NCBI GenBank assembly: GCA_017516315.1
Contig: JAFXDE010000049.1
Coordinates: 1 to 49,516 of the forward strand
Length of the DNA stretch: 49,516 nt
DNA from: Clostridia bacterium
GTDB taxonomy: Bacteria > Bacillota > Clostridia > Oscillospirales > Acutalibacteraceae
Direction of reading: 5' to 3'
A program made the translations under genes and the position numbers. The notes beneath the pieces are model-generated. The model had not been told where the DNA came from. It did no database searches and worked only from the letters and a program-made list of their open reading frames with translations. Shown here in pieces: positions 1-49,516 of this stretch (position 1 is its first letter; each line of letters opens with the position of its first letter).

Positions 1-189
1 AAGAAGGCAAGTAAGAATAACATAAACATTAATGCAGAACGGCAGTTTCCTGTCTGCGACCCTGCCACGGGTCGCACCCCAAGGGAAAGTATTTGTTTTC
101 GAACTTTTACTGAAAACTGCTTTATTGCTGTTATCGTATACTTAACTGAACAGCACACTCTTTTCCCGCCATAAAAAAGAGGGGTTTTG

Positions 190-219
190 CTTACTTTGCC
201 GCCTCCGGAGCAAAGTAAG
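190..219. repeat. Perfect 10-bp inverted repeat
   Basis: CTTACTTTGC at 190-199 is mirrored by GCAAAGTAAG at 210-219, with a 10-bp centre that itself carries the palindrome CTCCGGAG (203-210). It lies 11 bp before the tandem repeat and is probably part of the same composite element. There is no T tract on either side, so it is not a simple terminator. Confidence 0.75.
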
Positions 220-230
220 AGCCCCCGCGG

Positions 231-447
231 CTTGAGCGGATGACGACTAATAGTTTTATTGAAACAAAGATAATAAACAGGTGCTTGCCATCCTCGCCTC
301 GCTTCATCCCGCACTGCGGGCGCTTCGGTGACGATGCAGCTTGAGCGATGCCGACTAATAGTTTCATTGAAACAAAAATAATAAACAGGTGCTTGCCATC
401 CTCGCCTCGCTTCATCCCGCACTGCGGGCGCTTCAGTGACGATGCAG
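231..447. repeat. 108-bp tandem repeat, two copies plus a stub
   Basis: Copy 1 (231-339) and copy 2 (340-447) are nearly identical, with about 108 bp between matching bases and one small indel near the start. A third partial copy begins at 448 and soon diverges. Each copy contains the module CTCGCTTCAT, hairpin, CGCTTC(G/A)GTGA (298-331 and 406-439). The same module occurs in the unrelated repeat at the right edge (49238-49271). The period is 36 codons, so any minus-strand frame stays open through both copies. Confidence 0.9.
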
Positions 448-611
448 CTCGAGCGACTGTAGAGCGAAGAGGTTTAGCCGAGCGAAGATAATTAATCTGT
501 GCTTTATTTTTTCTTGCAGTAGCTTTAAGATACAGCACTGCCGATAAAGGAATAAGCTCCGAGCCTTTGGGTTTATGACAGCGATGATGAAAGCACTTTA
601 AAAAATCAAGG

Positions 612-640
612 TTTACAATAAAAGATAAGTATGGTAGAAT
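612..640 (+). promoter_or_regulatory. Sigma-A type promoter for the 664 gene
   Basis: TTTACA (612-617), a 17-bp spacer and TAGAAT (635-640), followed by GGAGAG before the start codon at 664. Confidence 0.7.
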
Positions 641-663
641 AATAAAAAAAGGAGAGTGAGAGA

Positions 664-966
664 ATGAAAAAAGTAAAAATCACCGTAATGCGTAAAGCAC
701 GCTACGATGACCTTATAGAAAAATACGAAAACCCCATAGAACACGCCTGCGACATAAAAGAGGGTCAGGTTTTTCTCTGTGACGGTTGGAAAAAGCCGGA
801 CGGCTTCTGCGACAGCGCATGGGAGACACTTTCTCCCTTCGTAATGACTCTTGCTCACGGCGGTGAGGATTTTTATGAGGGCTGGATGAAGAATAAAAAA
901 TCCGCTATGCTTTCCTGTAATGACGGCTTCCGTCCGGTAAGCTTTTATTTAGAAGTAATCGAATGA
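664..966 (+). CDS. TIGR04076 family protein
   Basis: A 100-residue cytoplasmic protein with no signal peptide or membrane segment. It matches what I recall of the TIGR04076 family in length and layout: an N-terminal strand MKKVKITV, then EGQVF near residue 33, DGFCD-AW at 46-53, an AHGG turn at 64-67 and the closing SCNDGFRPV at 84-92. Cysteines at 29, 39, 49 and 85 recur in the family and could bind a metal or be redox active, but the function is unknown. GGAGAGTGAGAG precedes the ATG and a good promoter lies at 612-640. The next gene starts 12 bp after its stop, so the two are probably co-transcribed. Confidence 0.8.
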   Translation: MKKVKITVMRKARYDDLIEKYENPIEHACDIKEGQVFLCDGWKKPDGFCDSAWETLSPFVMTLAHGGEDFYEGWMKNKKSAMLSCNDGFRPVSFYLEVIE

Positions 967-978
967 AGGAGAATAATA

Positions 979-1329
979 ATGCTGAAATTTATCTGTTATC
1001 CCAAATGCACTACCTGTCAGAAAGCAAAAAGGTGGCTCGATGAAAAGGGCATCGAGTATGAATTAAGAGATATTAAAACAGAAAATCCAACTTTTGAGGA
1101 GTTGGAAAGGTGGTATTCCTTAAGCGGTCAGCCTCTCAGAAAATTCTTTAACACAAGCGGGCTTTTATATAAGTCTATGAATCTGAAGGATAAGCTTCCG
1201 ACTATGAGTGAAAAGGAAATGCTTTCTCTTCTTTCAACTGACGGAATGCTCGTAAAAAGACCGATTTTAGTTGGTGACGGCTTTGTGCTTACAGGCTTTA
1301 AAGAGAAGGATTGGGAAGAAAAAATCTGA
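979..1329 (+). CDS. ArsC/Spx-family thioredoxin-fold protein
   Basis: A 116-residue protein of the arsenate reductase (ArsC)/Spx fold. A CxxC motif lies at residues 10-13 (KCTTCQKAKRWL) at the start of the first helix, followed by the RDI strand and a late RPI motif near residue 94, as in the YffB/YusI group. Spx of Bacillus is longer and acts on RNA polymerase. This shorter form is closer to the arsenate reductase-like group, many of which are not proven arsenate reductases. No ars genes are nearby. It follows the TIGR04076 gene by 12 bp with GAAGGAG before ATG, and a terminator follows at 1362, so the pair forms a two-gene operon. Confidence 0.85.
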   Translation: MLKFICYPKCTTCQKAKRWLDEKGIEYELRDIKTENPTFEELERWYSLSGQPLRKFFNTSGLLYKSMNLKDKLPTMSEKEMLSLLSTDGMLVKRPILVGDGFVLTGFKEKDWEEKI

Positions 1330-1361
1330 ATACATCGGATAAAATACTTTTTCAACATTGT

Positions 1362-1387
1362 GGGCGACCGTTGGTCGTCCGCTTTTT
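1362..1387 (+). terminator. Rho-independent terminator of the ArsC-like operon
   Basis: GGGCGACC (1362-1369), loop GTT, GGTCGTCC (1373-1380), then GCTTTTT. It lies about 30 bp after the stop at 1329. Confidence 0.85.
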
Positions 1388-1403
1388 ATCTGTTTATAAT
1401 GTT

Positions 1404-1439
1404 TGCAAAAAAATAAAAACCACAGCTTTTGCTGTGGTT
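1404..1439 (-). terminator. Terminator of the 5S rRNA gene
   Basis: Read on the minus strand: AACCACAGC, loop AAAA, GCTGTGGTT (1439-1418), followed by TTTATTTTTTT (to about 1405). It begins 9 bp after the 3' end of the 5S gene. Confidence 0.9.
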
Positions 1440-1448
1440 CTTTGTTGT

Positions 1449-1564
<116 letters not shown>

Positions 1565-1609
1565 TAACGATACGCTTTTGCATACGCATTCGTTCAATCA
1601 ACATATGCT

Positions 1610-1638
1610 ATTATACACAAGCGTATAGGGTTTGTCAA
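1610..1638 (-). promoter_or_regulatory. Consensus sigma-A promoter of the 5S gene
   Basis: On the minus strand TTGACA (1638-1633), exactly 17 bp, TATAAT (1615-1610): both hexamers match consensus. The predicted start near 1603 lies about 40 nt before the mature 5S end, leaving a leader for processing. Confidence 0.93.
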
Positions 1639-1639
1639 T

Positions 1640-1678
1640 AGCTTTTTTGAAAATTCTTTAATTTTTTTCAAAAAAGCT
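1640..1678. repeat. 14-bp inverted repeat over the regulator stop codon
   Basis: AGCTTTTTTGAAAA (1640-1653) pairs with TTTTCAAAAAAGCT (1665-1678). The stop codon of the minus-strand XRE gene (1668-1670) sits inside the right arm, and the -35 box of the 5S promoter starts 2 bp beyond the left arm. No T tract follows the hairpin, so terminator function is uncertain. Confidence 0.65.
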
Positions 1679-2948
1679 TCAGCGTCAGGGCTTCAGCCTT
1701 TCTGTTTTTCAGTAAAAATCTCTTAAGAATGAAGTACAGACCTATGAAAATGAGAATGACTGAAGGGTAGTAAATAAAATGAATTATGTTAAGACGGGTT
1801 ATTTCCTTTTCTGCTTCGGCTTCAGCCTTTAAAAGCTGTGCGTGGGTGTATACTCTGAAGCCTTCGTCGGGAAGATAGCGGTAGCGTGCTATTTCGAGAT
1901 TATTGTAAACAAAGGTTATCTCACCGTCATAGTCGGGGTCGAGAGTCTGAATAACTGTATTATCAAAGCCGAATTCAGAATAGAAGGTGTATTCTGTGCC
2001 TTTATCGGCGGGGGAGAATTCGGATTCGAAATCTTTGGCGTTGTAAAGCTCTTCCGGAGGCGGTACATCCTTTTCCATAAAAGCGATAAACTCTTCTTCG
2101 GGAATGGCGGTGTATTCAGCTTCCCGGTCGATAATACTTTCTCTGTGTACGGATGAATGGCTTAATGTACCGATGAAAAGGAAAATAAAACAGAGGAAAC
2201 AGCACAGCAGCTTCAGTAAAGATGTTTTCTTTATTATTACAGGCTTATCAGAGGTGCTGACGAGGTCTCTTTTTCTTAATGTTCTCTCACACAGGATAAC
2301 GAGTGCCCCTGAAGCAAGAAAAATGAGAAGGACGAGTATAATATCTGCGTAGAAAAGCATTACTCTTGCCGAATAAAGAATGAAGCAGAGCAGAGTGAAA
2401 TAAATACAGCACAGGGTTATTCGGTTGGCTTTTTTACTATAGTCCTTAAGGACTGTTTTATCTATATAGGGCGAGACAAGGTGCGAGGAGAAATTACCTC
2501 TGAAAAGAGCCGTCAGCAAAAAGGGGACCGTAAGCACGGCAATAAACACAAGGTAGCCGACATCGACGCTTTTGAAATAATCCGCTATAAGGCCGCAGGA
2601 CACGGCGATAACGGACAGGGCAACGCTCATATAATTCTTCGTTCTGAATTTATTGAAGGCGATGCTGAGGGCGTAGAGTAAACCTGTGTTATTCTTTTCG
2701 GCTTCTTCTGTATTCAACGGTTCTGAGACTCTTGCGGCTTCCTTCCTTTCACCCTTCAGTAGCTCGTCTACGGTTATACCGAATATATCGGCTATGACGG
2801 GAAGCAGAGAAATATCAGGTGAAGTTTCGTCACGCTCCCAGTGACTTACGGTCTTATCGGAAACGGAAAGCATTTCCGAAAGCTCCCTTTGGGTAAGACC
2901 CTTTTCTTTTCTTAATGCGGCGATAAAGGCGCCGAGAGTAAGATTCAT
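1668..2948 (-). CDS. XRE-family regulator with C-terminal membrane domain
   Basis: A 426-residue protein. Residues 1-60 form an XRE/Cro helix-turn-helix (TQRELSEMLSVSDKTVSHWER, then PDISLLPVIADIFGITVDELL). The rest carries about six hydrophobic segments, near residues 103-125, 128-148, 172-195, 198-220, 243-265 and 388-412. A roughly 120-residue acidic stretch between the fifth and sixth would lie on one side of the membrane. This layout suggests a one-component membrane-bound transcription regulator, as known in Clostridia, but the ligand and targets are not visible. AAAGGAGCG precedes the ATG at suitable spacing. It is transcribed alone toward the 5S gene. Confidence 0.85.
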   Translation of the reverse strand: MNLTLGAFIAALRKEKGLTQRELSEMLSVSDKTVSHWERDETSPDISLLPVIADIFGITVDELLKGERKEAARVSEPLNTEEAEKNNTGLLYALSIAFNKFRTKNYMSVALSVIAVSCGLIADYFKSVDVGYLVFIAVLTVPFLLTALFRGNFSSHLVSPYIDKTVLKDYSKKANRITLCCIYFTLLCFILYSARVMLFYADIILVLLIFLASGALVILCERTLRKRDLVSTSDKPVIIKKTSLLKLLCCFLCFIFLFIGTLSHSSVHRESIIDREAEYTAIPEEEFIAFMEKDVPPPEELYNAKDFESEFSPADKGTEYTFYSEFGFDNTVIQTLDPDYDGEITFVYNNLEIARYRYLPDEGFRVYTHAQLLKAEAEAEKEITRLNIIHFIYYPSVILIFIGLYFILKRFLLKNRKAEALTLKLF

Positions 2949-3027
2949 AAAAATCGCTCCTTTGGCTTGTTTTTCTGTGCCTTCAGTTTATCACGGCGGC
3001 GTAATTTTGTACACCCGATAAACAGAG

Positions 3028-3056
3028 AAAGGACTCTCAAAAAATGAGAATCCTTT
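3028..3056. terminator. Probable terminator hairpin after exonuclease III
   Basis: AAAGGACTCTCA (3028-3039), AAAAA loop, TGAGAATCCTTT (3045-3056), with one wobble pair. It lies just past the stop of the minus-strand exoIII gene (3069). The T tract is poor on both strands, so this is a moderate call. Confidence 0.5.
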
Positions 3057-3068
3057 ATTTTATTGGGA

Positions 3069-3827
3069 TTAAAGGTCGATTATGAGCTCCACGGGACAGT
3101 GGTCCGAGCCGAAAATTTCGCTGTGTATTTTGGCTTCTTTAATTTTATCTTTAGCTTCGTCTGATACGATAAAGTAGTCTATTCTCCAGCCTGCATTCTT
3201 TTGTCTGGCCTGAAAACGGTAGCTCCACCAGGAGTAAGCACCCTCAAGCTCCGGGTAAAGATAGCGGAAGGAATCTGTGAAGCCGCTACTCAAAAGAAGT
3301 GAAAATTTTTCTCTTTCTTCGTCTGAAAAGCCTGCGTTTCCGCGGTTTGTTTTGGGATTTTTAAGGTCGATTTCATTATGTGCCACATTAAGGTCGCCGG
3401 TGTAAATTACAGTCTTGTCCTTTTTCAGAGAAAGGAGATACTCTCTTAAATCATCCTCCCATTTCATACGGTAACCGAGTCTTTTCAGACCGTCCTGTGC
3501 ATTGGGTGTGTAGCAGCAAACGAAGTAAAAGTCGGGGTATTCGAGGGTGATGAGTCTGCCCTCGGTGTCATGCTCAGCCTTGTCCATTCCGTAGAAAACC
3601 GAAATCGGCTCCTCTTTGGTAAATACGGCAGTACCCGAATAGCCCTTTTTTTCTGCGTAGTTCCAGTACTGATGATAGCCCTTCAGGTCCAGCTCTATCT
3701 GTCCCTGCTGAAGCTTAGTCTCCTGCAGACAGAAAATATCTGCATCCAGCTCTCCGAAGACCTCGGGAAAGCCCTTGGTCACGCAGGCGCGCAGGCCGTT
3801 TACATTCCAGGATATAAATTTTTTCAT
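3069..3827 (-). CDS. xth: Exodeoxyribonuclease III / AP endonuclease
   Basis: A 252-residue member of the exonuclease III (Xth/ExoA) endonuclease-exonuclease-phosphatase family. It cuts DNA 5' to abasic sites in base-excision repair. Motifs are in order: SWNVNG at 6-11, LQETK with the metal-binding Glu36, GDLNVAHNEIDL near residue 145 (catalytic Asp and Asn), RIDYFIVS near 217, and GSDHCPV at 240-246 with the catalytic His243. The length is normal for the bacterial enzyme. AAGGAG lies upstream of the ATG and a promoter sits at 3888-3860. It is a single-gene unit divergent from the giant Ig-like gene. Confidence 0.95.
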   Translation of the reverse strand: MKKFISWNVNGLRACVTKGFPEVFGELDADIFCLQETKLQQGQIELDLKGYHQYWNYAEKKGYSGTAVFTKEEPISVFYGMDKAEHDTEGRLITLEYPDFYFVCCYTPNAQDGLKRLGYRMKWEDDLREYLLSLKKDKTVIYTGDLNVAHNEIDLKNPKTNRGNAGFSDEEREKFSLLLSSGFTDSFRYLYPELEGAYSWWSYRFQARQKNAGWRIDYFIVSDEAKDKIKEAKIHSEIFGSDHCPVELIIDL

Positions 3828-3859
3828 AGTTAAACTCCTTATCCGTTAATTCGTTAAGT

Positions 3860-3888
3860 ATTTTAGCATAAATTGTAAACTTTTTCAA
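3860..3888 (-). promoter_or_regulatory. Promoter of the exonuclease III gene
   Basis: On the minus strand TTGAAA (3888-3883), 17 bp, TAAAAT (3865-3860), about 32 bp before the start codon. Confidence 0.75.
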
Positions 3889-3906
3889 TATAATTCTCTT
3901 TCCTTG

Positions 3907-3936
3907 TTGACAAGGAGGTGAGGTTTAATCTATAAT
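3907..3936 (+). promoter_or_regulatory. Promoter of the giant Ig-like protein gene
   Basis: TTGACA (3907-3912), 18-bp spacer, TATAAT (3931-3936). The expected start near 3943 gives a leader of about 100 nt. Confidence 0.85.
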
Positions 3937-3945
3937 GTCATTACT

Positions 3946-3970
3946 TATAATGGGTTTTTTCGCCATTATA
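3946..3970 (+). other. Hairpin at the 5' end of the giant gene's mRNA
   Basis: TATAATGG (3946-3953), 9-nt loop GTTTTTTCG, CCATTATA (3963-3970). It would form within the first bases of the transcript and may protect the 5' end. The stem is AT-rich and lacks a following T run, so it is not an obvious attenuator. Confidence 0.5.
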
Positions 3971-4042
3971 GTATTATATATAATATAAATAATATCCTAA
4001 TTTGGAATAACATAGAATTCTGAGGAAACGAGGTAACTGACT

Positions 4043-7000
4043 ATGACAAAGAGAGTATTGGCATTTCTGATGTGCGCGGTGATGATTATTTCATCGACGC
4101 CTGCTTCGCCTTTGGCGGAAGTTTTCGACTTCGCGGTAGCTGCTTCTGCGGCGCAGGAGGGCTTCAAGGTAACCGTACCTAAGATTACGGTCTTTGAAAA
4201 AAGCGAGGGCAAGCTTGTCCCCGTGGCTACCTATAACGGAAATGTTATCGAAAGCGGCGTGACATATAAATGGTCCTCCTCGGATACCTCAGTGGCTACT
4301 GTCGATGAGAACGGTACAGTAAAGGGTATCTCTCCCGGTGAGGCAGATATTACCGTTATCGCTTCTTATCTCGGTATGGAGGTTACCTATACCCGTTCGG
4401 TGGAAATCATCCGCTTCAGAGAGGTCGATTCTCTCGAAACCGACATGAGTGCAAGCATAAGAATGATCGAGAAGGAAGAGAAAACCTTACGCGTAAGAGT
4501 TCTTCCCACCACCGCGACGGTAAAGGAGCTCGAGTGGGTCTCCTCCGATGAGAATGTTCTAAGGGTAGTCTCCTCGGGTACGGATGAGGAAAACAGCAGA
4601 GCCTATGCCAATGTGCAGGCAGTAGCCGAGGGTACTGCTACGGTGACCTACACCACTACCGACGGTACGAATAAGTCGGGTACCTTCACCGTAACGGTAA
4701 AGCCTCTCGTCAGATCTCTCTCTCTTCCTCCCTTTGTAGTTCTTACCACCGCTTCCTCGAGCTATGTTATAAATTATAAAATTCAGCCCACAAATGCGGG
4801 CAATCAGACTCTCCAGTGGTTAAGCGACAATACGGCAGTATGCTCTGTCGATGCTCTCGGTGTAATTACTCCCGGAGCAGGCAGACAGCCGGGCACCTGC
4901 TTTATTACTGCGAGAACCACCGACGGCAGTAACATCACGGCAAAGACCTATGTTATCGTTTCCGACGGAACGAAGAGCATTACCTTGGATAAAACCTCTC
5001 TTACCATGAAGGTGGGAGATAAGGATACCGACCTTACGGCTACTGCTGTTCTGAACTGCGGAATCGAGTACAAGGACGCCGTAAACTGGACCTCCTCGAA
5101 TACATCCGTTGCTACGGTAGATTCTCTCGGTATAGTTAAGGCTGTAGGTCCCGGTACTGCGAAGATTACTGCCTCAGCCGCTGACGGAAGTAACGTAAAG
5201 GCTGAATGTACCGTAAGCGTGACTCAGCCGGTAAACGGTGTGGGTCTTCCCGAAAAAGAGGTCTGCTGGATCGGCGGCACGGTTCTTCTTACACCGATTT
5301 TTATTCCCGCTAATGCCTCGGATAAAAGAGTTACCTGGTCCTCCTCGGATACCTCGGTAGCTACCGTTACCGATACAGGTCTCGTAACAGCTAAAAAGGA
5401 AGGTAAAACAGTAATCACCGTAACCACCCTCGACGGAAATTATTCCGCTTACTGTGAGGTAAGCGTCGAGGTTCCGCCTACAGCTGTAAAGCTTTCCGAT
5501 TCCTCTGTCGTTCTCAAGGTCGGAAACAGTGATTTCGATAATTATGAGCTCAGAGCTACCGTAGAGCCCTCAAACGCTACGAATAAAAGAGTAATCTGGT
5601 CTTCTTCGGACGAAAAGGTAGCCACCGTCGATGAAAACGGTAAGATAACTGCCGTGGCAGGCGGTACGGCTGTTATTACCTGTACTACCGAAAGCGGCGG
5701 CAAAAAGGCTGTATGTAATGTTACGGTCAATGAGGACGCTACGAGCATCTCCATCGTAAACGCTCCCACAGAGCTTTTCGTTACAAAGAATTATTATCTC
5801 CGTACAGCCTTCAATTCCGAGACGGTAACTAACAAAAAAGTGGTCTGGAGCTCCTCTAACCCCGGTGTTCTCGAGGTAGACCAGAACGGTAAGCTTACGG
5901 CAAGAGCCGAGGGCAGCTCCGTTATCACCGCTACCTATACCACCTCTGAGGGCGGAATACTTACTGCTCAGTGTACTGTTTTCGTAAGTGCGAAAATTTC
6001 CGTCGAAAGCGTCACTCTCAATATGAGCAAGGAAACGGTTTACACCAAGGTAGGCTCCAAGATTTACCTTTACGAAACCGTTCTTCCCTCCGATGCCAGC
6101 GATAAGACGGTTTCCTGGAAATCCAGTGCAAGCTCCGTAGCCGAGGTATTCACTAACGGCGGCACCGTAACAGCCAAGGCCCCCGGTACTGCACGTATTA
6201 CGGTAACCACCGCCGACGGAGGAAAGACCGACTACTGTACTGTCGTCGTTCTCGGTCCCATCCAGTTTGAAAAATCCTCAGTAAATGTCGGTGTAGGCCG
6301 TTCCGAGACTCTCAGGCTCATTTCCGAAAATCCCGATAATACGAAAATTACCTGGACCACCTCAAACTCCTCCGTAGCTTCTGTCGATGCCAACGGTATC
6401 GTTACGGGTAAAAAGGCAGGCACCGTTACCGTTACGGCTACTACTCCCGGCGGTCTCTACAGCGCCTCCTGTAAGGTCAATGTGGTTATCCCCGTAACGG
6501 GCGTAAAAATAAACGCTGACACCGTAACCGTTCCCAAGGGTGAAAAGAGAAGCGTTACCGTGTCGGTTCTTCCCTCCGATGCTACGGATCAAAGCGTTAC
6601 CTGGTCTACTCCCTCTCAGACCTTCCCTATTATCGAGGTAAGCTCCACAGGACTTATCGAGGGCAAGAGAGTAGGCACCACTACTCTTACCGTTACCACC
6701 AATGACGGAAGATACACAGATACTATCGATGTTGAGGTTATTCAGCCTGTTACAAGTATAGAATTCGAATACTCGAGCATTACTCTCGACGCGGGCAAGA
6801 AAAAGACTCTTTCTCCGCAGATAAGACCCATAAGTGCCACTAACAAGGATGTTAAATGGTCCTCAAGCAATAAAAGCATAGTTACGGTCGATTCAAAGGG
6901 CGTCGTTACTGCTGTTTCTGCCGGTACGGCTACCGTTACCTGTACCTCTGCTGACGGCTTCTGCAAGCAAACGGTGAAGGTAACCGTTACACAGCCTCCC

Positions 7001-10000
7001 ACGGGCATAAAATTCAGCTCAAAGAGCGTCACGGTGAAAATCGGTACTCCCGTGAAGCTTAATCCCACCGTATTGCCCGAAACGGCATCGAATAAAAATG
7101 TAGTATTCTCCTCCTCCGATGAGAAAATAGCCAAGGTTTCCGAAGACGGTACCGTAACGGGCGTTAAAAAGGGTACGGCGAAAATTACCGCTACCACAGC
7201 CAACAGCCTTTACAGCGCAGTTATTACCGTAAATGTCGAAAAGCCCGTAAAGAGCGTCAAGCTCAATAAGACCTCCGTTACCATCGCCGTAGGCAAAGCT
7301 ACTACCATCACAGCTACCGTAAGTCCTAAGAGCGCGACGAATAAGGACGTAAAATGGAAGTCGAGCGATAACGATGTAGTTACCGTTAAAAAGGGTAAAA
7401 TCACCGCCAAGGCACCCGGCTATGCGGTAATTACCTGTACTACCGTTGACGGAGGCAAGATAGCGGAATGTACCGTGTTCGTAAATCAGCCCGTAAAGAG
7501 CGTCAAGCTCAATAAGACGAAGGCTATTATGGACATAGACGAGAAAATAACTCTCAAGGCTACAATAAAGCCTTCAAATGCAAGCAACAAGGCTCTCAAA
7601 TGGACCTCGAGCAATAAAAAGGTCGTAAAGGTTACCTCAAAGGGTGTGCTTAAGCCTGTATCGACGGGTACGGCTACGGTTACCGTTACCTCTCTCGACG
7701 GCGGCTTCAAGGCTACCTGTAAGGTTACGGTAGTAAAGAGAGTCAAAGCTGTTACTCTTCCGAAAACCCTTACGGTTTATCTTGACGAAAAGGGCGATCT
7801 CGACCCGGTTCTCACTCCCAAAAAGCCGAGCAATTCCGATGTGAAGTGGAAATCGAGCAAAAAGAGCGTAGCTACCGTTTCAAAGACAGGTGTTATCACT
7901 CCGAAGAAAAAGGGTACTGCGAATATCACCGTCACCACAGATGACGGCGGCTTCAAGGCTACCTGTAAGGTTACCGTAAAAACCAAGCTCAAAAGCTTCA
8001 CTCTCAATAAAAAGAAGGTAACTCTCAATACGGGTGCAACCTTTACTCTCAAAGCAAACAGAAAGCCTTCGGGCGCTACCGAGGGTATAAAGTACACCTC
8101 AAGCAATAAGAATGTAGCTACCGTAAGCTCAAAGGGTGTAATCACAGCCACGGGCAGAGGTACGGCTACCATCACCGCTAAGAGCGAAAGGGGAATAACC
8201 GTAAAATGTAAGGTTACGGTAAAGCAGCCCGTAAATTCTATGTACATCAGCAGAACCAATGCTTATGTATATATGGGCGAAAGCCTCAGCCTTACGGCAA
8301 ATGTTCTTCCCAAGAACGCCAATAATCAGGCCTTTACATGGAGCAGCTCCGATACCTCTGTAGCTGCGGTAAACGGCGGAACTGTAACACCGAAGAGAGT
8401 AGGAACAGCCGTAATTACCGTAAAGAGCGCAAACGGTAAAACAGCCTCCTGTACCGTTACCGTAAGACAGCATGTAAACGGTATTTCTCTCGATAAAACA
8501 GCAGTTTCTCTCGAGGTAGGTAAAACCGCAGCCCTTAAGGCTTCCGTAAGTCCTGCCAATGCTACGGAAAAGGGCTGTACCTTCTCCTGCTCCGATGCAA
8601 AAATAGCCGAGGTCTCCGCCTCAGGTGTAATTACCGCCAAGGCGCCCGGTACGGCCACGGTAACCGTACGCTCAAAGGAAAACAATAAGACTGCAGTATG
8701 TAAGGTAACGGTTATAGAAAGAGTAACGGGTATCGAAATCAGCTCTACTGCCGAAACACTTTATGTAGACAAATACTCCGTAGGCGAAACTCTGATGCTT
8801 AATGTAACGGTCCTTCCCTCTAATGCTACAAACAAGGCAGTTACCTGGTCCTCCTCCGATGAAAGAGTGGCCAAGGTTTCTTCTGACGGCGTAGTTACTG
8901 CCGTAGGCTCAGGTGTAGCTCTCATTACCGCATCTACCGTAGACGGAAATAAAACAGCCGGCTGCAGTGTCACCGTTTTACAGCATGTTTCGGGTATAAC
9001 TCTCGACACTTCCTCAGTTACCGTAAATAAGGGACAGAGCATCAGACTTAATGCTACTGTAGAGCCTGAGGACGCCTTCAATAAAAACATTATCTGGACT
9101 TATGAAAACGAGCAGATAGCTACTGTGGATGAATACGGCTGGCTGACAGGCGTATCCGTAGGTAAAACCACCGTTTATGCCACTACCGTAGACGGGGAAC
9201 TCAGAGCAAGCTGTCTCGTAAAGGTAAATGAGCCCGTAACGGGAATCAGCCTCGACATAACAGAGGTAGACTCTCTTTACAGAGATAATCAGGTGCTTCT
9301 CACACCTACCGTATATCCCACCTCCGATTATGTGGCAGATGAAAATATAAACAGAGATGTTCTCTGGTCCTCCTCCGATGAGAATATAGCCAAGGTCGAA
9401 AACGGTCTTGTTACCGCTGTAGGTCCCGGTGAGGTTATTATCACCGCCACCACTGCAGACGGCGGCTTCGAGGCAGAATGTAAGCTTACCTGCTTTATGC
9501 CCGTAGATCTTATCACTACGGATAAGGATGTTTACTTTATCAAGGCAGGCGATCAATATAAGATAGAGCCTGCGGTTCTTCCCGAAAATGCTTCCTTCCC
9601 CGAGCTTCAGTGGACGGTAGTTTCGGGCGAAGGCTCCTTCTCCTGTGAGGACGGACTTATTACAGGTATCTCAAAGGGAAGCGGACTTGTAAGAATAACC
9701 AGCGTAGATAACCCCTCAGTAACCAAGGAAGTCGAAATCCGCATCGTAAAGAGGGTAGAGGGCGTAAGCCTCGATAAGACAGAGGTAACTCTCAATAAGG
9801 GTGAAACAGCTGCTCTCACGGCTACCGTAATGCCCAGCGATGCACATAATAAAAACTATAGCTTCGCATCCGACGATGAAAGCGTAGTAACCGTAAGCGA
9901 GGACGGCACAGTAACAGCCGTCGGCAGAGGTACGGCTAAAATTACCGTAACCACCGAGGACGAGGGCTGCACAGCTGAATGTATCTTTACGGTTAAGCAG

Positions 10001-12541
10001 TTAGCTGAAGAGATAGTCTTCTCCGAGGCAGAATATGTAGTAGGTGCAGGTAAAAATATTACTCTCGAGGCTGCTGTTCTTCCCGAAAATACTAACGATA
10101 AGAATCTTGATTGGGAATCCTCTAATTCCTCCGTCGCTACAGTCACCGACGGTGTGGTTACAGGTATCAGAGCAGGCGAGGCCTTCATCACGGCTACCGC
10201 TACGGACACGGGAACGGTTACAGCTTCTGTTAAGGTTACCGTAGTCGTTCACGCTGAAAAAATAGAGCTTACAGCGGAAACTGATTCCCTCTGGGTAGGT
10301 GACAGCACCGTTCTGAGTGCGAACATGCTTCCCGAGGACACCACGGACAAGACAGTTACATTTACCTCTTCAGACGAAAGCATCGCTACCGTAGACAGCG
10401 AGGGCAGAGTTACTGCTCTTTCGGCAGGGGAAACAGGTACCGCTACAGTCGTTATCAGGGCTGTATCAGCTTGTAGGAGCGCTGAAAGCGAATACATATT
10501 TACCGTAAGACAGCAGATAACCTCTATCGGAATAGCTGAGGAAGAAATCGTTCTTAAGCTCGGTGAGTCCTATACCTTCGAGCCTGAGGTTCTTCCCGAA
10601 AACGCTTTTGATAAGACGGTTACCTACATTTCTTCCGATGAGGAAGTGCTTACCGTAGAAAACGGTACGGTAACTACCGTAGGTACGGGAACTGCTACGG
10701 TTACTCTCCTTTCTGCCTGCGGTAAGGTCGAAAAGCAGTGCAGTATAAAGGTTATCGTGCTTCCGTCTGCTATAGATATGGAGAGCGAAATCTCCGTAGA
10801 AAAGACGAAGACCTATCAGTTAAACCCCGTCCTTTCACCCGATAATGTAACGGAAACAAAGCTTACCTATACATCTCTTAACGAGGATATTGCCACAGTA
10901 GACGAAAACGGCACCGTCACCGCCCATAAGGCAGGGGAGGCTGTTATCAGAGTACAGAGCGAGGTTGAGGAGGTATTTGCCGAATGTAAGGTAAACGTCT
11001 ATGTTCTCAGCGAAAGAATAGAGCTTACCGATGAAAGGTACGAGCTTTACATAGGTGAGGAATTTACTCTCGGCGCTACAGTCCTTCCCGAGGATACTAC
11101 AAATAAGAATGTAACCTTTGCCTCTTCTGAGGATGAAATTATTACTGTCGGTGACGACGGTAAGGTCAAGGCAATCAGTAAGGGTACAGCCACCGTCACG
11201 GTAACAGCTGAAGACACAGGTATTACCTCTGTTTGCGAGGTTACCGTAAGAAAGCATGTAGAGGGCATCACCATGAACGAGGATGCACTCACCTATGCAG
11301 GCAGAAAGCTTCAGCTTACGGCTGAAATAGCACCTGCCGATGCAGATAATAAGAATATCATCTGGAGAGTAAGCGACGACAGAACTGCTTCGATCACTTC
11401 TGACGGTCTTCTTACGGCTCACGAAAAGGGCTTCGTTCTCGTAACTGCAGAGACAGAGGACGGCGGCTTCAAGGCTGTCTGCTTCGTGGAAATCAGAACG
11501 GGTATTGACTCTGTGGCTCTTAATAAGGAAAGCCTTCTTCTCGACAGAGGAGCCACCGAGACTCTTACCTTCTCCGTTCTTCCCGCCGATGCTGACGAGA
11601 AAAGGGTTATCTGGACCTCCTCCGACCCGACTGTAGCAGATGTAGACAGCGAGGGTAAGATAACCGCTACGCAGAAGTCAGGTACGGCAGTAATCCGAGC
11701 GACGGCGGCTGATAATCCCGAGGCTTATGCGGAATGTACCGTAACGGTAAAGACTCCTCTCGAAACTATTTTCCTTCAGGAAAACTCCGTAGCCTTAAGA
11801 AAAAATGAAACGAAAGCACTGACGGTCGTTTACCGTCCTGCAGATGCGACCATAAAGGATGTCACATTCAGAAGCGATGACAGCGAAATCGCCTCCGTAG
11901 ACGAAAACGGTATTATTACTGCACACTCGGCAGGTGAGGTAAATATCACCGTAACCTCTCTCGAGGGCGGATATACCACCGTATGTAAGGTCAAGGTTTA
12001 TAAGGAAATAGAGAGCTTCTCTTCACTTCCCCTCGTTATGAGTAAGGGTACAGAGGCCGTCTGCAGAGTAGCTGCAGAGCCCTTTGATCACGATGAAGAG
12101 CTTATCTTCTCCTGCGATAAGGAGGAAATAGCTACGGTAAGCGAGGACGGCGTAGTAACGGCTAAGATGCCCGGCACGGCAAATATTACCGTAAAGGGCA
12201 GTATTTCGGGCGTAAGCCACTCCTTCACCGTTACCGTAAAGGAACCCGTTACAGGCGTAGAATTCGAAAGAGAAAGTGCTACCGTAGAAAAGAACGGCTA
12301 TATTCTCGTAGGCTACTCGGTTCTTCCCGGTAATGCAGATAATATAGAAAGCATAGTAATCACCTCCTCCGACGAGGAAACGGCGAAGATTATCTATGGA
12401 GAGGACGGTACTACAGACGGTACTGTTCAGGGTCTCAAGGCAGGTACGGCAGAAATTACTGTAACCGTTACCACTAATGACGGTGTCTTCACCGACAGCT
12501 ATACTCTTACGATAACAGAGCCTCAGACCGAGCAGGAATAA
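4043..12541 (+). CDS. Giant exported Ig-like (Big_2) repeat protein
   Basis: A 2832-residue exported protein. The start codon is followed by a basic N-terminus and a hydrophobic core (VLAFLMCAVMIISS) typical of a signal peptide, with probable cleavage near an AxA in residues 33-36. The rest is a chain of roughly thirty or more bacterial Ig-like group 2 domains of 80-90 residues. Each carries the signatures WSSSDxxVATV, a GxxTAxxxGTAxITxT strand pair and C-V-V near its end. Such domains form stiff stalks on surface adhesins. I see no LPxTG, S-layer or choline-binding anchor, and it ends in EPQTEQE, so its mode of retention is unknown. Residues about 1070-1395 are very lysine-rich while the part beyond about 1650 is rich in Asp and Glu. 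The promoter is at 3907 and the gene stands alone. Confidence 0.93.
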   Translation: MTKRVLAFLMCAVMIISSTPASPLAEVFDFAVAASAAQEGFKVTVPKITVFEKSEGKLVPVATYNGNVIESGVTYKWSSSDTSVATVDENGTVKGISPGEADITVIASYLGMEVTYTRSVEIIRFREVDSLETDMSASIRMIEKEEKTLRVRVLPTTATVKELEWVSSDENVLRVVSSGTDEENSRAYANVQAVAEGTATVTYTTTDGTNKSGTFTVTVKPLVRSLSLPPFVVLTTASSSYVINYKIQPTNAGNQTLQWLSDNTAVCSVDALGVITPGAGRQPGTCFITARTTDGSNITAKTYVIVSDGTKSITLDKTSLTMKVGDKDTDLTATAVLNCGIEYKDAVNWTSSNTSVATVDSLGIVKAVGPGTAKITASAADGSNVKAECTVSVTQPVNGVGLPEKEVCWIGGTVLLTPIFIPANASDKRVTWSSSDTSVATVTDTGLVTAKKEGKTVITVTTLDGNYSAYCEVSVEVPPTAVKLSDSSVVLKVGNSDFDNYELRATVEPSNATNKRVIWSSSDEKVATVDENGKITAVAGGTAVITCTTESGGKKAVCNVTVNEDATSISIVNAPTELFVTKNYYLRTAFNSETVTNKKVVWSSSNPGVLEVDQNGKLTARAEGSSVITATYTTSEGGILTAQCTVFVSAKISVESVTLNMSKETVYTKVGSKIYLYETVLPSDASDKTVSWKSSASSVAEVFTNGGTVTAKAPGTARITVTTADGGKTDYCTVVVLGPIQFEKSSVNVGVGRSETLRLISENPDNTKITWTTSNSSVASVDANGIVTGKKAGTVTVTATTPGGLYSASCKVNVVIPVTGVKINADTVTVPKGEKRSVTVSVLPSDATDQSVTWSTPSQTFPIIEVSSTGLIEGKRVGTTTLTVTTNDGRYTDTIDVEVIQPVTSIEFEYSSITLDAGKKKTLSPQIRPISATNKDVKWSSSNKSIVTVDSKGVVTAVSAGTATVTCTSADGFCKQTVKVTVTQPPTGIKFSSKSVTVKIGTPVKLNPTVLPETASNKNVVFSSSDEKIAKVSEDGTVTGVKKGTAKITATTANSLYSAVITVNVEKPVKSVKLNKTSVTIAVGKATTITATVSPKSATNKDVKWKSSDNDVVTVKKGKITAKAPGYAVITCTTVDGGKIAECTVFVNQPVKSVKLNKTKAIMDIDEKITLKATIKPSNASNKALKWTSSNKKVVKVTSKGVLKPVSTGTATVTVTSLDGGFKATCKVTVVKRVKAVTLPKTLTVYLDEKGDLDPVLTPKKPSNSDVKWKSSKKSVATVSKTGVITPKKKGTANITVTTDDGGFKATCKVTVKTKLKSFTLNKKKVTLNTGATFTLKANRKPSGATEGIKYTSSNKNVATVSSKGVITATGRGTATITAKSERGITVKCKVTVKQPVNSMYISRTNAYVYMGESLSLTANVLPKNANNQAFTWSSSDTSVAAVNGGTVTPKRVGTAVITVKSANGKTASCTVTVRQHVNGISLDKTAVSLEVGKTAALKASVSPANATEKGCTFSCSDAKIAEVSASGVITAKAPGTATVTVRSKENNKTAVCKVTVIERVTGIEISSTAETLYVDKYSVGETLMLNVTVLPSNATNKAVTWSSSDERVAKVSSDGVVTAVGSGVALITASTVDGNKTAGCSVTVLQHVSGITLDTSSVTVNKGQSIRLNATVEPEDAFNKNIIWTYENEQIATVDEYGWLTGVSVGKTTVYATTVDGELRASCLVKVNEPVTGISLDITEVDSLYRDNQVLLTPTVYPTSDYVADENINRDVLWSSSDENIAKVENGLVTAVGPGEVIITATTADGGFEAECKLTCFMPVDLITTDKDVYFIKAGDQYKIEPAVLPENASFPELQWTVVSGEGSFSCEDGLITGISKGSGLVRITSVDNPSVTKEVEIRIVKRVEGVSLDKTEVTLNKGETAALTATVMPSDAHNKNYSFASDDESVVTVSEDGTVTAVGRGTAKITVTTEDEGCTAECIFTVKQLAEEIVFSEAEYVVGAGKNITLEAAVLPENTNDKNLDWESSNSSVATVTDGVVTGIRAGEAFITATATDTGTVTASVKVTVVVHAEKIELTAETDSLWVGDSTVLSANMLPEDTTDKTVTFTSSDESIATVDSEGRVTALSAGETGTATVVIRAVSACRSAESEYIFTVRQQITSIGIAEEEIVLKLGESYTFEPEVLPENAFDKTVTYISSDEEVLTVENGTVTTVGTGTATVTLLSACGKVEKQCSIKVIVLPSAIDMESEISVEKTKTYQLNPVLSPDNVTETKLTYTSLNEDIATVDENGTVTAHKAGEAVIRVQSEVEEVFAECKVNVYVLSERIELTDERYELYIGEEFTLGATVLPEDTTNKNVTFASSEDEIITVGDDGKVKAISKGTATVTVTAEDTGITSVCEVTVRKHVEGITMNEDALTYAGRKLQLTAEIAPADADNKNIIWRVSDDRTASITSDGLLTAHEKGFVLVTAETEDGGFKAVCFVEIRTGIDSVALNKESLLLDRGATETLTFSVLPADADEKRVIWTSSDPTVADVDSEGKITATQKSGTAVIRATAADNPEAYAECTVTVKTPLETIFLQENSVALRKNETKALTVVYRPADATIKDVTFRSDDSEIASVDENGIITAHSAGEVNITVTSLEGGYTTVCKVKVYKEIESFSSLPLVMSKGTEAVCRVAAEPFDHDEELIFSCDKEEIATVSEDGVVTAKMPGTANITVKGSISGVSHSFTVTVKEPVTGVEFERESATVEKNGYILVGYSVLPGNADNIESIVITSSDEETAKIIYGEDGTTDGTVQGLKAGTAEITVTVTTNDGVFTDSYTLTITEPQTEQE

Positions 12542-12564
12542 AAAACCGTAAACCCTATACGATA

Positions 12565-12607
12565 AAAAATACACCCTCTGTACATCCTTTCGGAAATACA
12601 GAGGGTG
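12565..12607 (-). terminator. Terminator of nagA, possibly bidirectional
   Basis: CACCCTCTGTA (12572-12582) pairs with TACAGAGGGTG (12597-12607). On the minus strand it is followed by TATTTTTTAT, so it best serves nagA. It lies about 30 bp past the end of the giant gene and may also stop that transcript. Confidence 0.8.
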
Positions 12608-12691
12608 CTTGCTTTAGCTGATTTTTAATCGGAAGGTTAAGCCTTTCGCTCAGCTCGGGGAATCGAAAAGCTACTGAGCTGTTCAGTCACC

Positions 12692-13834
12692 TTAAGCTTC
12701 ATATTTTATCTTTCCTGCAATAATAGTTTTCTTTACCTCGAAATCACCGTCGGTAATTATGATGTCTGCATCCTTGCCTGTTTCGAGTGAGCCTTTTATC
12801 TTGTCAAGACCGATAACTGCGGCAGGATTAAGTGAGGCGCAGTTTACACATTCATAAAGGGGAATATCGGAATTAGTGTAAACATTCCATACACCCTTAT
12901 TAAGATGTAATACGCTTCCTGCTACCGTTCCGTCCTCGAGACGACAGACTATACCTTTATATATAATCTTCTGTCCGCCGAGAGTGTATTCGCCCTCGGG
13001 AAGTCCGCCTGCGGGAAGACAGTCGGTGATAAAGCAAAGCTTTCTGCCCTTAAGCTTCCATAACATATTATAGAAAGAGGAATCTACGTGGAATGTGTCT
13101 ACGATAACCTCGGCACTTACATCGCTGTTAAGTGCCGCACCTACCACTCCGGGAGCGCGGTGGGCGAGAGGAGTCATAGCATTGAAAAGGTGAGTGGCGT
13201 GCTTTACACCTGCGTTTACACCCTTCATAGCAGTCTCATAGTCCGCTGAGGTATGTCCCATAGAAATAATTACGTCTGTGTCGCGGCATATTTCCCTTAT
13301 AGCCGCGAAATCCTCTGTGTCCTCTTCCGGGGCAAGAGTAATAGTTTTTATGATGTCCGCATATTCCTTTACAAAGGCAGCATCAGGCTTGAGAATGTAT
13401 TTCGGGTCCTGAGCGCCTTTTTTGCTTTCACTTATGAAGGGGCCTTCTGCGTGACAGCCTAAAATCGCACTTCCCTTCCAGCCTTTACTTTCCTCCTTAA
13501 GGCTACGGCATACCTCCAGAGCCTTTCTTATAACAGACATATCTTCTGTCATAGTGGTGGGCAGATAACCTGTAACACCGTTGGCTAAAAGTCCTTTCGA
13601 AATAGTACGGATGCTTTCCTCTTCACCGTCGCAGACATCCTTTCCGAGATAGCCGTGAATATGTAAGTCGATGAGACCGGGAGCTACATATCCACCCTTT
13701 GCATCGATTATTTCGGCATCGTCGGGAACGAGACTTTCGGAAACCACACCTTCGATTTTATCCGTGAAAAGCAGTGCACAGTTTTCGGCAATTCTGTCTT
13801 TAAGAATAATTTTTCCGCCTGTAATGGCTTTCAT
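12692..13834 (-). CDS. nagA: N-acetylglucosamine-6-phosphate deacetylase
   Basis: A 380-residue amidohydrolase that removes acetate from GlcNAc-6-phosphate in amino-sugar and cell-wall recycling. Motifs: DLHIHG with the metal-binding HxH at 58-60, CHAEGPFI with metal ligand Glu130, GHTSADYE with His194, KHATHLFNAM with His215, and TDCLPAGG with catalytic Asp271, followed by the C-terminal urease-like sandwich (DADIIITDG). I choose the ATG at 13834 because GAGGAAG lies 7 nt upstream. A start at 13858 would add eight residues but lacks a ribosome site. nagB is not adjacent. The promoter is at 13901-13873. Confidence 0.94.
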   Translation of the reverse strand: MKAITGGKIILKDRIAENCALLFTDKIEGVVSESLVPDDAEIIDAKGGYVAPGLIDLHIHGYLGKDVCDGEEESIRTISKGLLANGVTGYLPTTMTEDMSVIRKALEVCRSLKEESKGWKGSAILGCHAEGPFISESKKGAQDPKYILKPDAAFVKEYADIIKTITLAPEEDTEDFAAIREICRDTDVIISMGHTSADYETAMKGVNAGVKHATHLFNAMTPLAHRAPGVVGAALNSDVSAEVIVDTFHVDSSFYNMLWKLKGRKLCFITDCLPAGGLPEGEYTLGGQKIIYKGIVCRLEDGTVAGSVLHLNKGVWNVYTNSDIPLYECVNCASLNPAAVIGLDKIKGSLETGKDADIIITDGDFEVKKTIIAGKIKYEA

Positions 13835-13872
13835 ATTATCACTTCCTCGATAAAACAAATTTTTTCACCTTA

Positions 13873-13901
13873 ATTTTAACAAAAAGCTATATTATTTTCA
13901 A
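13873..13901 (-). promoter_or_regulatory. Promoter of nagA
   Basis: On the minus strand TTGAAA (13901-13896), 17 bp, TAAAAT (13878-13873), about 40 bp before the chosen start. Confidence 0.75.
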
Positions 13902-13964
13902 TAGGTTTGACTGTTTTATTTTAAGAAAAGCAGCTTTGCCGAAGGGTCTGATGAAACGGGGGAC

Positions 13965-14043
13965 GGGGAGCCAAGCCCCTGTAGACAGGGAGCAGCGGCG
14001 CCTGCGGCGTCGCTGCTGACCGTGGACGGTCGCTTGGCTCCCC
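13965..14043. repeat. 79-bp perfect cloverleaf (four-way junction) element
   Basis: An outer stem of 12 perfect pairs, GGGGAGCCAAGC (13965-13976) with GCTTGGCTCCCC (14032-14043), encloses three hairpins that abut with no unpaired base at the junction. Arm 1 is CCCTGTAGACAGGG (13977-13990). Arm 2 (13991-14017) has 12 pairs, including one G-T, around a TGC loop. Arm 3 is GACCGTGGACGGTC (14018-14031). The element is GC-rich in an AT-rich gap between nagA and rluA. It encodes nothing plausible and lacks tRNA features. It is probably a mobile or interspersed palindromic element. Confidence 0.9.
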
Positions 14044-14150
14044 GCCTGACCGGCTGCTGTCTGTAAATTTAAAAGGATGCTCTCTAATAAGAATATGACG
14101 GCACTGATAAATAAGCTGTATTTTTCTTTGAAGGTGAAGCAACGAGCTAA

Positions 14151-14185
14151 AAACCGCCGATATGCGTTGGCATTATCGGCGGTTT
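14151..14185 (-). terminator. Terminator of the pncB-rluA unit
   Basis: AAACCGCCGATA (14151-14162), 11-nt loop, TATCGGCGGTTT (14174-14185). On the minus strand it ends in TTTTTAGC, just after the rluA-family stop. Confidence 0.88.
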
Positions 14186-14205
14186 CGTCCTTACCGGAAG
14201 GCTTT

Positions 14206-15081
14206 TCAGCTTTTTCTCAGCCTTGAAAGAAGTCTTTTCATATCCTCGGGCAAGTCTGCCTCAAAGGTCATTTTTTCATTTGTTACGGGATGAATAAAGG
14301 TAAGGCTTCTGCAATGGAGCGCCTGTCTGCCGATATCTATGTCCGGGGTGCCGTACATAGTGTCGCCGTAAAGGGGTGTACCCAGAAAGGCGAAATGTAC
14401 TCTTATCTGATGGGTGCGGCCCGTTTCGAGTCTGATACGAAGCAGAGAGTAATTTTCACCGTATTCCACAGGAAAATAGTGAGTGATCGCTCTGTCACCT
14501 CTGTCGTCGGCAGTGCGGTAGGTTTTTATAGGGTCGGGACGGTAAATGGGCTTATCTACGGTACCCTTTTCCGTATATTTTCCCATAGGCACGGCTATGT
14601 ATTCCTTTTCGATATTGCCTGAAAGCTTAGATGCAGAAAAGGAGTTAAGAGCGCAGAGAACGGCACCCGAGGTACCCTTGTCGAGTCTGCCCACGGCACG
14701 GAAGACAGCAGGCCGTCCCTTTTTTGTGAGATAGCCTGCCACGGCATTGGCGAGGGTGTCGCCCTGGTGGTTATGGCTTTCGTGCATAGGTAGCTCAGCC
14801 GGCTTATTGATAACGAGAATATCCTCGTCCTCGTAAATGATTTCGAGAGGATAGTCGCTGGGCAGGGACGCTCTTTCGTCGTCGGGAATGTTTACCTCGA
14901 GGATGTCTCCCTTGTGTATAATATCCACGGAACGGGTGTGAATTCCGTTAAGAGTAATGCCGTCGGGTACTCTTTTCTGAGAACGGAATAGGGCAAGAGA
15001 CATCTTTATATGTCCGCGAAGAAAGCCTTCTACGGTTTTTCCGTCAAATTCATCGGGTATAATATATCGTAGAGTTCTCAC
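14206..15081 (-). CDS. RluA-family pseudouridine synthase
   Basis: A 291-residue RNA pseudouridine synthase. Residues 1-70 resemble an S4-type RNA-binding domain. The catalytic block GRLDKGTSG has the nucleophile Asp134, and the later ETGRTHQIRVHF near residue 225 completes the RluA/RluD signature. The usual target would be uridines of 23S rRNA or tRNA, but which one cannot be told from sequence. The gene begins with GTG at 15081, two bases after the stop of pncB, so the two are co-transcribed with tight spacing. A terminator follows at 14185-14151. Confidence 0.92.
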   Translation of the reverse strand: MRTLRYIIPDEFDGKTVEGFLRGHIKMSLALFRSQKRVPDGITLNGIHTRSVDIIHKGDILEVNIPDDERASLPSDYPLEIIYEDEDILVINKPAELPMHESHNHQGDTLANAVAGYLTKKGRPAVFRAVGRLDKGTSGAVLCALNSFSASKLSGNIEKEYIAVPMGKYTEKGTVDKPIYRPDPIKTYRTADDRGDRAITHYFPVEYGENYSLLRIRLETGRTHQIRVHFAFLGTPLYGDTMYGTPDIDIGRQALHCRSLTFIHPVTNEKMTFEADLPEDMKRLLSRLRKS

Positions 15082-15083
15082 TT

Positions 15084-16544
15084 TCAGCAGTTGCCTTTCT
15101 TAGCGTATTCGTCGAGAAGATTTTTCTTTTCCTCCCAAAGCTTTTGTGAAAGGTCCACATAGTAGGTGTGGGGGTTTTCGAAGCGCTTGACCTCATCCCA
15201 GAGCGTGTCAACCTGCTCGTTGCAGTAATCCTTTATATCCTTTATGTCGGGATTATTGTAGCAGAACTGACCCTTGTCGAAGATTTTTACGAGAAGGGGC
15301 TTTGCGATGAAGTTGGTTACGGTCTTTCTTTTCCAGGTGTAGTTGGGGTCGAAAAGCTCGTAGGGCTTGCTTTCGTCGATTACTTCACCCTGTAATGTTA
15401 TGACATCGGCGATAGCCTTTGAGGTATCCTTGTCGAAAAGTCGGTAAACTTCTTTCGCACAGGGCGTAGTTATTTTCTGTACATTTTCGCTTAATTTGAT
15501 ACGGGGTACGGGTACACCGTTTTCTTCTACGGCAACTATTTTGTAAACACCGCCGAAAACGGGATTCGATGCAGCTGTAATAAGTCTTTCACCTACACCG
15601 AAGGAGTCGATCTGAGCGCCCTGGATGAGCATATCACGGATGATGATTTCGTCTAAAGAGTTACTTGCCACTATCTTACAGTCGGGGAAGCCGGCCTCGT
15701 CGAGCATCTGTCTCGCCTTACGGGAAAGATAGGTGATGTCACCGCTGTCTATTCTTATGCCCTTGGGTCTGAAGCCGCGGGGGAGAACCTCTCTTTTAAA
15801 GGCCTCGATGGCATTGGGGATACCTGATTTGAGAACGTTATACGTGTCTACCAAAAGTGTACAGTTATCGGGATACTGTCTGGCGTAGGCGCAGAAGGCC
15901 TCAAGCTCGTCACCGAAAAGCTGTATCCAGGAGTGAGCCATAGTACCTACTGCAGGAACACCGTAGTCTCTTTCGTCGATAGCACAGGCAGTAGCATCGC
16001 AGCCGCCGATATAAGCAGCTCTCGCACCGTAGATGGCGCCGTCATAGCCCTGGGCGCGGCGTGAGCCGAACTCCATAATCAGTCTGTCACCGGCGGCTCT
16101 TTTGAGACGGTTTGCCTTGGTGGCGATAAGACTCTGATGATTAATGGTGAGAAGGAGCATAGTCTCGATAAGCTGAGCTTCGATTACGGGACCTCTTACC
16201 TTGACGATAGGCTCACCGGGGAAAATGGGAGTACCCTCTGGGATAGCCCAGACATCACAGGTAAATTTGAAATTTTTAAGATAATTTATAAAGTCCTCAT
16301 TGAAGCCCTTCCTTATGAAAAACTCGATATCCTTCTGGGTAAACCTGAGGTTTTTAAGATAATCCGTAAGCTGTCTCAGACCTGCCATAATGGCAAATCC
16401 TCCGTTATCGGGCACCTTACGGAAGAACATATCGAAGTAAACTATCTTATCCTTCATTCCGTTGGTAAAATAACCGTTAGCCATGGTCAGCTCATAAAAG
16501 TCCATAAGCATAGTAAGGTTTCTTGATTCGAGAGTATTGCTCAT
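15084..16544 (-). CDS. pncB: Nicotinate phosphoribosyltransferase
   Basis: A 486-residue enzyme of the NAPRTase family, which converts nicotinate and PRPP to nicotinate mononucleotide in NAD salvage. Diagnostic parts are LTMLMDFYELTMANGYF at the N-terminus, FGSRRAQGYDGAIYGARAA in the middle, LVDTYNVLKSG, and GIRIDSGDITYLS with the phosphate-binding region after it. Length fits the long Gram-positive form. AAGGAG is correctly placed before the ATG. Minus-strand TATAAT occurs in the leader, though its -35 box is weak. It heads an operon with the rluA-like gene. Confidence 0.95.
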   Translation of the reverse strand: MSNTLESRNLTMLMDFYELTMANGYFTNGMKDKIVYFDMFFRKVPDNGGFAIMAGLRQLTDYLKNLRFTQKDIEFFIRKGFNEDFINYLKNFKFTCDVWAIPEGTPIFPGEPIVKVRGPVIEAQLIETMLLLTINHQSLIATKANRLKRAAGDRLIMEFGSRRAQGYDGAIYGARAAYIGGCDATACAIDERDYGVPAVGTMAHSWIQLFGDELEAFCAYARQYPDNCTLLVDTYNVLKSGIPNAIEAFKREVLPRGFRPKGIRIDSGDITYLSRKARQMLDEAGFPDCKIVASNSLDEIIIRDMLIQGAQIDSFGVGERLITAASNPVFGGVYKIVAVEENGVPVPRIKLSENVQKITTPCAKEVYRLFDKDTSKAIADVITLQGEVIDESKPYELFDPNYTWKRKTVTNFIAKPLLVKIFDKGQFCYNNPDIKDIKDYCNEQVDTLWDEVKRFENPHTYYVDLSQKLWEEKKNLLDEYAKKGNC

Positions 16545-16689
16545 TTAAGACACTCCTTAATTTTTGAATATAAATGATTATACCACAAAAAACGAAGAAT
16601 AAAAGGTGTTTTAGAAAAAAATTTATCAAATATACCGAAGATAATTACTATTTGACATTATATTTGTATCAATAATAGACAAATCAAAC

Positions 16690-16718
16690 TTGACATAAAT
16701 TTTTCACTGTGCTATTAT
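16690..16718 (+). promoter_or_regulatory. Promoter of the small XRE regulator
   Basis: TTGACA (16690-16695), 17 bp, TATTAT (16713-16718). Just upstream lies a second TTGACAT (about 16653) and a loose TTTGT...ACAAA dyad, which could be an operator for autoregulation. That part is inference. Confidence 0.8.
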
Positions 16719-16770
16719 ATTAATGGAATTTTAAGAGATTTTAATATTTACGTAATAAGGTGTGAAAAAA

Positions 16771-17019
16771 ATGAGAATCAGAAAACAGGCTCTCGGCGAA
16801 AAAAACATTGTCGGAGCGAGAATCGAAGCTAAGAGAAAGGAGCTCGGCATAAAGCAGGTAGACCTTCTCACTCAGCTTCAGATAAGAGGTGTTGAGCTTA
16901 CAGCTTCAGGTCTTTCGAAGCTTGAGGGTCAGATAAGAGGCGTATGTGACTATGAGCTTGTCGCTATTGCCGATGTACTCGGCGTATCTCTTAATTGGCT
17001 TGTAGGAAAAGAAGACTGA
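16771..17019 (+). CDS. Small XRE-family DNA-binding protein
   Basis: An 82-residue protein that is almost entirely a Cro/C1-type helix-turn-helix: RIEAKRKELGIKQVDLL (helices 1-2), then a recognition region ELTASGLSKLEGQIRGV and the family ending IADVLGVSLNWLVG. The ATG at 16771 is preferred over GTG at 16762 because AAGGTG sits 7 nt before it. Such small regulators in Firmicutes often control their own or neighbouring genes. The neighbour is the spore-coat operon, but a terminator separates them and no link is shown. There are no phage genes around it. Confidence 0.9.
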   Translation: MRIRKQALGEKNIVGARIEAKRKELGIKQVDLLTQLQIRGVELTASGLSKLEGQIRGVCDYELVAIADVLGVSLNWLVGKED

Positions 17020-17044
17020 TTTTTCTCTGAACTTAAAACGGGGG

Positions 17045-17078
17045 TTGTTGCATAAGGTTGCAACAGCTCTTTTTATTT
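17045..17078 (+). terminator. Terminator after the small XRE gene
   Basis: TTGTTGCA (17045-17052), short loop, TGCAACAG (17059-17066), then CTCTTTTTATTTT. Confidence 0.75.
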
Positions 17079-17225
17079 TCGGCTGTGTCGCTTTATACTC
17101 TGTTAAAGTCAGCCATATTTGGATACAGAGCCTTATCTTTTGACGAAAAGTAACCTTTACTCCGCATACAGAATAGTATGATACTGACAGTAAAAAGCTG
17201 TTAATATTGATAAGGAGTGAGGAAA

Positions 17226-17447
17226 ATGGAATATAACGATTGCGGCTACGAGGCCTGCATCAGAAATGATATGTCCTGCGCAGACATAAAGTGCTGTGAA
17301 AGAAGCTCACTTCCCCGTAACCCTGTCCTTGCCATGGCTTATGTACCCTTTCAGCAGTGGAATCAGGTTTATACGGCGGAAAAGGGCCTTTGCGCGGGAA
17401 CGCTGTTTCCTTGTCTTGACCTTCCTTTTGTGGGGTGTGTAAGATGA
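17226..17447 (+). CDS. cotJA: Spore coat-associated protein CotJA
   Basis: A 73-residue protein with the CotJA core near residues 36-70: LAMAYVPFQQW followed by EKGLCAGTLFPCLDLPF. CotJA is a small inner spore-coat component made with CotJB and CotJC in the mother cell. Its N-terminal 30 residues are unusually rich in cysteine. The ATG at 17226 has AAGGAGTG just upstream. Its stop TGA overlaps the cotJB start (ATGA), indicating coupled translation. A sigma-E promoter is expected, but I could not fix one with confidence in 17085-17215. Confidence 0.92.
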   Translation: MEYNDCGYEACIRNDMSCADIKCCERSSLPRNPVLAMAYVPFQQWNQVYTAEKGLCAGTLFPCLDLPFVGCVR

Positions 17448-17698
17448 CAAATATGAAAAACAGTCTCAGGCACAGGCTTATGTCCGTGCGTTTTGCTATG
17501 TGGGAGCTTCATCTGTATCTTGATACTCACTGCGGTGATGCTCAGGCAGCGGAGCTTCTTAATAAGTACGCGGAAAAATACCGTGAGCTTTTAAGAGAGT
17601 ACGAATGTAAATACGGGCCGGTCACTGCTGATGACGGCTACGGTGCGAAATGGCTTAAGAGTCCCTTTCCTTGGGTGAACGGCGGGAGTGATTGCTGA
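17444..17698 (+). CDS. cotJB: Spore coat protein CotJB
   Basis: An 84-residue protein with the CotJB signature: FAMWELHLYLDTHCGDAQA, then YAEKYRELLREYECKYGP and a WxxxPFPW tail. It is part of the CotJ coat complex. The ATG overlaps the cotJA stop by the ATGA junction, and GGGGTG supplies the ribosome site. Its own TGA overlaps the cotJC start in the same way. Confidence 0.93.
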   Translation: MTNMKNSLRHRLMSVRFAMWELHLYLDTHCGDAQAAELLNKYAEKYRELLREYECKYGPVTADDGYGAKWLKSPFPWVNGGSDC

Positions 17699-18303
17699 TG
17701 TTCTGTTATGAGAAAATATTGCAGTATCCGATAAACATTAAAAAGCCGAATCCTCTTTATGCGAAAATCATAATCAGTCAGTACGGCGGTCCCGACGGCG
17801 AGCTTGGTGCATCTCTCCGTTATCTGAGCCAGCGCTTCGCTATGCCCTGGGGCGAATTACAGGGTCTGCTTACTGATATAGGTACCGAAGAGCTCAGTCA
17901 CCTCGAGATGATAGGCACACTCGTTTATCAGCTTACGAGAAATCTTTCCCCTGAGGATATAAAGAAAAACGGCTTCGACTCCTACTTCGTAGACCACACC
18001 ACGGGCGTTTATCCCGCCTCGGCAGCCGGCGTTCCCTTTACTGCCGCATATATTCAGAGCAAGGGCGATGTGCTTACCGACCTGCATGAGAATATGGCGG
18101 CAGAGCAGAAGGCGAGAACTACCTACGATAACATTCTCCGTCTGGTCGATGACCCCGATGTGTGCGATGTAATTAAGTTCCTTCGTGCAAGAGAGGTAGT
18201 TCACTATCAGCGTTTCGGTGAAGGTCTAAGAATAGCTACGGATAAGATGAATGAAAAGAACTTCTATGCATTCAATCCGAGTATTGATAAGTGCAGAAAA
18301 TAA
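17698..18303 (+). CDS. cotJC: Spore coat protein CotJC, manganese catalase family
   Basis: A 201-residue member of the ferritin-like manganese catalase family. Metal-binding features are seen in GTEELSHLEM near residue 64 and in the later helices (ENMAAEQKARTTYDNI, EVVHYQRFGEGL). In spores CotJC is deposited in the coat and may destroy peroxide. The ATG at 17698 overlaps the cotJB stop, and GGGAG is 7-8 nt before it. A strong terminator follows immediately. The operon is strong evidence that the organism forms endospores. Confidence 0.95.
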   Translation: MFCYEKILQYPINIKKPNPLYAKIIISQYGGPDGELGASLRYLSQRFAMPWGELQGLLTDIGTEELSHLEMIGTLVYQLTRNLSPEDIKKNGFDSYFVDHTTGVYPASAAGVPFTAAYIQSKGDVLTDLHENMAAEQKARTTYDNILRLVDDPDVCDVIKFLRAREVVHYQRFGEGLRIATDKMNEKNFYAFNPSIDKCRK

Positions 18304-18332
18304 AAAAAGAGGGGCAGCGCTCCTCTTTTTTT
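18302..18332 (+). terminator. Terminator of the cotJ operon
   Basis: A-rich arm AAAAAAAGAGG, GC-rich centre, TCCTCTTTTTTT (18302-18332), starting at the stop codon of cotJC. The symmetric A and T runs allow function in both directions. Confidence 0.88.
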
Positions 18333-18680
18333 GTAGACAAATGTAGTTTATATACATTTTATACATATTTGTCTGAGATTTTTCAATTTTTATTTAAAAA
18401 GTTAATTTTGATTTATTCAAAAAAACTATTTCAGTTAACAAAATTATAATTCTTAACGGTATAATAAAAATATATCGTACACTTTAATTTAAAATGTATA
18501 CAAGAACAGATTGAAACAGTGAACAGGGCAATGATTATCTGCTGACGTCAATCTCACGCAAAAGAATGTCAAAGCTGTTTTGATTAACGGTATTATTAAA
18601 TTAGTTTAACATTATTTTAATGAAAATATTATAAAAAATAATAGTTTGATAAAATGTTTTATTGTTGAAGGAGAATCTTT
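18333..18680. other. AT-rich intergenic region before the acyl-CoA synthetase gene
   Basis: About 350 bp with no open frame of note. A 16-bp sequence TTAACGGTATAATAAA (18453-18468) recurs with two changes at 18584-18599, 131 bp later, and each copy resembles an extended -10 region. These may be alternative promoters or binding sites for a regulator of the downstream gene. GAAGGAG at about 18667 is the ribosome site for 18681. Confidence 0.45.
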
Positions 18681-20348
18681 ATGTTACCTGCACCAAATAA
18701 TCTTAATTGTTTTGAATATCTTGAGTACTGCACATCCCGTTACGGTGATGTCAATATGATGCAGCATTTCGGCATCGACTACTTAAGAAGTGAGATTTTC
18801 AGAGACATCAGCAATCTGGCCGCATATTTCCAGAAGGGCTTAGGACTCAAAAAAGGTGATGTTTATACCATTTTTATGCCTACTACTATGCAGAGTGTTA
18901 TTGCTTTTTATGCTCTTAATCAGATAGGTGTAATCACCAGCTTTGTTCATCCTCTTATGGGTGCGGACTACCTTAAGGAACAGCTTGAGCTTGTTCATTC
19001 TAAGGGCGTTATGGTTCTTGATCTGCTTGTGAAGGACCATATTGATACCATTAACAAAAGCGGCCTTCCCTGTCTTGTCTGCCATAGCTCAGACTATTCA
19101 GACGGATATAAGCGTGCCGGCAGTAAATTTGCTGAAGCACTCGTTAAAAAAATCTATACAAAGTATGATAATGCTACATATTATAAGGATGCTCTTAAGA
19201 TGTACACCAATCCCGTCCGTGCTGAGAATAACGGTGAAGATATTGCTGTTTATCTTAACGGCGGCGGCACAACAGGAAAAAGCAAGACAATCAAGCTTAC
19301 AAGCAAGGCTGTCAACGAGCTTTCCTGGCGTGTTTCCGACATCGACGAAGTTCACGACCCCGGTAATGAATATGAGGTAATTGTGCTTCCCCTTTTCCAT
19401 TGCTTCGGTCTTTGCGTTGCTGTTCATATGGCTATGTGTAACAGTGCCTGCATTATCCCTATGATGCAGTTTGATTCAAGAATTTTCCTCAGTCTTATGC
19501 GCAGAAACAATGTTATCGGTTTCGGCGGTATTCCTCTTATGTTCCAGAAGCTGATGAAGGACAAGAAATTCGACGGCCCGCATCTTAAAAATGTCAGGCT
19601 TATGTTCTGTGGCGGTGACGATATTCCCGACAGCTTTATTGATGAATTCAACTCTTACTTTGAAAAATGGGGTGCTACGGGCAGACTCCGTCAGGGCTAC
19701 GGCCTTACGGAAATCGGTTCAGTATGTACAACCAATACAAATACTGATTTCAAGCGTGGCTCTATAGGCAAGCCTATCCGCGGTGTTACCGTTGAAATAT
19801 GGGATGATGACCATAAGAGACTTCCTGCCGGTGAGGTTGGTGAGTTCGCTATTTCAGGTCCTACGGTTATGCAGGGTTATTATGCTGAGGGCGAGGCAGA
19901 GGACTACGGTCTTTACACCGATGAAAACGGTACAAAATGGGTGCTTTCGGGTGACCTTGGTTATGAAGATGAGGAAGGCTTCTTCCACTTCTCCGGCAGA
20001 AAGAAGAGACTTATCATCATTTCAGGCTATAATGTTTATCCCACAGATATAGAAAGAATAGTTGGCGAGTTAGACGGCGTCAAGGAATGCTGTGCAGTAC
20101 AGGGCTGGGACAATAACCGTTCTATGATAAGACTTTATCTGACTATGAGCGATAAAAAGTACGAAACTGAAGAAACCAAGGAGAAAATATGCAAGATTCT
20201 TGAAGAGAATTTCTCCAAATTCTATGTTCCCCGTGATTTTGTCTTTATGGACAAGCTTCCCGAAACTCCGCTTATGAAAATAGATTTCATGAAGCTTACA
20301 GCTGCTGATCCTGAAAAGGCAAGAGCTGAAAGAAAAATTAAAGAATAA
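18681..20348 (+). CDS. AMP-forming acyl-CoA synthetase/ligase
   Basis: A 555-residue member of the ANL adenylate-forming family, which activates a carboxylic acid with ATP and CoA. Motifs: P-loop NGGGTTGKSK near residues 192-201, GYGLTEIGSV near 338, SGDLGYEDEEGFFHFSGRKK near 423, SGYNVYP near 448, and the C-terminal lysine near 533 in TPLMKIDF. The P-loop is a little unusual (GGGTTGKSK instead of SSGTTGxPK). The substrate cannot be read directly. It lies just before a 2-oxoacid:ferredoxin oxidoreductase operon, which suggests short, branched or aromatic acids are activated for reductive carboxylation. There is no membrane segment. Confidence 0.9.
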   Translation: MLPAPNNLNCFEYLEYCTSRYGDVNMMQHFGIDYLRSEIFRDISNLAAYFQKGLGLKKGDVYTIFMPTTMQSVIAFYALNQIGVITSFVHPLMGADYLKEQLELVHSKGVMVLDLLVKDHIDTINKSGLPCLVCHSSDYSDGYKRAGSKFAEALVKKIYTKYDNATYYKDALKMYTNPVRAENNGEDIAVYLNGGGTTGKSKTIKLTSKAVNELSWRVSDIDEVHDPGNEYEVIVLPLFHCFGLCVAVHMAMCNSACIIPMMQFDSRIFLSLMRRNNVIGFGGIPLMFQKLMKDKKFDGPHLKNVRLMFCGGDDIPDSFIDEFNSYFEKWGATGRLRQGYGLTEIGSVCTTNTNTDFKRGSIGKPIRGVTVEIWDDDHKRLPAGEVGEFAISGPTVMQGYYAEGEAEDYGLYTDENGTKWVLSGDLGYEDEEGFFHFSGRKKRLIIISGYNVYPTDIERIVGELDGVKECCAVQGWDNNRSMIRLYLTMSDKKYETEETKEKICKILEENFSKFYVPRDFVFMDKLPETPLMKIDFMKLTAADPEKARAERKIKE

Positions 20349-20358
20349 AAAAATATGA

Positions 20359-20388
20359 TTTACAAACTGCCCCTGTATGTGATATAAT
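20359..20388 (+). promoter_or_regulatory. Promoter of the Kor operon with dyad over the -10 box
   Basis: TTTACA (20359-20364), 18 bp, TATAAT (20383-20388). A perfect dyad CCCTGTAT (20371-20378) / ATACAGGG (20387-20394) spans the -10 region. It could be a repressor operator or an attenuating hairpin after the ligase gene. Confidence 0.7.
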
Positions 20389-20445
20389 ACAGGGTAGTTA
20401 AAATAAATGCTTCTTTATTTTTAAGAAGAAAAAGGAGAAAAGCAA

Positions 20446-20652
20446 ATGGTTACCATTAATTCTATGATGTGTAAGGGTTGCGGATACTGCATCAGATTCT
20501 GTCCTAAGCATATACTTGAAATGAGTAAGGAAAGGTCAGAAAAAGGCCATTTTTATCCTGTTAATATCGACGAAAAAGCTTGCACAACCTGTGCAATATG
20601 TGCTTTGATGTGTCCTGAAGGGGCTATTGAAGTTACGTCAAAGGAGGACTGA
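20446..20652 (+). CDS. 2-oxoacid:ferredoxin oxidoreductase delta subunit (ferredoxin)
   Basis: A 68-residue 2[4Fe-4S] ferredoxin-like protein. Cluster motifs are CKGCGYCIRFC with Cys 9, 12, 15 and 19, and CTTCAICALMC with Cys 46, 49, 52 and 56, each followed by Pro. It would carry electrons between the catalytic subunits and free ferredoxin. It is the first gene of a KorD-A-B-C style operon and is followed 4 bp later by the alpha subunit. GGAGAAAAGC precedes the ATG. Confidence 0.92.
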   Translation: MVTINSMMCKGCGYCIRFCPKHILEMSKERSEKGHFYPVNIDEKACTTCAICALMCPEGAIEVTSKED

Positions 20653-20656
20653 GAAA

Positions 20657-21724
20657 ATGGAAAAAAGATTTATGAAGGGCTGTGAAGCAATAGCTGAAGC
20701 AGCAGTCAGAGGCGGTTGCCGATTCTTCGCCGGTTATCCCATTACTCCTCAGAATGAAATTCCTGAATATCTCTCATGGAGATTGCCTGAAGTAGGCGGT
20801 GCTTTTGTTCAGGGCGAAAGTGAAGTAGCATCCATTAATATGGTATACGGTGCGGCCGCTACAGGTAAAAGAGCTCTTACAAGCTCATCAGGTCCGGGTA
20901 TCAGTCTTAAGGCTGAGGGTATATCTTATCTGGCTTCGGCACAGCTTCCCGCAGTTATTGTAAACATATCCAGAGGCGGTCCCGGCCTCGGCTCAATTCA
21001 GCCTGCCCAGTCTGACTATCTTCAGGCTACCAAGGCTCTCGGTCACGGCGGCTTCAGAGCTATGGTATTTGCTCCTGCTACTTTACAGGAGGCAGTTGAC
21101 CTTACATATAACGCATGGGATTATGCTGAAAGATACAGAAATCCTGTTATGATTCTTATGGACGGCTGTCTCGGTGCTATTATGGAGGAAGTAGAGCTTC
21201 CCGAAATGAAGAACTCTAATCCCGAAGATATAGAGGACTGGTGCCTTGACAGAATTGGCGACAGAACTGATTCTCATATGATTACTCCTATTCTTCCCGA
21301 GCCTGCACTTGAGCTTCTCAATAAGGGTAAGGCTATGCAGTACAAGATGTGGGAAATGCTTGACACCAAGGTGGAAGAGTTTATGCTGGAGGATGCTGAG
21401 TATGTTGTAGTAGCATACGGTATTGCAGCCAGAGTGGCAAAGGAGGCAATTCTGCGCCTGAGAGAAGAAGGCTACAAGGTAGGTATGGTCCGTCCCATTA
21501 CACTTTACCCCTTCCCGAAAGCAAGTCTTAATAATCTTGACTACACTAAGGTCAAGGGCGTTATCGACATTGAAATGACTATTCCTGCTCAGATGAGGGA
21601 AGATATTGAGCTTCAGGTCAAAGACCGCTGCCCCGTACATGAGTACGGAAGAAGCGGCGGTATGCTCCTTGATGATGAGGGCGTATATGAAGCTATTGCA
21701 GAAATCGTAAAGGGAGGAGAATGA
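20657..21724 (+). CDS. 2-oxoacid:ferredoxin oxidoreductase alpha subunit
   Basis: A 355-residue catalytic subunit of the 2-oxoglutarate/branched-chain 2-oxoacid (Kor/Vor) family. FAGYPITPQNEIPEYL near residue 20 and SSGPGISLKAEGISYLA near 80 are the pyrimidine-binding and CoA-region signatures. The C-terminal part (VVAYGIAARVAKEAI, GMVRPITLYPFP) is the usual transketolase C-domain. The ATG at 20657 has AAAGGAGG upstream; a TTG at 20627 would overlap the ferredoxin gene and is less likely. The complex oxidatively decarboxylates 2-oxoacids to acyl-CoA, or runs in reverse with reduced ferredoxin. Confidence 0.93.
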   Translation: MEKRFMKGCEAIAEAAVRGGCRFFAGYPITPQNEIPEYLSWRLPEVGGAFVQGESEVASINMVYGAAATGKRALTSSSGPGISLKAEGISYLASAQLPAVIVNISRGGPGLGSIQPAQSDYLQATKALGHGGFRAMVFAPATLQEAVDLTYNAWDYAERYRNPVMILMDGCLGAIMEEVELPEMKNSNPEDIEDWCLDRIGDRTDSHMITPILPEPALELLNKGKAMQYKMWEMLDTKVEEFMLEDAEYVVVAYGIAARVAKEAILRLREEGYKVGMVRPITLYPFPKASLNNLDYTKVKGVIDIEMTIPAQMREDIELQVKDRCPVHEYGRSGGMLLDDEGVYEAIAEIVKGGE

Positions 21725-21726
21725 TT

Positions 21727-22470
21727 ATGGCAGAATACAAAAGACCAAAATCACTGATGCCTATGGCAACGGGTTACTGTCCGGGTTGTCTGCACGCTCT
21801 TGCAACAAGACTTGTTGCTGATGTTATCGACGAGCTTGGACAGGCTGAAAATGCTATCAATGTTGTCTCTGTAGGCTGCAGTGCACTCAATCTTTACTCC
21901 TGGTGCGGTGACGTTATCGGTTCGGCTCACGGAAGAGCTCCTGCTGTTGCAACAGGTGTCAAACGCTGCTTACCCGAAAGATTAGTCTTTACATATCAGG
22001 GCGACGGTGACCTTGCCGCTATCGGTCTTGCCGAGATTATGTCAGCAGCAAACAGAGGTGAAAACTTTACGGTTGTCTTTGCTAACAATCAGACCTACGG
22101 TATGACAGGCGGTCAGATGGCTCCGACCACACTTTTAGGCCAGAAGACAACTACAAGCCGTGACGGACGTGACTGTCTTACTACAGGCTATCCGATGAAG
22201 ATGTGTGAGCTTATATCAGTTCTTGAAGCTCCCGTATTTGTTGCAAGATATGCTCTTAATACACCTAAGGGTGTTATGGATGCAAAAAAGGGCATAAAGA
22301 AGGCCTTTGAAAAACAGCTCAGAGGAGAAGGCTTTACCTTTATTGAGCTTCTTACAAACTGTCCTACCAACTGGGGTATGAATCCCCTTGATACTCTCGA
22401 ATATATGAACACAAACACCATCCCTTATTTTACTCCCGGTGTTTTCAAGGATAAGGAGGCTGAAAAATAA
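21727..22470 (+). CDS. 2-oxoacid:ferredoxin oxidoreductase beta subunit (ThDP-binding)
   Basis: About 247 residues. CPGC near residue 18 contributes cysteines typical of the beta subunit. The thiamine-diphosphate site is GDGDLAAIGLAEIM near residue 93, followed by NNQTYGMTGGQ. The second ATG (21727) is preferred because GGAGG is 9 nt upstream; an ATG at 21721 overlaps the alpha-subunit stop and has tight spacing. It ends overlapping the gamma gene start by one base. Ser/Thr-rich lines TTTSRDGRDC and later CPTNWG match Kor/Vor enzymes. Confidence 0.92.
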   Translation: MAEYKRPKSLMPMATGYCPGCLHALATRLVADVIDELGQAENAINVVSVGCSALNLYSWCGDVIGSAHGRAPAVATGVKRCLPERLVFTYQGDGDLAAIGLAEIMSAANRGENFTVVFANNQTYGMTGGQMAPTTLLGQKTTTSRDGRDCLTTGYPMKMCELISVLEAPVFVARYALNTPKGVMDAKKGIKKAFEKQLRGEGFTFIELLTNCPTNWGMNPLDTLEYMNTNTIPYFTPGVFKDKEAEK

Positions 22471-23006
22471 TGAAGCAGTCATTTGTATTTTCAGGTTCCG
22501 GCGGTCAGGGTATTATGAGTGCAGGTATAATGCTTGCTTATGCAGCTATTGATGAAGCCAAACATGCAACATATCTTCCTGAGTACGGTCCTGAGCAAAG
22601 AGGCGGCAGCGCCAAATGTACGGTTATCATCAGTGACGGTGATATTATTTCACCTCTTACCAAAAAGTGCGACAATCTTATCTGTATGAATGAACAGGCT
22701 TACAGAAAGTTTTCAGACGATCTTAAGCCGGGAGGACTTTTAGTTCTTAATTCAAGCCGCATAAAAAATGAAGAAGTAAGAGATGATGTAAGAGTTCTCA
22801 GCATACCTGTTGACGATATAGCTCTGGAGCTCGGCAATGTCAAGGTTGCAAATATCGTGCTTATCGGTGCACTTATCGGTGCAACAGATATCGTAAGCAA
22901 GGATGTATTTGTAAAGAGTCTTGAAGAAAAATTCAAGAGCAAAAAGCCCGAAATTCTTGAGATGAACATTAATGCTCTCAATAAGGGTATAGAACTTGCA
23001 AAATAA
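22470..23006 (+). CDS. 2-oxoacid:ferredoxin oxidoreductase gamma subunit
   Basis: A 178-residue gamma subunit. It begins with the family motif FSGSGGQGIMSAG (residues 6-18), then YLPEYGPEQRGGSAKC near 40, both typical of Kor/Vor gamma chains. It is the last of the four canonical subunits. GGAGG lies upstream inside the beta gene. The closest named relatives I can recall act on 2-oxoglutarate or branched-chain 2-oxoacids, and the sequence alone does not settle the substrate. Confidence 0.93.
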   Translation: MKQSFVFSGSGGQGIMSAGIMLAYAAIDEAKHATYLPEYGPEQRGGSAKCTVIISDGDIISPLTKKCDNLICMNEQAYRKFSDDLKPGGLLVLNSSRIKNEEVRDDVRVLSIPVDDIALELGNVKVANIVLIGALIGATDIVSKDVFVKSLEEKFKSKKPEILEMNINALNKGIELAK

Positions 23007-23033
23007 AAATTTAATTTAAAGGAGATATATATT

Positions 23034-23255
23034 ATGGCAAAGTATTCTTTCGACACAAAATTCAGCGTTCTTATGAAGGATCCTCAGGTTATGGAAATCG
23101 TGGCTGATCTCTGCCCCGAAATCGTTAATCATCCTATGAAGAGCCTTGCTCTTTCACTGGGCTTCACACCTAATATGGGTATGGCTGTTCTTTCAAAGAT
23201 GTATTCTAAGGAAAAGATCGAAGAATTCAGACAGAGACTTGAAGCAATCGAATAA
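23034..23255 (+). CDS. Small helical protein at the end of the Kor operon
   Basis: A 73-residue helical protein, 27 bp after the gamma subunit with AAGGAG before the ATG, so it is co-transcribed. It resembles a small helical domain found at the C-terminus of some clostridial esterases and glycosidases, with the pattern F-D-x-F-x-x-L-x-x-D-P followed by a P-E-x-x-x-H-P-M block. Here it stands alone as a gene. No metal or catalytic motif is visible. Its place suggests an accessory or regulatory role for the oxidoreductase, which is inference. Confidence 0.8.
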   Translation: MAKYSFDTKFSVLMKDPQVMEIVADLCPEIVNHPMKSLALSLGFTPNMGMAVLSKMYSKEKIEEFRQRLEAIE

Positions 23256-23270
23256 GAAACTGGTCACTTG

Positions 23271-23301
23271 CCCGTCGGTAAATCCGGCGGGTTTTGTTTT
23301 T
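23271..23301 (+). terminator. Terminator of the Kor operon
   Basis: CCCGTCGG (23271-23278), loop TAAAT, CCGGCGGG (23284-23291), TTTTGTTTTT. Confidence 0.9.
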
Positions 23302-23325
23302 GCGTAAAAGCACAGCAAAAAAATC

Positions 23326-23354
23326 TTGCCAAAAAGCATATTTTATGCTAAAAT
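23326..23354 (+). promoter_or_regulatory. Promoter of lepA
   Basis: TTGCCA (23326-23331), 17 bp, TAAAAT (23349-23354). Confidence 0.75.
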
Positions 23355-23393
23355 ACATTGATATATTAAATTTACCCCGTATGAGGTGATATT

Positions 23394-25211
23394 TTGGCAG
23401 CTAAAAAAGAAAACATAAGAAACTTCTCTATTATCGCTCATATCGACCACGGTAAGAGCACTCTTGCCGACCGACTTTTAGAGATAACCGATTCCGTGGC
23501 TAAAAGAGATATGTCTGCACAGATTCTCGACGATATGGATCTGGAAAGAGAGAGAGGAATTACCATAAAGGCTCACGCCGTAAAGCTTAACTATAAGGCT
23601 AAGGACGGTGAGGAGTATGAGCTTAATCTTATCGACACACCGGGCCATGTGGACTTTAACTATGAGGTTTCCCGTTCACTCGCCGCCTGTGAGGGTGCGG
23701 TGCTTATCATCGATGCTTCCCAGGGCATCGAGGCGCAGACATTGGCTAATACCTATCTTGCCCTCGACCATGACCTGGAGCTCGTTCCCGTTATCAATAA
23801 AATCGATCTCCCTGCCGCTGAGCCTGACAGAGTGGCTGCTGAGGTGGAGGAGGTTATCGGCCTCGACTGTATGGGTGCGCCGAGAGTTTCCGCCAAAACA
23901 GGCGAAAATGTAGCTGAGGTGCTGGAAAAAATCGTTTCCGACATTCCTGCTCCCTCGGGCTGTGATGACAAGGCTCCCCTCAAGGCTCTTATATTCGACT
24001 CGGTTTATGATAACTATAAGGGCGTTATCGTTTATGTACGTGTTATGCAGGGTACTCTCAAAGCCGGTGAGACTATGCGTATGATGGCTACGGGTGCAGA
24101 GTTCAATGTAGTCGAGGTAGGTTATATGCGTGCTACGGGACTTGAGCCCTGCAAAGAGCTTTCCTCCGGTGAGGTAGGCTATATTACCGCTTCCATTAAA
24201 ACTGTCCGCGATGCCAAGGTAGGTGACACCGTAACCAAGGTTCAGAATCCGGCCTCTGAGCCTCTTCCCGGCTACAGAAAGGTTAATCCTATGGTTTACT
24301 GCGGTGTTTATCCTGCTGACGGTGCAGATTACGAGGCGCTCCGGGATGCTCTCGAAAAATTACAGCTGAACGATGCCTCTCTTTCCTACGAGCCTGAAAC
24401 CTCGGGCGCTCTCGGCTTTGGCTTCCGTTGCGGCTTCCTCGGTCTTTTACATTTGGAAATCATCCAGGAAAGACTCGAAAGAGAGTATAACCTTGACCTG
24501 GTTACTACGGTGCCTTCCGTAGTTTATAAGATTCATCTTACTGACGGAAGTGTAGTTGAAATCGATAACCCTACCCATTATCCCGAACAGGCCTCCATTG
24601 ACTACTGCGAGGAGCCTATCACTAACGCTCATATCTATTCTCCTGCCGATTATGTAGGCTCGATTATGGATCTTTGTCAGGACAGACGCGGTATTTTCAA
24701 GGATATGAAATACATCACACCTGACCGTGTGGATATTCACTATGAGCTTCCTCTCAATGAAATTATTTACGATTTCTTCGATGCTCTTAAGTCGAGAACG
24801 AGAGGCTATGCTTCCTTTGATTATGAGATTTTCGAATACAGGCGCTCCAGCTTACAGAAGGTCGATGTTCTTCTTAACGGTGACATCATCGATGCTCTTT
24901 CGTTTATTATCCATTCGGAAAAGGCTATGTCCCGTGCCAGAAAGATAGCCGAAAAGCTTAAGGAGCATATTCCGAGACAGATGTTCGAAATTCCCATTCA
25001 GGTAGCTATCGGCAGTAAGGTTATCGCCCGCGAAACTGTCAAGGCTATGAGAAAGGATGTTCTCGCCAAATGCTACGGCGGTGACATCACACGAAAGAAA
25101 AAGCTTCTCGAAAAACAGAAGGAAGGTAAAAAGCGTATGCGTCAGTTCGGTACTGTTGAGGTGCCTCAGGAGGCATTTATGGCGGTGCTCAAGCTTGACG
25201 ATAACGGATAA
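23394..25211 (+). CDS. lepA: Elongation factor 4 (LepA), ribosome-bound GTPase
   Basis: A 605-residue translational GTPase of full family length. G1 is [10 protein letters not shown] (about residues 15-24), G3 DTPGHVDF, G4 NKIDLP, followed by the EF-G-like domains and the LepA-specific C-terminal domain ([22 protein letters not shown]). It acts on stalled or mistranslocated ribosomes. The start is TTG at 23394 with GAGGTGAT upstream. hemW follows 12 bp after the stop, the common lepA-hemW order of Firmicutes. Confidence 0.97.
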
Positions 25212-25223
25212 CAGTATGACAAT

Positions 25224-26318
25224 ATGACAGGAATATATATTCATATTCCCTTTTGTAAAACGAAATGTCCTTACTGTGATTTCTATTCCTTTAAAGGTGA
25301 AGAAAATCAAAAGGACAGCTATCTTGAGGCTGTCCTTTTATGCTTGGAGGGCTATTCCGACAGAAAATTAAAGGTGGATACCGTTTATTTCGGAGGAGGA
25401 ACCCCCTCTGTCTTCGGCGGAGAAAGAATAGAAAGGATAATTTCTTACATAAGGGAAGGCTTTGACTTGCAGGATAATGCGGAAATAACCGTGGAGTGTA
25501 ATCCCTCCTCTACTGATGAAGCCTTTGTCCGTCAGGTAAAAAAGGCAGGAGTAAACCGAGCTTCTATGGGAATGCAGTCAGCAGTAGACAGAGAGAGAAA
25601 AAGTCTCGGCAGACCCTCAGGCAAAGAGGATATAAAAAGAGCAGTAAGCCTCTTTAAAAAAGAGGGAATAGACAATATTTCCCTTGACCTTATGCTGGGT
25701 GTTCCTTATCAGAATATGGAGAGCCTCGATGAAAGCATAGATTTTGTTCTTTCTCTCGGAGTAAAGCACATCAGTGCCTATATGCTTAAAATAGAAAAGG
25801 GAACTCCCTTTGAAAGGGACGAAAAAAAACTCCCGATTCCCGATGAGGATACAGTGGCCGATATGTATCTGCATGTGTCACAAAGGCTCGGCAGAGAGGG
25901 CTTCGTTCATTATGAAATCTCGAATTTCGCCCTTGAGGGCTTTCACAGCCGGCATAACACGAAATATTGGCAGTGTGAGGACTATATAGGAATAGGCCCC
26001 TCAGCACATTCCTGCTATAAGGGAAAAAGATTTTATTATACGCGTTCCTTTGATGATTTTATTTCCGGGAAAGAGCCTGTTTATGACGGCGAGGGCGCAG
26101 GAGAGGAAGAATATATTATGCTCGCTCTGCGTCTTAAGGAAGGTCTCGACGGAGAGAAATTCAGAGAACGGTATGGCAGAGCTTTGGATAAAAGCATCTT
26201 TAAAAAAGCGGAAAGATACGAGAAAAGGGGCTTGCTGAAAATCGAAGGGGAGAGAATATATCTCACAGCTGAGGGTTTTCTTCTTTCGAACAGTATAATA
26301 AGTGATTTGATATATTGA
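25224..26318 (+). CDS. hemW: HemW-type radical SAM protein
   Basis: A 364-residue radical-SAM enzyme of the HemN/HemW group. The cluster motif CKTKCPYC has Cys 11, 15 and 18, with GGGTPS near residue 58 for SAM. The short N-terminus (MTGIYIHIPF) and the lack of the extra N-terminal part of HemN favour HemW, a heme chaperone, rather than coproporphyrinogen dehydrogenase. It follows lepA closely. Its last codons run into a long inverted repeat at 26321. Confidence 0.92.
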   Translation: MTGIYIHIPFCKTKCPYCDFYSFKGEENQKDSYLEAVLLCLEGYSDRKLKVDTVYFGGGTPSVFGGERIERIISYIREGFDLQDNAEITVECNPSSTDEAFVRQVKKAGVNRASMGMQSAVDRERKSLGRPSGKEDIKRAVSLFKKEGIDNISLDLMLGVPYQNMESLDESIDFVLSLGVKHISAYMLKIEKGTPFERDEKKLPIPDEDTVADMYLHVSQRLGREGFVHYEISNFALEGFHSRHNTKYWQCEDYIGIGPSAHSCYKGKRFYYTRSFDDFISGKEPVYDGEGAGEEEYIMLALRLKEGLDGEKFRERYGRALDKSIFKKAERYEKRGLLKIEGERIYLTAEGFLLSNSIISDLIY

Positions 26319-26320
26319 CG

Positions 26321-26400
26321 GAACACAGGGGACGGTTCTGTGTGTTTCGCTCTAACAGGAGAAATTGAATACTGAACACACAGAACCGTCCCCTGTGTTC
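26321..26400. repeat. 26-bp inverted repeat of the GGGGACGGTTCTGTG type
   Basis: Left arm 26321-26346 and right arm 26375-26400 are perfect reverse complements, each containing GGGGACGGTTCTGTGTG or its complement, around a 26-nt loop (26347-26374 region). The AACCGTCCCC core is a known interspersed palindrome in many bacteria, often linked to REP-associated tyrosine transposases. No such gene is in the window. It could also act as a transcript-end hairpin for hemW. Confidence 0.92.
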
Positions 26401-26427
26401 TTTAATGTTCTTTAAGGCGGTGTAGCT

Positions 26428-27555
26428 ATGATTTTAAAAAAGTACGGTCTCGTTTTAGCAGGCGGAGGAGGTAAGGGAGCTTATCAGATAGGTGCCTGGA
26501 AGGCTCTTAAGGAAATGCGTATTTCCTTCGATGCCATAGCCGGTGTTTCGGTGGGCTCCATCAACGGCGCACTTATCGCCGCGGGAGATATGAGTAAGGC
26601 GATCGATTTCTGGCATAATGTTTCAGTGGAAAAAGGCATCAGAATCGAAAATGAGCTTGTAGACCCGGAAAATCTTTTCAGCAAAAAGAATTGGAGCATA
26701 CTGTTCAAAGAGTTTCTGAAAAACGGCGGCTTTGATGCTTCCCCTGCGGCAGATTACCTTAAAGCCTATGTAGACGAGGACAAGGTAAGAAAAAAGAAAA
26801 TACCTCTCGGCATCGTGACGGTGCACCTTTCACAGAATGCTACTCCCCTCGAAATTTTCGTCGATGACATTCCTCAGGGGGAATTGGTGGATTATCTTTT
26901 AGCTTCCTCAAATATTCCCTTGGCTACAAACATAGGCCCGGAGGGTGAGCGCTTTCTCGATGGCGGTGTTTACGATAATACACCTGTAATGACCTTAAAA
27001 AAGAGAGGCTATAACAAGCTTATCGTTATCGATATTTCGAATATCAAGGGTGTGGCGCATAATCTTAATTTCAATAATTCTCAGGTGGTTTATATCCGCC
27101 CCTATGATTTAGAGGATCTCGGTCCGTCCTTTGATTTCAGCTCAGCTATGATTGATCGCAGAATACAGCTCGGTTATCTTGATACGAGAAAGGCCTTCGG
27201 CCATCTGGCGGGAAATATTTATTATTTTACTCCCGATGTTTTCGCTGCGATGGTAGAGCAGTACGGCGTAAACGCCATTTATGAGCTTGAGGAGCTCGCT
27301 CATAAATTAAAGGTAGAGAAAATTTCTATTTACTCTAAGGAGGAATTTATTTCTGCCGTAAAGACCGCACTCGAAGAGGCTAAGGCTGAGGAGACAGAAA
27401 AAGCACAGCAGACACCTGCTGAAAAAGAGAGTGACAGCACCTTCGATTGGAATGATCTGAAGGAAAGATGGAATCAGTTCAGAGGCAGAGGCCAGAGAAA
27501 GGACCTTGAGGAGTACGCTGAGGCTATAGCAGTTCTCGATTCAGTAGTAATGTAA
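26428..27555 (+). CDS. Patatin-like phospholipase
   Basis: A 375-residue patatin-family lipid acyl hydrolase. The oxyanion loop is GGGGKGAYQIG at 12-22, the nucleophile Ser41 lies in GVSVG, and the catalytic Asp178 lies in DGG. The core ends near residue 300. The rest is an acidic, Glu/Gln/Lys-rich tail including EETEKAQQTPAEKES, likely disordered. No signal peptide is present, so it is cytoplasmic. GGCGGTG precedes the ATG. It is alone between the inverted repeat and the T-box promoter. Confidence 0.92.
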   Translation: MILKKYGLVLAGGGGKGAYQIGAWKALKEMRISFDAIAGVSVGSINGALIAAGDMSKAIDFWHNVSVEKGIRIENELVDPENLFSKKNWSILFKEFLKNGGFDASPAADYLKAYVDEDKVRKKKIPLGIVTVHLSQNATPLEIFVDDIPQGELVDYLLASSNIPLATNIGPEGERFLDGGVYDNTPVMTLKKRGYNKLIVIDISNIKGVAHNLNFNNSQVVYIRPYDLEDLGPSFDFSSAMIDRRIQLGYLDTRKAFGHLAGNIYYFTPDVFAAMVEQYGVNAIYELEELAHKLKVEKISIYSKEEFISAVKTALEEAKAEETEKAQQTPAEKESDSTFDWNDLKERWNQFRGRGQRKDLEEYAEAIAVLDSVVM

Positions 27556-27587
27556 AATTTTACCGTAAGGAAAATTCAGCGAAACTC

Positions 27588-27616
27588 TTGACAAAAGAAA
27601 AAAACTGATATATCAT
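27588..27616 (+). promoter_or_regulatory. Promoter of the T-box/trpB transcript
   Basis: TTGACA (27588-27593), 17 bp, TATCAT (27611-27616). Confidence 0.85.
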
Positions 27617-27622
27617 TTTAGC

Positions 27623-27856
27623 ATAATATTTTTAAACCGATGAGCGAGAGTAGTAACACTATCGGAAGCTTACAGAGAGCTGTGAACGGTGGAATACAGC
27701 AGTGGAAGACAGTGCGAATGGACTCGTGAGGGTGGCCCGAAAAATCAGTAGGCGCCGACGGAAACTCTAACCGTTATGATGAGAGCGTATGTCAGTACGT
27801 GAAAAACCATTAAGGTGGCGACAGACTTCTGTTCCTTTGTGGAGCAGAAGTTTTTT
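27623..27856 (+). promoter_or_regulatory. Tryptophan T-box riboswitch leader
   Basis: A T-box leader of about 230 nt. Stem I carries the AGAGAGCTG and GGTGGAA elements. The specifier loop GCGAATGGACTC presents codon TGG (27719-27721), calling for tRNA-Trp. The antiterminator box AAGGTGGCGACAG (27812-27824) exposes UGGC, complementary to the GCCA end expected of tRNA-Trp. The terminator is CTTCTGTTCC / GGAGCAGAAG (27826-27850) followed by TTTTTT. Uncharged tRNA-Trp would favour read-through into trpB. Confidence 0.92.
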
Positions 27857-27901
27857 GATTTTAACCGTCTTAATGAAGAAATATTTAAGGGAGTGTTATC
27901 T

Positions 27902-27937
27902 ATGTATTATTCAGGCGAACGATGGCGCAGTTTATAA
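27902..27937 (+). CDS. Possible 11-residue leader peptide
   Basis: ATG at 27902 follows AAGGGAGTG with 8-nt spacing and encodes MYYSGERWRSL then TAA. It lies just after the T-box terminator and contains one Trp codon. It could be a vestige of an earlier gene start, a leader peptide, or chance. A palindromic repeat begins 10 bp after it. Confidence 0.35.
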   Translation: MYYSGERWRSL

Positions 27938-27947
27938 TAGCATCGCA

Positions 27948-27995
27948 AAGCCTCTCCTGAAAGGAGAGGTGGCAACCGAAGGTTGACGGAGAGGT
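27948..27995. repeat. Interspersed double-hairpin element
   Basis: CCTCTCCT, GAA, AGGAGAGG (27951-27969) is followed by CAACC, GAA, GGTTG (27973-27985) and then GGAGAGGT. Both hairpins have GAA loops. The CCTCTCC...GGAGAGG...GGAGAGG layout matches a palindromic repeat I recall being scattered through Clostridia genomes. It sits between the T-box and trpB. Confidence 0.7.
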
Positions 27996-28096
27996 CACAA
28001 CAGCACCGCATTACCGTCATATATATCTCCCGTCGAAAGGGAAAAAAGGAAAACTATACTATAATATATATAAACAGAATAAGGAGAATTTAAAAA

Positions 28097-29341
28097 ATGA
28101 ACACAAGCTATAAAGATTTCGACAATTATCTTAAACAGTATCCCGATAAAAACGGCTATTTCGGCGCTCACGGCGGAGCCTTCCTTCCTTCCGAGCTTGA
28201 GCCTGCCTTCAAGGAGGCCGACGACGCTTACGAAGCTATCTGTCAGTCTGCACAGTTTATTTCCGAGCTTCGCAGAATCAGAAAGGAGTTCCAGGGCAGA
28301 CCTACTCCCGTTTACCATTGCGAGAGACTTTCTAAGCTCTTCGGCAATTGTCAGATTTATCTCAAGCGTGAGGACCTTAACCACACAGGCGCTCACAAGC
28401 TCAACCACTGTATGGGTGAAGGCCTTTTAGCCAAGTATATGGGTAAAAAGAAGCTCATTGCAGAGACAGGTGCAGGTCAGCACGGTGTTGCTCTTGCCAC
28501 AGCGGCGGCATACTTCGGTATGGAGTGTGACATTTATATGGGTGAGGTTGACATCGCCAAACAGCACCCCAATGTAATCAGAATGAAGATGCTAGGTGCT
28601 AATGTTATTCCCGTAACTCACGGACTCAAAACTCTCAAGGAGGCTGTTGATGCCGCATTTGAGGCTTATCTTAAGGAATATGACCACGCTATTTACTGCA
28701 TCGGTTCAGCACTCGGCCCCCATCCCTTCCCGAAAATGGTAAGAGACTTCCAGGCTGTTATCGGTATCGAGGCAAGAGAGCAGTTCCTCGAGATGACAGG
28801 TCATCATCCCGACGCTGTATGTGCATGTGTAGGCGGCGGCTCAAACTCTATCGGTATGTTTGTTCCTTTCCTTGCTGACCCTGTTGACATTATCGGTGTA
28901 GAGCCTCTCGGCAGAGGTGAAAAGGTGGGCGACCATGCTGCTACTATGGCTTTCGGCACTAAGGGCAGACTTCACGGCTTCGAAAGCTATCTTCTCCAGG
29001 ACGAAAAGGGCGAGCCTCTTCCCGTTTACTCTATCGCCAGCGGTCTCGATTATCCCGGTGTAGGTCCCGAGCACGCTAACCTCAGAGATATGGGCAGAGT
29101 ACAGTATGACACCGTCTCCGACGAGGAGGCTATGGAGGCCTTCTTCCTTCTGTCAAGATACGAGGGTATCATCCCTGCTATAGAATCCTCCCATGCAGTA
29201 GCCTACGCTATCAGATATGCCAAGGAGCATAAATCCGGCTCTATCCTCGTTTCTCTTTCCGGCAGAGGTGACAAGGATATCGACTATGTTTACGAACAGT
29301 ACGGCTGCGGCGAAAGATTTATGGAGAAGTACGAAAAATAA
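28097..29341 (+). CDS. trpB: Tryptophan synthase beta chain, stand-alone
   Basis: A 414-residue PLP enzyme joining indole and serine to make tryptophan. [15 protein letters not shown] holds the PLP lysine (Lys101), [11 protein letters not shown] the loop with the catalytic Glu123, and GGGSNSIG near residue 242 the phosphate cup. The order and length are those of TrpB1, the form that normally pairs with TrpA. No trpA or other trp gene lies in the window: the next gene is a giant surface protein after a terminator. AAGGAG precedes the ATG. Control by the Trp T-box 240 bp upstream supports a real tryptophan role. Confidence 0.94.
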
Positions 29342-29359
29342 TGGTTTAAATAAAGAAAG

Positions 29360-29393
29360 GCTCTTCCGTCTGATGAACGGAGGAGCTTTTTTT
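29360..29393 (+). terminator. Terminator of trpB
   Basis: GCTCTTCCGT (29360-29369), 7-nt loop, ACGGAGGAGC (29377-29386), TTTTTTT. Confidence 0.92.
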
Positions 29394-29591
29394 CGTATCG
29401 GCAGTTTCCGATATAATAAACTATAAGCAGTGCAAGGGTCGTACCGCGGCTGCATATAATATAATCTTACAGATACAAAAACATACGAAAGATATAGTTT
29501 TCTTTGACAAACAATTTCTTAATTAGTTAAAGTGTACAAAAAGAAAGCACTATTTTCTAATTATGAATACGGATAATTACGGGAAAATTTG

Positions 29592-29620
29592 TTGATTTTA
29601 CCGTGACTTTTTATTATAAT
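29592..29620 (+). promoter_or_regulatory. Promoter of the cysteine-rich giant gene
   Basis: TTGATT (29592-29597), 17 bp, TATAAT (29615-29620). The predicted start near 29627 leaves a leader of about 195 nt. A further TTGACA at about 29505 lacks a good -10. Confidence 0.8.
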
Positions 29621-29626
29621 AAATAT

Positions 29627-29822
29627 GTGTAATTATAGGGGTTATTGTACCCTTTTACAGAGAAAGACGGTAAATCCGTCTCCGGTCAAAGCACAGGGAG
29701 GTCAGTTGTGCTCGGAGAGCTTTTATCGGATTTCATCACTCTTTAAACTCGGGTAACTCCCGAAAAATTCTGAAACACCTTTAAAGGGTTTCAAATATCT
29801 CACAAGGAGGATAAATCCAAAA
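29627..29822 (+). ncRNA. Long structured 5' leader of unknown class
   Basis: The leader can form several hairpins: GACGG/CCGTC around 29668, a nested stem TCCG[GCACA...TGTGC]CGGA around 29680-29717, CGGG/CCCG around 29755, and a pyrimidine-rich segment before the ribosome site CAAGGAGG. I cannot match it to TPP, SAM, cobalamin, lysine, T-box or c-di-GMP riboswitches. It may regulate or stabilise the mRNA of the surface protein. Confidence 0.45.
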
Positions 29823-32800
29823 ATGAAAAAGAAACATTTATTAAACATGAAGAAAACTTTGTCAGTATTTTTGTCAGTGATGATGCTTCTTACTGCATGG
29901 GTATTTGTTGCGCCTGAGCATAGTAATGTAAGTGCTGCTGATATTGTTTCAGCTACTGAGAGTTATAACAAATCTCTGCTGAATAGCATCAACACGGCTA
30001 TTGATACAACTATGACTACTACTTACGGTAAATTCAAAAGTGACGGTATGAACGGTGATGACGAGGCTCCTTATAACACTGACGCTTACCGTTCCAAGCA
30101 CTATAAGAACATTTTCTATTCACCTACTGTAGACATAAACGGATATGCTGTTTATTGGGGCAGCGATGTCATTTCCGGTATTGACTCGGTAAGACTTTAT
30201 TATCCGGATACTGTTATGCTCTATGACGGCGACACCAAACCTCAGATGGGTGCTGTTGTATGTCTTGACGCTGCTAGCGGCGGCAGAGTAAGAGCTGTGT
30301 CATTATATATTGACAGCAATGATAACGGCCTTGTAATCACAGACCACTGGAAGGGACATACCACCGCCAACCTTGCTCATCTCATTAATATTGAAAATGG
30401 TTCTTATAAGTTTGCTAACACTTACGCGGAACATGGTACTTACAAAATAAACACCGAATCAAACGGTCAGTGGTATTTCTATGCTTCTGATCTTCGCTTT
30501 GACGGTACCCTTAATGCAACCGAATGGGTTAGAACCATAACTCCCACCTGGGGCTTTTACGGCGGTAAAAGAAATACAGCAAACAGATATACTAAGGTAG
30601 CAACTAAGACTATCTATGTTATGAACATCAAGGGTTACCGTGATCTTGTTAGCACAATCGCTACTGATAAGGCTAAATATATCGATAATGCTGCTCGTTA
30701 TACTTCTGAATCAATTAAAGCTTATGTAAACGCAGCTAACGCTATTCTTAACCTCAACCCCAAAAATGTTTCACAGAATATGTCTGCTGTCAGTACATGG
30801 GGTACGAGCATGAGCACAGCGTATACTAATTATATAAATGCAAAGAACAGCCTTAAAAACAGAGAGTTTGATGTTACCTTCGAAAATATGTTCTCTGTTT
30901 CTGATTGGAAAAACTCTGCGTCAGCAGAAGTAAGCAATACTAACGCTGATCTTACTGTTAATGACGATACAGGTTTTATCCGCATCTGGAAGGGTGTGGC
31001 AAATGATGTTTACTCGAGCTGTTCAAACGGTGATCACGATGCAAACAAGTATTCTGTTTCTGTTACATCGGGAGGAAGTTACACCTTAAGCTTTGATACT
31101 GAGACCAGCCAAAGCGGCGGAGAGGTTAGATCTCAGGCGGCTTTATATTGGTTTGATATAAACGGTTATTCTGTCGGAAGTCCTACAGTGTTAGATTTCA
31201 GCGGAGACAGCGAAAGACACACGGCTGAAATTACTGTTCCGTCAAATGCAAGACAGGTAGAATTCCGTTTCGGTAACAGATGTACTACATCAGGCTCTAC
31301 GGTATATTTTAAAAATATCGCATTTTATCCTACGGAACGCGGCACTGAATACGGTATCGAAGAATGGACCACACGCCCTGTCACAAAAGCATATACATAC
31401 AACGCTGCTCTTGGCTCTATTCTTCCTGTTCCTGCAAGAAACGGCTACACATTCAACGGATGGTATCTCGACGGAAATGTAACAGCTGACGGTAAGCCTC
31501 AGGACGGTGAATGGGTTACAGACGGTAACGGTACAGTTGTGTCTGAGACACAGAGCTTTAAGATAGCAGCTCATTATAATCTTTATGCGGATTGGTCAGC
31601 AAGCGACTATACCGCTGCTTTTGAAGGAAACGGCGGTACTGCTTCCAGCACATCTCTTGGCTATACAATAATCGGAACTGTAAAGCTTCCTCCCGCTACG
31701 AAAAGCGGATATGAATTTGATTGTTGGAAAGTAACGGCAGCTTCCGGTAATTGGAAAGTCGGAGATACATACAGTGCAGGCGAGACTTTGACAGGTATGT
31801 ACGGTGATGTTACTCTTACTGCTCAGTGGACTAAGACCTGGACCGTAACATTCCTTAAGGCTGACGGTACAACTTTCGTTACACGTACTGTAAGGGACGG
31901 CGAAGCCGCTGAAGCTCCTGCTCAGAATCCTACCAAGGCTTCCGATGATAACGGCAAGTATACCTTTACCGGATGGGATGTGGACTTTACAAATGTAACG
32001 AGTGACCTTACCGTTACTCCTCAGTTCGATGTTGATTCTCACGGTAATTTCACATATAGTCTCGTTTCACCGGCTACATGTACCAAAAATGCGATAGTAA
32101 CCAAACGATGCGGTGACTGTAACTATAGCTACGGTAATGTAGAATACGACGGAACAGAAAGAGAAGATTGGCTCGCTAAAGATCACGATTTCCAGAACGG
32201 ATCAATTATAAAAGATTCCTACATCGGTGATGCAAGCAATCAGACAGATACAGATACCCATGTAAGAAAGTGTAAGAACTGTACTGAAACAATTACAGAG
32301 ACTCACGAAAATTCTTGGTATATATTAAAAACTGAAGGTGCTACCTGTACCACACCCGGTACTGTTTACTGGGAATGTCCTTGCGGCGCTCAGAAGACCA
32401 CACAGGGTGATACAGCTCCCAATGTACATAACTTTGACGGTACAGTAATCACTCCGATGGGTGACGGAACTCACGATGTTCATTGTACTTACGATAACTC
32501 CCACACCACAAATGTTAAATGTACGGATGCGAACAATGACTGTATCTGTGACGTAGCAGCATGCGGACAGGAGCTCGTTCACGTTTACGATCAGCAGAAG
32601 GCTGAAAAGGCTTACGAGAAAACTCCCGCTACATGTACAGATGACGCTGTTTATTACTACGCCTGTAAGTGCGGTAAGAAGAGCGATAGTGAAACCTGGA
32701 CTGATGAAGGCTCCGCTACAGGCCACACCTGGTTGAATGAAGGCACCGATCTCGCTACACTCGCAGAATGCGAAAAGGATGCAACATATTATCAGACCTG

Positions 32801-35800
32801 TGAAAAGTGCGGCATCTCAGCAAGATATGATACCACAAACACAGGCTCAACCTGGACTGATGAAGGCTCCGCTACAGGCCATGATTACACCGGTACAGAC
32901 ATCCGCGATAATGAAAACGGAACACATTCTTACTATTGTGTAAACGGCTGCGGTACTTACGGCTATAACAAAGTAAAAGATGCAGGTAAAGACTGTACCT
33001 ACGGCGAATGGTCAAAGACAGAAGAAACTACTCACACCAAGACCTGTTCAGAATGTTATTACAAAGTAACTGAAGAGCATAAGTGGTCGGCTTGGACATC
33101 TACAGACCTCTATAAAGAAGCAAATGGCGAACAGACCCGTACTTGCTCCGTATGTAAAAAGGTAGAAACCAAGGCTTGCGATTATGAAGTAACTCATAAG
33201 GATGCAACCTGTACAGCTCCCGAAATCACTACATATAAGTGTAAGGATTGCGGTCACGGCTACACAGTAACAGGCAAAGCTGCTACAGGTCACGATTACA
33301 CAGATACAGCTGATGTGAAGTCTTATAACGGACAGCACAGCTACGGCTGTACTAAGTGTGATACCTACGGCTTTAACAGTATGGAAAATGCCCGTGAGGC
33401 TTGTAGCTACGGCTATGAAAAGACTGCAGACGGTCAGCATAAGGCTACCTGTGAAGTATGTAAATATAACTTCACTGAAAACTGCGTTGCAGCTGAGGGC
33501 AAAGAAGCTACCTGTTCGGCTCTCGCTGTCTGCGGAAAGTGCGAGGAAGAATTCGGCGGTTACGCTGCACATAGCTTTACCGCTGAGGGCGGTGCAGTAG
33601 CACTCGGAAACGGTAAACACGCATATCGTTGCGAAAACTGTAAGGATGAAACTAAGTACGGTATCGGCGCAAATGTAGGCGCCTACCAGGACTGCTCGGG
33701 CGGCGAAGCTACCTGTTCAGCTCCCGCTGAATGTGAAGTATGCGGCCAGGCATACGGTAGTGTTAATGCAAACGCTCACGTATGGGGCGATTGGGCAAAT
33801 GTCGAAGGTACAGAAACACATAAGCGCGTATGTACGTTGAATGGCACACATACACAGACACAGGATTGCTTATGTACTTCTCCCACAGCAACTTCTCCTG
33901 ACTGTAATACTCCCAGCTACACATATAATACCTGTGACGATTGCGGCCATGAATGGCAGACAGCTAACGATGATGCTCTCGGTCACGATTGGAGTAGTGC
34001 TTGGGTAAGTGACGGTAAGGGAAATCATACAAAAACCTGTGCACGCGGATGTTCCTATGCTGACAATACTCTCACAGAAGCATGTGCTGATGCAGAGCCT
34101 GTAGTACATGAAGCTACATGTACTGAGGACGGCTATACAGCTTATATCTGTGACGGTTGCAGCTATGAGTGGGAAGGTAATACCGTTTCCGCTACCGGTC
34201 ACAGCTACGCAAATAAGAATCAGTCAGAAGCTGAAGAATATAAGAGATCTGACAAATCCTGCACCACAGACTTAACCTACTGGTATGTCTGCGATAACTG
34301 CGATGCAAGTGCTGAAGCAGATGCGGAAAGCGGAAAATTCGAATTAACCGATCTTTACTGGATGCCTGCAGGCGGCGAACAGACAGGACACAGCTTTGAC
34401 GAAAAGTGCGATAAATATCCTGCTTCTCCCGCTACATGCACAGAGAAAGCAACCTATTACTACTCTTGCTCAAACGAGGGATGTAATGAAAAGGGTACAG
34501 AAACCTACGAATCAGGCGAGGCTCTCGGTCACAAGTGGGTACATCCCGCAGATGAAGAGCTTGCAAATTATAATGTTATTAAGGCAGACTGCGTAACTGA
34601 TGCTACATACTATTATGTATGTGAGAGATGTGATATCTCTTCACAGGGCGTGAAGGCAGACGGAGAAACCTGGACTGATGTCGGCTCTAAGTTAGGTCAC
34701 GACTTCGACCATGACGACGATGGCGAGCTTAAGGACGAAGGCGACACCGGATATACAGCATATAAGGCTGCTGATTGCTTCGAGGAAGGCTCCTTAGAGC
34801 ATTGGACCTGTGAGAGATGCGCTAAGAAGTTCAGCGATAAGGACGATAACGGCTCCGAGCTTACGGACACAGTTCTCGTTAAACGCAATCACGCTTTGGT
34901 TACTGTTTACGGTAAGAGCGCTACCTGCGAAGAGCCCGGTTACACAAAGCATAAGATGTGTAGCCATAATGGCTGTAATTACAGAGATGCTGACTATCAG
35001 GTGATTCCCGCTACGGGTCACGAGTTCCTTGCTGAGAAAGGCTACTATGCTGATGCAGAAAACGGATGTCATGCTTACAAGTGTGCTAACTGTGATGTAT
35101 ACGGCGTAGGCGATGTTAAGTACGAGGTAGCTGACGGCGTAGTTAAGGGTGCTGTCGAATGTACCTTCAGCGGTGAATATGTAAACTTCGACGACGAAAA
35201 CGGTGTTCACTGTCATAAGCAGCTCTGCGCATGCGGTAACGAAGAAAGCACAGTATGTACTGCTGCTGAAACTGAAAAGGTAGATGTTACCTGTACAGAA
35301 GACGGTTATTATAAGTATACTTGCGCTTGTGGCTTCGAATGGACAGAAACAAGCGAAGACGAAGCAGATCAGGCTAAGGGACATTCACTTAAGGTTGATT
35401 CTAACGGTAACGGCACTCATACAGAATACTGTGAGAATTGCGATTACGCTACAGTAACAGAGAAATGCTCTACTGAAGAGCCTGCAGCCGCATGCGGTAA
35501 GAAGGAAATCTGTGATATCTGTTTAGCTGAATACGGTGATCCCGTTGCTCACTCCTTTACAGTTTATGTTCACGATGAAAACAGCGAAAAGTGCCAGATC
35601 GACGGTACAAAGACCGCTAAGTGTGACAACTGCGATGCAACCGATACAGTTACAGACGAAGGCACTGCTCTTGACCATAAGATGACAGATTGGACCTATG
35701 ACCTTTCCGATTGGGCTGAAATGCCTGAGGACTTCGATGAGGATAGCATCCTTGAGCCCACCTGTCATACAGCAGGTAAGCAGATTAAGTACTGTACTAA

Positions 35801-36593
35801 TGAAGACTGCGGATATTATGAGACTCAGACCGTTAAGGCTGACGAAAATCTTCATCAGTGGGCAGTAGATGCAGACGGTAAGGAATTATGGACTATCGTT
35901 TCCGGTGACTGCGGTACAGGCGTTACTCTCGAAAACGAATGTACTGTAGAGGGCTGTAATGAAGTCCGTACAAAGACCGAAGAAGCAGGCCATAGCTGGG
36001 TAGTTATCAATTATATCGCTCCCACATGCGAAAAGAACGGCTACAGAGAGCTCCGCTGTGAGGTTTGTCATCAGACAGAAGACCGTTACTACAGTGAAGC
36101 TAAGCACGAAGAGTTAGGTGATGAATACGAGGATGCAGATCTCGAAAAGACCGGTGAGCATACCTTGGTATTTATCAGCGAAACACCTGCAACCTGTGCA
36201 AAGAATGCTTACATCACCGAAAAGTGCATTACCTGTAACGGATATTTCATTACCGAAACAGAAGGCACGATCCTTGAGCATAATCTTGTCGCCTATAAGG
36301 GCGTAGCAGCTACCTGCGAGGAAGCAGGCTACACTGATTATCAGAAGTGCTCAGACTGCGGTACAGTAGTAGGCAAGACAGAAATTCCTGCTACAGGTCA
36401 CGGCGAGCTTGACGAAAACGGCAAGTGTGAGGATTGCGGCAGAGTAGTTTACGACAGCGAAAACGGCAAATCCTGCGGCTGTATCTGCCATAAGGAAAGC
36501 GGCTTGATGAAGCTTCTCTATAAGATTCTTAACTTCTTCTGGAAGCTCTTCAAAATAAGCAAGACCTGCAGCTGCGGTAATGTTCACTGGTAA
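29823..36593 (+). CDS. Giant exported cysteine-rich repeat protein
   Basis: A 2256-residue exported protein. Residues 1-39 are a signal peptide (basic start, then SVFLSVMMLLTAWVFVA). Residues 40-330 are unassigned. Around 350-490 is a beta-rich carbohydrate-binding-like module (YSVSVTSGGSYTLSFDT). From about 510 to 740 come InlB B-repeat-like units (NGYTFNGWYLDG). From about 746 to 2190 run dozens of Cys repeats of the form ATCT..G...Y.C..C, often ending in ATGH. I count more than 100 cysteines, rare in exported Gram-positive proteins. Residues 2216-2256 form a tail with CGCICHKES, a hydrophobic/aromatic stretch and CSCGNVHW. Metal binding or disulfides are possible. Confidence 0.92.
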   Translation: MKKKHLLNMKKTLSVFLSVMMLLTAWVFVAPEHSNVSAADIVSATESYNKSLLNSINTAIDTTMTTTYGKFKSDGMNGDDEAPYNTDAYRSKHYKNIFYSPTVDINGYAVYWGSDVISGIDSVRLYYPDTVMLYDGDTKPQMGAVVCLDAASGGRVRAVSLYIDSNDNGLVITDHWKGHTTANLAHLINIENGSYKFANTYAEHGTYKINTESNGQWYFYASDLRFDGTLNATEWVRTITPTWGFYGGKRNTANRYTKVATKTIYVMNIKGYRDLVSTIATDKAKYIDNAARYTSESIKAYVNAANAILNLNPKNVSQNMSAVSTWGTSMSTAYTNYINAKNSLKNREFDVTFENMFSVSDWKNSASAEVSNTNADLTVNDDTGFIRIWKGVANDVYSSCSNGDHDANKYSVSVTSGGSYTLSFDTETSQSGGEVRSQAALYWFDINGYSVGSPTVLDFSGDSERHTAEITVPSNARQVEFRFGNRCTTSGSTVYFKNIAFYPTERGTEYGIEEWTTRPVTKAYTYNAALGSILPVPARNGYTFNGWYLDGNVTADGKPQDGEWVTDGNGTVVSETQSFKIAAHYNLYADWSASDYTAAFEGNGGTASSTSLGYTIIGTVKLPPATKSGYEFDCWKVTAASGNWKVGDTYSAGETLTGMYGDVTLTAQWTKTWTVTFLKADGTTFVTRTVRDGEAAEAPAQNPTKASDDNGKYTFTGWDVDFTNVTSDLTVTPQFDVDSHGNFTYSLVSPATCTKNAIVTKRCGDCNYSYGNVEYDGTEREDWLAKDHDFQNGSIIKDSYIGDASNQTDTDTHVRKCKNCTETITETHENSWYILKTEGATCTTPGTVYWECPCGAQKTTQGDTAPNVHNFDGTVITPMGDGTHDVHCTYDNSHTTNVKCTDANNDCICDVAACGQELVHVYDQQKAEKAYEKTPATCTDDAVYYYACKCGKKSDSETWTDEGSATGHTWLNEGTDLATLAECEKDATYYQTCEKCGISARYDTTNTGSTWTDEGSATGHDYTGTDIRDNENGTHSYYCVNGCGTYGYNKVKDAGKDCTYGEWSKTEETTHTKTCSECYYKVTEEHKWSAWTSTDLYKEANGEQTRTCSVCKKVETKACDYEVTHKDATCTAPEITTYKCKDCGHGYTVTGKAATGHDYTDTADVKSYNGQHSYGCTKCDTYGFNSMENAREACSYGYEKTADGQHKATCEVCKYNFTENCVAAEGKEATCSALAVCGKCEEEFGGYAAHSFTAEGGAVALGNGKHAYRCENCKDETKYGIGANVGAYQDCSGGEATCSAPAECEVCGQAYGSVNANAHVWGDWANVEGTETHKRVCTLNGTHTQTQDCLCTSPTATSPDCNTPSYTYNTCDDCGHEWQTANDDALGHDWSSAWVSDGKGNHTKTCARGCSYADNTLTEACADAEPVVHEATCTEDGYTAYICDGCSYEWEGNTVSATGHSYANKNQSEAEEYKRSDKSCTTDLTYWYVCDNCDASAEADAESGKFELTDLYWMPAGGEQTGHSFDEKCDKYPASPATCTEKATYYYSCSNEGCNEKGTETYESGEALGHKWVHPADEELANYNVIKADCVTDATYYYVCERCDISSQGVKADGETWTDVGSKLGHDFDHDDDGELKDEGDTGYTAYKAADCFEEGSLEHWTCERCAKKFSDKDDNGSELTDTVLVKRNHALVTVYGKSATCEEPGYTKHKMCSHNGCNYRDADYQVIPATGHEFLAEKGYYADAENGCHAYKCANCDVYGVGDVKYEVADGVVKGAVECTFSGEYVNFDDENGVHCHKQLCACGNEESTVCTAAETEKVDVTCTEDGYYKYTCACGFEWTETSEDEADQAKGHSLKVDSNGNGTHTEYCENCDYATVTEKCSTEEPAAACGKKEICDICLAEYGDPVAHSFTVYVHDENSEKCQIDGTKTAKCDNCDATDTVTDEGTALDHKMTDWTYDLSDWAEMPEDFDEDSILEPTCHTAGKQIKYCTNEDCGYYETQTVKADENLHQWAVDADGKELWTIVSGDCGTGVTLENECTVEGCNEVRTKTEEAGHSWVVINYIAPTCEKNGYRELRCEVCHQTEDRYYSEAKHEELGDEYEDADLEKTGEHTLVFISETPATCAKNAYITEKCITCNGYFITETEGTILEHNLVAYKGVAATCEEAGYTDYQKCSDCGTVVGKTEIPATGHGELDENGKCEDCGRVVYDSENGKSCGCICHKESGLMKLLYKILNFFWKLFKISKTCSCGNVHW

Positions 36594-36631
36594 TAATTCG
36601 GTTGTTACCGTAAAGCTTAAATAATAAAGAA

Positions 36632-36658
36632 AGGCTATCGCGTTTGCGGTAGCCTTTT
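36632..36658 (+). terminator. Terminator of the cysteine-rich giant gene
   Basis: AGGCTATCGC (36632-36641), loop GTTT, GCGGTAGCCT (36646-36655), then TTT. It could also serve the converging minus-strand M14-like gene. Confidence 0.8.
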
Positions 36659-36674
36659 CTGCGTGCAAAAAATA

Positions 36675-37538
36675 TTAAAGTAAAGCGAAAACCGTAAGAG
36701 CCTCCTCCAGAGAGCTGTAGGTCTCGTAAAGCTTTTCGTAATTCCCGCCCGTACCCATCGAAAAGGCAGGCCGGCGGAATTCCTTTATGAACCAGTCGGA
36801 GACACCCGAATGGTCGGTATTTATTCCGCAGCTCACGGGGAGGGAAGCTGAGCAGGATAAAATTTTAGCCATCATGGAGCTGCTTACAGGCTCTCCCTCG
36901 GTGCTTCGGTAGAAAATTTCTCTTTCTCCGCCGTAAAGCTCGAGGCATTGGCGGAACTGTCCGAGTCTGCAAAGACGGGTGAAGCTTTTGGTTTCTGCCT
37001 CGCTTTCGGGATAATCTCCGCAGAAAAGAGACGGTCCCGGTGAGGTACAGCCTTCTCTCTTGTCGGGGAGAAAATTGAGGTTTATATCGACACCTGCGGC
37101 ATTTGAAATCCATTCGGCAGCCTCTTTATTATTATAAAAGGAGGAAACAAAGCTACTCATTCTCCCGGCTTTCCCGGCTCCGTAAAGGAAGATTTCCCTT
37201 CCGTCCAGATTCAGAGAGGGAATAACGGTAACACCCGAAAGCGAAAGAGCCTTACGGATGTTTACCGAGGCAAGAGAACGGTTATTTTTAACTGCATAAG
37301 AAAGCCTTTCGATGAAAAGCAAAAGAATCAGCCCCGAAAGTCCGTCATTGCCGCGGACAGAGCCGACATAAACCCCACAATTTTTAGTATTACCGACGGA
37401 AAGAGCGAAAATACTGCGTCCGACAGCAGTTCTTCCGATAATACGGACATTTAAAAACGGATATTCTTTAATTAGGTCTTCTATTATCCGTTTATTTGTG
37501 TTATAATCAAGGTCACAGGGTGTGACAGTATATTTCAT
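36675..37538 (-). CDS. M14-family peptidase homologue, catalytic residues lost
   Basis: A 287-residue protein with the carboxypeptidase A/DL-endopeptidase (M14) fold order: GRTAVGRSIFALSVGN, VYVGSVRGNDG, VTVIPSLNLDGRE, GVDINLNF, CLELYGGE, AFSMGTGG. Against the family pattern, the zinc ligands H and E of HxxE are Arg and Asp (RGND), the substrate-binding Arg of N-R is Leu (INLNF), the third ligand His is Tyr (LELYGG), and the catalytic Glu is Gly (SMGTGG). It should not bind catalytic zinc. There is no signal peptide or frameshift, so it looks like a maintained pseudoenzyme, perhaps a peptide or murein-fragment binder. It is divergent from the Nudix gene. Confidence 0.82.
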   Translation of the reverse strand: MKYTVTPCDLDYNTNKRIIEDLIKEYPFLNVRIIGRTAVGRSIFALSVGNTKNCGVYVGSVRGNDGLSGLILLLFIERLSYAVKNNRSLASVNIRKALSLSGVTVIPSLNLDGREIFLYGAGKAGRMSSFVSSFYNNKEAAEWISNAAGVDINLNFLPDKREGCTSPGPSLFCGDYPESEAETKSFTRLCRLGQFRQCLELYGGEREIFYRSTEGEPVSSSMMAKILSCSASLPVSCGINTDHSGVSDWFIKEFRRPAFSMGTGGNYEKLYETYSSLEEALTVFALL

Positions 37539-37601
37539 AGTATCACCCTTTGAAATATATGATGCCTGAATGAAAATTATACCGTAAAGGGGTTATGAGA
37601 T

Positions 37602-38147
37602 ATGGATTTCGAAGAAAAAACCTTAAACAGCGAGGTTATTTACGAGGGAAGGATTATTACCGTTCATGTAGACGATGTGGAGCTTCCCGACGGAACCAAG
37701 GCAAAAAGAGAGGTAGTAGAGCATAGCGGCGGAGTCTGTGTCGCGGCACTTACGGATAATGACGAGCTTCTTTTCGTCCGTCAGTTCCGCTATCCTTATA
37801 AAAGAGAGCTTCTGGAGCTTCCTGCAGGTAAGCTGGAAAAGGGAGAGAATCCTCTCGAGGCAGGCATAAGAGAGCTGGAAGAGGAATGCGGTGTTATCGC
37901 GGAAAAGGTATTCTCTCTCGGAACGGTTTATCCTACGGTAGCCTACTGCAGTGAGATAATTCATCTTTACGGTGCTACGGGTCTGAGAAAAACGGAGCAG
38001 CATCTCGATATGGGCGAATTCCTTTCCGTGGAAAGAAAGCCCCTCGATGAGGCAGTAAGAATGGTAATGAACGGTGAGATTTCCGACTCGAAGACCGTCG
38101 CTCTTGTTCTTAAAATCGCGAAGCTTAAGGAGACGGGGGAAATATGA
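37602..38147 (+). CDS. Nudix hydrolase, ADP-ribose pyrophosphatase type
   Basis: A 181-residue Nudix enzyme. The Nudix box is GKLEKGENPLEAGIRELEEE plus CGV near residues 77-99, with all box residues intact. The upstream strands FVRQFRYPYKRELLELPAG are typical of the ADP-ribose pyrophosphatase (NudF-like) group. It likely hydrolyses ADP-ribose or related sugar nucleotides. Its stop overlaps the maf start (ATGATGA), so the two are co-translated. AAAGGGG precedes the ATG. Confidence 0.93.
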   Translation: MDFEEKTLNSEVIYEGRIITVHVDDVELPDGTKAKREVVEHSGGVCVAALTDNDELLFVRQFRYPYKRELLELPAGKLEKGENPLEAGIRELEEECGVIAEKVFSLGTVYPTVAYCSEIIHLYGATGLRKTEQHLDMGEFLSVERKPLDEAVRMVMNGEISDSKTVALVLKIAKLKETGEI

Positions 38148-38725
38148 TGAAAAGCTTTATTCTTGCTTCTAATTCACCCCGAAGAAAAGAGCTTCTTCAT
38201 AACTGCGGCTACAGCTTCGAGGTGAAGCCCTCCGACTGCGACGAAAATACGGACGGGAGCCTTACACCTCAGGAAACGGTAAAGGAGCTTGCGCGGAGAA
38301 AGGCTATGGCAGTGCTGGCCGAAAACGCTGATTCGGTGGTTTTAGGCTGTGACACGGTGGTAGCTCTGGAGGGTGAGATTTTAGGCAAGCCTCAGGACCG
38401 TGAGGATGCCTACCGTATGCTTACGGCTCTTTCCGGAAAAAAGCATATCGTGGTAAGCGGAGTCTGCGTCGCCGACAAAAACAGATGCGAATGCTTCGAA
38501 AACACTACTGAGGTAGAATTCAACAGCCTCTCCGAGGAGACGGTAAACAGCTATCTTGACACTCTGGAGTATACCGATAAGGCGGGAGGCTACGGGATTC
38601 AGGGCTTCGGCTCGGTGCTGGTAAAAGGGATAAGAGGAGACTACTTCTCCGTTATGGGTCTTCCCGTGAGTCAGTGTGCCGCCCTTTTATCCTCCTTCGG
38701 GATTTACGGAAAGGTCAGAATATAA
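38144..38725 (+). CDS. maf: Maf-family nucleoside triphosphate pyrophosphatase
   Basis: A 193-residue Maf protein. ASNSPRRKELL at 8-18 and the later VVLGCDTVV near 65 with AYRMLTALSGKKH are the family signatures. Maf enzymes hydrolyse dTTP, UTP or modified nucleotides and are linked to cell-division control. ATG at 38144 and 38147 are both possible; GGGGG lies just before. It overlaps the Nudix gene, making a small nucleotide-sanitising operon closed by a terminator. Confidence 0.94.
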   Translation: MMKSFILASNSPRRKELLHNCGYSFEVKPSDCDENTDGSLTPQETVKELARRKAMAVLAENADSVVLGCDTVVALEGEILGKPQDREDAYRMLTALSGKKHIVVSGVCVADKNRCECFENTTEVEFNSLSEETVNSYLDTLEYTDKAGGYGIQGFGSVLVKGIRGDYFSVMGLPVSQCAALLSSFGIYGKVRI

Positions 38726-38732
38726 AAAAAGA

Positions 38733-38762
38733 GGCTGCTGCACATTTGTGCAACAGCCTTTT
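38733..38762 (+). terminator. Terminator of the Nudix-maf operon
   Basis: GGCTG-C-TGCACA (38733-38743), loop, TGTGCA-A-CAGCC (to 38757), TTTT. There is one mismatch in the stem. Confidence 0.8.
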
Positions 38763-38774
38763 AGCTTTAAATTA

Positions 38775-38888
38775 TTACTGAGCTGCTTCTTCGTCTTCAG
38801 TTAATTTAGCGAAGAGAGTCTTTACGAATTCGATGAGAGCCTCGATAAAAGCTTTGATGTCTTCTTTGTAGGTTTCAAAAAATTCCAT
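38775..38888 (-). CDS. 37-residue amphipathic helical peptide
   Basis: A short gene with ATG at 38888 and TAA at 38775-38777, encoding 37 residues. CAGGAGGAAATAACT is an excellent ribosome site, and TTGACT-17-TATAAT stands about 35 bp upstream. The peptide (starting MEFFETYKEDIKAFIEALIE, ending in an acidic tail EDEEAAQ) can form one amphipathic helix with Phe/Ile/Leu on one face and Lys/Glu on the other. There is no signal sequence. It might be a membrane-active or regulatory peptide. It converges with maf and is divergent from the 933-residue surface-protein gene. The function is unknown. Confidence 0.82.
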   Translation of the reverse strand: MEFFETYKEDIKAFIEALIEFVKTLFAKLTEDEEAAQ

Positions 38889-38922
38889 AGTTATTTCCTC
38901 CTGAAAATTATTTTGTACTGTA

Positions 38923-38951
38923 ATTATAGTATAATTTTTCCTATTAGTCAA
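38923..38951 (-). promoter_or_regulatory. Promoter of the 37-residue peptide gene
   Basis: On the minus strand TTGACT (38951-38946), 17 bp, TATAAT (38928-38923). Confidence 0.9.
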
Positions 38952-39093
38952 GAAGAAATTAAAAAATTGTTCATTTTTGGTTAATATGTTGTTTTATAAG
39001 CAAAGGGAAGAAAAAGTTAAATAAAAAAATCAATATGTAATTGTATAGTTTTAATAAAATTTAATTTATAATGCAATTAAGAGCTCTGCTTTC

Positions 39094-39123
39094 TTGACTT
39101 GAAGGGTAAAAATATAGTATTAT
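39094..39123 (+). promoter_or_regulatory. Promoter of the 933-residue exported protein gene
   Basis: TTGACT (39094-39099), 18 bp, TATTAT (39118-39123), about 45 bp before AGGAGGT. Confidence 0.8.
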
Positions 39124-39176
39124 TAAAATGATGAAATTTGTTTTTATCTAATAATTACTTTCAGGAGGTAACAACT

Positions 39177-41978
39177 ATGAAAACAGTTTTTAACCGTGCG
39201 TTAAGTCTTGTGATGTGTCTCGTTCTCATCTGCTCGACTATGTCAGTTATGGCTTTCGGCGCAAATGCACAGGAAGACACAGCTTACAAAACTTACGCAC
39301 AGAATTCTACAAAGGAAAATGTTCATTTTCTTCTCGATTTTCTCGATGAAACTCTCGCAGACCTTAACGGCGACGATAACTCTCTTCGTATCGAGGTAGA
39401 GCTTATCAAGGATATGAACTCGATAGTTCTCGGAATAGTAAAGGGTGTACTTAACATTTTCGTCAAGGACGATGCTATCAAGGTCGTAGATAACAAGGAT
39501 CTTATCCTTTTACTTGACTTATCTTCCGTAGATGCTATCTGTAAGACACTCGACAATTACCGCGCTGTTGTTGAGCTTGCTTCAAACGATATCGTTAATG
39601 CGTTACTCGACCTCGGCGACCTTAAAACTGTAAACCTTAATGTTTTCGACGAGGGTATGTCCAGAGCCAAGTCGGGCGACTATAAGGTTTTTGCGGAGAT
39701 TCTCGAGCTGGCAAATGCAAATAACGGCCTTATCGAAAAGCTTCTCAACGGTACTCTTAATCTGGGTGTTATCGGCAGTGCCGTAACGATTGACCTGGAT
39801 GTAAGCAAGATGTTAAGAGAAGGCACCGTAGACGCTCTCTTTAAGGATTCTCCCGATTATAACGCAATCAGAAACAGAGCTCTTACAGATTTCGATGCTT
39901 TTGTTTACACTGACATCGTAGGTCTCATTTCAAATGAGGGCGGTATCCTCGAGAATATCGAAATTACCGCAGATACTACCGTTGATCATCTTATTACCGA
40001 TGCCTTCAACATTCTCGTAAACAAATACCTTATCGACCTCGTAAAGGGTCAGTCCTTCAGCTTCGCTACCCTCGGTGACGAATATAAGAAGCTCGACGAA
40101 ATCGTTCAGCTTGACGGTGATTATTCCTTCGACGGAATCGAATTTACTAACGATAAAACCGTCCTCGCTCAGATCAATAATATTTTAGGCAAAGTATTTG
40201 CTCAGATTGTTCCTTCCTTCACAGGCTGGACACAGGGCGACTATAAAAACATCGGCGACAATGTTAGAAAGCTCGTTAAATACATTGCTGAAGAATCAGG
40301 TCTCGGCATTGATACTGATGTAAGCGACGAAGCTCTTATGCTTGAAATTCTTAAGATTGTCTTCCGTGCTGCAGATACAAACGGCGAAAAAGAAATCTAT
40401 GAATTAGTAAAGAACACCACCTCTCTTACCGAGATGGCAAACAAAATTCTCATCCATCTCAGCGGTAAGTCATATCCCGCAAATGCTACCTATGAGCATG
40501 TATTCGGCGATTATGTAATCGAACAGCTCAGCCCCGTAATTCCTCTTTATGACGAAAAGGGCAATGCTATTACTGCAGGCAGCGGCAAGACTATTTGGGA
40601 GGTAGCAAACAGCGCTCTCAATTTCTTCCTCGTAGACAAAAACATCAAGGTATATTTCGGTAAGAATTTCACCAAATCTCAGTCATTCTTTGATAAGCTT
40701 GATATTCTTCTCGACTTCACAGCCGATGACGGCACAGCAAACTTCAGCTCTGAAAGCTTCTTCAGAAACCTCTTTGACTGTCTGTTCAGAATGGACCTTC
40801 AGGGCTTCATAGAGGCTACAGCAGTTAAGGCTCTTAATTTCGCAGGCGATGTTTCCGTAGTTACTTTCCTTTACAATACAGTATGTAATGTGCTTAATAA
40901 CTGGTCAGTAATAGGCGGCATCGAAAAGCAGACCTCAGGTCATTTTGAGGCAGCTATGAAAAACGAAGGTCTTGCCAAAATAGTCAAGGCCGTAATCGCT
41001 ACCTTAAGCAGCCGTGTAGAGGGTATCGCTTCTCTTATCGGTGTTCTCTACGGTGCATTTACCGACGTATCCGAAAAGGTAGAATCAAAGGATGCTACCT
41101 GTACAGCAGCAGGCTTCACCACCACCAAGACCTGCCTCAAATGTAACAAGGTTTACCTTAAGGGCGCCACTGTATCCGCAAAGGGTCACAAGTATGACTC
41201 GGGCAAAATCACAAAGAATCCCACCTGTACTGCAAAGGGTGAAAAGACCTACACCTGTACAGTCTGCTCCTTTAAGAAAACTGAGCCCGTAAATGCAAAG
41301 GGTCATAAGGAAAGCGGCTACAAGACAACAGTAGCAGCTACATATAAGACAAAGGGTACACAGGTAAATAAGTGTACGGTATGCTCCGCTAAGCTCGGTG
41401 AAAGATCCGTCTCTATGCTTAAGCTCGCCAAGCCCTCGGGCCTTAAGGCATCAGCAGTAAGCACCACATCCATAAAGTTCTCCTGGAACAAGGTAACAGG
41501 CGCTGAGTCATACACTCTTTACTATAAGACAGGCTCAGGCAAATGGAAGTCTGTAAACGCAAAGAATAAGACCTCTTATACCGCTAAGAAGCTTAAGGTA
41601 GGTGCTACCTATAAGTTCAAGGTAGTAGCTGTCGCAGGCGGTAACAAGAGCGCCGAAAGCAGCCAGGTAAGTGCTACAACCAAGCCTGCAAGCGTAACAC
41701 TCAAGGCTCTCCGTTCAAAGAAAAAGAAGGAAGTAGTAGTAGAGTGGAAGAAGATTTCAGGCGTAACAGGCTATGAGGTAATGTATTCTACCTCTAAGAA
41801 GTTCGCTAAGAAGTCCACTAAGACTGTTACTATCAAAAAGGACAAGACAGTTAAGACTATCATCAAAAAGCTTAAGAGCAAGAAAAAGTACTATGTAAAG
41901 GTCCGTGCATATAAGACTGTAAACAAGGTAAAGGTTTACGGTGCATACAGCAAGGTAAAGAACATTAAGTGCAAATAA
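39177..41978 (+). CDS. Exported protein with cysteine repeats and Fn3-like domains
   Basis: A 933-residue exported protein. The ATG at 39177 with CAGGAGGTAACAACT is the true start; an upstream TTG adds 13 residues without support. Residues 1-30 are a signal peptide (ALSLVMCLVLICSTMSVMAF, then GANA). Residues 31-635 are an unassigned, largely helical, Asp/Leu-rich region. About 639-750 contain three Cys repeats of the ATCT..G...Y.C..C kind seen in the giant protein at 29823; the third lacks its first Cys (AATYKTKG). From about 751 to the end are two fibronectin type III-like domains (SIKFSWNKVTGAESY, VVEWKKISGVTGYEV), lysine-rich. No anchor motif is visible. Confidence 0.9.
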   Translation: MKTVFNRALSLVMCLVLICSTMSVMAFGANAQEDTAYKTYAQNSTKENVHFLLDFLDETLADLNGDDNSLRIEVELIKDMNSIVLGIVKGVLNIFVKDDAIKVVDNKDLILLLDLSSVDAICKTLDNYRAVVELASNDIVNALLDLGDLKTVNLNVFDEGMSRAKSGDYKVFAEILELANANNGLIEKLLNGTLNLGVIGSAVTIDLDVSKMLREGTVDALFKDSPDYNAIRNRALTDFDAFVYTDIVGLISNEGGILENIEITADTTVDHLITDAFNILVNKYLIDLVKGQSFSFATLGDEYKKLDEIVQLDGDYSFDGIEFTNDKTVLAQINNILGKVFAQIVPSFTGWTQGDYKNIGDNVRKLVKYIAEESGLGIDTDVSDEALMLEILKIVFRAADTNGEKEIYELVKNTTSLTEMANKILIHLSGKSYPANATYEHVFGDYVIEQLSPVIPLYDEKGNAITAGSGKTIWEVANSALNFFLVDKNIKVYFGKNFTKSQSFFDKLDILLDFTADDGTANFSSESFFRNLFDCLFRMDLQGFIEATAVKALNFAGDVSVVTFLYNTVCNVLNNWSVIGGIEKQTSGHFEAAMKNEGLAKIVKAVIATLSSRVEGIASLIGVLYGAFTDVSEKVESKDATCTAAGFTTTKTCLKCNKVYLKGATVSAKGHKYDSGKITKNPTCTAKGEKTYTCTVCSFKKTEPVNAKGHKESGYKTTVAATYKTKGTQVNKCTVCSAKLGERSVSMLKLAKPSGLKASAVSTTSIKFSWNKVTGAESYTLYYKTGSGKWKSVNAKNKTSYTAKKLKVGATYKFKVVAVAGGNKSAESSQVSATTKPASVTLKALRSKKKKEVVVEWKKISGVTGYEVMYSTSKKFAKKSTKTVTIKKDKTVKTIIKKLKSKKKYYVKVRAYKTVNKVKVYGAYSKVKNIKCK

Positions 41979-41985
41979 TAAAAAA

Positions 41986-42014
41986 ACGGCAGGGCGTTTA
42001 GCTCTGCCGTTTTT
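41986..42014 (+). terminator. Terminator of the 933-residue protein gene
   Basis: ACGGCAGGGC (41986-41995), loop GTTTA, GCTCTGCCGT (42001-42010), TTTT. Confidence 0.9.
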
Positions 42015-42028
42015 GCCTGTAAAAAATG

Positions 42029-42058
42029 CGGTGAGAGTTCAGTTTATGACTCTCACCG
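42029..42058 (-). terminator. Terminator of the S1/PIG-L unit
   Basis: CGGTGAGAGT (42029-42038), 10-nt loop, ACTCTCACCG (42049-42058). On the minus strand it is followed by CATTTTTTAC. Confidence 0.85.
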
Positions 42059-42071
42059 TTTTATTATTAAA

Positions 42072-42896
42072 TTATACCACGGGAAGATTAAAGCAGTGCA
42101 TCTGAAGATCGCTGAGAAGACGGAGAGGCTCTGCGGCTTTGAACTCTGTACCCTCGGCAAACATAGTCTGCTGAAGCATAATAGCCGCTAAAAGAGCAGG
42201 CTCAGCCTGTGAAACGTGGCATTTTATTGCTTTCATTTTAAGCTCTTCAAATTCCGTAATATCAACTAAAGTATTAGGTTCAGAGGTATAATAAAAGCCT
42301 ACACCTTTACATTTCCAGGCGTCGTCACGCTTCTTTCCGTCGACAAATTCGGGGTAGAAATCACACTGAGCATCCATAACGGCATATTTTACTGCGTTAC
42401 CTACCTTTATATGGTCGGAGTGACATTCGTTAGCCAGATTAGGGTCTGCCGTAAGAACGAAGTCCGGCTTTATTTCACGGATAACCTCTAAAACCTTCAG
42501 AGAAATCTCTCTTTCGGAAGCATCGTTTTTATCTGCGAAGCCTAAAAAGCCTGCATTCTTCATACCGAGCATCTGCTGGGCGGCTAAGGCTTCCTTCTGT
42601 CTTACTGTCTGTACCTCGTTTTCCTTACCGATGTATTCGGGTTCAGCATAACGGTCGTCGGTTACGGTAAGCTCATAAACCTCTACACCGAGAGAGCGAA
42701 GCCAGGCTATAGTACCGCCTGCGCCTATCTGATTATCGTCGGGATGAGGCTGAACGAAAAGAACCCGTTTTGCCTTTGAAAGGTCGGGAGGAGAGCAGAG
42801 CATATCCGCCGCAGCGGTAGCTGCAGTGAGCACACTTTTAGCTGTAGCAAATTTAATGGAACTGTTTCTTTTTCTGAATATTTCTTTAATCTTCAT
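42072..42896 (-). CDS. PIG-L (LmbE-like) family deacetylase
   Basis: A 274-residue enzyme of the PIG-L zinc deacetylase family, which removes acetyl groups from N-acetylglucosamine-type substrates. VQPHPDDNQIGAGG puts the zinc/catalytic motif HPDD at 51-54 (Asn follows where most have Glu), and the third ligand lies in CHSDH near residue 163. Residues 1-40 are basic with a mildly hydrophobic segment (ATAKSVLTAATAAADML), not a clear signal peptide. It follows the S1-domain gene by 36 bp with AGGAGG before the ATG. The physiological substrate cannot be named. Confidence 0.9.
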   Translation of the reverse strand: MKIKEIFRKRNSSIKFATAKSVLTAATAAADMLCSPPDLSKAKRVLFVQPHPDDNQIGAGGTIAWLRSLGVEVYELTVTDDRYAEPEYIGKENEVQTVRQKEALAAQQMLGMKNAGFLGFADKNDASEREISLKVLEVIREIKPDFVLTADPNLANECHSDHIKVGNAVKYAVMDAQCDFYPEFVDGKKRDDAWKCKGVGFYYTSEPNTLVDITEFEELKMKAIKCHVSQAEPALLAAIMLQQTMFAEGTEFKAAEPLRLLSDLQMHCFNLPVV

Positions 42897-42932
42897 ATTT
42901 TTACCTCCTTTGTTTTACATTTCTATTCTATA

Positions 42933-43886
42933 TCAAATTGCGTCTTCCGTCAACCTGTAGTCGGAAAAAACTGTCTCGATTGTTTTCTCGCTTGATGCAG
43001 GGGAGTAAATCCAGCGATCCATATAATCTCCCTTATGGTAGTAGGTGACAGGCTCATTGGGGTAGGGGGCTTCGAAGGAGTCCACGATGATGAGCTTTAT
43101 TTTCATCCTTTCAGGGATAAGATTTTTAATGTAAACGCTTGCGTGCTGACCGGGCATTACGCCGGGAACATATTCGGCAAGACCTGCCAGATTAGGCTTA
43201 AGTTCTACGAAGATACCGTATCTTTCTACGGAACGGACTATGCCCGGTACTGTTTCGCCTGCTTTGAAAAGGGCGGCATTTTCCTCCCAGGTACCGAGAA
43301 GCTCTTTATAGCTTAAGGTTATCCTGCCCTTATCGTCGATAGCCTTGACTACAGCCTTTATCTTGTCGCCTGCGGAAAAGCGAGCCGAGGGGTGCGGAAT
43401 ACGGGAGACAGAAATGCTGTCGATTGGCATAAGTGCTGAAATGCCTGCGCCTATGTCGGCGAAAACACCGAAGGGCTCCATATGAGTTACGGTGGCATCT
43501 ATGATACAGCCGGGAGTGAGAGTGGAGATATAGTCTCTCATATATTCCTGCTGTACCTTTTTACGGGAGAGGATAGCTATAGTCTCTCCCTTTTCATTTA
43601 CGGTAAAATCGGTTATCTTGCAAAGAACGGGCTTATTTACCCGTGAAATGATGGCTATGTCTCTGACTGTGCCGTCATCTATACCTATGGCACCCTCATC
43701 ACGGGGTATAAATCCCTTCATCGGTCCCAGATCTACATAGAGATTATGCTCGTTGTCGCATACGGTGGCTCTGCATTCGATGGTTTTTCCGCTGTAGTAG
43801 GCCTCCTTTATGGAGGCGGGGGAAAGCAGCGTATTTTTGTTTTCCTGTGTGTGAATGAGAGTGTTTTCAGGATAAAATTTTTTCAT
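42933..43886 (-). CDS. S1-domain RNA-binding protein
   Basis: A 317-residue protein with S1 RNA-binding (OB-fold) domains: a divergent one near 30-115, and two clear ones at about 127-200 (GCIIDATVTHMEPFGVFADIG, then GRITLSYKE) and 208-275 (VPGIVRSVERYGIFVEL). It resembles ribosomal protein S1-like proteins of Firmicutes but is shorter than true S1. It probably binds mRNA or rRNA. It heads a two-gene minus-strand unit with the PIG-L gene. Confidence 0.87.
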   Translation of the reverse strand: MKKFYPENTLIHTQENKNTLLSPASIKEAYYSGKTIECRATVCDNEHNLYVDLGPMKGFIPRDEGAIGIDDGTVRDIAIISRVNKPVLCKITDFTVNEKGETIAILSRKKVQQEYMRDYISTLTPGCIIDATVTHMEPFGVFADIGAGISALMPIDSISVSRIPHPSARFSAGDKIKAVVKAIDDKGRITLSYKELLGTWEENAALFKAGETVPGIVRSVERYGIFVELKPNLAGLAEYVPGVMPGQHASVYIKNLIPERMKIKLIIVDSFEAPYPNEPVTYYHKGDYMDRWIYSPASSEKTIETVFSDYRLTEDAI

Positions 43887-43965
43887 TTTTAAAACCCTTT
43901 CGTTTTTAGTATTAAATTATATGCATAATTTTTTATCATTATTTGCTTTAGTTATAAGATAATCA

Positions 43966-43995
43966 TTGATATTTGTCTTTATTTTGTGGTATACT
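43966..43995 (+). promoter_or_regulatory. Promoter of the DUF951-prfA operon
   Basis: TTGATA (43966-43971), 18 bp, TATACT (43990-43995), then AGGAGGT before ATG 44028. Confidence 0.78.
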
Positions 43996-44027
43996 GAACT
44001 GATAGAACTTTATCAGGAGGTAGCCTT

Positions 44028-44219
44028 ATGGACATAAGAGTGGGCGATGAGCTTGTAATGAAGAAAAACCATCCTTGCGGAAACAATAGCTTTAAGGTTA
44101 TACGCTCCGGTATGGATTTCAAGCTCGAATGTATGGGCTGCGGTCATCTGGTAATGGTACCCCGTGCCAAGGCTGAAAAGAATATAAAAAAAGTAATCCG
44201 TGACGGCGAAGCTCTTTAG
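44028..44219 (+). CDS. DUF951 family protein
   Basis: A 63-residue protein of the DUF951 family, which is common in Firmicutes. It has the characteristic run VGDELVMKKNHPCG (residues 5-18), then F-K-V-I-R-S-G-M-D-F-K and CMGCGHLVMVPR near residues 38-49. Cysteines 17, 38 and 41 could bind zinc. The function is unknown; in many genomes it sits with translation or DNA-replication genes. Here it leads prfA, separated by a hairpin. Confidence 0.92.
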   Translation: MDIRVGDELVMKKNHPCGNNSFKVIRSGMDFKLECMGCGHLVMVPRAKAEKNIKKVIRDGEAL

Positions 44220-44247
44220 TATTTCTTTATGGCAAGAAATACTTTTT
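44218..44247 (+). terminator. Hairpin between DUF951 and prfA
   Basis: AGTATTTCTT (44218-44227), loop TATGGC, AAGAAATACT (44234-44243), TTTT. It starts at the DUF951 stop and ends about 17 bp before the prfA start. It is likely a partial terminator that lowers expression of the downstream operon. Confidence 0.65.
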
Positions 44248-44263
44248 ATGGAGGAGATTTACC

Positions 44264-45343
44264 GTGACAGAGAAATTTAACGAAAAAATCGACAGCGTAA
44301 AAAAGCGCTGTGAGGAGCTTTATGCCTTCTTTGCCCGTGAGGACAGTACGAAGGATATGAACGAATATAATGAGCTTTCTAAGGAGTTTTCCTCTCTTTC
44401 TCCCATACTCAAGGTGATTAAAGAGTATGAGGAATGTCTTAAGGAGAAGGAAGGCGCCGAAAGCTTTTTAGACGAAGCGAAGGAGCTCGGCGGAGATTAT
44501 TATGAAATGGCCGCAGAAGAGCTGGAAGCTCTCTCAGAAAAAGAGAAGGCTCTTCTTTCGGAGCTTGAAATGATGTTTATTCCGCCCGACCCGAGAGATG
44601 AGAAGAATGCCATTATCGAAATAAGAAGCGGTACGGGCGGTAAGGAAGCTGAGCTTTTCGTTTACGACCTGTACAGAATGTACACCATGTACGCACAAAG
44701 ATGCGGCTATGAAACAGATACTGTTTACGGTACTCTTACTGAGCTTGGCGGCTTTAAGGAGGTAGTCTTCACCGTATCGGGTAAGGGAGCCTTCGGAAGA
44801 TATAAATTCGAAAAGGGAGCTCACCGTGTTCAGCGTGTACCCGAAACGGAGGCCAACGGCAAAAAACAGACATCGGCGGTAACCGTGGCCGTTTTTCCCG
44901 AGGCCGAGGAGGTCGATTTCGAAATAAATATGGCTGATTTGCAGATCGACACCTACCGTGCAAGCGGTGCAGGAGGTCAGCATGTAAACAAAACTGAATC
45001 CGCTATAAGAATCACTCACATCCCCACAGGCACCGTAGTAGAATGTCAGGATGAGAGAAGTCAGCATAAAAACAAGGATAAGGCTCTTAAGGTACTTCGC
45101 TCGAGACTCCTTCAGAGTGAAAAACAAAAGCAAAAGGATAATCTTGACTCCGACAGAAAAAATCAGGTAGGCTCAGGCGACCGAAGCGAAAGAATCAGAA
45201 CCTATAACTACCATCAGAACAGAGTAAGCGACCACATTTCGGGCAAAACTTATTTTTCACTTAAGGATATTCTTAACGGCGATATGGATGAGCTTGTGGA
45301 TAATCTCACAGCCTACTGTAAGGCCGAGCAGATAGAGGTTTAA
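44264..45343 (+). CDS. prfA: Peptide chain release factor 1
   Basis: A 359-residue class I release factor that reads UAA and UAG. GAGGQHVNKTESAIRI near residues 235-250 contains the GGQ catalytic loop. The anticodon-like region lies in domain 2 (TEANGKKQTSAVTVAVFPE with PxT-like context), fitting RF1. The start is GTG with GGAGGAG upstream. It is followed 5 bp later by the Sua5/YrdC gene. The RF1-Sua5-CoaE order is a common housekeeping arrangement. Confidence 0.96.
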   Translation: MTEKFNEKIDSVKKRCEELYAFFAREDSTKDMNEYNELSKEFSSLSPILKVIKEYEECLKEKEGAESFLDEAKELGGDYYEMAAEELEALSEKEKALLSELEMMFIPPDPRDEKNAIIEIRSGTGGKEAELFVYDLYRMYTMYAQRCGYETDTVYGTLTELGGFKEVVFTVSGKGAFGRYKFEKGAHRVQRVPETEANGKKQTSAVTVAVFPEAEEVDFEINMADLQIDTYRASGAGGQHVNKTESAIRITHIPTGTVVECQDERSQHKNKDKALKVLRSRLLQSEKQKQKDNLDSDRKNQVGSGDRSERIRTYNYHQNRVSDHISGKTYFSLKDILNGDMDELVDNLTAYCKAEQIEV

Positions 45344-45348
45344 GGACT

Positions 45349-46374
45349 ATGGAAACACAGATATTCAAGGTGACATCGGAAAATGATGAGGCCCTCGACC
45401 GTGCGGCTGAGATACTGAAAAGGGGAGGCATCGTAGCCATTCCCACGGAGACGGTCTACGGACTTGCCGGTAATGCTCTCGACGGAGCTGTTACGGATAA
45501 AATATATGCCGCCAAAGGTAGACCCTCGGATAATCCTCTTATCGTTCATATCAGCGATATTTCCCAGTGGGCGCCTTTAGTAAAGGAAATACCCGAAAGC
45601 GCACTTGCTCTCGCTTCTGAGTATTGGCCGGGACCTCTTACGGTTATACTTCCGAAAAGTGAAATTGTTCCCGATAAGGTAAGCGGCGGTCTTTCTACGG
45701 TAGCTGTAAGAATGCCGTCGGATAAAGTCGCAAGAAGAATCATAGAAAAGTCGGGTGTACCCTTAGCGGCACCTTCGGCTAATACCTCGGGTAAGCCGAG
45801 CCCTACCTCGGCAAAATATGTTATCGAGGATTTAATGGGCAAGGTCGATGCTATCGTGGATGCCGGTGACTGCAGCGTAGGTGTGGAATCTACGGTTATT
45901 TCTCTTTGTGAAACGCCGCCGAGGCTTCTCCGTCCGGGCGGAATTACTGCCGAAATGCTGACGGAGGTTTTAGGCGAGATAGTTATCGACGATGCGGTTT
46001 TCAATAAGCTCGCAGAGGGTCAGACAGCGGCCTCACCGGGAATGAAATATAAGCATTATTCTCCCGATGCTCAGGTGGTAATCATAAAAGGCTCCTTTGA
46101 AAGCTATAATAAATTCATCGAAGAGAATAAAACCGAAAATACCGTGGCGCTTTGCTTCGAGGGCGAAGAAAAAAGTCTTTCGGTAAGGTGCGTTACATAC
46201 GGTAAAAGAAATGACCCGTCAAGTCAGGCTAAAAATATTTTCGATGCCCTTCGCAGGGTGGATGAGCTCGGAGCGGATAAGGTTTTCGCGCGCTATCCCG
46301 AAACCGACGGAGTAGGAATGGCTGTTTTTAACAGACTTGTCCGTGCGGCGGCATTCAATATAATCGAGGTATAA
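45349..46374 (+). CDS. Threonylcarbamoyl-AMP synthase, Sua5 type
   Basis: A 341-residue Sua5/YwlC-type enzyme making threonylcarbamoyl-AMP for the t6A tRNA modification. The YrdC domain occupies residues 1-205, with GGIVAIPTETVYGLAGNA near 25, KGRPSDNPLIVHI near 52, VAVRMPS near 118 and APSANTSGKPSPTSA near 140. A C-terminal Sua5 domain follows a linker (ASPGMKYKHYSP). It is coupled to prfA and coaE, and tRNA modification supports the same translation theme. Confidence 0.95.
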   Translation: METQIFKVTSENDEALDRAAEILKRGGIVAIPTETVYGLAGNALDGAVTDKIYAAKGRPSDNPLIVHISDISQWAPLVKEIPESALALASEYWPGPLTVILPKSEIVPDKVSGGLSTVAVRMPSDKVARRIIEKSGVPLAAPSANTSGKPSPTSAKYVIEDLMGKVDAIVDAGDCSVGVESTVISLCETPPRLLRPGGITAEMLTEVLGEIVIDDAVFNKLAEGQTAASPGMKYKHYSPDAQVVIIKGSFESYNKFIEENKTENTVALCFEGEEKSLSVRCVTYGKRNDPSSQAKNIFDALRRVDELGADKVFARYPETDGVGMAVFNRLVRAAAFNIIEV

Positions 46375-46376
46375 AA

Positions 46377-46952
46377 ATGACAGTTTACGGTCTTACGGGA
46401 AAAACGGGAGCAGGCAAAAGCACCGTTGCCTCTTTTCTTAAGGAAAAAGGCTTTTATATTATTGACGGAGATATTATCGCCCGTCACATCACCGACAGGG
46501 GTAAGCCTGCCTTAAGGCTTCTTTCAGAAAGCTTCGGTGAGGATATAATAAATACTGACGGTACTCTCAACCGACGCCTTTTAGCCTTACGTGCCTTCTC
46601 TTCACGGGAAAACACGGATAAGCTTAATTCCATAACTCATCCTCTTATTACCGAGGAGTTTCGTCAGGAAATCGAAAAGGCTGAAAGAGAAGGCTACACC
46701 AAAGCAGTGATAGATGCAGCGGCTCTTCTCGAAAGCGAATGTAAAAAGCTCTGCAGTAAAATAATCGTGGTCTATGCCCCTGAGGAAATGCGTTTAAAGC
46801 GTATTTTAAGCCGAGACGGTATAACTGAAGAAGAGGCGAGGACGAGAATGAGGGCGCAGAAGAGCGATGAATATTACTTCTCTCACGCCGATATAATAGT
46901 AAAGTCTTATGCACCTTATAATATAGAAGAACAGCTCGGTGATATGCTGTAA
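46377..46952 (+). CDS. coaE: Dephospho-CoA kinase
   Basis: A 191-residue kinase performing the last step of coenzyme A synthesis. The Walker A is GKTGAGKST (residues 7-15), followed by IDGDIIARH, the HPLI motif near 86 and the later lid RILSRDGITEEEA. The start is two bases after the Sua5 stop. Length and motifs are normal. Confidence 0.95.
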   Translation: MTVYGLTGKTGAGKSTVASFLKEKGFYIIDGDIIARHITDRGKPALRLLSESFGEDIINTDGTLNRRLLALRAFSSRENTDKLNSITHPLITEEFRQEIEKAEREGYTKAVIDAAALLESECKKLCSKIIVVYAPEEMRLKRILSRDGITEEEARTRMRAQKSDEYYFSHADIIVKSYAPYNIEEQLGDML

Positions 46953-46969
46953 GGAAAGGAACCGATAAT

Positions 46970-47557
46970 TTGGCATCAAAGGTAATAAAAATTAAAAAAA
47001 GACGCCTGAAGGCTTTTGTCGCTTTTTCAGTTTCTTTTCTTGTACTGACAGTTATATTCTCAGGCACCCTGTCAATACTTAAGATATTATATCCCATCAG
47101 ATACGGGAATTTTGTAGAATTTTATGCGAGCAAGAATAACATTTCGGAAAGCTTCGTTTATGCGGTAATCGAATGTGAAAGCGGCTACGATGAAAAGGCA
47201 GTTTCCTATGCTGACGCGAGAGGTCTTATGCAGCTGACCCCCGAAACCTTTAAATGGCTTCAGAGTAAAAAGGGTGAAAGCCTCAGCGAAGAGATGCTTT
47301 TCGATGCTCAGACGAATATACGCTACGGTTGTTATTTTTACGGGATACTCTTTGAAATATACGGCGATGAGAGGACTGCTCTTGCCGCCTATCACGCAGG
47401 TATGGGTAATGTGAAAAAATGGCTTAAGGATGAAAGATATTCCCATGACGGGAAAACTCTTTACGATATGCCTTTTAATAACACGAAAAATTATGTGAAC
47501 AAGGTTATCAAAACCAAAAATATATATTCAAAATTATATAACGGAAAGGAAGATTAA
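46970..47557 (+). CDS. Membrane-anchored lytic transglycosylase (SLT domain)
   Basis: A 195-residue protein. A single membrane segment near residues 15-35 (FVAFSVSFLVLTVIFSGTL) anchors a periplasm-facing SLT domain. IECESGYDEKA has the catalytic Glu70, GLMQLTPETF is the substrate motif near 85-94, and ALAAYHAGMGNVKKWL near 142 completes the fold. It cleaves peptidoglycan glycan chains. The start is TTG at 46970 with AAGGAAAGGA upstream. It follows coaE by 17 bp. Confidence 0.93.
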   Translation: MASKVIKIKKRRLKAFVAFSVSFLVLTVIFSGTLSILKILYPIRYGNFVEFYASKNNISESFVYAVIECESGYDEKAVSYADARGLMQLTPETFKWLQSKKGESLSEEMLFDAQTNIRYGCYFYGILFEIYGDERTALAAYHAGMGNVKKWLKDERYSHDGKTLYDMPFNNTKNYVNKVIKTKNIYSKLYNGKED

Positions 47558-47559
47558 CA

Positions 47560-48966
47560 ATGGAAAAAGAAAAAAGCGCAGCAGAAGCTCTCAGAGAAGA
47601 GCTTATGATGAAAAAGGAGCATTTTTCCGTGGCAATGAGTGAGGAAGAGGTAGCTAAGGCAGACAAGTTCTGCGAAGGCTATATGAAATTCCTGGGTGAA
47701 GCCAAAACGGAAAGAGAATGTGTAGATTATATGGTCGAAAAGGCAGAAAAGCTCGGTTTTACCGCCTTCGATAAAACAAAGACCTACAAGCCCGGCGACA
47801 AGGTATATCTTAATAACAGAGGCAAAAGCATCATTCTTGCCCTTATGGGTAAGCAGGGCGCTAAAAACGGTGTCAAGATAGTCGCTTCTCACATCGATTC
47901 TCCCCGTCTCGACCTCAAACCTACACCTCTTTACGAGGACAGCGAGCTTGCATACTTCAAGACTCATTACTACGGCGGTATCAAAAAGTATCAGTGGGTA
48001 GCTATCCCTCTTTCTCTTCACGGCGTTTTCGTCAAAGCTGACGGAACAAGCGTGAAGGTAAACATCGGAGAAAAGGAGGGCGAGCCTAAATTCGTAGTTA
48101 CCGACCTTCTTCCCCATCTCGGTAAGGAGCAGGGTCAGCGTACTCTCTCTGACGGTATCAGAGGAGAAGAGCTTAACATTCTTATCGGCTCCAGACCCTT
48201 CAAGGACGATAAGGGCAGTGAGCTTGTGAAGCTTAACATCCTCAAGCTTCTCAATGAAAAATACGGCATCGTGGAAAAGGATTTCATCTCTGCAGAGCTG
48301 GAGCTTGTTCCTGCATTCCCCGTTTCTGACATCGGCTTCGACAGAAGTCTCATCGGTGCTTACGGTCACGATGACAGAGTGTGTGCATATCCTGCCTGCG
48401 AGGCTGTTTTCGACTGCGAGATTCCCGAGCGTACAGTTATGGCTGTTCTTGCTGACAAGGAGGAAATCGGCTCTGACGGTAACACAGGACTTAATTCTGC
48501 TTACCTTAAGTATTTCATCGAAGACCTTGCACAGCTTGACGGTGTAGACGGCAGAGACGTGCTTTCGAAGTCCGAATGTCTTTCCGCTGATGTTAATGCA
48601 GGCTTCGACCCCAACTTCCCATCAGTACACGACAAGTATAATGCCTGCGCACTTAACCACGGTGCAGTAATCACCAAGTACACAGGTGCAAGAGGTAAGT
48701 CAGGCACATCTGATGCCAGTGCAGAATTTGTAGGAAAAATCCGCAGAATCCTCGACGGCGCTAATGTTTCCTGGCAGATAGGTGAGCTCGGAAAGGTCGA
48801 TGAGGGCGGCGGAGGAACTGTCGCTATGTACATCGCTAACCTCGGTATGGATGTAGTAGACTTAGGCGTTCCCGTGCTTTCCATGCACGCACCCTACGAA
48901 ATTGTTTCAAAGGCAGACGTATACAGCACCTACAGAGCTTGTTTTGAATTCTTTAAGGCTGAATAA
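47560..48966 (+). CDS. M18-family aminopeptidase
   Basis: A 468-residue zinc aminopeptidase of the M18 (aspartyl aminopeptidase, ApeB-like) family. Metal-binding parts are ASHIDSPRLDLKP with His111, GHDDRVCAYPA near 270, DKEEIGSDG near 305 and the final His in SMHAPYE near 441. KVDEGGGGTVAMYIA is typical of the clostridial members. It releases N-terminal residues from peptides in the cytoplasm. The start is 2 bp after the SLT gene stop, and a strong terminator follows. Confidence 0.95.
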   Translation: MEKEKSAAEALREELMMKKEHFSVAMSEEEVAKADKFCEGYMKFLGEAKTERECVDYMVEKAEKLGFTAFDKTKTYKPGDKVYLNNRGKSIILALMGKQGAKNGVKIVASHIDSPRLDLKPTPLYEDSELAYFKTHYYGGIKKYQWVAIPLSLHGVFVKADGTSVKVNIGEKEGEPKFVVTDLLPHLGKEQGQRTLSDGIRGEELNILIGSRPFKDDKGSELVKLNILKLLNEKYGIVEKDFISAELELVPAFPVSDIGFDRSLIGAYGHDDRVCAYPACEAVFDCEIPERTVMAVLADKEEIGSDGNTGLNSAYLKYFIEDLAQLDGVDGRDVLSKSECLSADVNAGFDPNFPSVHDKYNACALNHGAVITKYTGARGKSGTSDASAEFVGKIRRILDGANVSWQIGELGKVDEGGGGTVAMYIANLGMDVVDLGVPVLSMHAPYEIVSKADVYSTYRACFEFFKAE

Positions 48967-48972
48967 AATAAC

Positions 48973-49011
48973 AATACTCCCGACCTGAAAATCGGGAGTA
49001 TTAATTTTTTT
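48973..49011 (+). terminator. Terminator of the prfA-to-aminopeptidase operon
   Basis: AATACTCCCGA (48973-48983), 8-nt loop, TCGGGAGTATT (48992-49002), then AATTTTTTT. Confidence 0.92.
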
Positions 49012-49145
49012 AAAAACAAAAATTTAGATTACCTTTACTGTGGCGGAGTAGGAGAGACTCACCCCTCTTGCGGTTCCCAAAGCTCATTACGGCTTGGAGC
49101 GCCTATGAGCTTTGACCGCTGCGCCTCGTCGTCACAAACTGCATA

Positions 49146-49181
49146 TCACTCGTTTTCGTATTCATACAAAAACTCATTCAT
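49146..49181 (-). CDS. Micro-ORF in right-edge repeat, copy 1
   Basis: ATG at 49181 with AGGAGG (49196-49191) 9 nt upstream encodes MNEFLYEYENE, then TGA (49148-49146). The same frame continues open for 28 more codons, including CDDEAQRSK and NELWEPQEG, to a second TGA at 49061-49059. Expression is not proven. It may be an 11-residue peptide, a 40-residue product if the first TGA is recoded, or a by-product of a structured RNA. Confidence 0.45.
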   Translation of the reverse strand: MNEFLYEYENE

Positions 49182-49318
49182 TTCGTTGCTCCTCCTCTTC
49201 CCAAAAAGTCTCACGACTTTTCGGGAGTCCTGTACTACTCGCTTCATCTCCCGCAGGGAGCGCTTCGGTGAGTACGCCCGCGCCTTCGTCGCTCGAGTTC
49301 GAGATGCTTACTGAAAGT

Positions 49319-49352
49319 AAAAAAATAAAGGTAACCTTTCGATTACCTTTAT
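49319..49352 (-). terminator. Terminator after repeat copy 2
   Basis: On the minus strand ATAAAGGTAA, 8-nt loop, TTACCTTTAT (49352-49325) is followed by seven T (49325-49319). It lies right after the CCA-like end of copy 2, so the repeat appears to be a transcribed unit on the minus strand. Copy 1 keeps only one arm. Confidence 0.82.
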
Positions 49353-49459
49353 CGTGGCGGAGTAGGAGAGACTCACCCCTCTTGCGGTTCCCAAAGTTCA
49401 TTACGGCTTGGAGCGCCTATGAGCTTTGACCGCTGCGCCTCGTCGTCACAAACTGCATA

Positions 49460-49495
49460 TCACTCGTTTTCGTATTCATACAAAAACTCATTCAT
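49460..49495 (-). CDS. Micro-ORF in right-edge repeat, copy 2
   Basis: Same 11-residue product, ribosome site and in-frame TGA (49462-49460) as copy 1, 314 bp away. The single difference within the extended frame (GAG versus GAA, Glu) is synonymous. Confidence 0.45.
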   Translation of the reverse strand: MNEFLYEYENE

Positions 49496-49516
49496 TTCGT
49501 TGCTCCTCCTCTTCCC

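Follow-up and report, generated by a model that had tools for sequence, protein, structure and literature searches.

The hairpin that an initial annotation had recognised near both ends of a 49,516-nt stretch of clostridial DNA (the window) is the 5' half, domain 1, of an approximately 110-nt element of two stem-loop domains, hereafter called E. Its stems covary, its copies are dispersed through genomes behind a G at the 5' junction, they adjoin halves of tRNA genes, and in one host repeat they lie on either strand. Taken together, we judge that E is probably a miniature mobile element of Clostridia, found 3' of a G or a run of Gs and often in or beside hairpin loops, among which the D-, anticodon and T-loops of tRNA genes stand out.

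Results and Discussion

A pattern search of the window returned exactly three copies, all on the minus strand, at 298-331, 406-439 and 49238-49271, while none was expected from 100 shuffles. This search confirmed that the three share one frame with a single mismatch at 406-439, as had been claimed, and the comparison of the stems CCCGC/GCGGG on the left with CTCCC/GGGAG on the right likewise bore out 5-bp stems with 3-nt loops that differ at two pairs, both changed in a compensatory manner. Coincidence was rejected by these shuffles, by the pairing of the inner and outer stems and by the covariation of the core. Apart from the hairpin, the repeat families of the two edges had been taken as unrelated, which proved wrong, as the right copy is a full E carrying an inserted module of about 109 nt, after which the second half of the same element follows, and the left copies are half-elements lacking domain 2. 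The direct repeat GAAGCG noted around the hairpin more plausibly represents both strands of an internal loop, itself conserved, that separates two covarying stems. As the window is an entire contig (C2) of a metagenome-assembled genome (MAG) with 57 contigs and 82% completeness, its two edges coincide with the contig ends and fall within repeats. The coordinates of all features are collected in Table 1.

Table 1. Parts of E, host repeats and tRNA remnants located in the window.
Feature	Positions	Strand	Remarks
Left copy 1, domain 1 only (P1, internal loop GAAGCG/ATGAAGCGA, inner hairpin P2)	287..340	-	R1 61.7 bits at 291-334
Left copy 2, domain 1 only, tandem unit 108 bp from copy 1	395..448	-	R1 56.5 bits at 399-442
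Two 108-bp tandem units of the host repeat bearing the left copies	239..454	.	Repeat family D13, 95% identity
Right copy, domain 1 (P1 GTACT..AGTAC, P2 CTCCC/GGGAG)	49232..49277	-	R1 47.3 bits at 49231-49274
Hairpin-rich module between domains 1 and 2 of the right copy	49123..49231	-	Ends set by eye
Right copy, domain 2 (P3 GCGGT/ACCGC, P4, tail AAGAG)	49065..49122	-	
Domain 2 of the next tandem unit	49379..49436	-	Its domain 1 would fall past the contig end
Right-edge repeat family D7			180-nt repeat, spacing 314
tRNA-Ser(GCT), last 20 nt, unit 1	49041..49060	-	Directly downstream of the element
tRNA-Ser(GCT), last 20 nt, unit 2	49355..49374	-	
Terminator-like hairpin with T-run	49319..49350	-	As after tRNA-Ser(GCT) on contig C4; here after unit 2 only

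Elsewhere, the window contains a 5S rRNA gene (1448-1564, minus strand), a perfect 26-bp inverted repeat enclosing GGGGACGGTTCTGTG (26321-26400, with a similar stretch in L213) and two giant open reading frames, one of 2832 aa (4043-12541) with 29 Big_2 (bacterial Ig-like) stretches and one of 2256 aa (29823-36593) with a weak match to the Listeria-Bacteroides repeat.

Domain 1 of E consists of the outer stem P1 around the conserved internal loop, which in turn surrounds the inner hairpin P2, while in domain 2 the stem P3 encloses P4. By comparing the flanks of relatives we derived the form present in the window's genus, type A, which is preceded by G and reads 5' to 3' CAT-N5-CC, GAAGCG, C-NNN-C, NGY, G-NNN-G, ATGAAGCGA, GG-N5-ATG, GCGCA, GCGGT, C, the P4 hairpin, GGGN, ACCGC and AAGAG. 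The 3-nt loop takes the form NGY in 94 of 97 aligned cores, and across the genus the frame recurs with new stems (CCCGC, CTCCC, CGTCC, CACCC, CTCGC and CCGCC, each with its complement), in a list that also contains chance matches without stems. Many copies elsewhere keep domain 1 with domain 2 replaced by other sequences, and the type A start CATCGTC is not retained in other genera, in which P1 varies freely. All 49 CAT-type copies have G at position -1, with GGG in 23 of them, and this G could be part of the element itself. In L095 and L096 a single element holds two tandem domain 1 hairpins, of which the second has a covarying outer stem to itself.

In a core alignment of 97 sequences, 93.1% of cells were paired, a percentage that leans upward because rows had to show five P2 pairs and no fewer than 5/8 P1 pairs to be admitted (the window's right copy being added by hand as the one exception), and 310 cells had changed on both sides; none of 500 shuffles reached either value, and in slid registers pairing fell to 35-55%. 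Less telling was the number of pairs in which any double change occurred, a value that 15 of 500 shuffles attained. Without this filter, all five inner pairs were Watson-Crick in 86 of the 107 listed genome-collection matches with usable flanks, where among the inner pairs the search pattern had fixed only the outermost C...G. The outer stem, lying outside that pattern, was paired at 8/8 positions in 48 of these 107 matches against 3.9 expected on row shuffles. Twenty-three of the 107 failed the combined stem criteria and were dropped before further counts, among the failures L070, L144, L149 and L185 with a perfect inner and a poor outer stem. For the whole element, an alignment of 42 rows (type A and near relatives, one row being a partial window copy) had 88.6% of cells paired and 249 changed on both sides, again with neither value reached in 500 shuffles, while the counts of pairs with a double change and of further pair types were reached by 5 and 33 of 500, respectively. 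P3 (GCGGT/ACCGC) is invariant and therefore uninformative for covariation, and P5 at the tip of P4 is paired in 70.6% of cells. Both domain 1 stems and the long domain 2 stem thus covary far above shuffles and shifted registers. One copy of E is predicted to fold into this structure as RNA and as either DNA strand, with z-scores of -4.3 to -5.2.

A model of the 44-nt E core (R1) was searched against genus and order. Within the window's genus R1 matched 31 of 34 genomes with 1-24 matches each, the 24 being found in genome G031, and within the order 49 of 197 genomes (29 of 111 genera), where the strict filters applied may have lost weak matches. Among the 80 listed loci with a title (37 further loci have none), 10 were non-clostridial and all 10 failed the stem test; the other titled matches among those listed include Oscillospiraceae, Ruminococcaceae, Lachnospiraceae, Oscillibacter, Dysosmobacter, Faecalibacterium and Ruminococcus. 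The isolate carriers Oscillibacter valericigenes and Ruminococcus flavefaciens 007c have copies of E. These genus-wide and order-wide data support the proposed covariation with conserved flanks, the pair statistics lying far above shuffles, and the claim withstood our looking for genome-wide copies with non-compensatory stem changes or unconserved flanks. Viral contigs gave nine matches, with five stem pairs in four of them (L186, L188, L189 and L194), four in L190, L192 and L193, of which only L193 resembles E by its flanks as judged by eye, and fewer than four in two.

Dispersal is illustrated by G031, where 20 loci were fetched and eight copies fit the full-length pattern with 79-95% mutual identity. 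The elements at L235 and L239 are 94% identical, their upstream flanks 48%. This genome (L255-L314) contains dozens of copies of two host repeats, H1 (GGTCAAGCTTTTACAAAAGCTTG followed by GGG and a GC hairpin) and H2 (AAGTTCTTTGGGTTACCTTTCTTTCAAGAAAGGTAACGCC). The 45-nt upstream flanks of its E copies are 80-89% identical among four H1 copies and 65% between two H2 copies, as against 40-54% where the sites differ in kind. L235 and L242 have both flanks in common, and some H1 copies may have spread as composites of H1 plus element. Empty and filled versions could be compared as paralogous sites, not as one site before and after insertion: H2 reads TTTGGGTTACC when empty (L287) and TTTGG-element-GACTACC when filled (L252/L293), while H1 reads GCAGGG-TGAGGGGCAGCGCCCCTCATC when empty (L281) and GCAGGG-element-AGCAGAGGGGCAGAGCCCCTCATC when filled (L242), with similar DNA on both sides. 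No target duplication beyond G or GG was seen between the filled and empty H2 paralogues. Several E copies lie at contig ends of MAGs.

E is furthermore nested with other hairpin repeats. In G031 the apical loop of P4 harbours such a repeat, which is visible with both its sides in L247, L250 and L251, while the P4-loop insertions of L237 and L238 run into the contig end. Read on the other strand, the P4-loop repeat consists of GGGGAGATGTC, a variable hairpin and GACAGAGGGGA, apparently a constant frame around a variable hairpin as well. A third module follows directly after GAAGCGA in L248-L252, the same point as in the right copy of the window. This nesting, together with the tRNA junctions described below, suggests insertion into loops, and selection against stem-destroying insertions could produce the same pattern of nesting and junctions.

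Within 45 nt upstream of the 169 E copies with sufficient flank, tRNA 12-mers were found on the same strand in 32 copies and on the other strand in 3; downstream, the corresponding numbers were 27 and 2, and reversed controls gave 0 on both sides. Two arrangements recur. In the first, mode 1 (18 rows from 16 loci; Leu, Met, Pro, Ser, Asn, Lys, Thr), a 5' tRNA part is followed by the element and an intact tRNA, and 11 of the 18 rows share a leader of 0-10 nt, a length that could fit the start of the tRNA transcript. In the second (8 rows, one incidental; Ser, Pro, Asn, Trp, Met), an intact tRNA is followed by the element and a 3' tRNA part. Across the 26 aligned rows, in which local alignment may shift a junction by a few nt, 15 junctions fall inside the D-loop or no more than two nt from it (raw positions 18-23), four in the anticodon arm (raw positions 31, 37, 39 and 42; two just outside the loop, one inside the stem) and five in the T-loop, with tRNA-Ser counted back from the 3' end; the remaining two rows comprise L218, an interrupted fragment, and the incidental one. 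Ten tRNA-element pairs were excluded, two on opposite strands and eight scoring below 14. In some tRNA-Ser copies (L211, L216) the tRNA resumes past the element, the gene being split. Proximity to tRNAs counted in gaps (7/37 versus 5/101, p 0.016) is weak evidence because mechanical ORFs cover many gaps, and the raw tRNA density near E, 21 times that of the rest of the same loci (17 versus 9 tRNAs), is inflated by intergenic bias.

On its minus strand, the right edge of the window carries two units spaced 314 bp apart. In each of them the 3'-terminal 20 nt of tRNA-Ser(GCT) come after domain 2, and one unit has kept the tRNA-Ser(GCT) terminator. In the relative G016 the order is tRNA-Ser(TGA), tRNA-Ser(GCT), terminator, element, tRNA end, element, tRNA end. 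In the MAG of the window, contig C4 opens within the final 53 codons of an M18 aminopeptidase gene that the window shares (98% identity), and no element was found at its two tRNA-Ser genes in the 700 nt read. C4 is an element-free version of the window's right edge and may come from another strain. The MAG contains two versions of the region behind the M18 aminopeptidase gene (L355 versus window 48790-49516), one lacking and one bearing the element array, reflecting a strain mixture or an assembly fork. At the start of contig C7 (L356), E adjoins the 3' end of a tRNA-Trp in an arrangement that by eye resembles the end of an integrative element.

We propose that E would move as folded single-stranded DNA, and that a putative trans-acting enzyme would read its stems, the internal loop GAAGCG/ATGAAGCGA and the invariant GCGGT/ACCGC stem. 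Insertions in tRNA genes would presumably survive only beside a remaining intact tRNA copy, which would explain the pairs of half and intact tRNAs.

Whether the hairpins act as DNA or as RNA was approached through their G-U pairs, compared here as rates from related sequences and not as independent counts. G-U pairs occupy 2 of 485 cells in P2 and 5 of 527 paired cells in P4, while P1, with about 29 of 689, is closer to the 19 of 310 found in the acceptor stems of tRNAs from the same loci (46 of 48 tRNAs fitted the acceptor rule and were used). That G-U pairs are so few in P2 and P4 suggests maintenance of complementarity at the DNA level, by recognition of folded single strands or by mutual correction of the arms during replication. 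One alternative dispenses with transposition: template switching during replication would keep the stems complementary, and copies would spread by recombination between repeats or tandem tRNA genes. The almost strictly Watson-Crick P2 and P4, the tandem arrays and the inverted complements seen by eye beside tRNA remnants (Ser, Met, Pro) fit this explanation, which we nevertheless consider unlikely given the 94% identical copies at unrelated sites and the G preceding all 49 CAT-type copies.

Regarding orientation, the host repeat H2 carries E on either strand, each time after Gs (L239/L252 versus L240 and L243). After 18 of 88 loci overlapping an ORF had been dropped, the gene upstream of E lay on the same strand in 28 cases and on the opposite strand in 20, and the downstream gene in 24 and 21, respectively, so that E has no clear orientation bias relative to neighbouring genes. 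Near tRNAs, E lies almost always in the tRNA sense, which is equally expected from a process at the RNA level. E fused to tRNA halves might be a selected structured RNA expressed from tRNA promoters, putatively a decoy, a sponge or a tRNA-like regulator, a reading with which this sense orientation, the conserved internal loop, the invariant P3, the well-preserved 5' tRNA parts beside E and the tolerance of P1 for G-U would agree. A match number ranging from 0 to 24 within one genus, the use of either strand of H2, the near absence of G-U from P2 and P4 and the lack of an Rfam match to E make it improbable. In the window, Rfam 15 at gathering score matched the 5S rRNA only, and in 32 loci searched at relaxed thresholds it returned tRNAs and sub-gathering matches such as a 3' piece of tmRNA outside E in L210. 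Even less probable appears a route in which E RNA is joined to loop-cut tRNA pieces and then copied into DNA by a reverse transcriptase: it would account for junctions mostly in or beside single-stranded tRNA loops and for the leader common to 11 of 18 mode 1 rows, yet E occurs in both orientations within H2 and RVT_1 is missing in six carriers. In a sample of 14 hand-chosen genomes, with G026 as a non-carrier, RVT_1 was absent from seven, six being carriers, including G016 (97% complete, 5 matches), G179 and G066.

The search for an enzyme that could move E, covering proteins that flank it and the families Y1_Tnp, RVT_1 and IS110, gave no candidate. Among 127 E-flanking proteins (132 picked by script, five omitted: L081:1536-4937, L147, L162, L168 and L173:4369-4710), no Pfam family occurred in more than three, and a tRNA integrative element with its own tyrosine recombinase was rejected on this basis; full copies of about 110 nt are moreover too short to hold a recombinase gene. 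An IS110 or bridge-RNA element was likewise dismissed, as DEDD_Tnp_IS110 (PF01548) scored above the cut-off in only 2 of the 14 genomes, and a DDE-type MITE because aligned copies have no terminal inverted repeat by eye and the H2 duplication does not exceed G or GG. The single-stranded hairpin logic with a short 5' target recalls REP/RAYT or IS200/IS605 elements, of which E could be a derivative moved by a resident Y1 transposase, and Y1_Tnp was indeed found in 17 of 28 genomes searched. It is absent from the carriers G000, G007, G094, G124, G189 and G106 (64-100% complete, some being incomplete MAGs), and E is not a 20-40 bp GTAG or CGTC hairpin. A REP with an E-flanked RAYT/Y1 gene was not seen at the ten Y1_Tnp loci fetched, where no convincing cis copy occurred and the best R1 match was weak and partial (14.8 bits, E-value 0.03, about 0.8 kb away), so we give this origin little credence. 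None of the classes searched genome-wide (Y1_Tnp, RVT_1 and IS110) occurred in all carriers examined, absences that MAG incompleteness limits. The view of the hairpin as a recognition site of a mobile repeat system thus holds for the mobile repeat, while a known mobile system finds no support, no transposase family being linked to E; as a whole, the initial interpretation is partly supported.

Several known repeats share traits with E. The bcr1 repeat of the Bacillus cereus group, a different group of hosts, is a structured intergenic repeat with mobile-element traits as well; unlike for E, we know of no junctions with tRNA loops for it. Integrative elements that use tRNA sites through tyrosine recombinases cross over in tRNA arms and, like E, leave an intact tRNA and a leftover part. 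In contrast to these, E is only about 110 nt long, uses many tRNA types and three loops and has no linked integrase. REPs, as described in the main text of PMC3733652, are 20-40 bp palindromes, most of them tagged GTAG or CGTC, and resemble E as dispersed palindromic intergenic repeats with heterogeneous stems that are thought to be non-autonomous mobile DNA, the CGTC families sharing with E the lack of a linked transposase (PMC3733652). A REP, however, is a single 20-40 bp hairpin with a terminal tag, whereas E comprises about 110 nt, two domains and a conserved internal loop (PMC3733652). E therefore falls outside the REP definition, though it may work alike. The terms Clostridi- and Firmicutes are both absent from that main text (PMC3733652). 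Rickettsia palindromic elements, which according to the same text insert into protein genes, are gene-inserting palindromic repeats as E is, the genes in the case of E being tRNA genes, in addition to other hairpin repeats (PMC3733652). The portion of PMC2267715 consulted holds nothing closer to E, and by titles and abstract openings, mostly of non-subscription papers, we found no description of E in the literature.

Conclusion

We regard E as a probable miniature structured mobile repeat, its preference for tRNA loops being the unusual part. Only tentatively, and with more doubt than confidence, would we go further and regard coding-free two-hairpin DNA of about 110 nt as a new minimal class of mobile element that inserts into the loops of folded sequences, tRNA genes foremost, through an enzyme or host process yet to be found, and that nests with similar repeats. 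In Clostridia of gut and rumen, E is a structured element that is conserved and diversifies rapidly, and for which Rfam 15 has no match. It disrupts tRNA genes within or next to their loops, and an undamaged copy frequently adjoins. Its copies document, as a natural data set, how DNA hairpins covary and how tRNA genes are damaged, and identifying its mover would test whether insertion is directed to hairpin loops or to base sequence.
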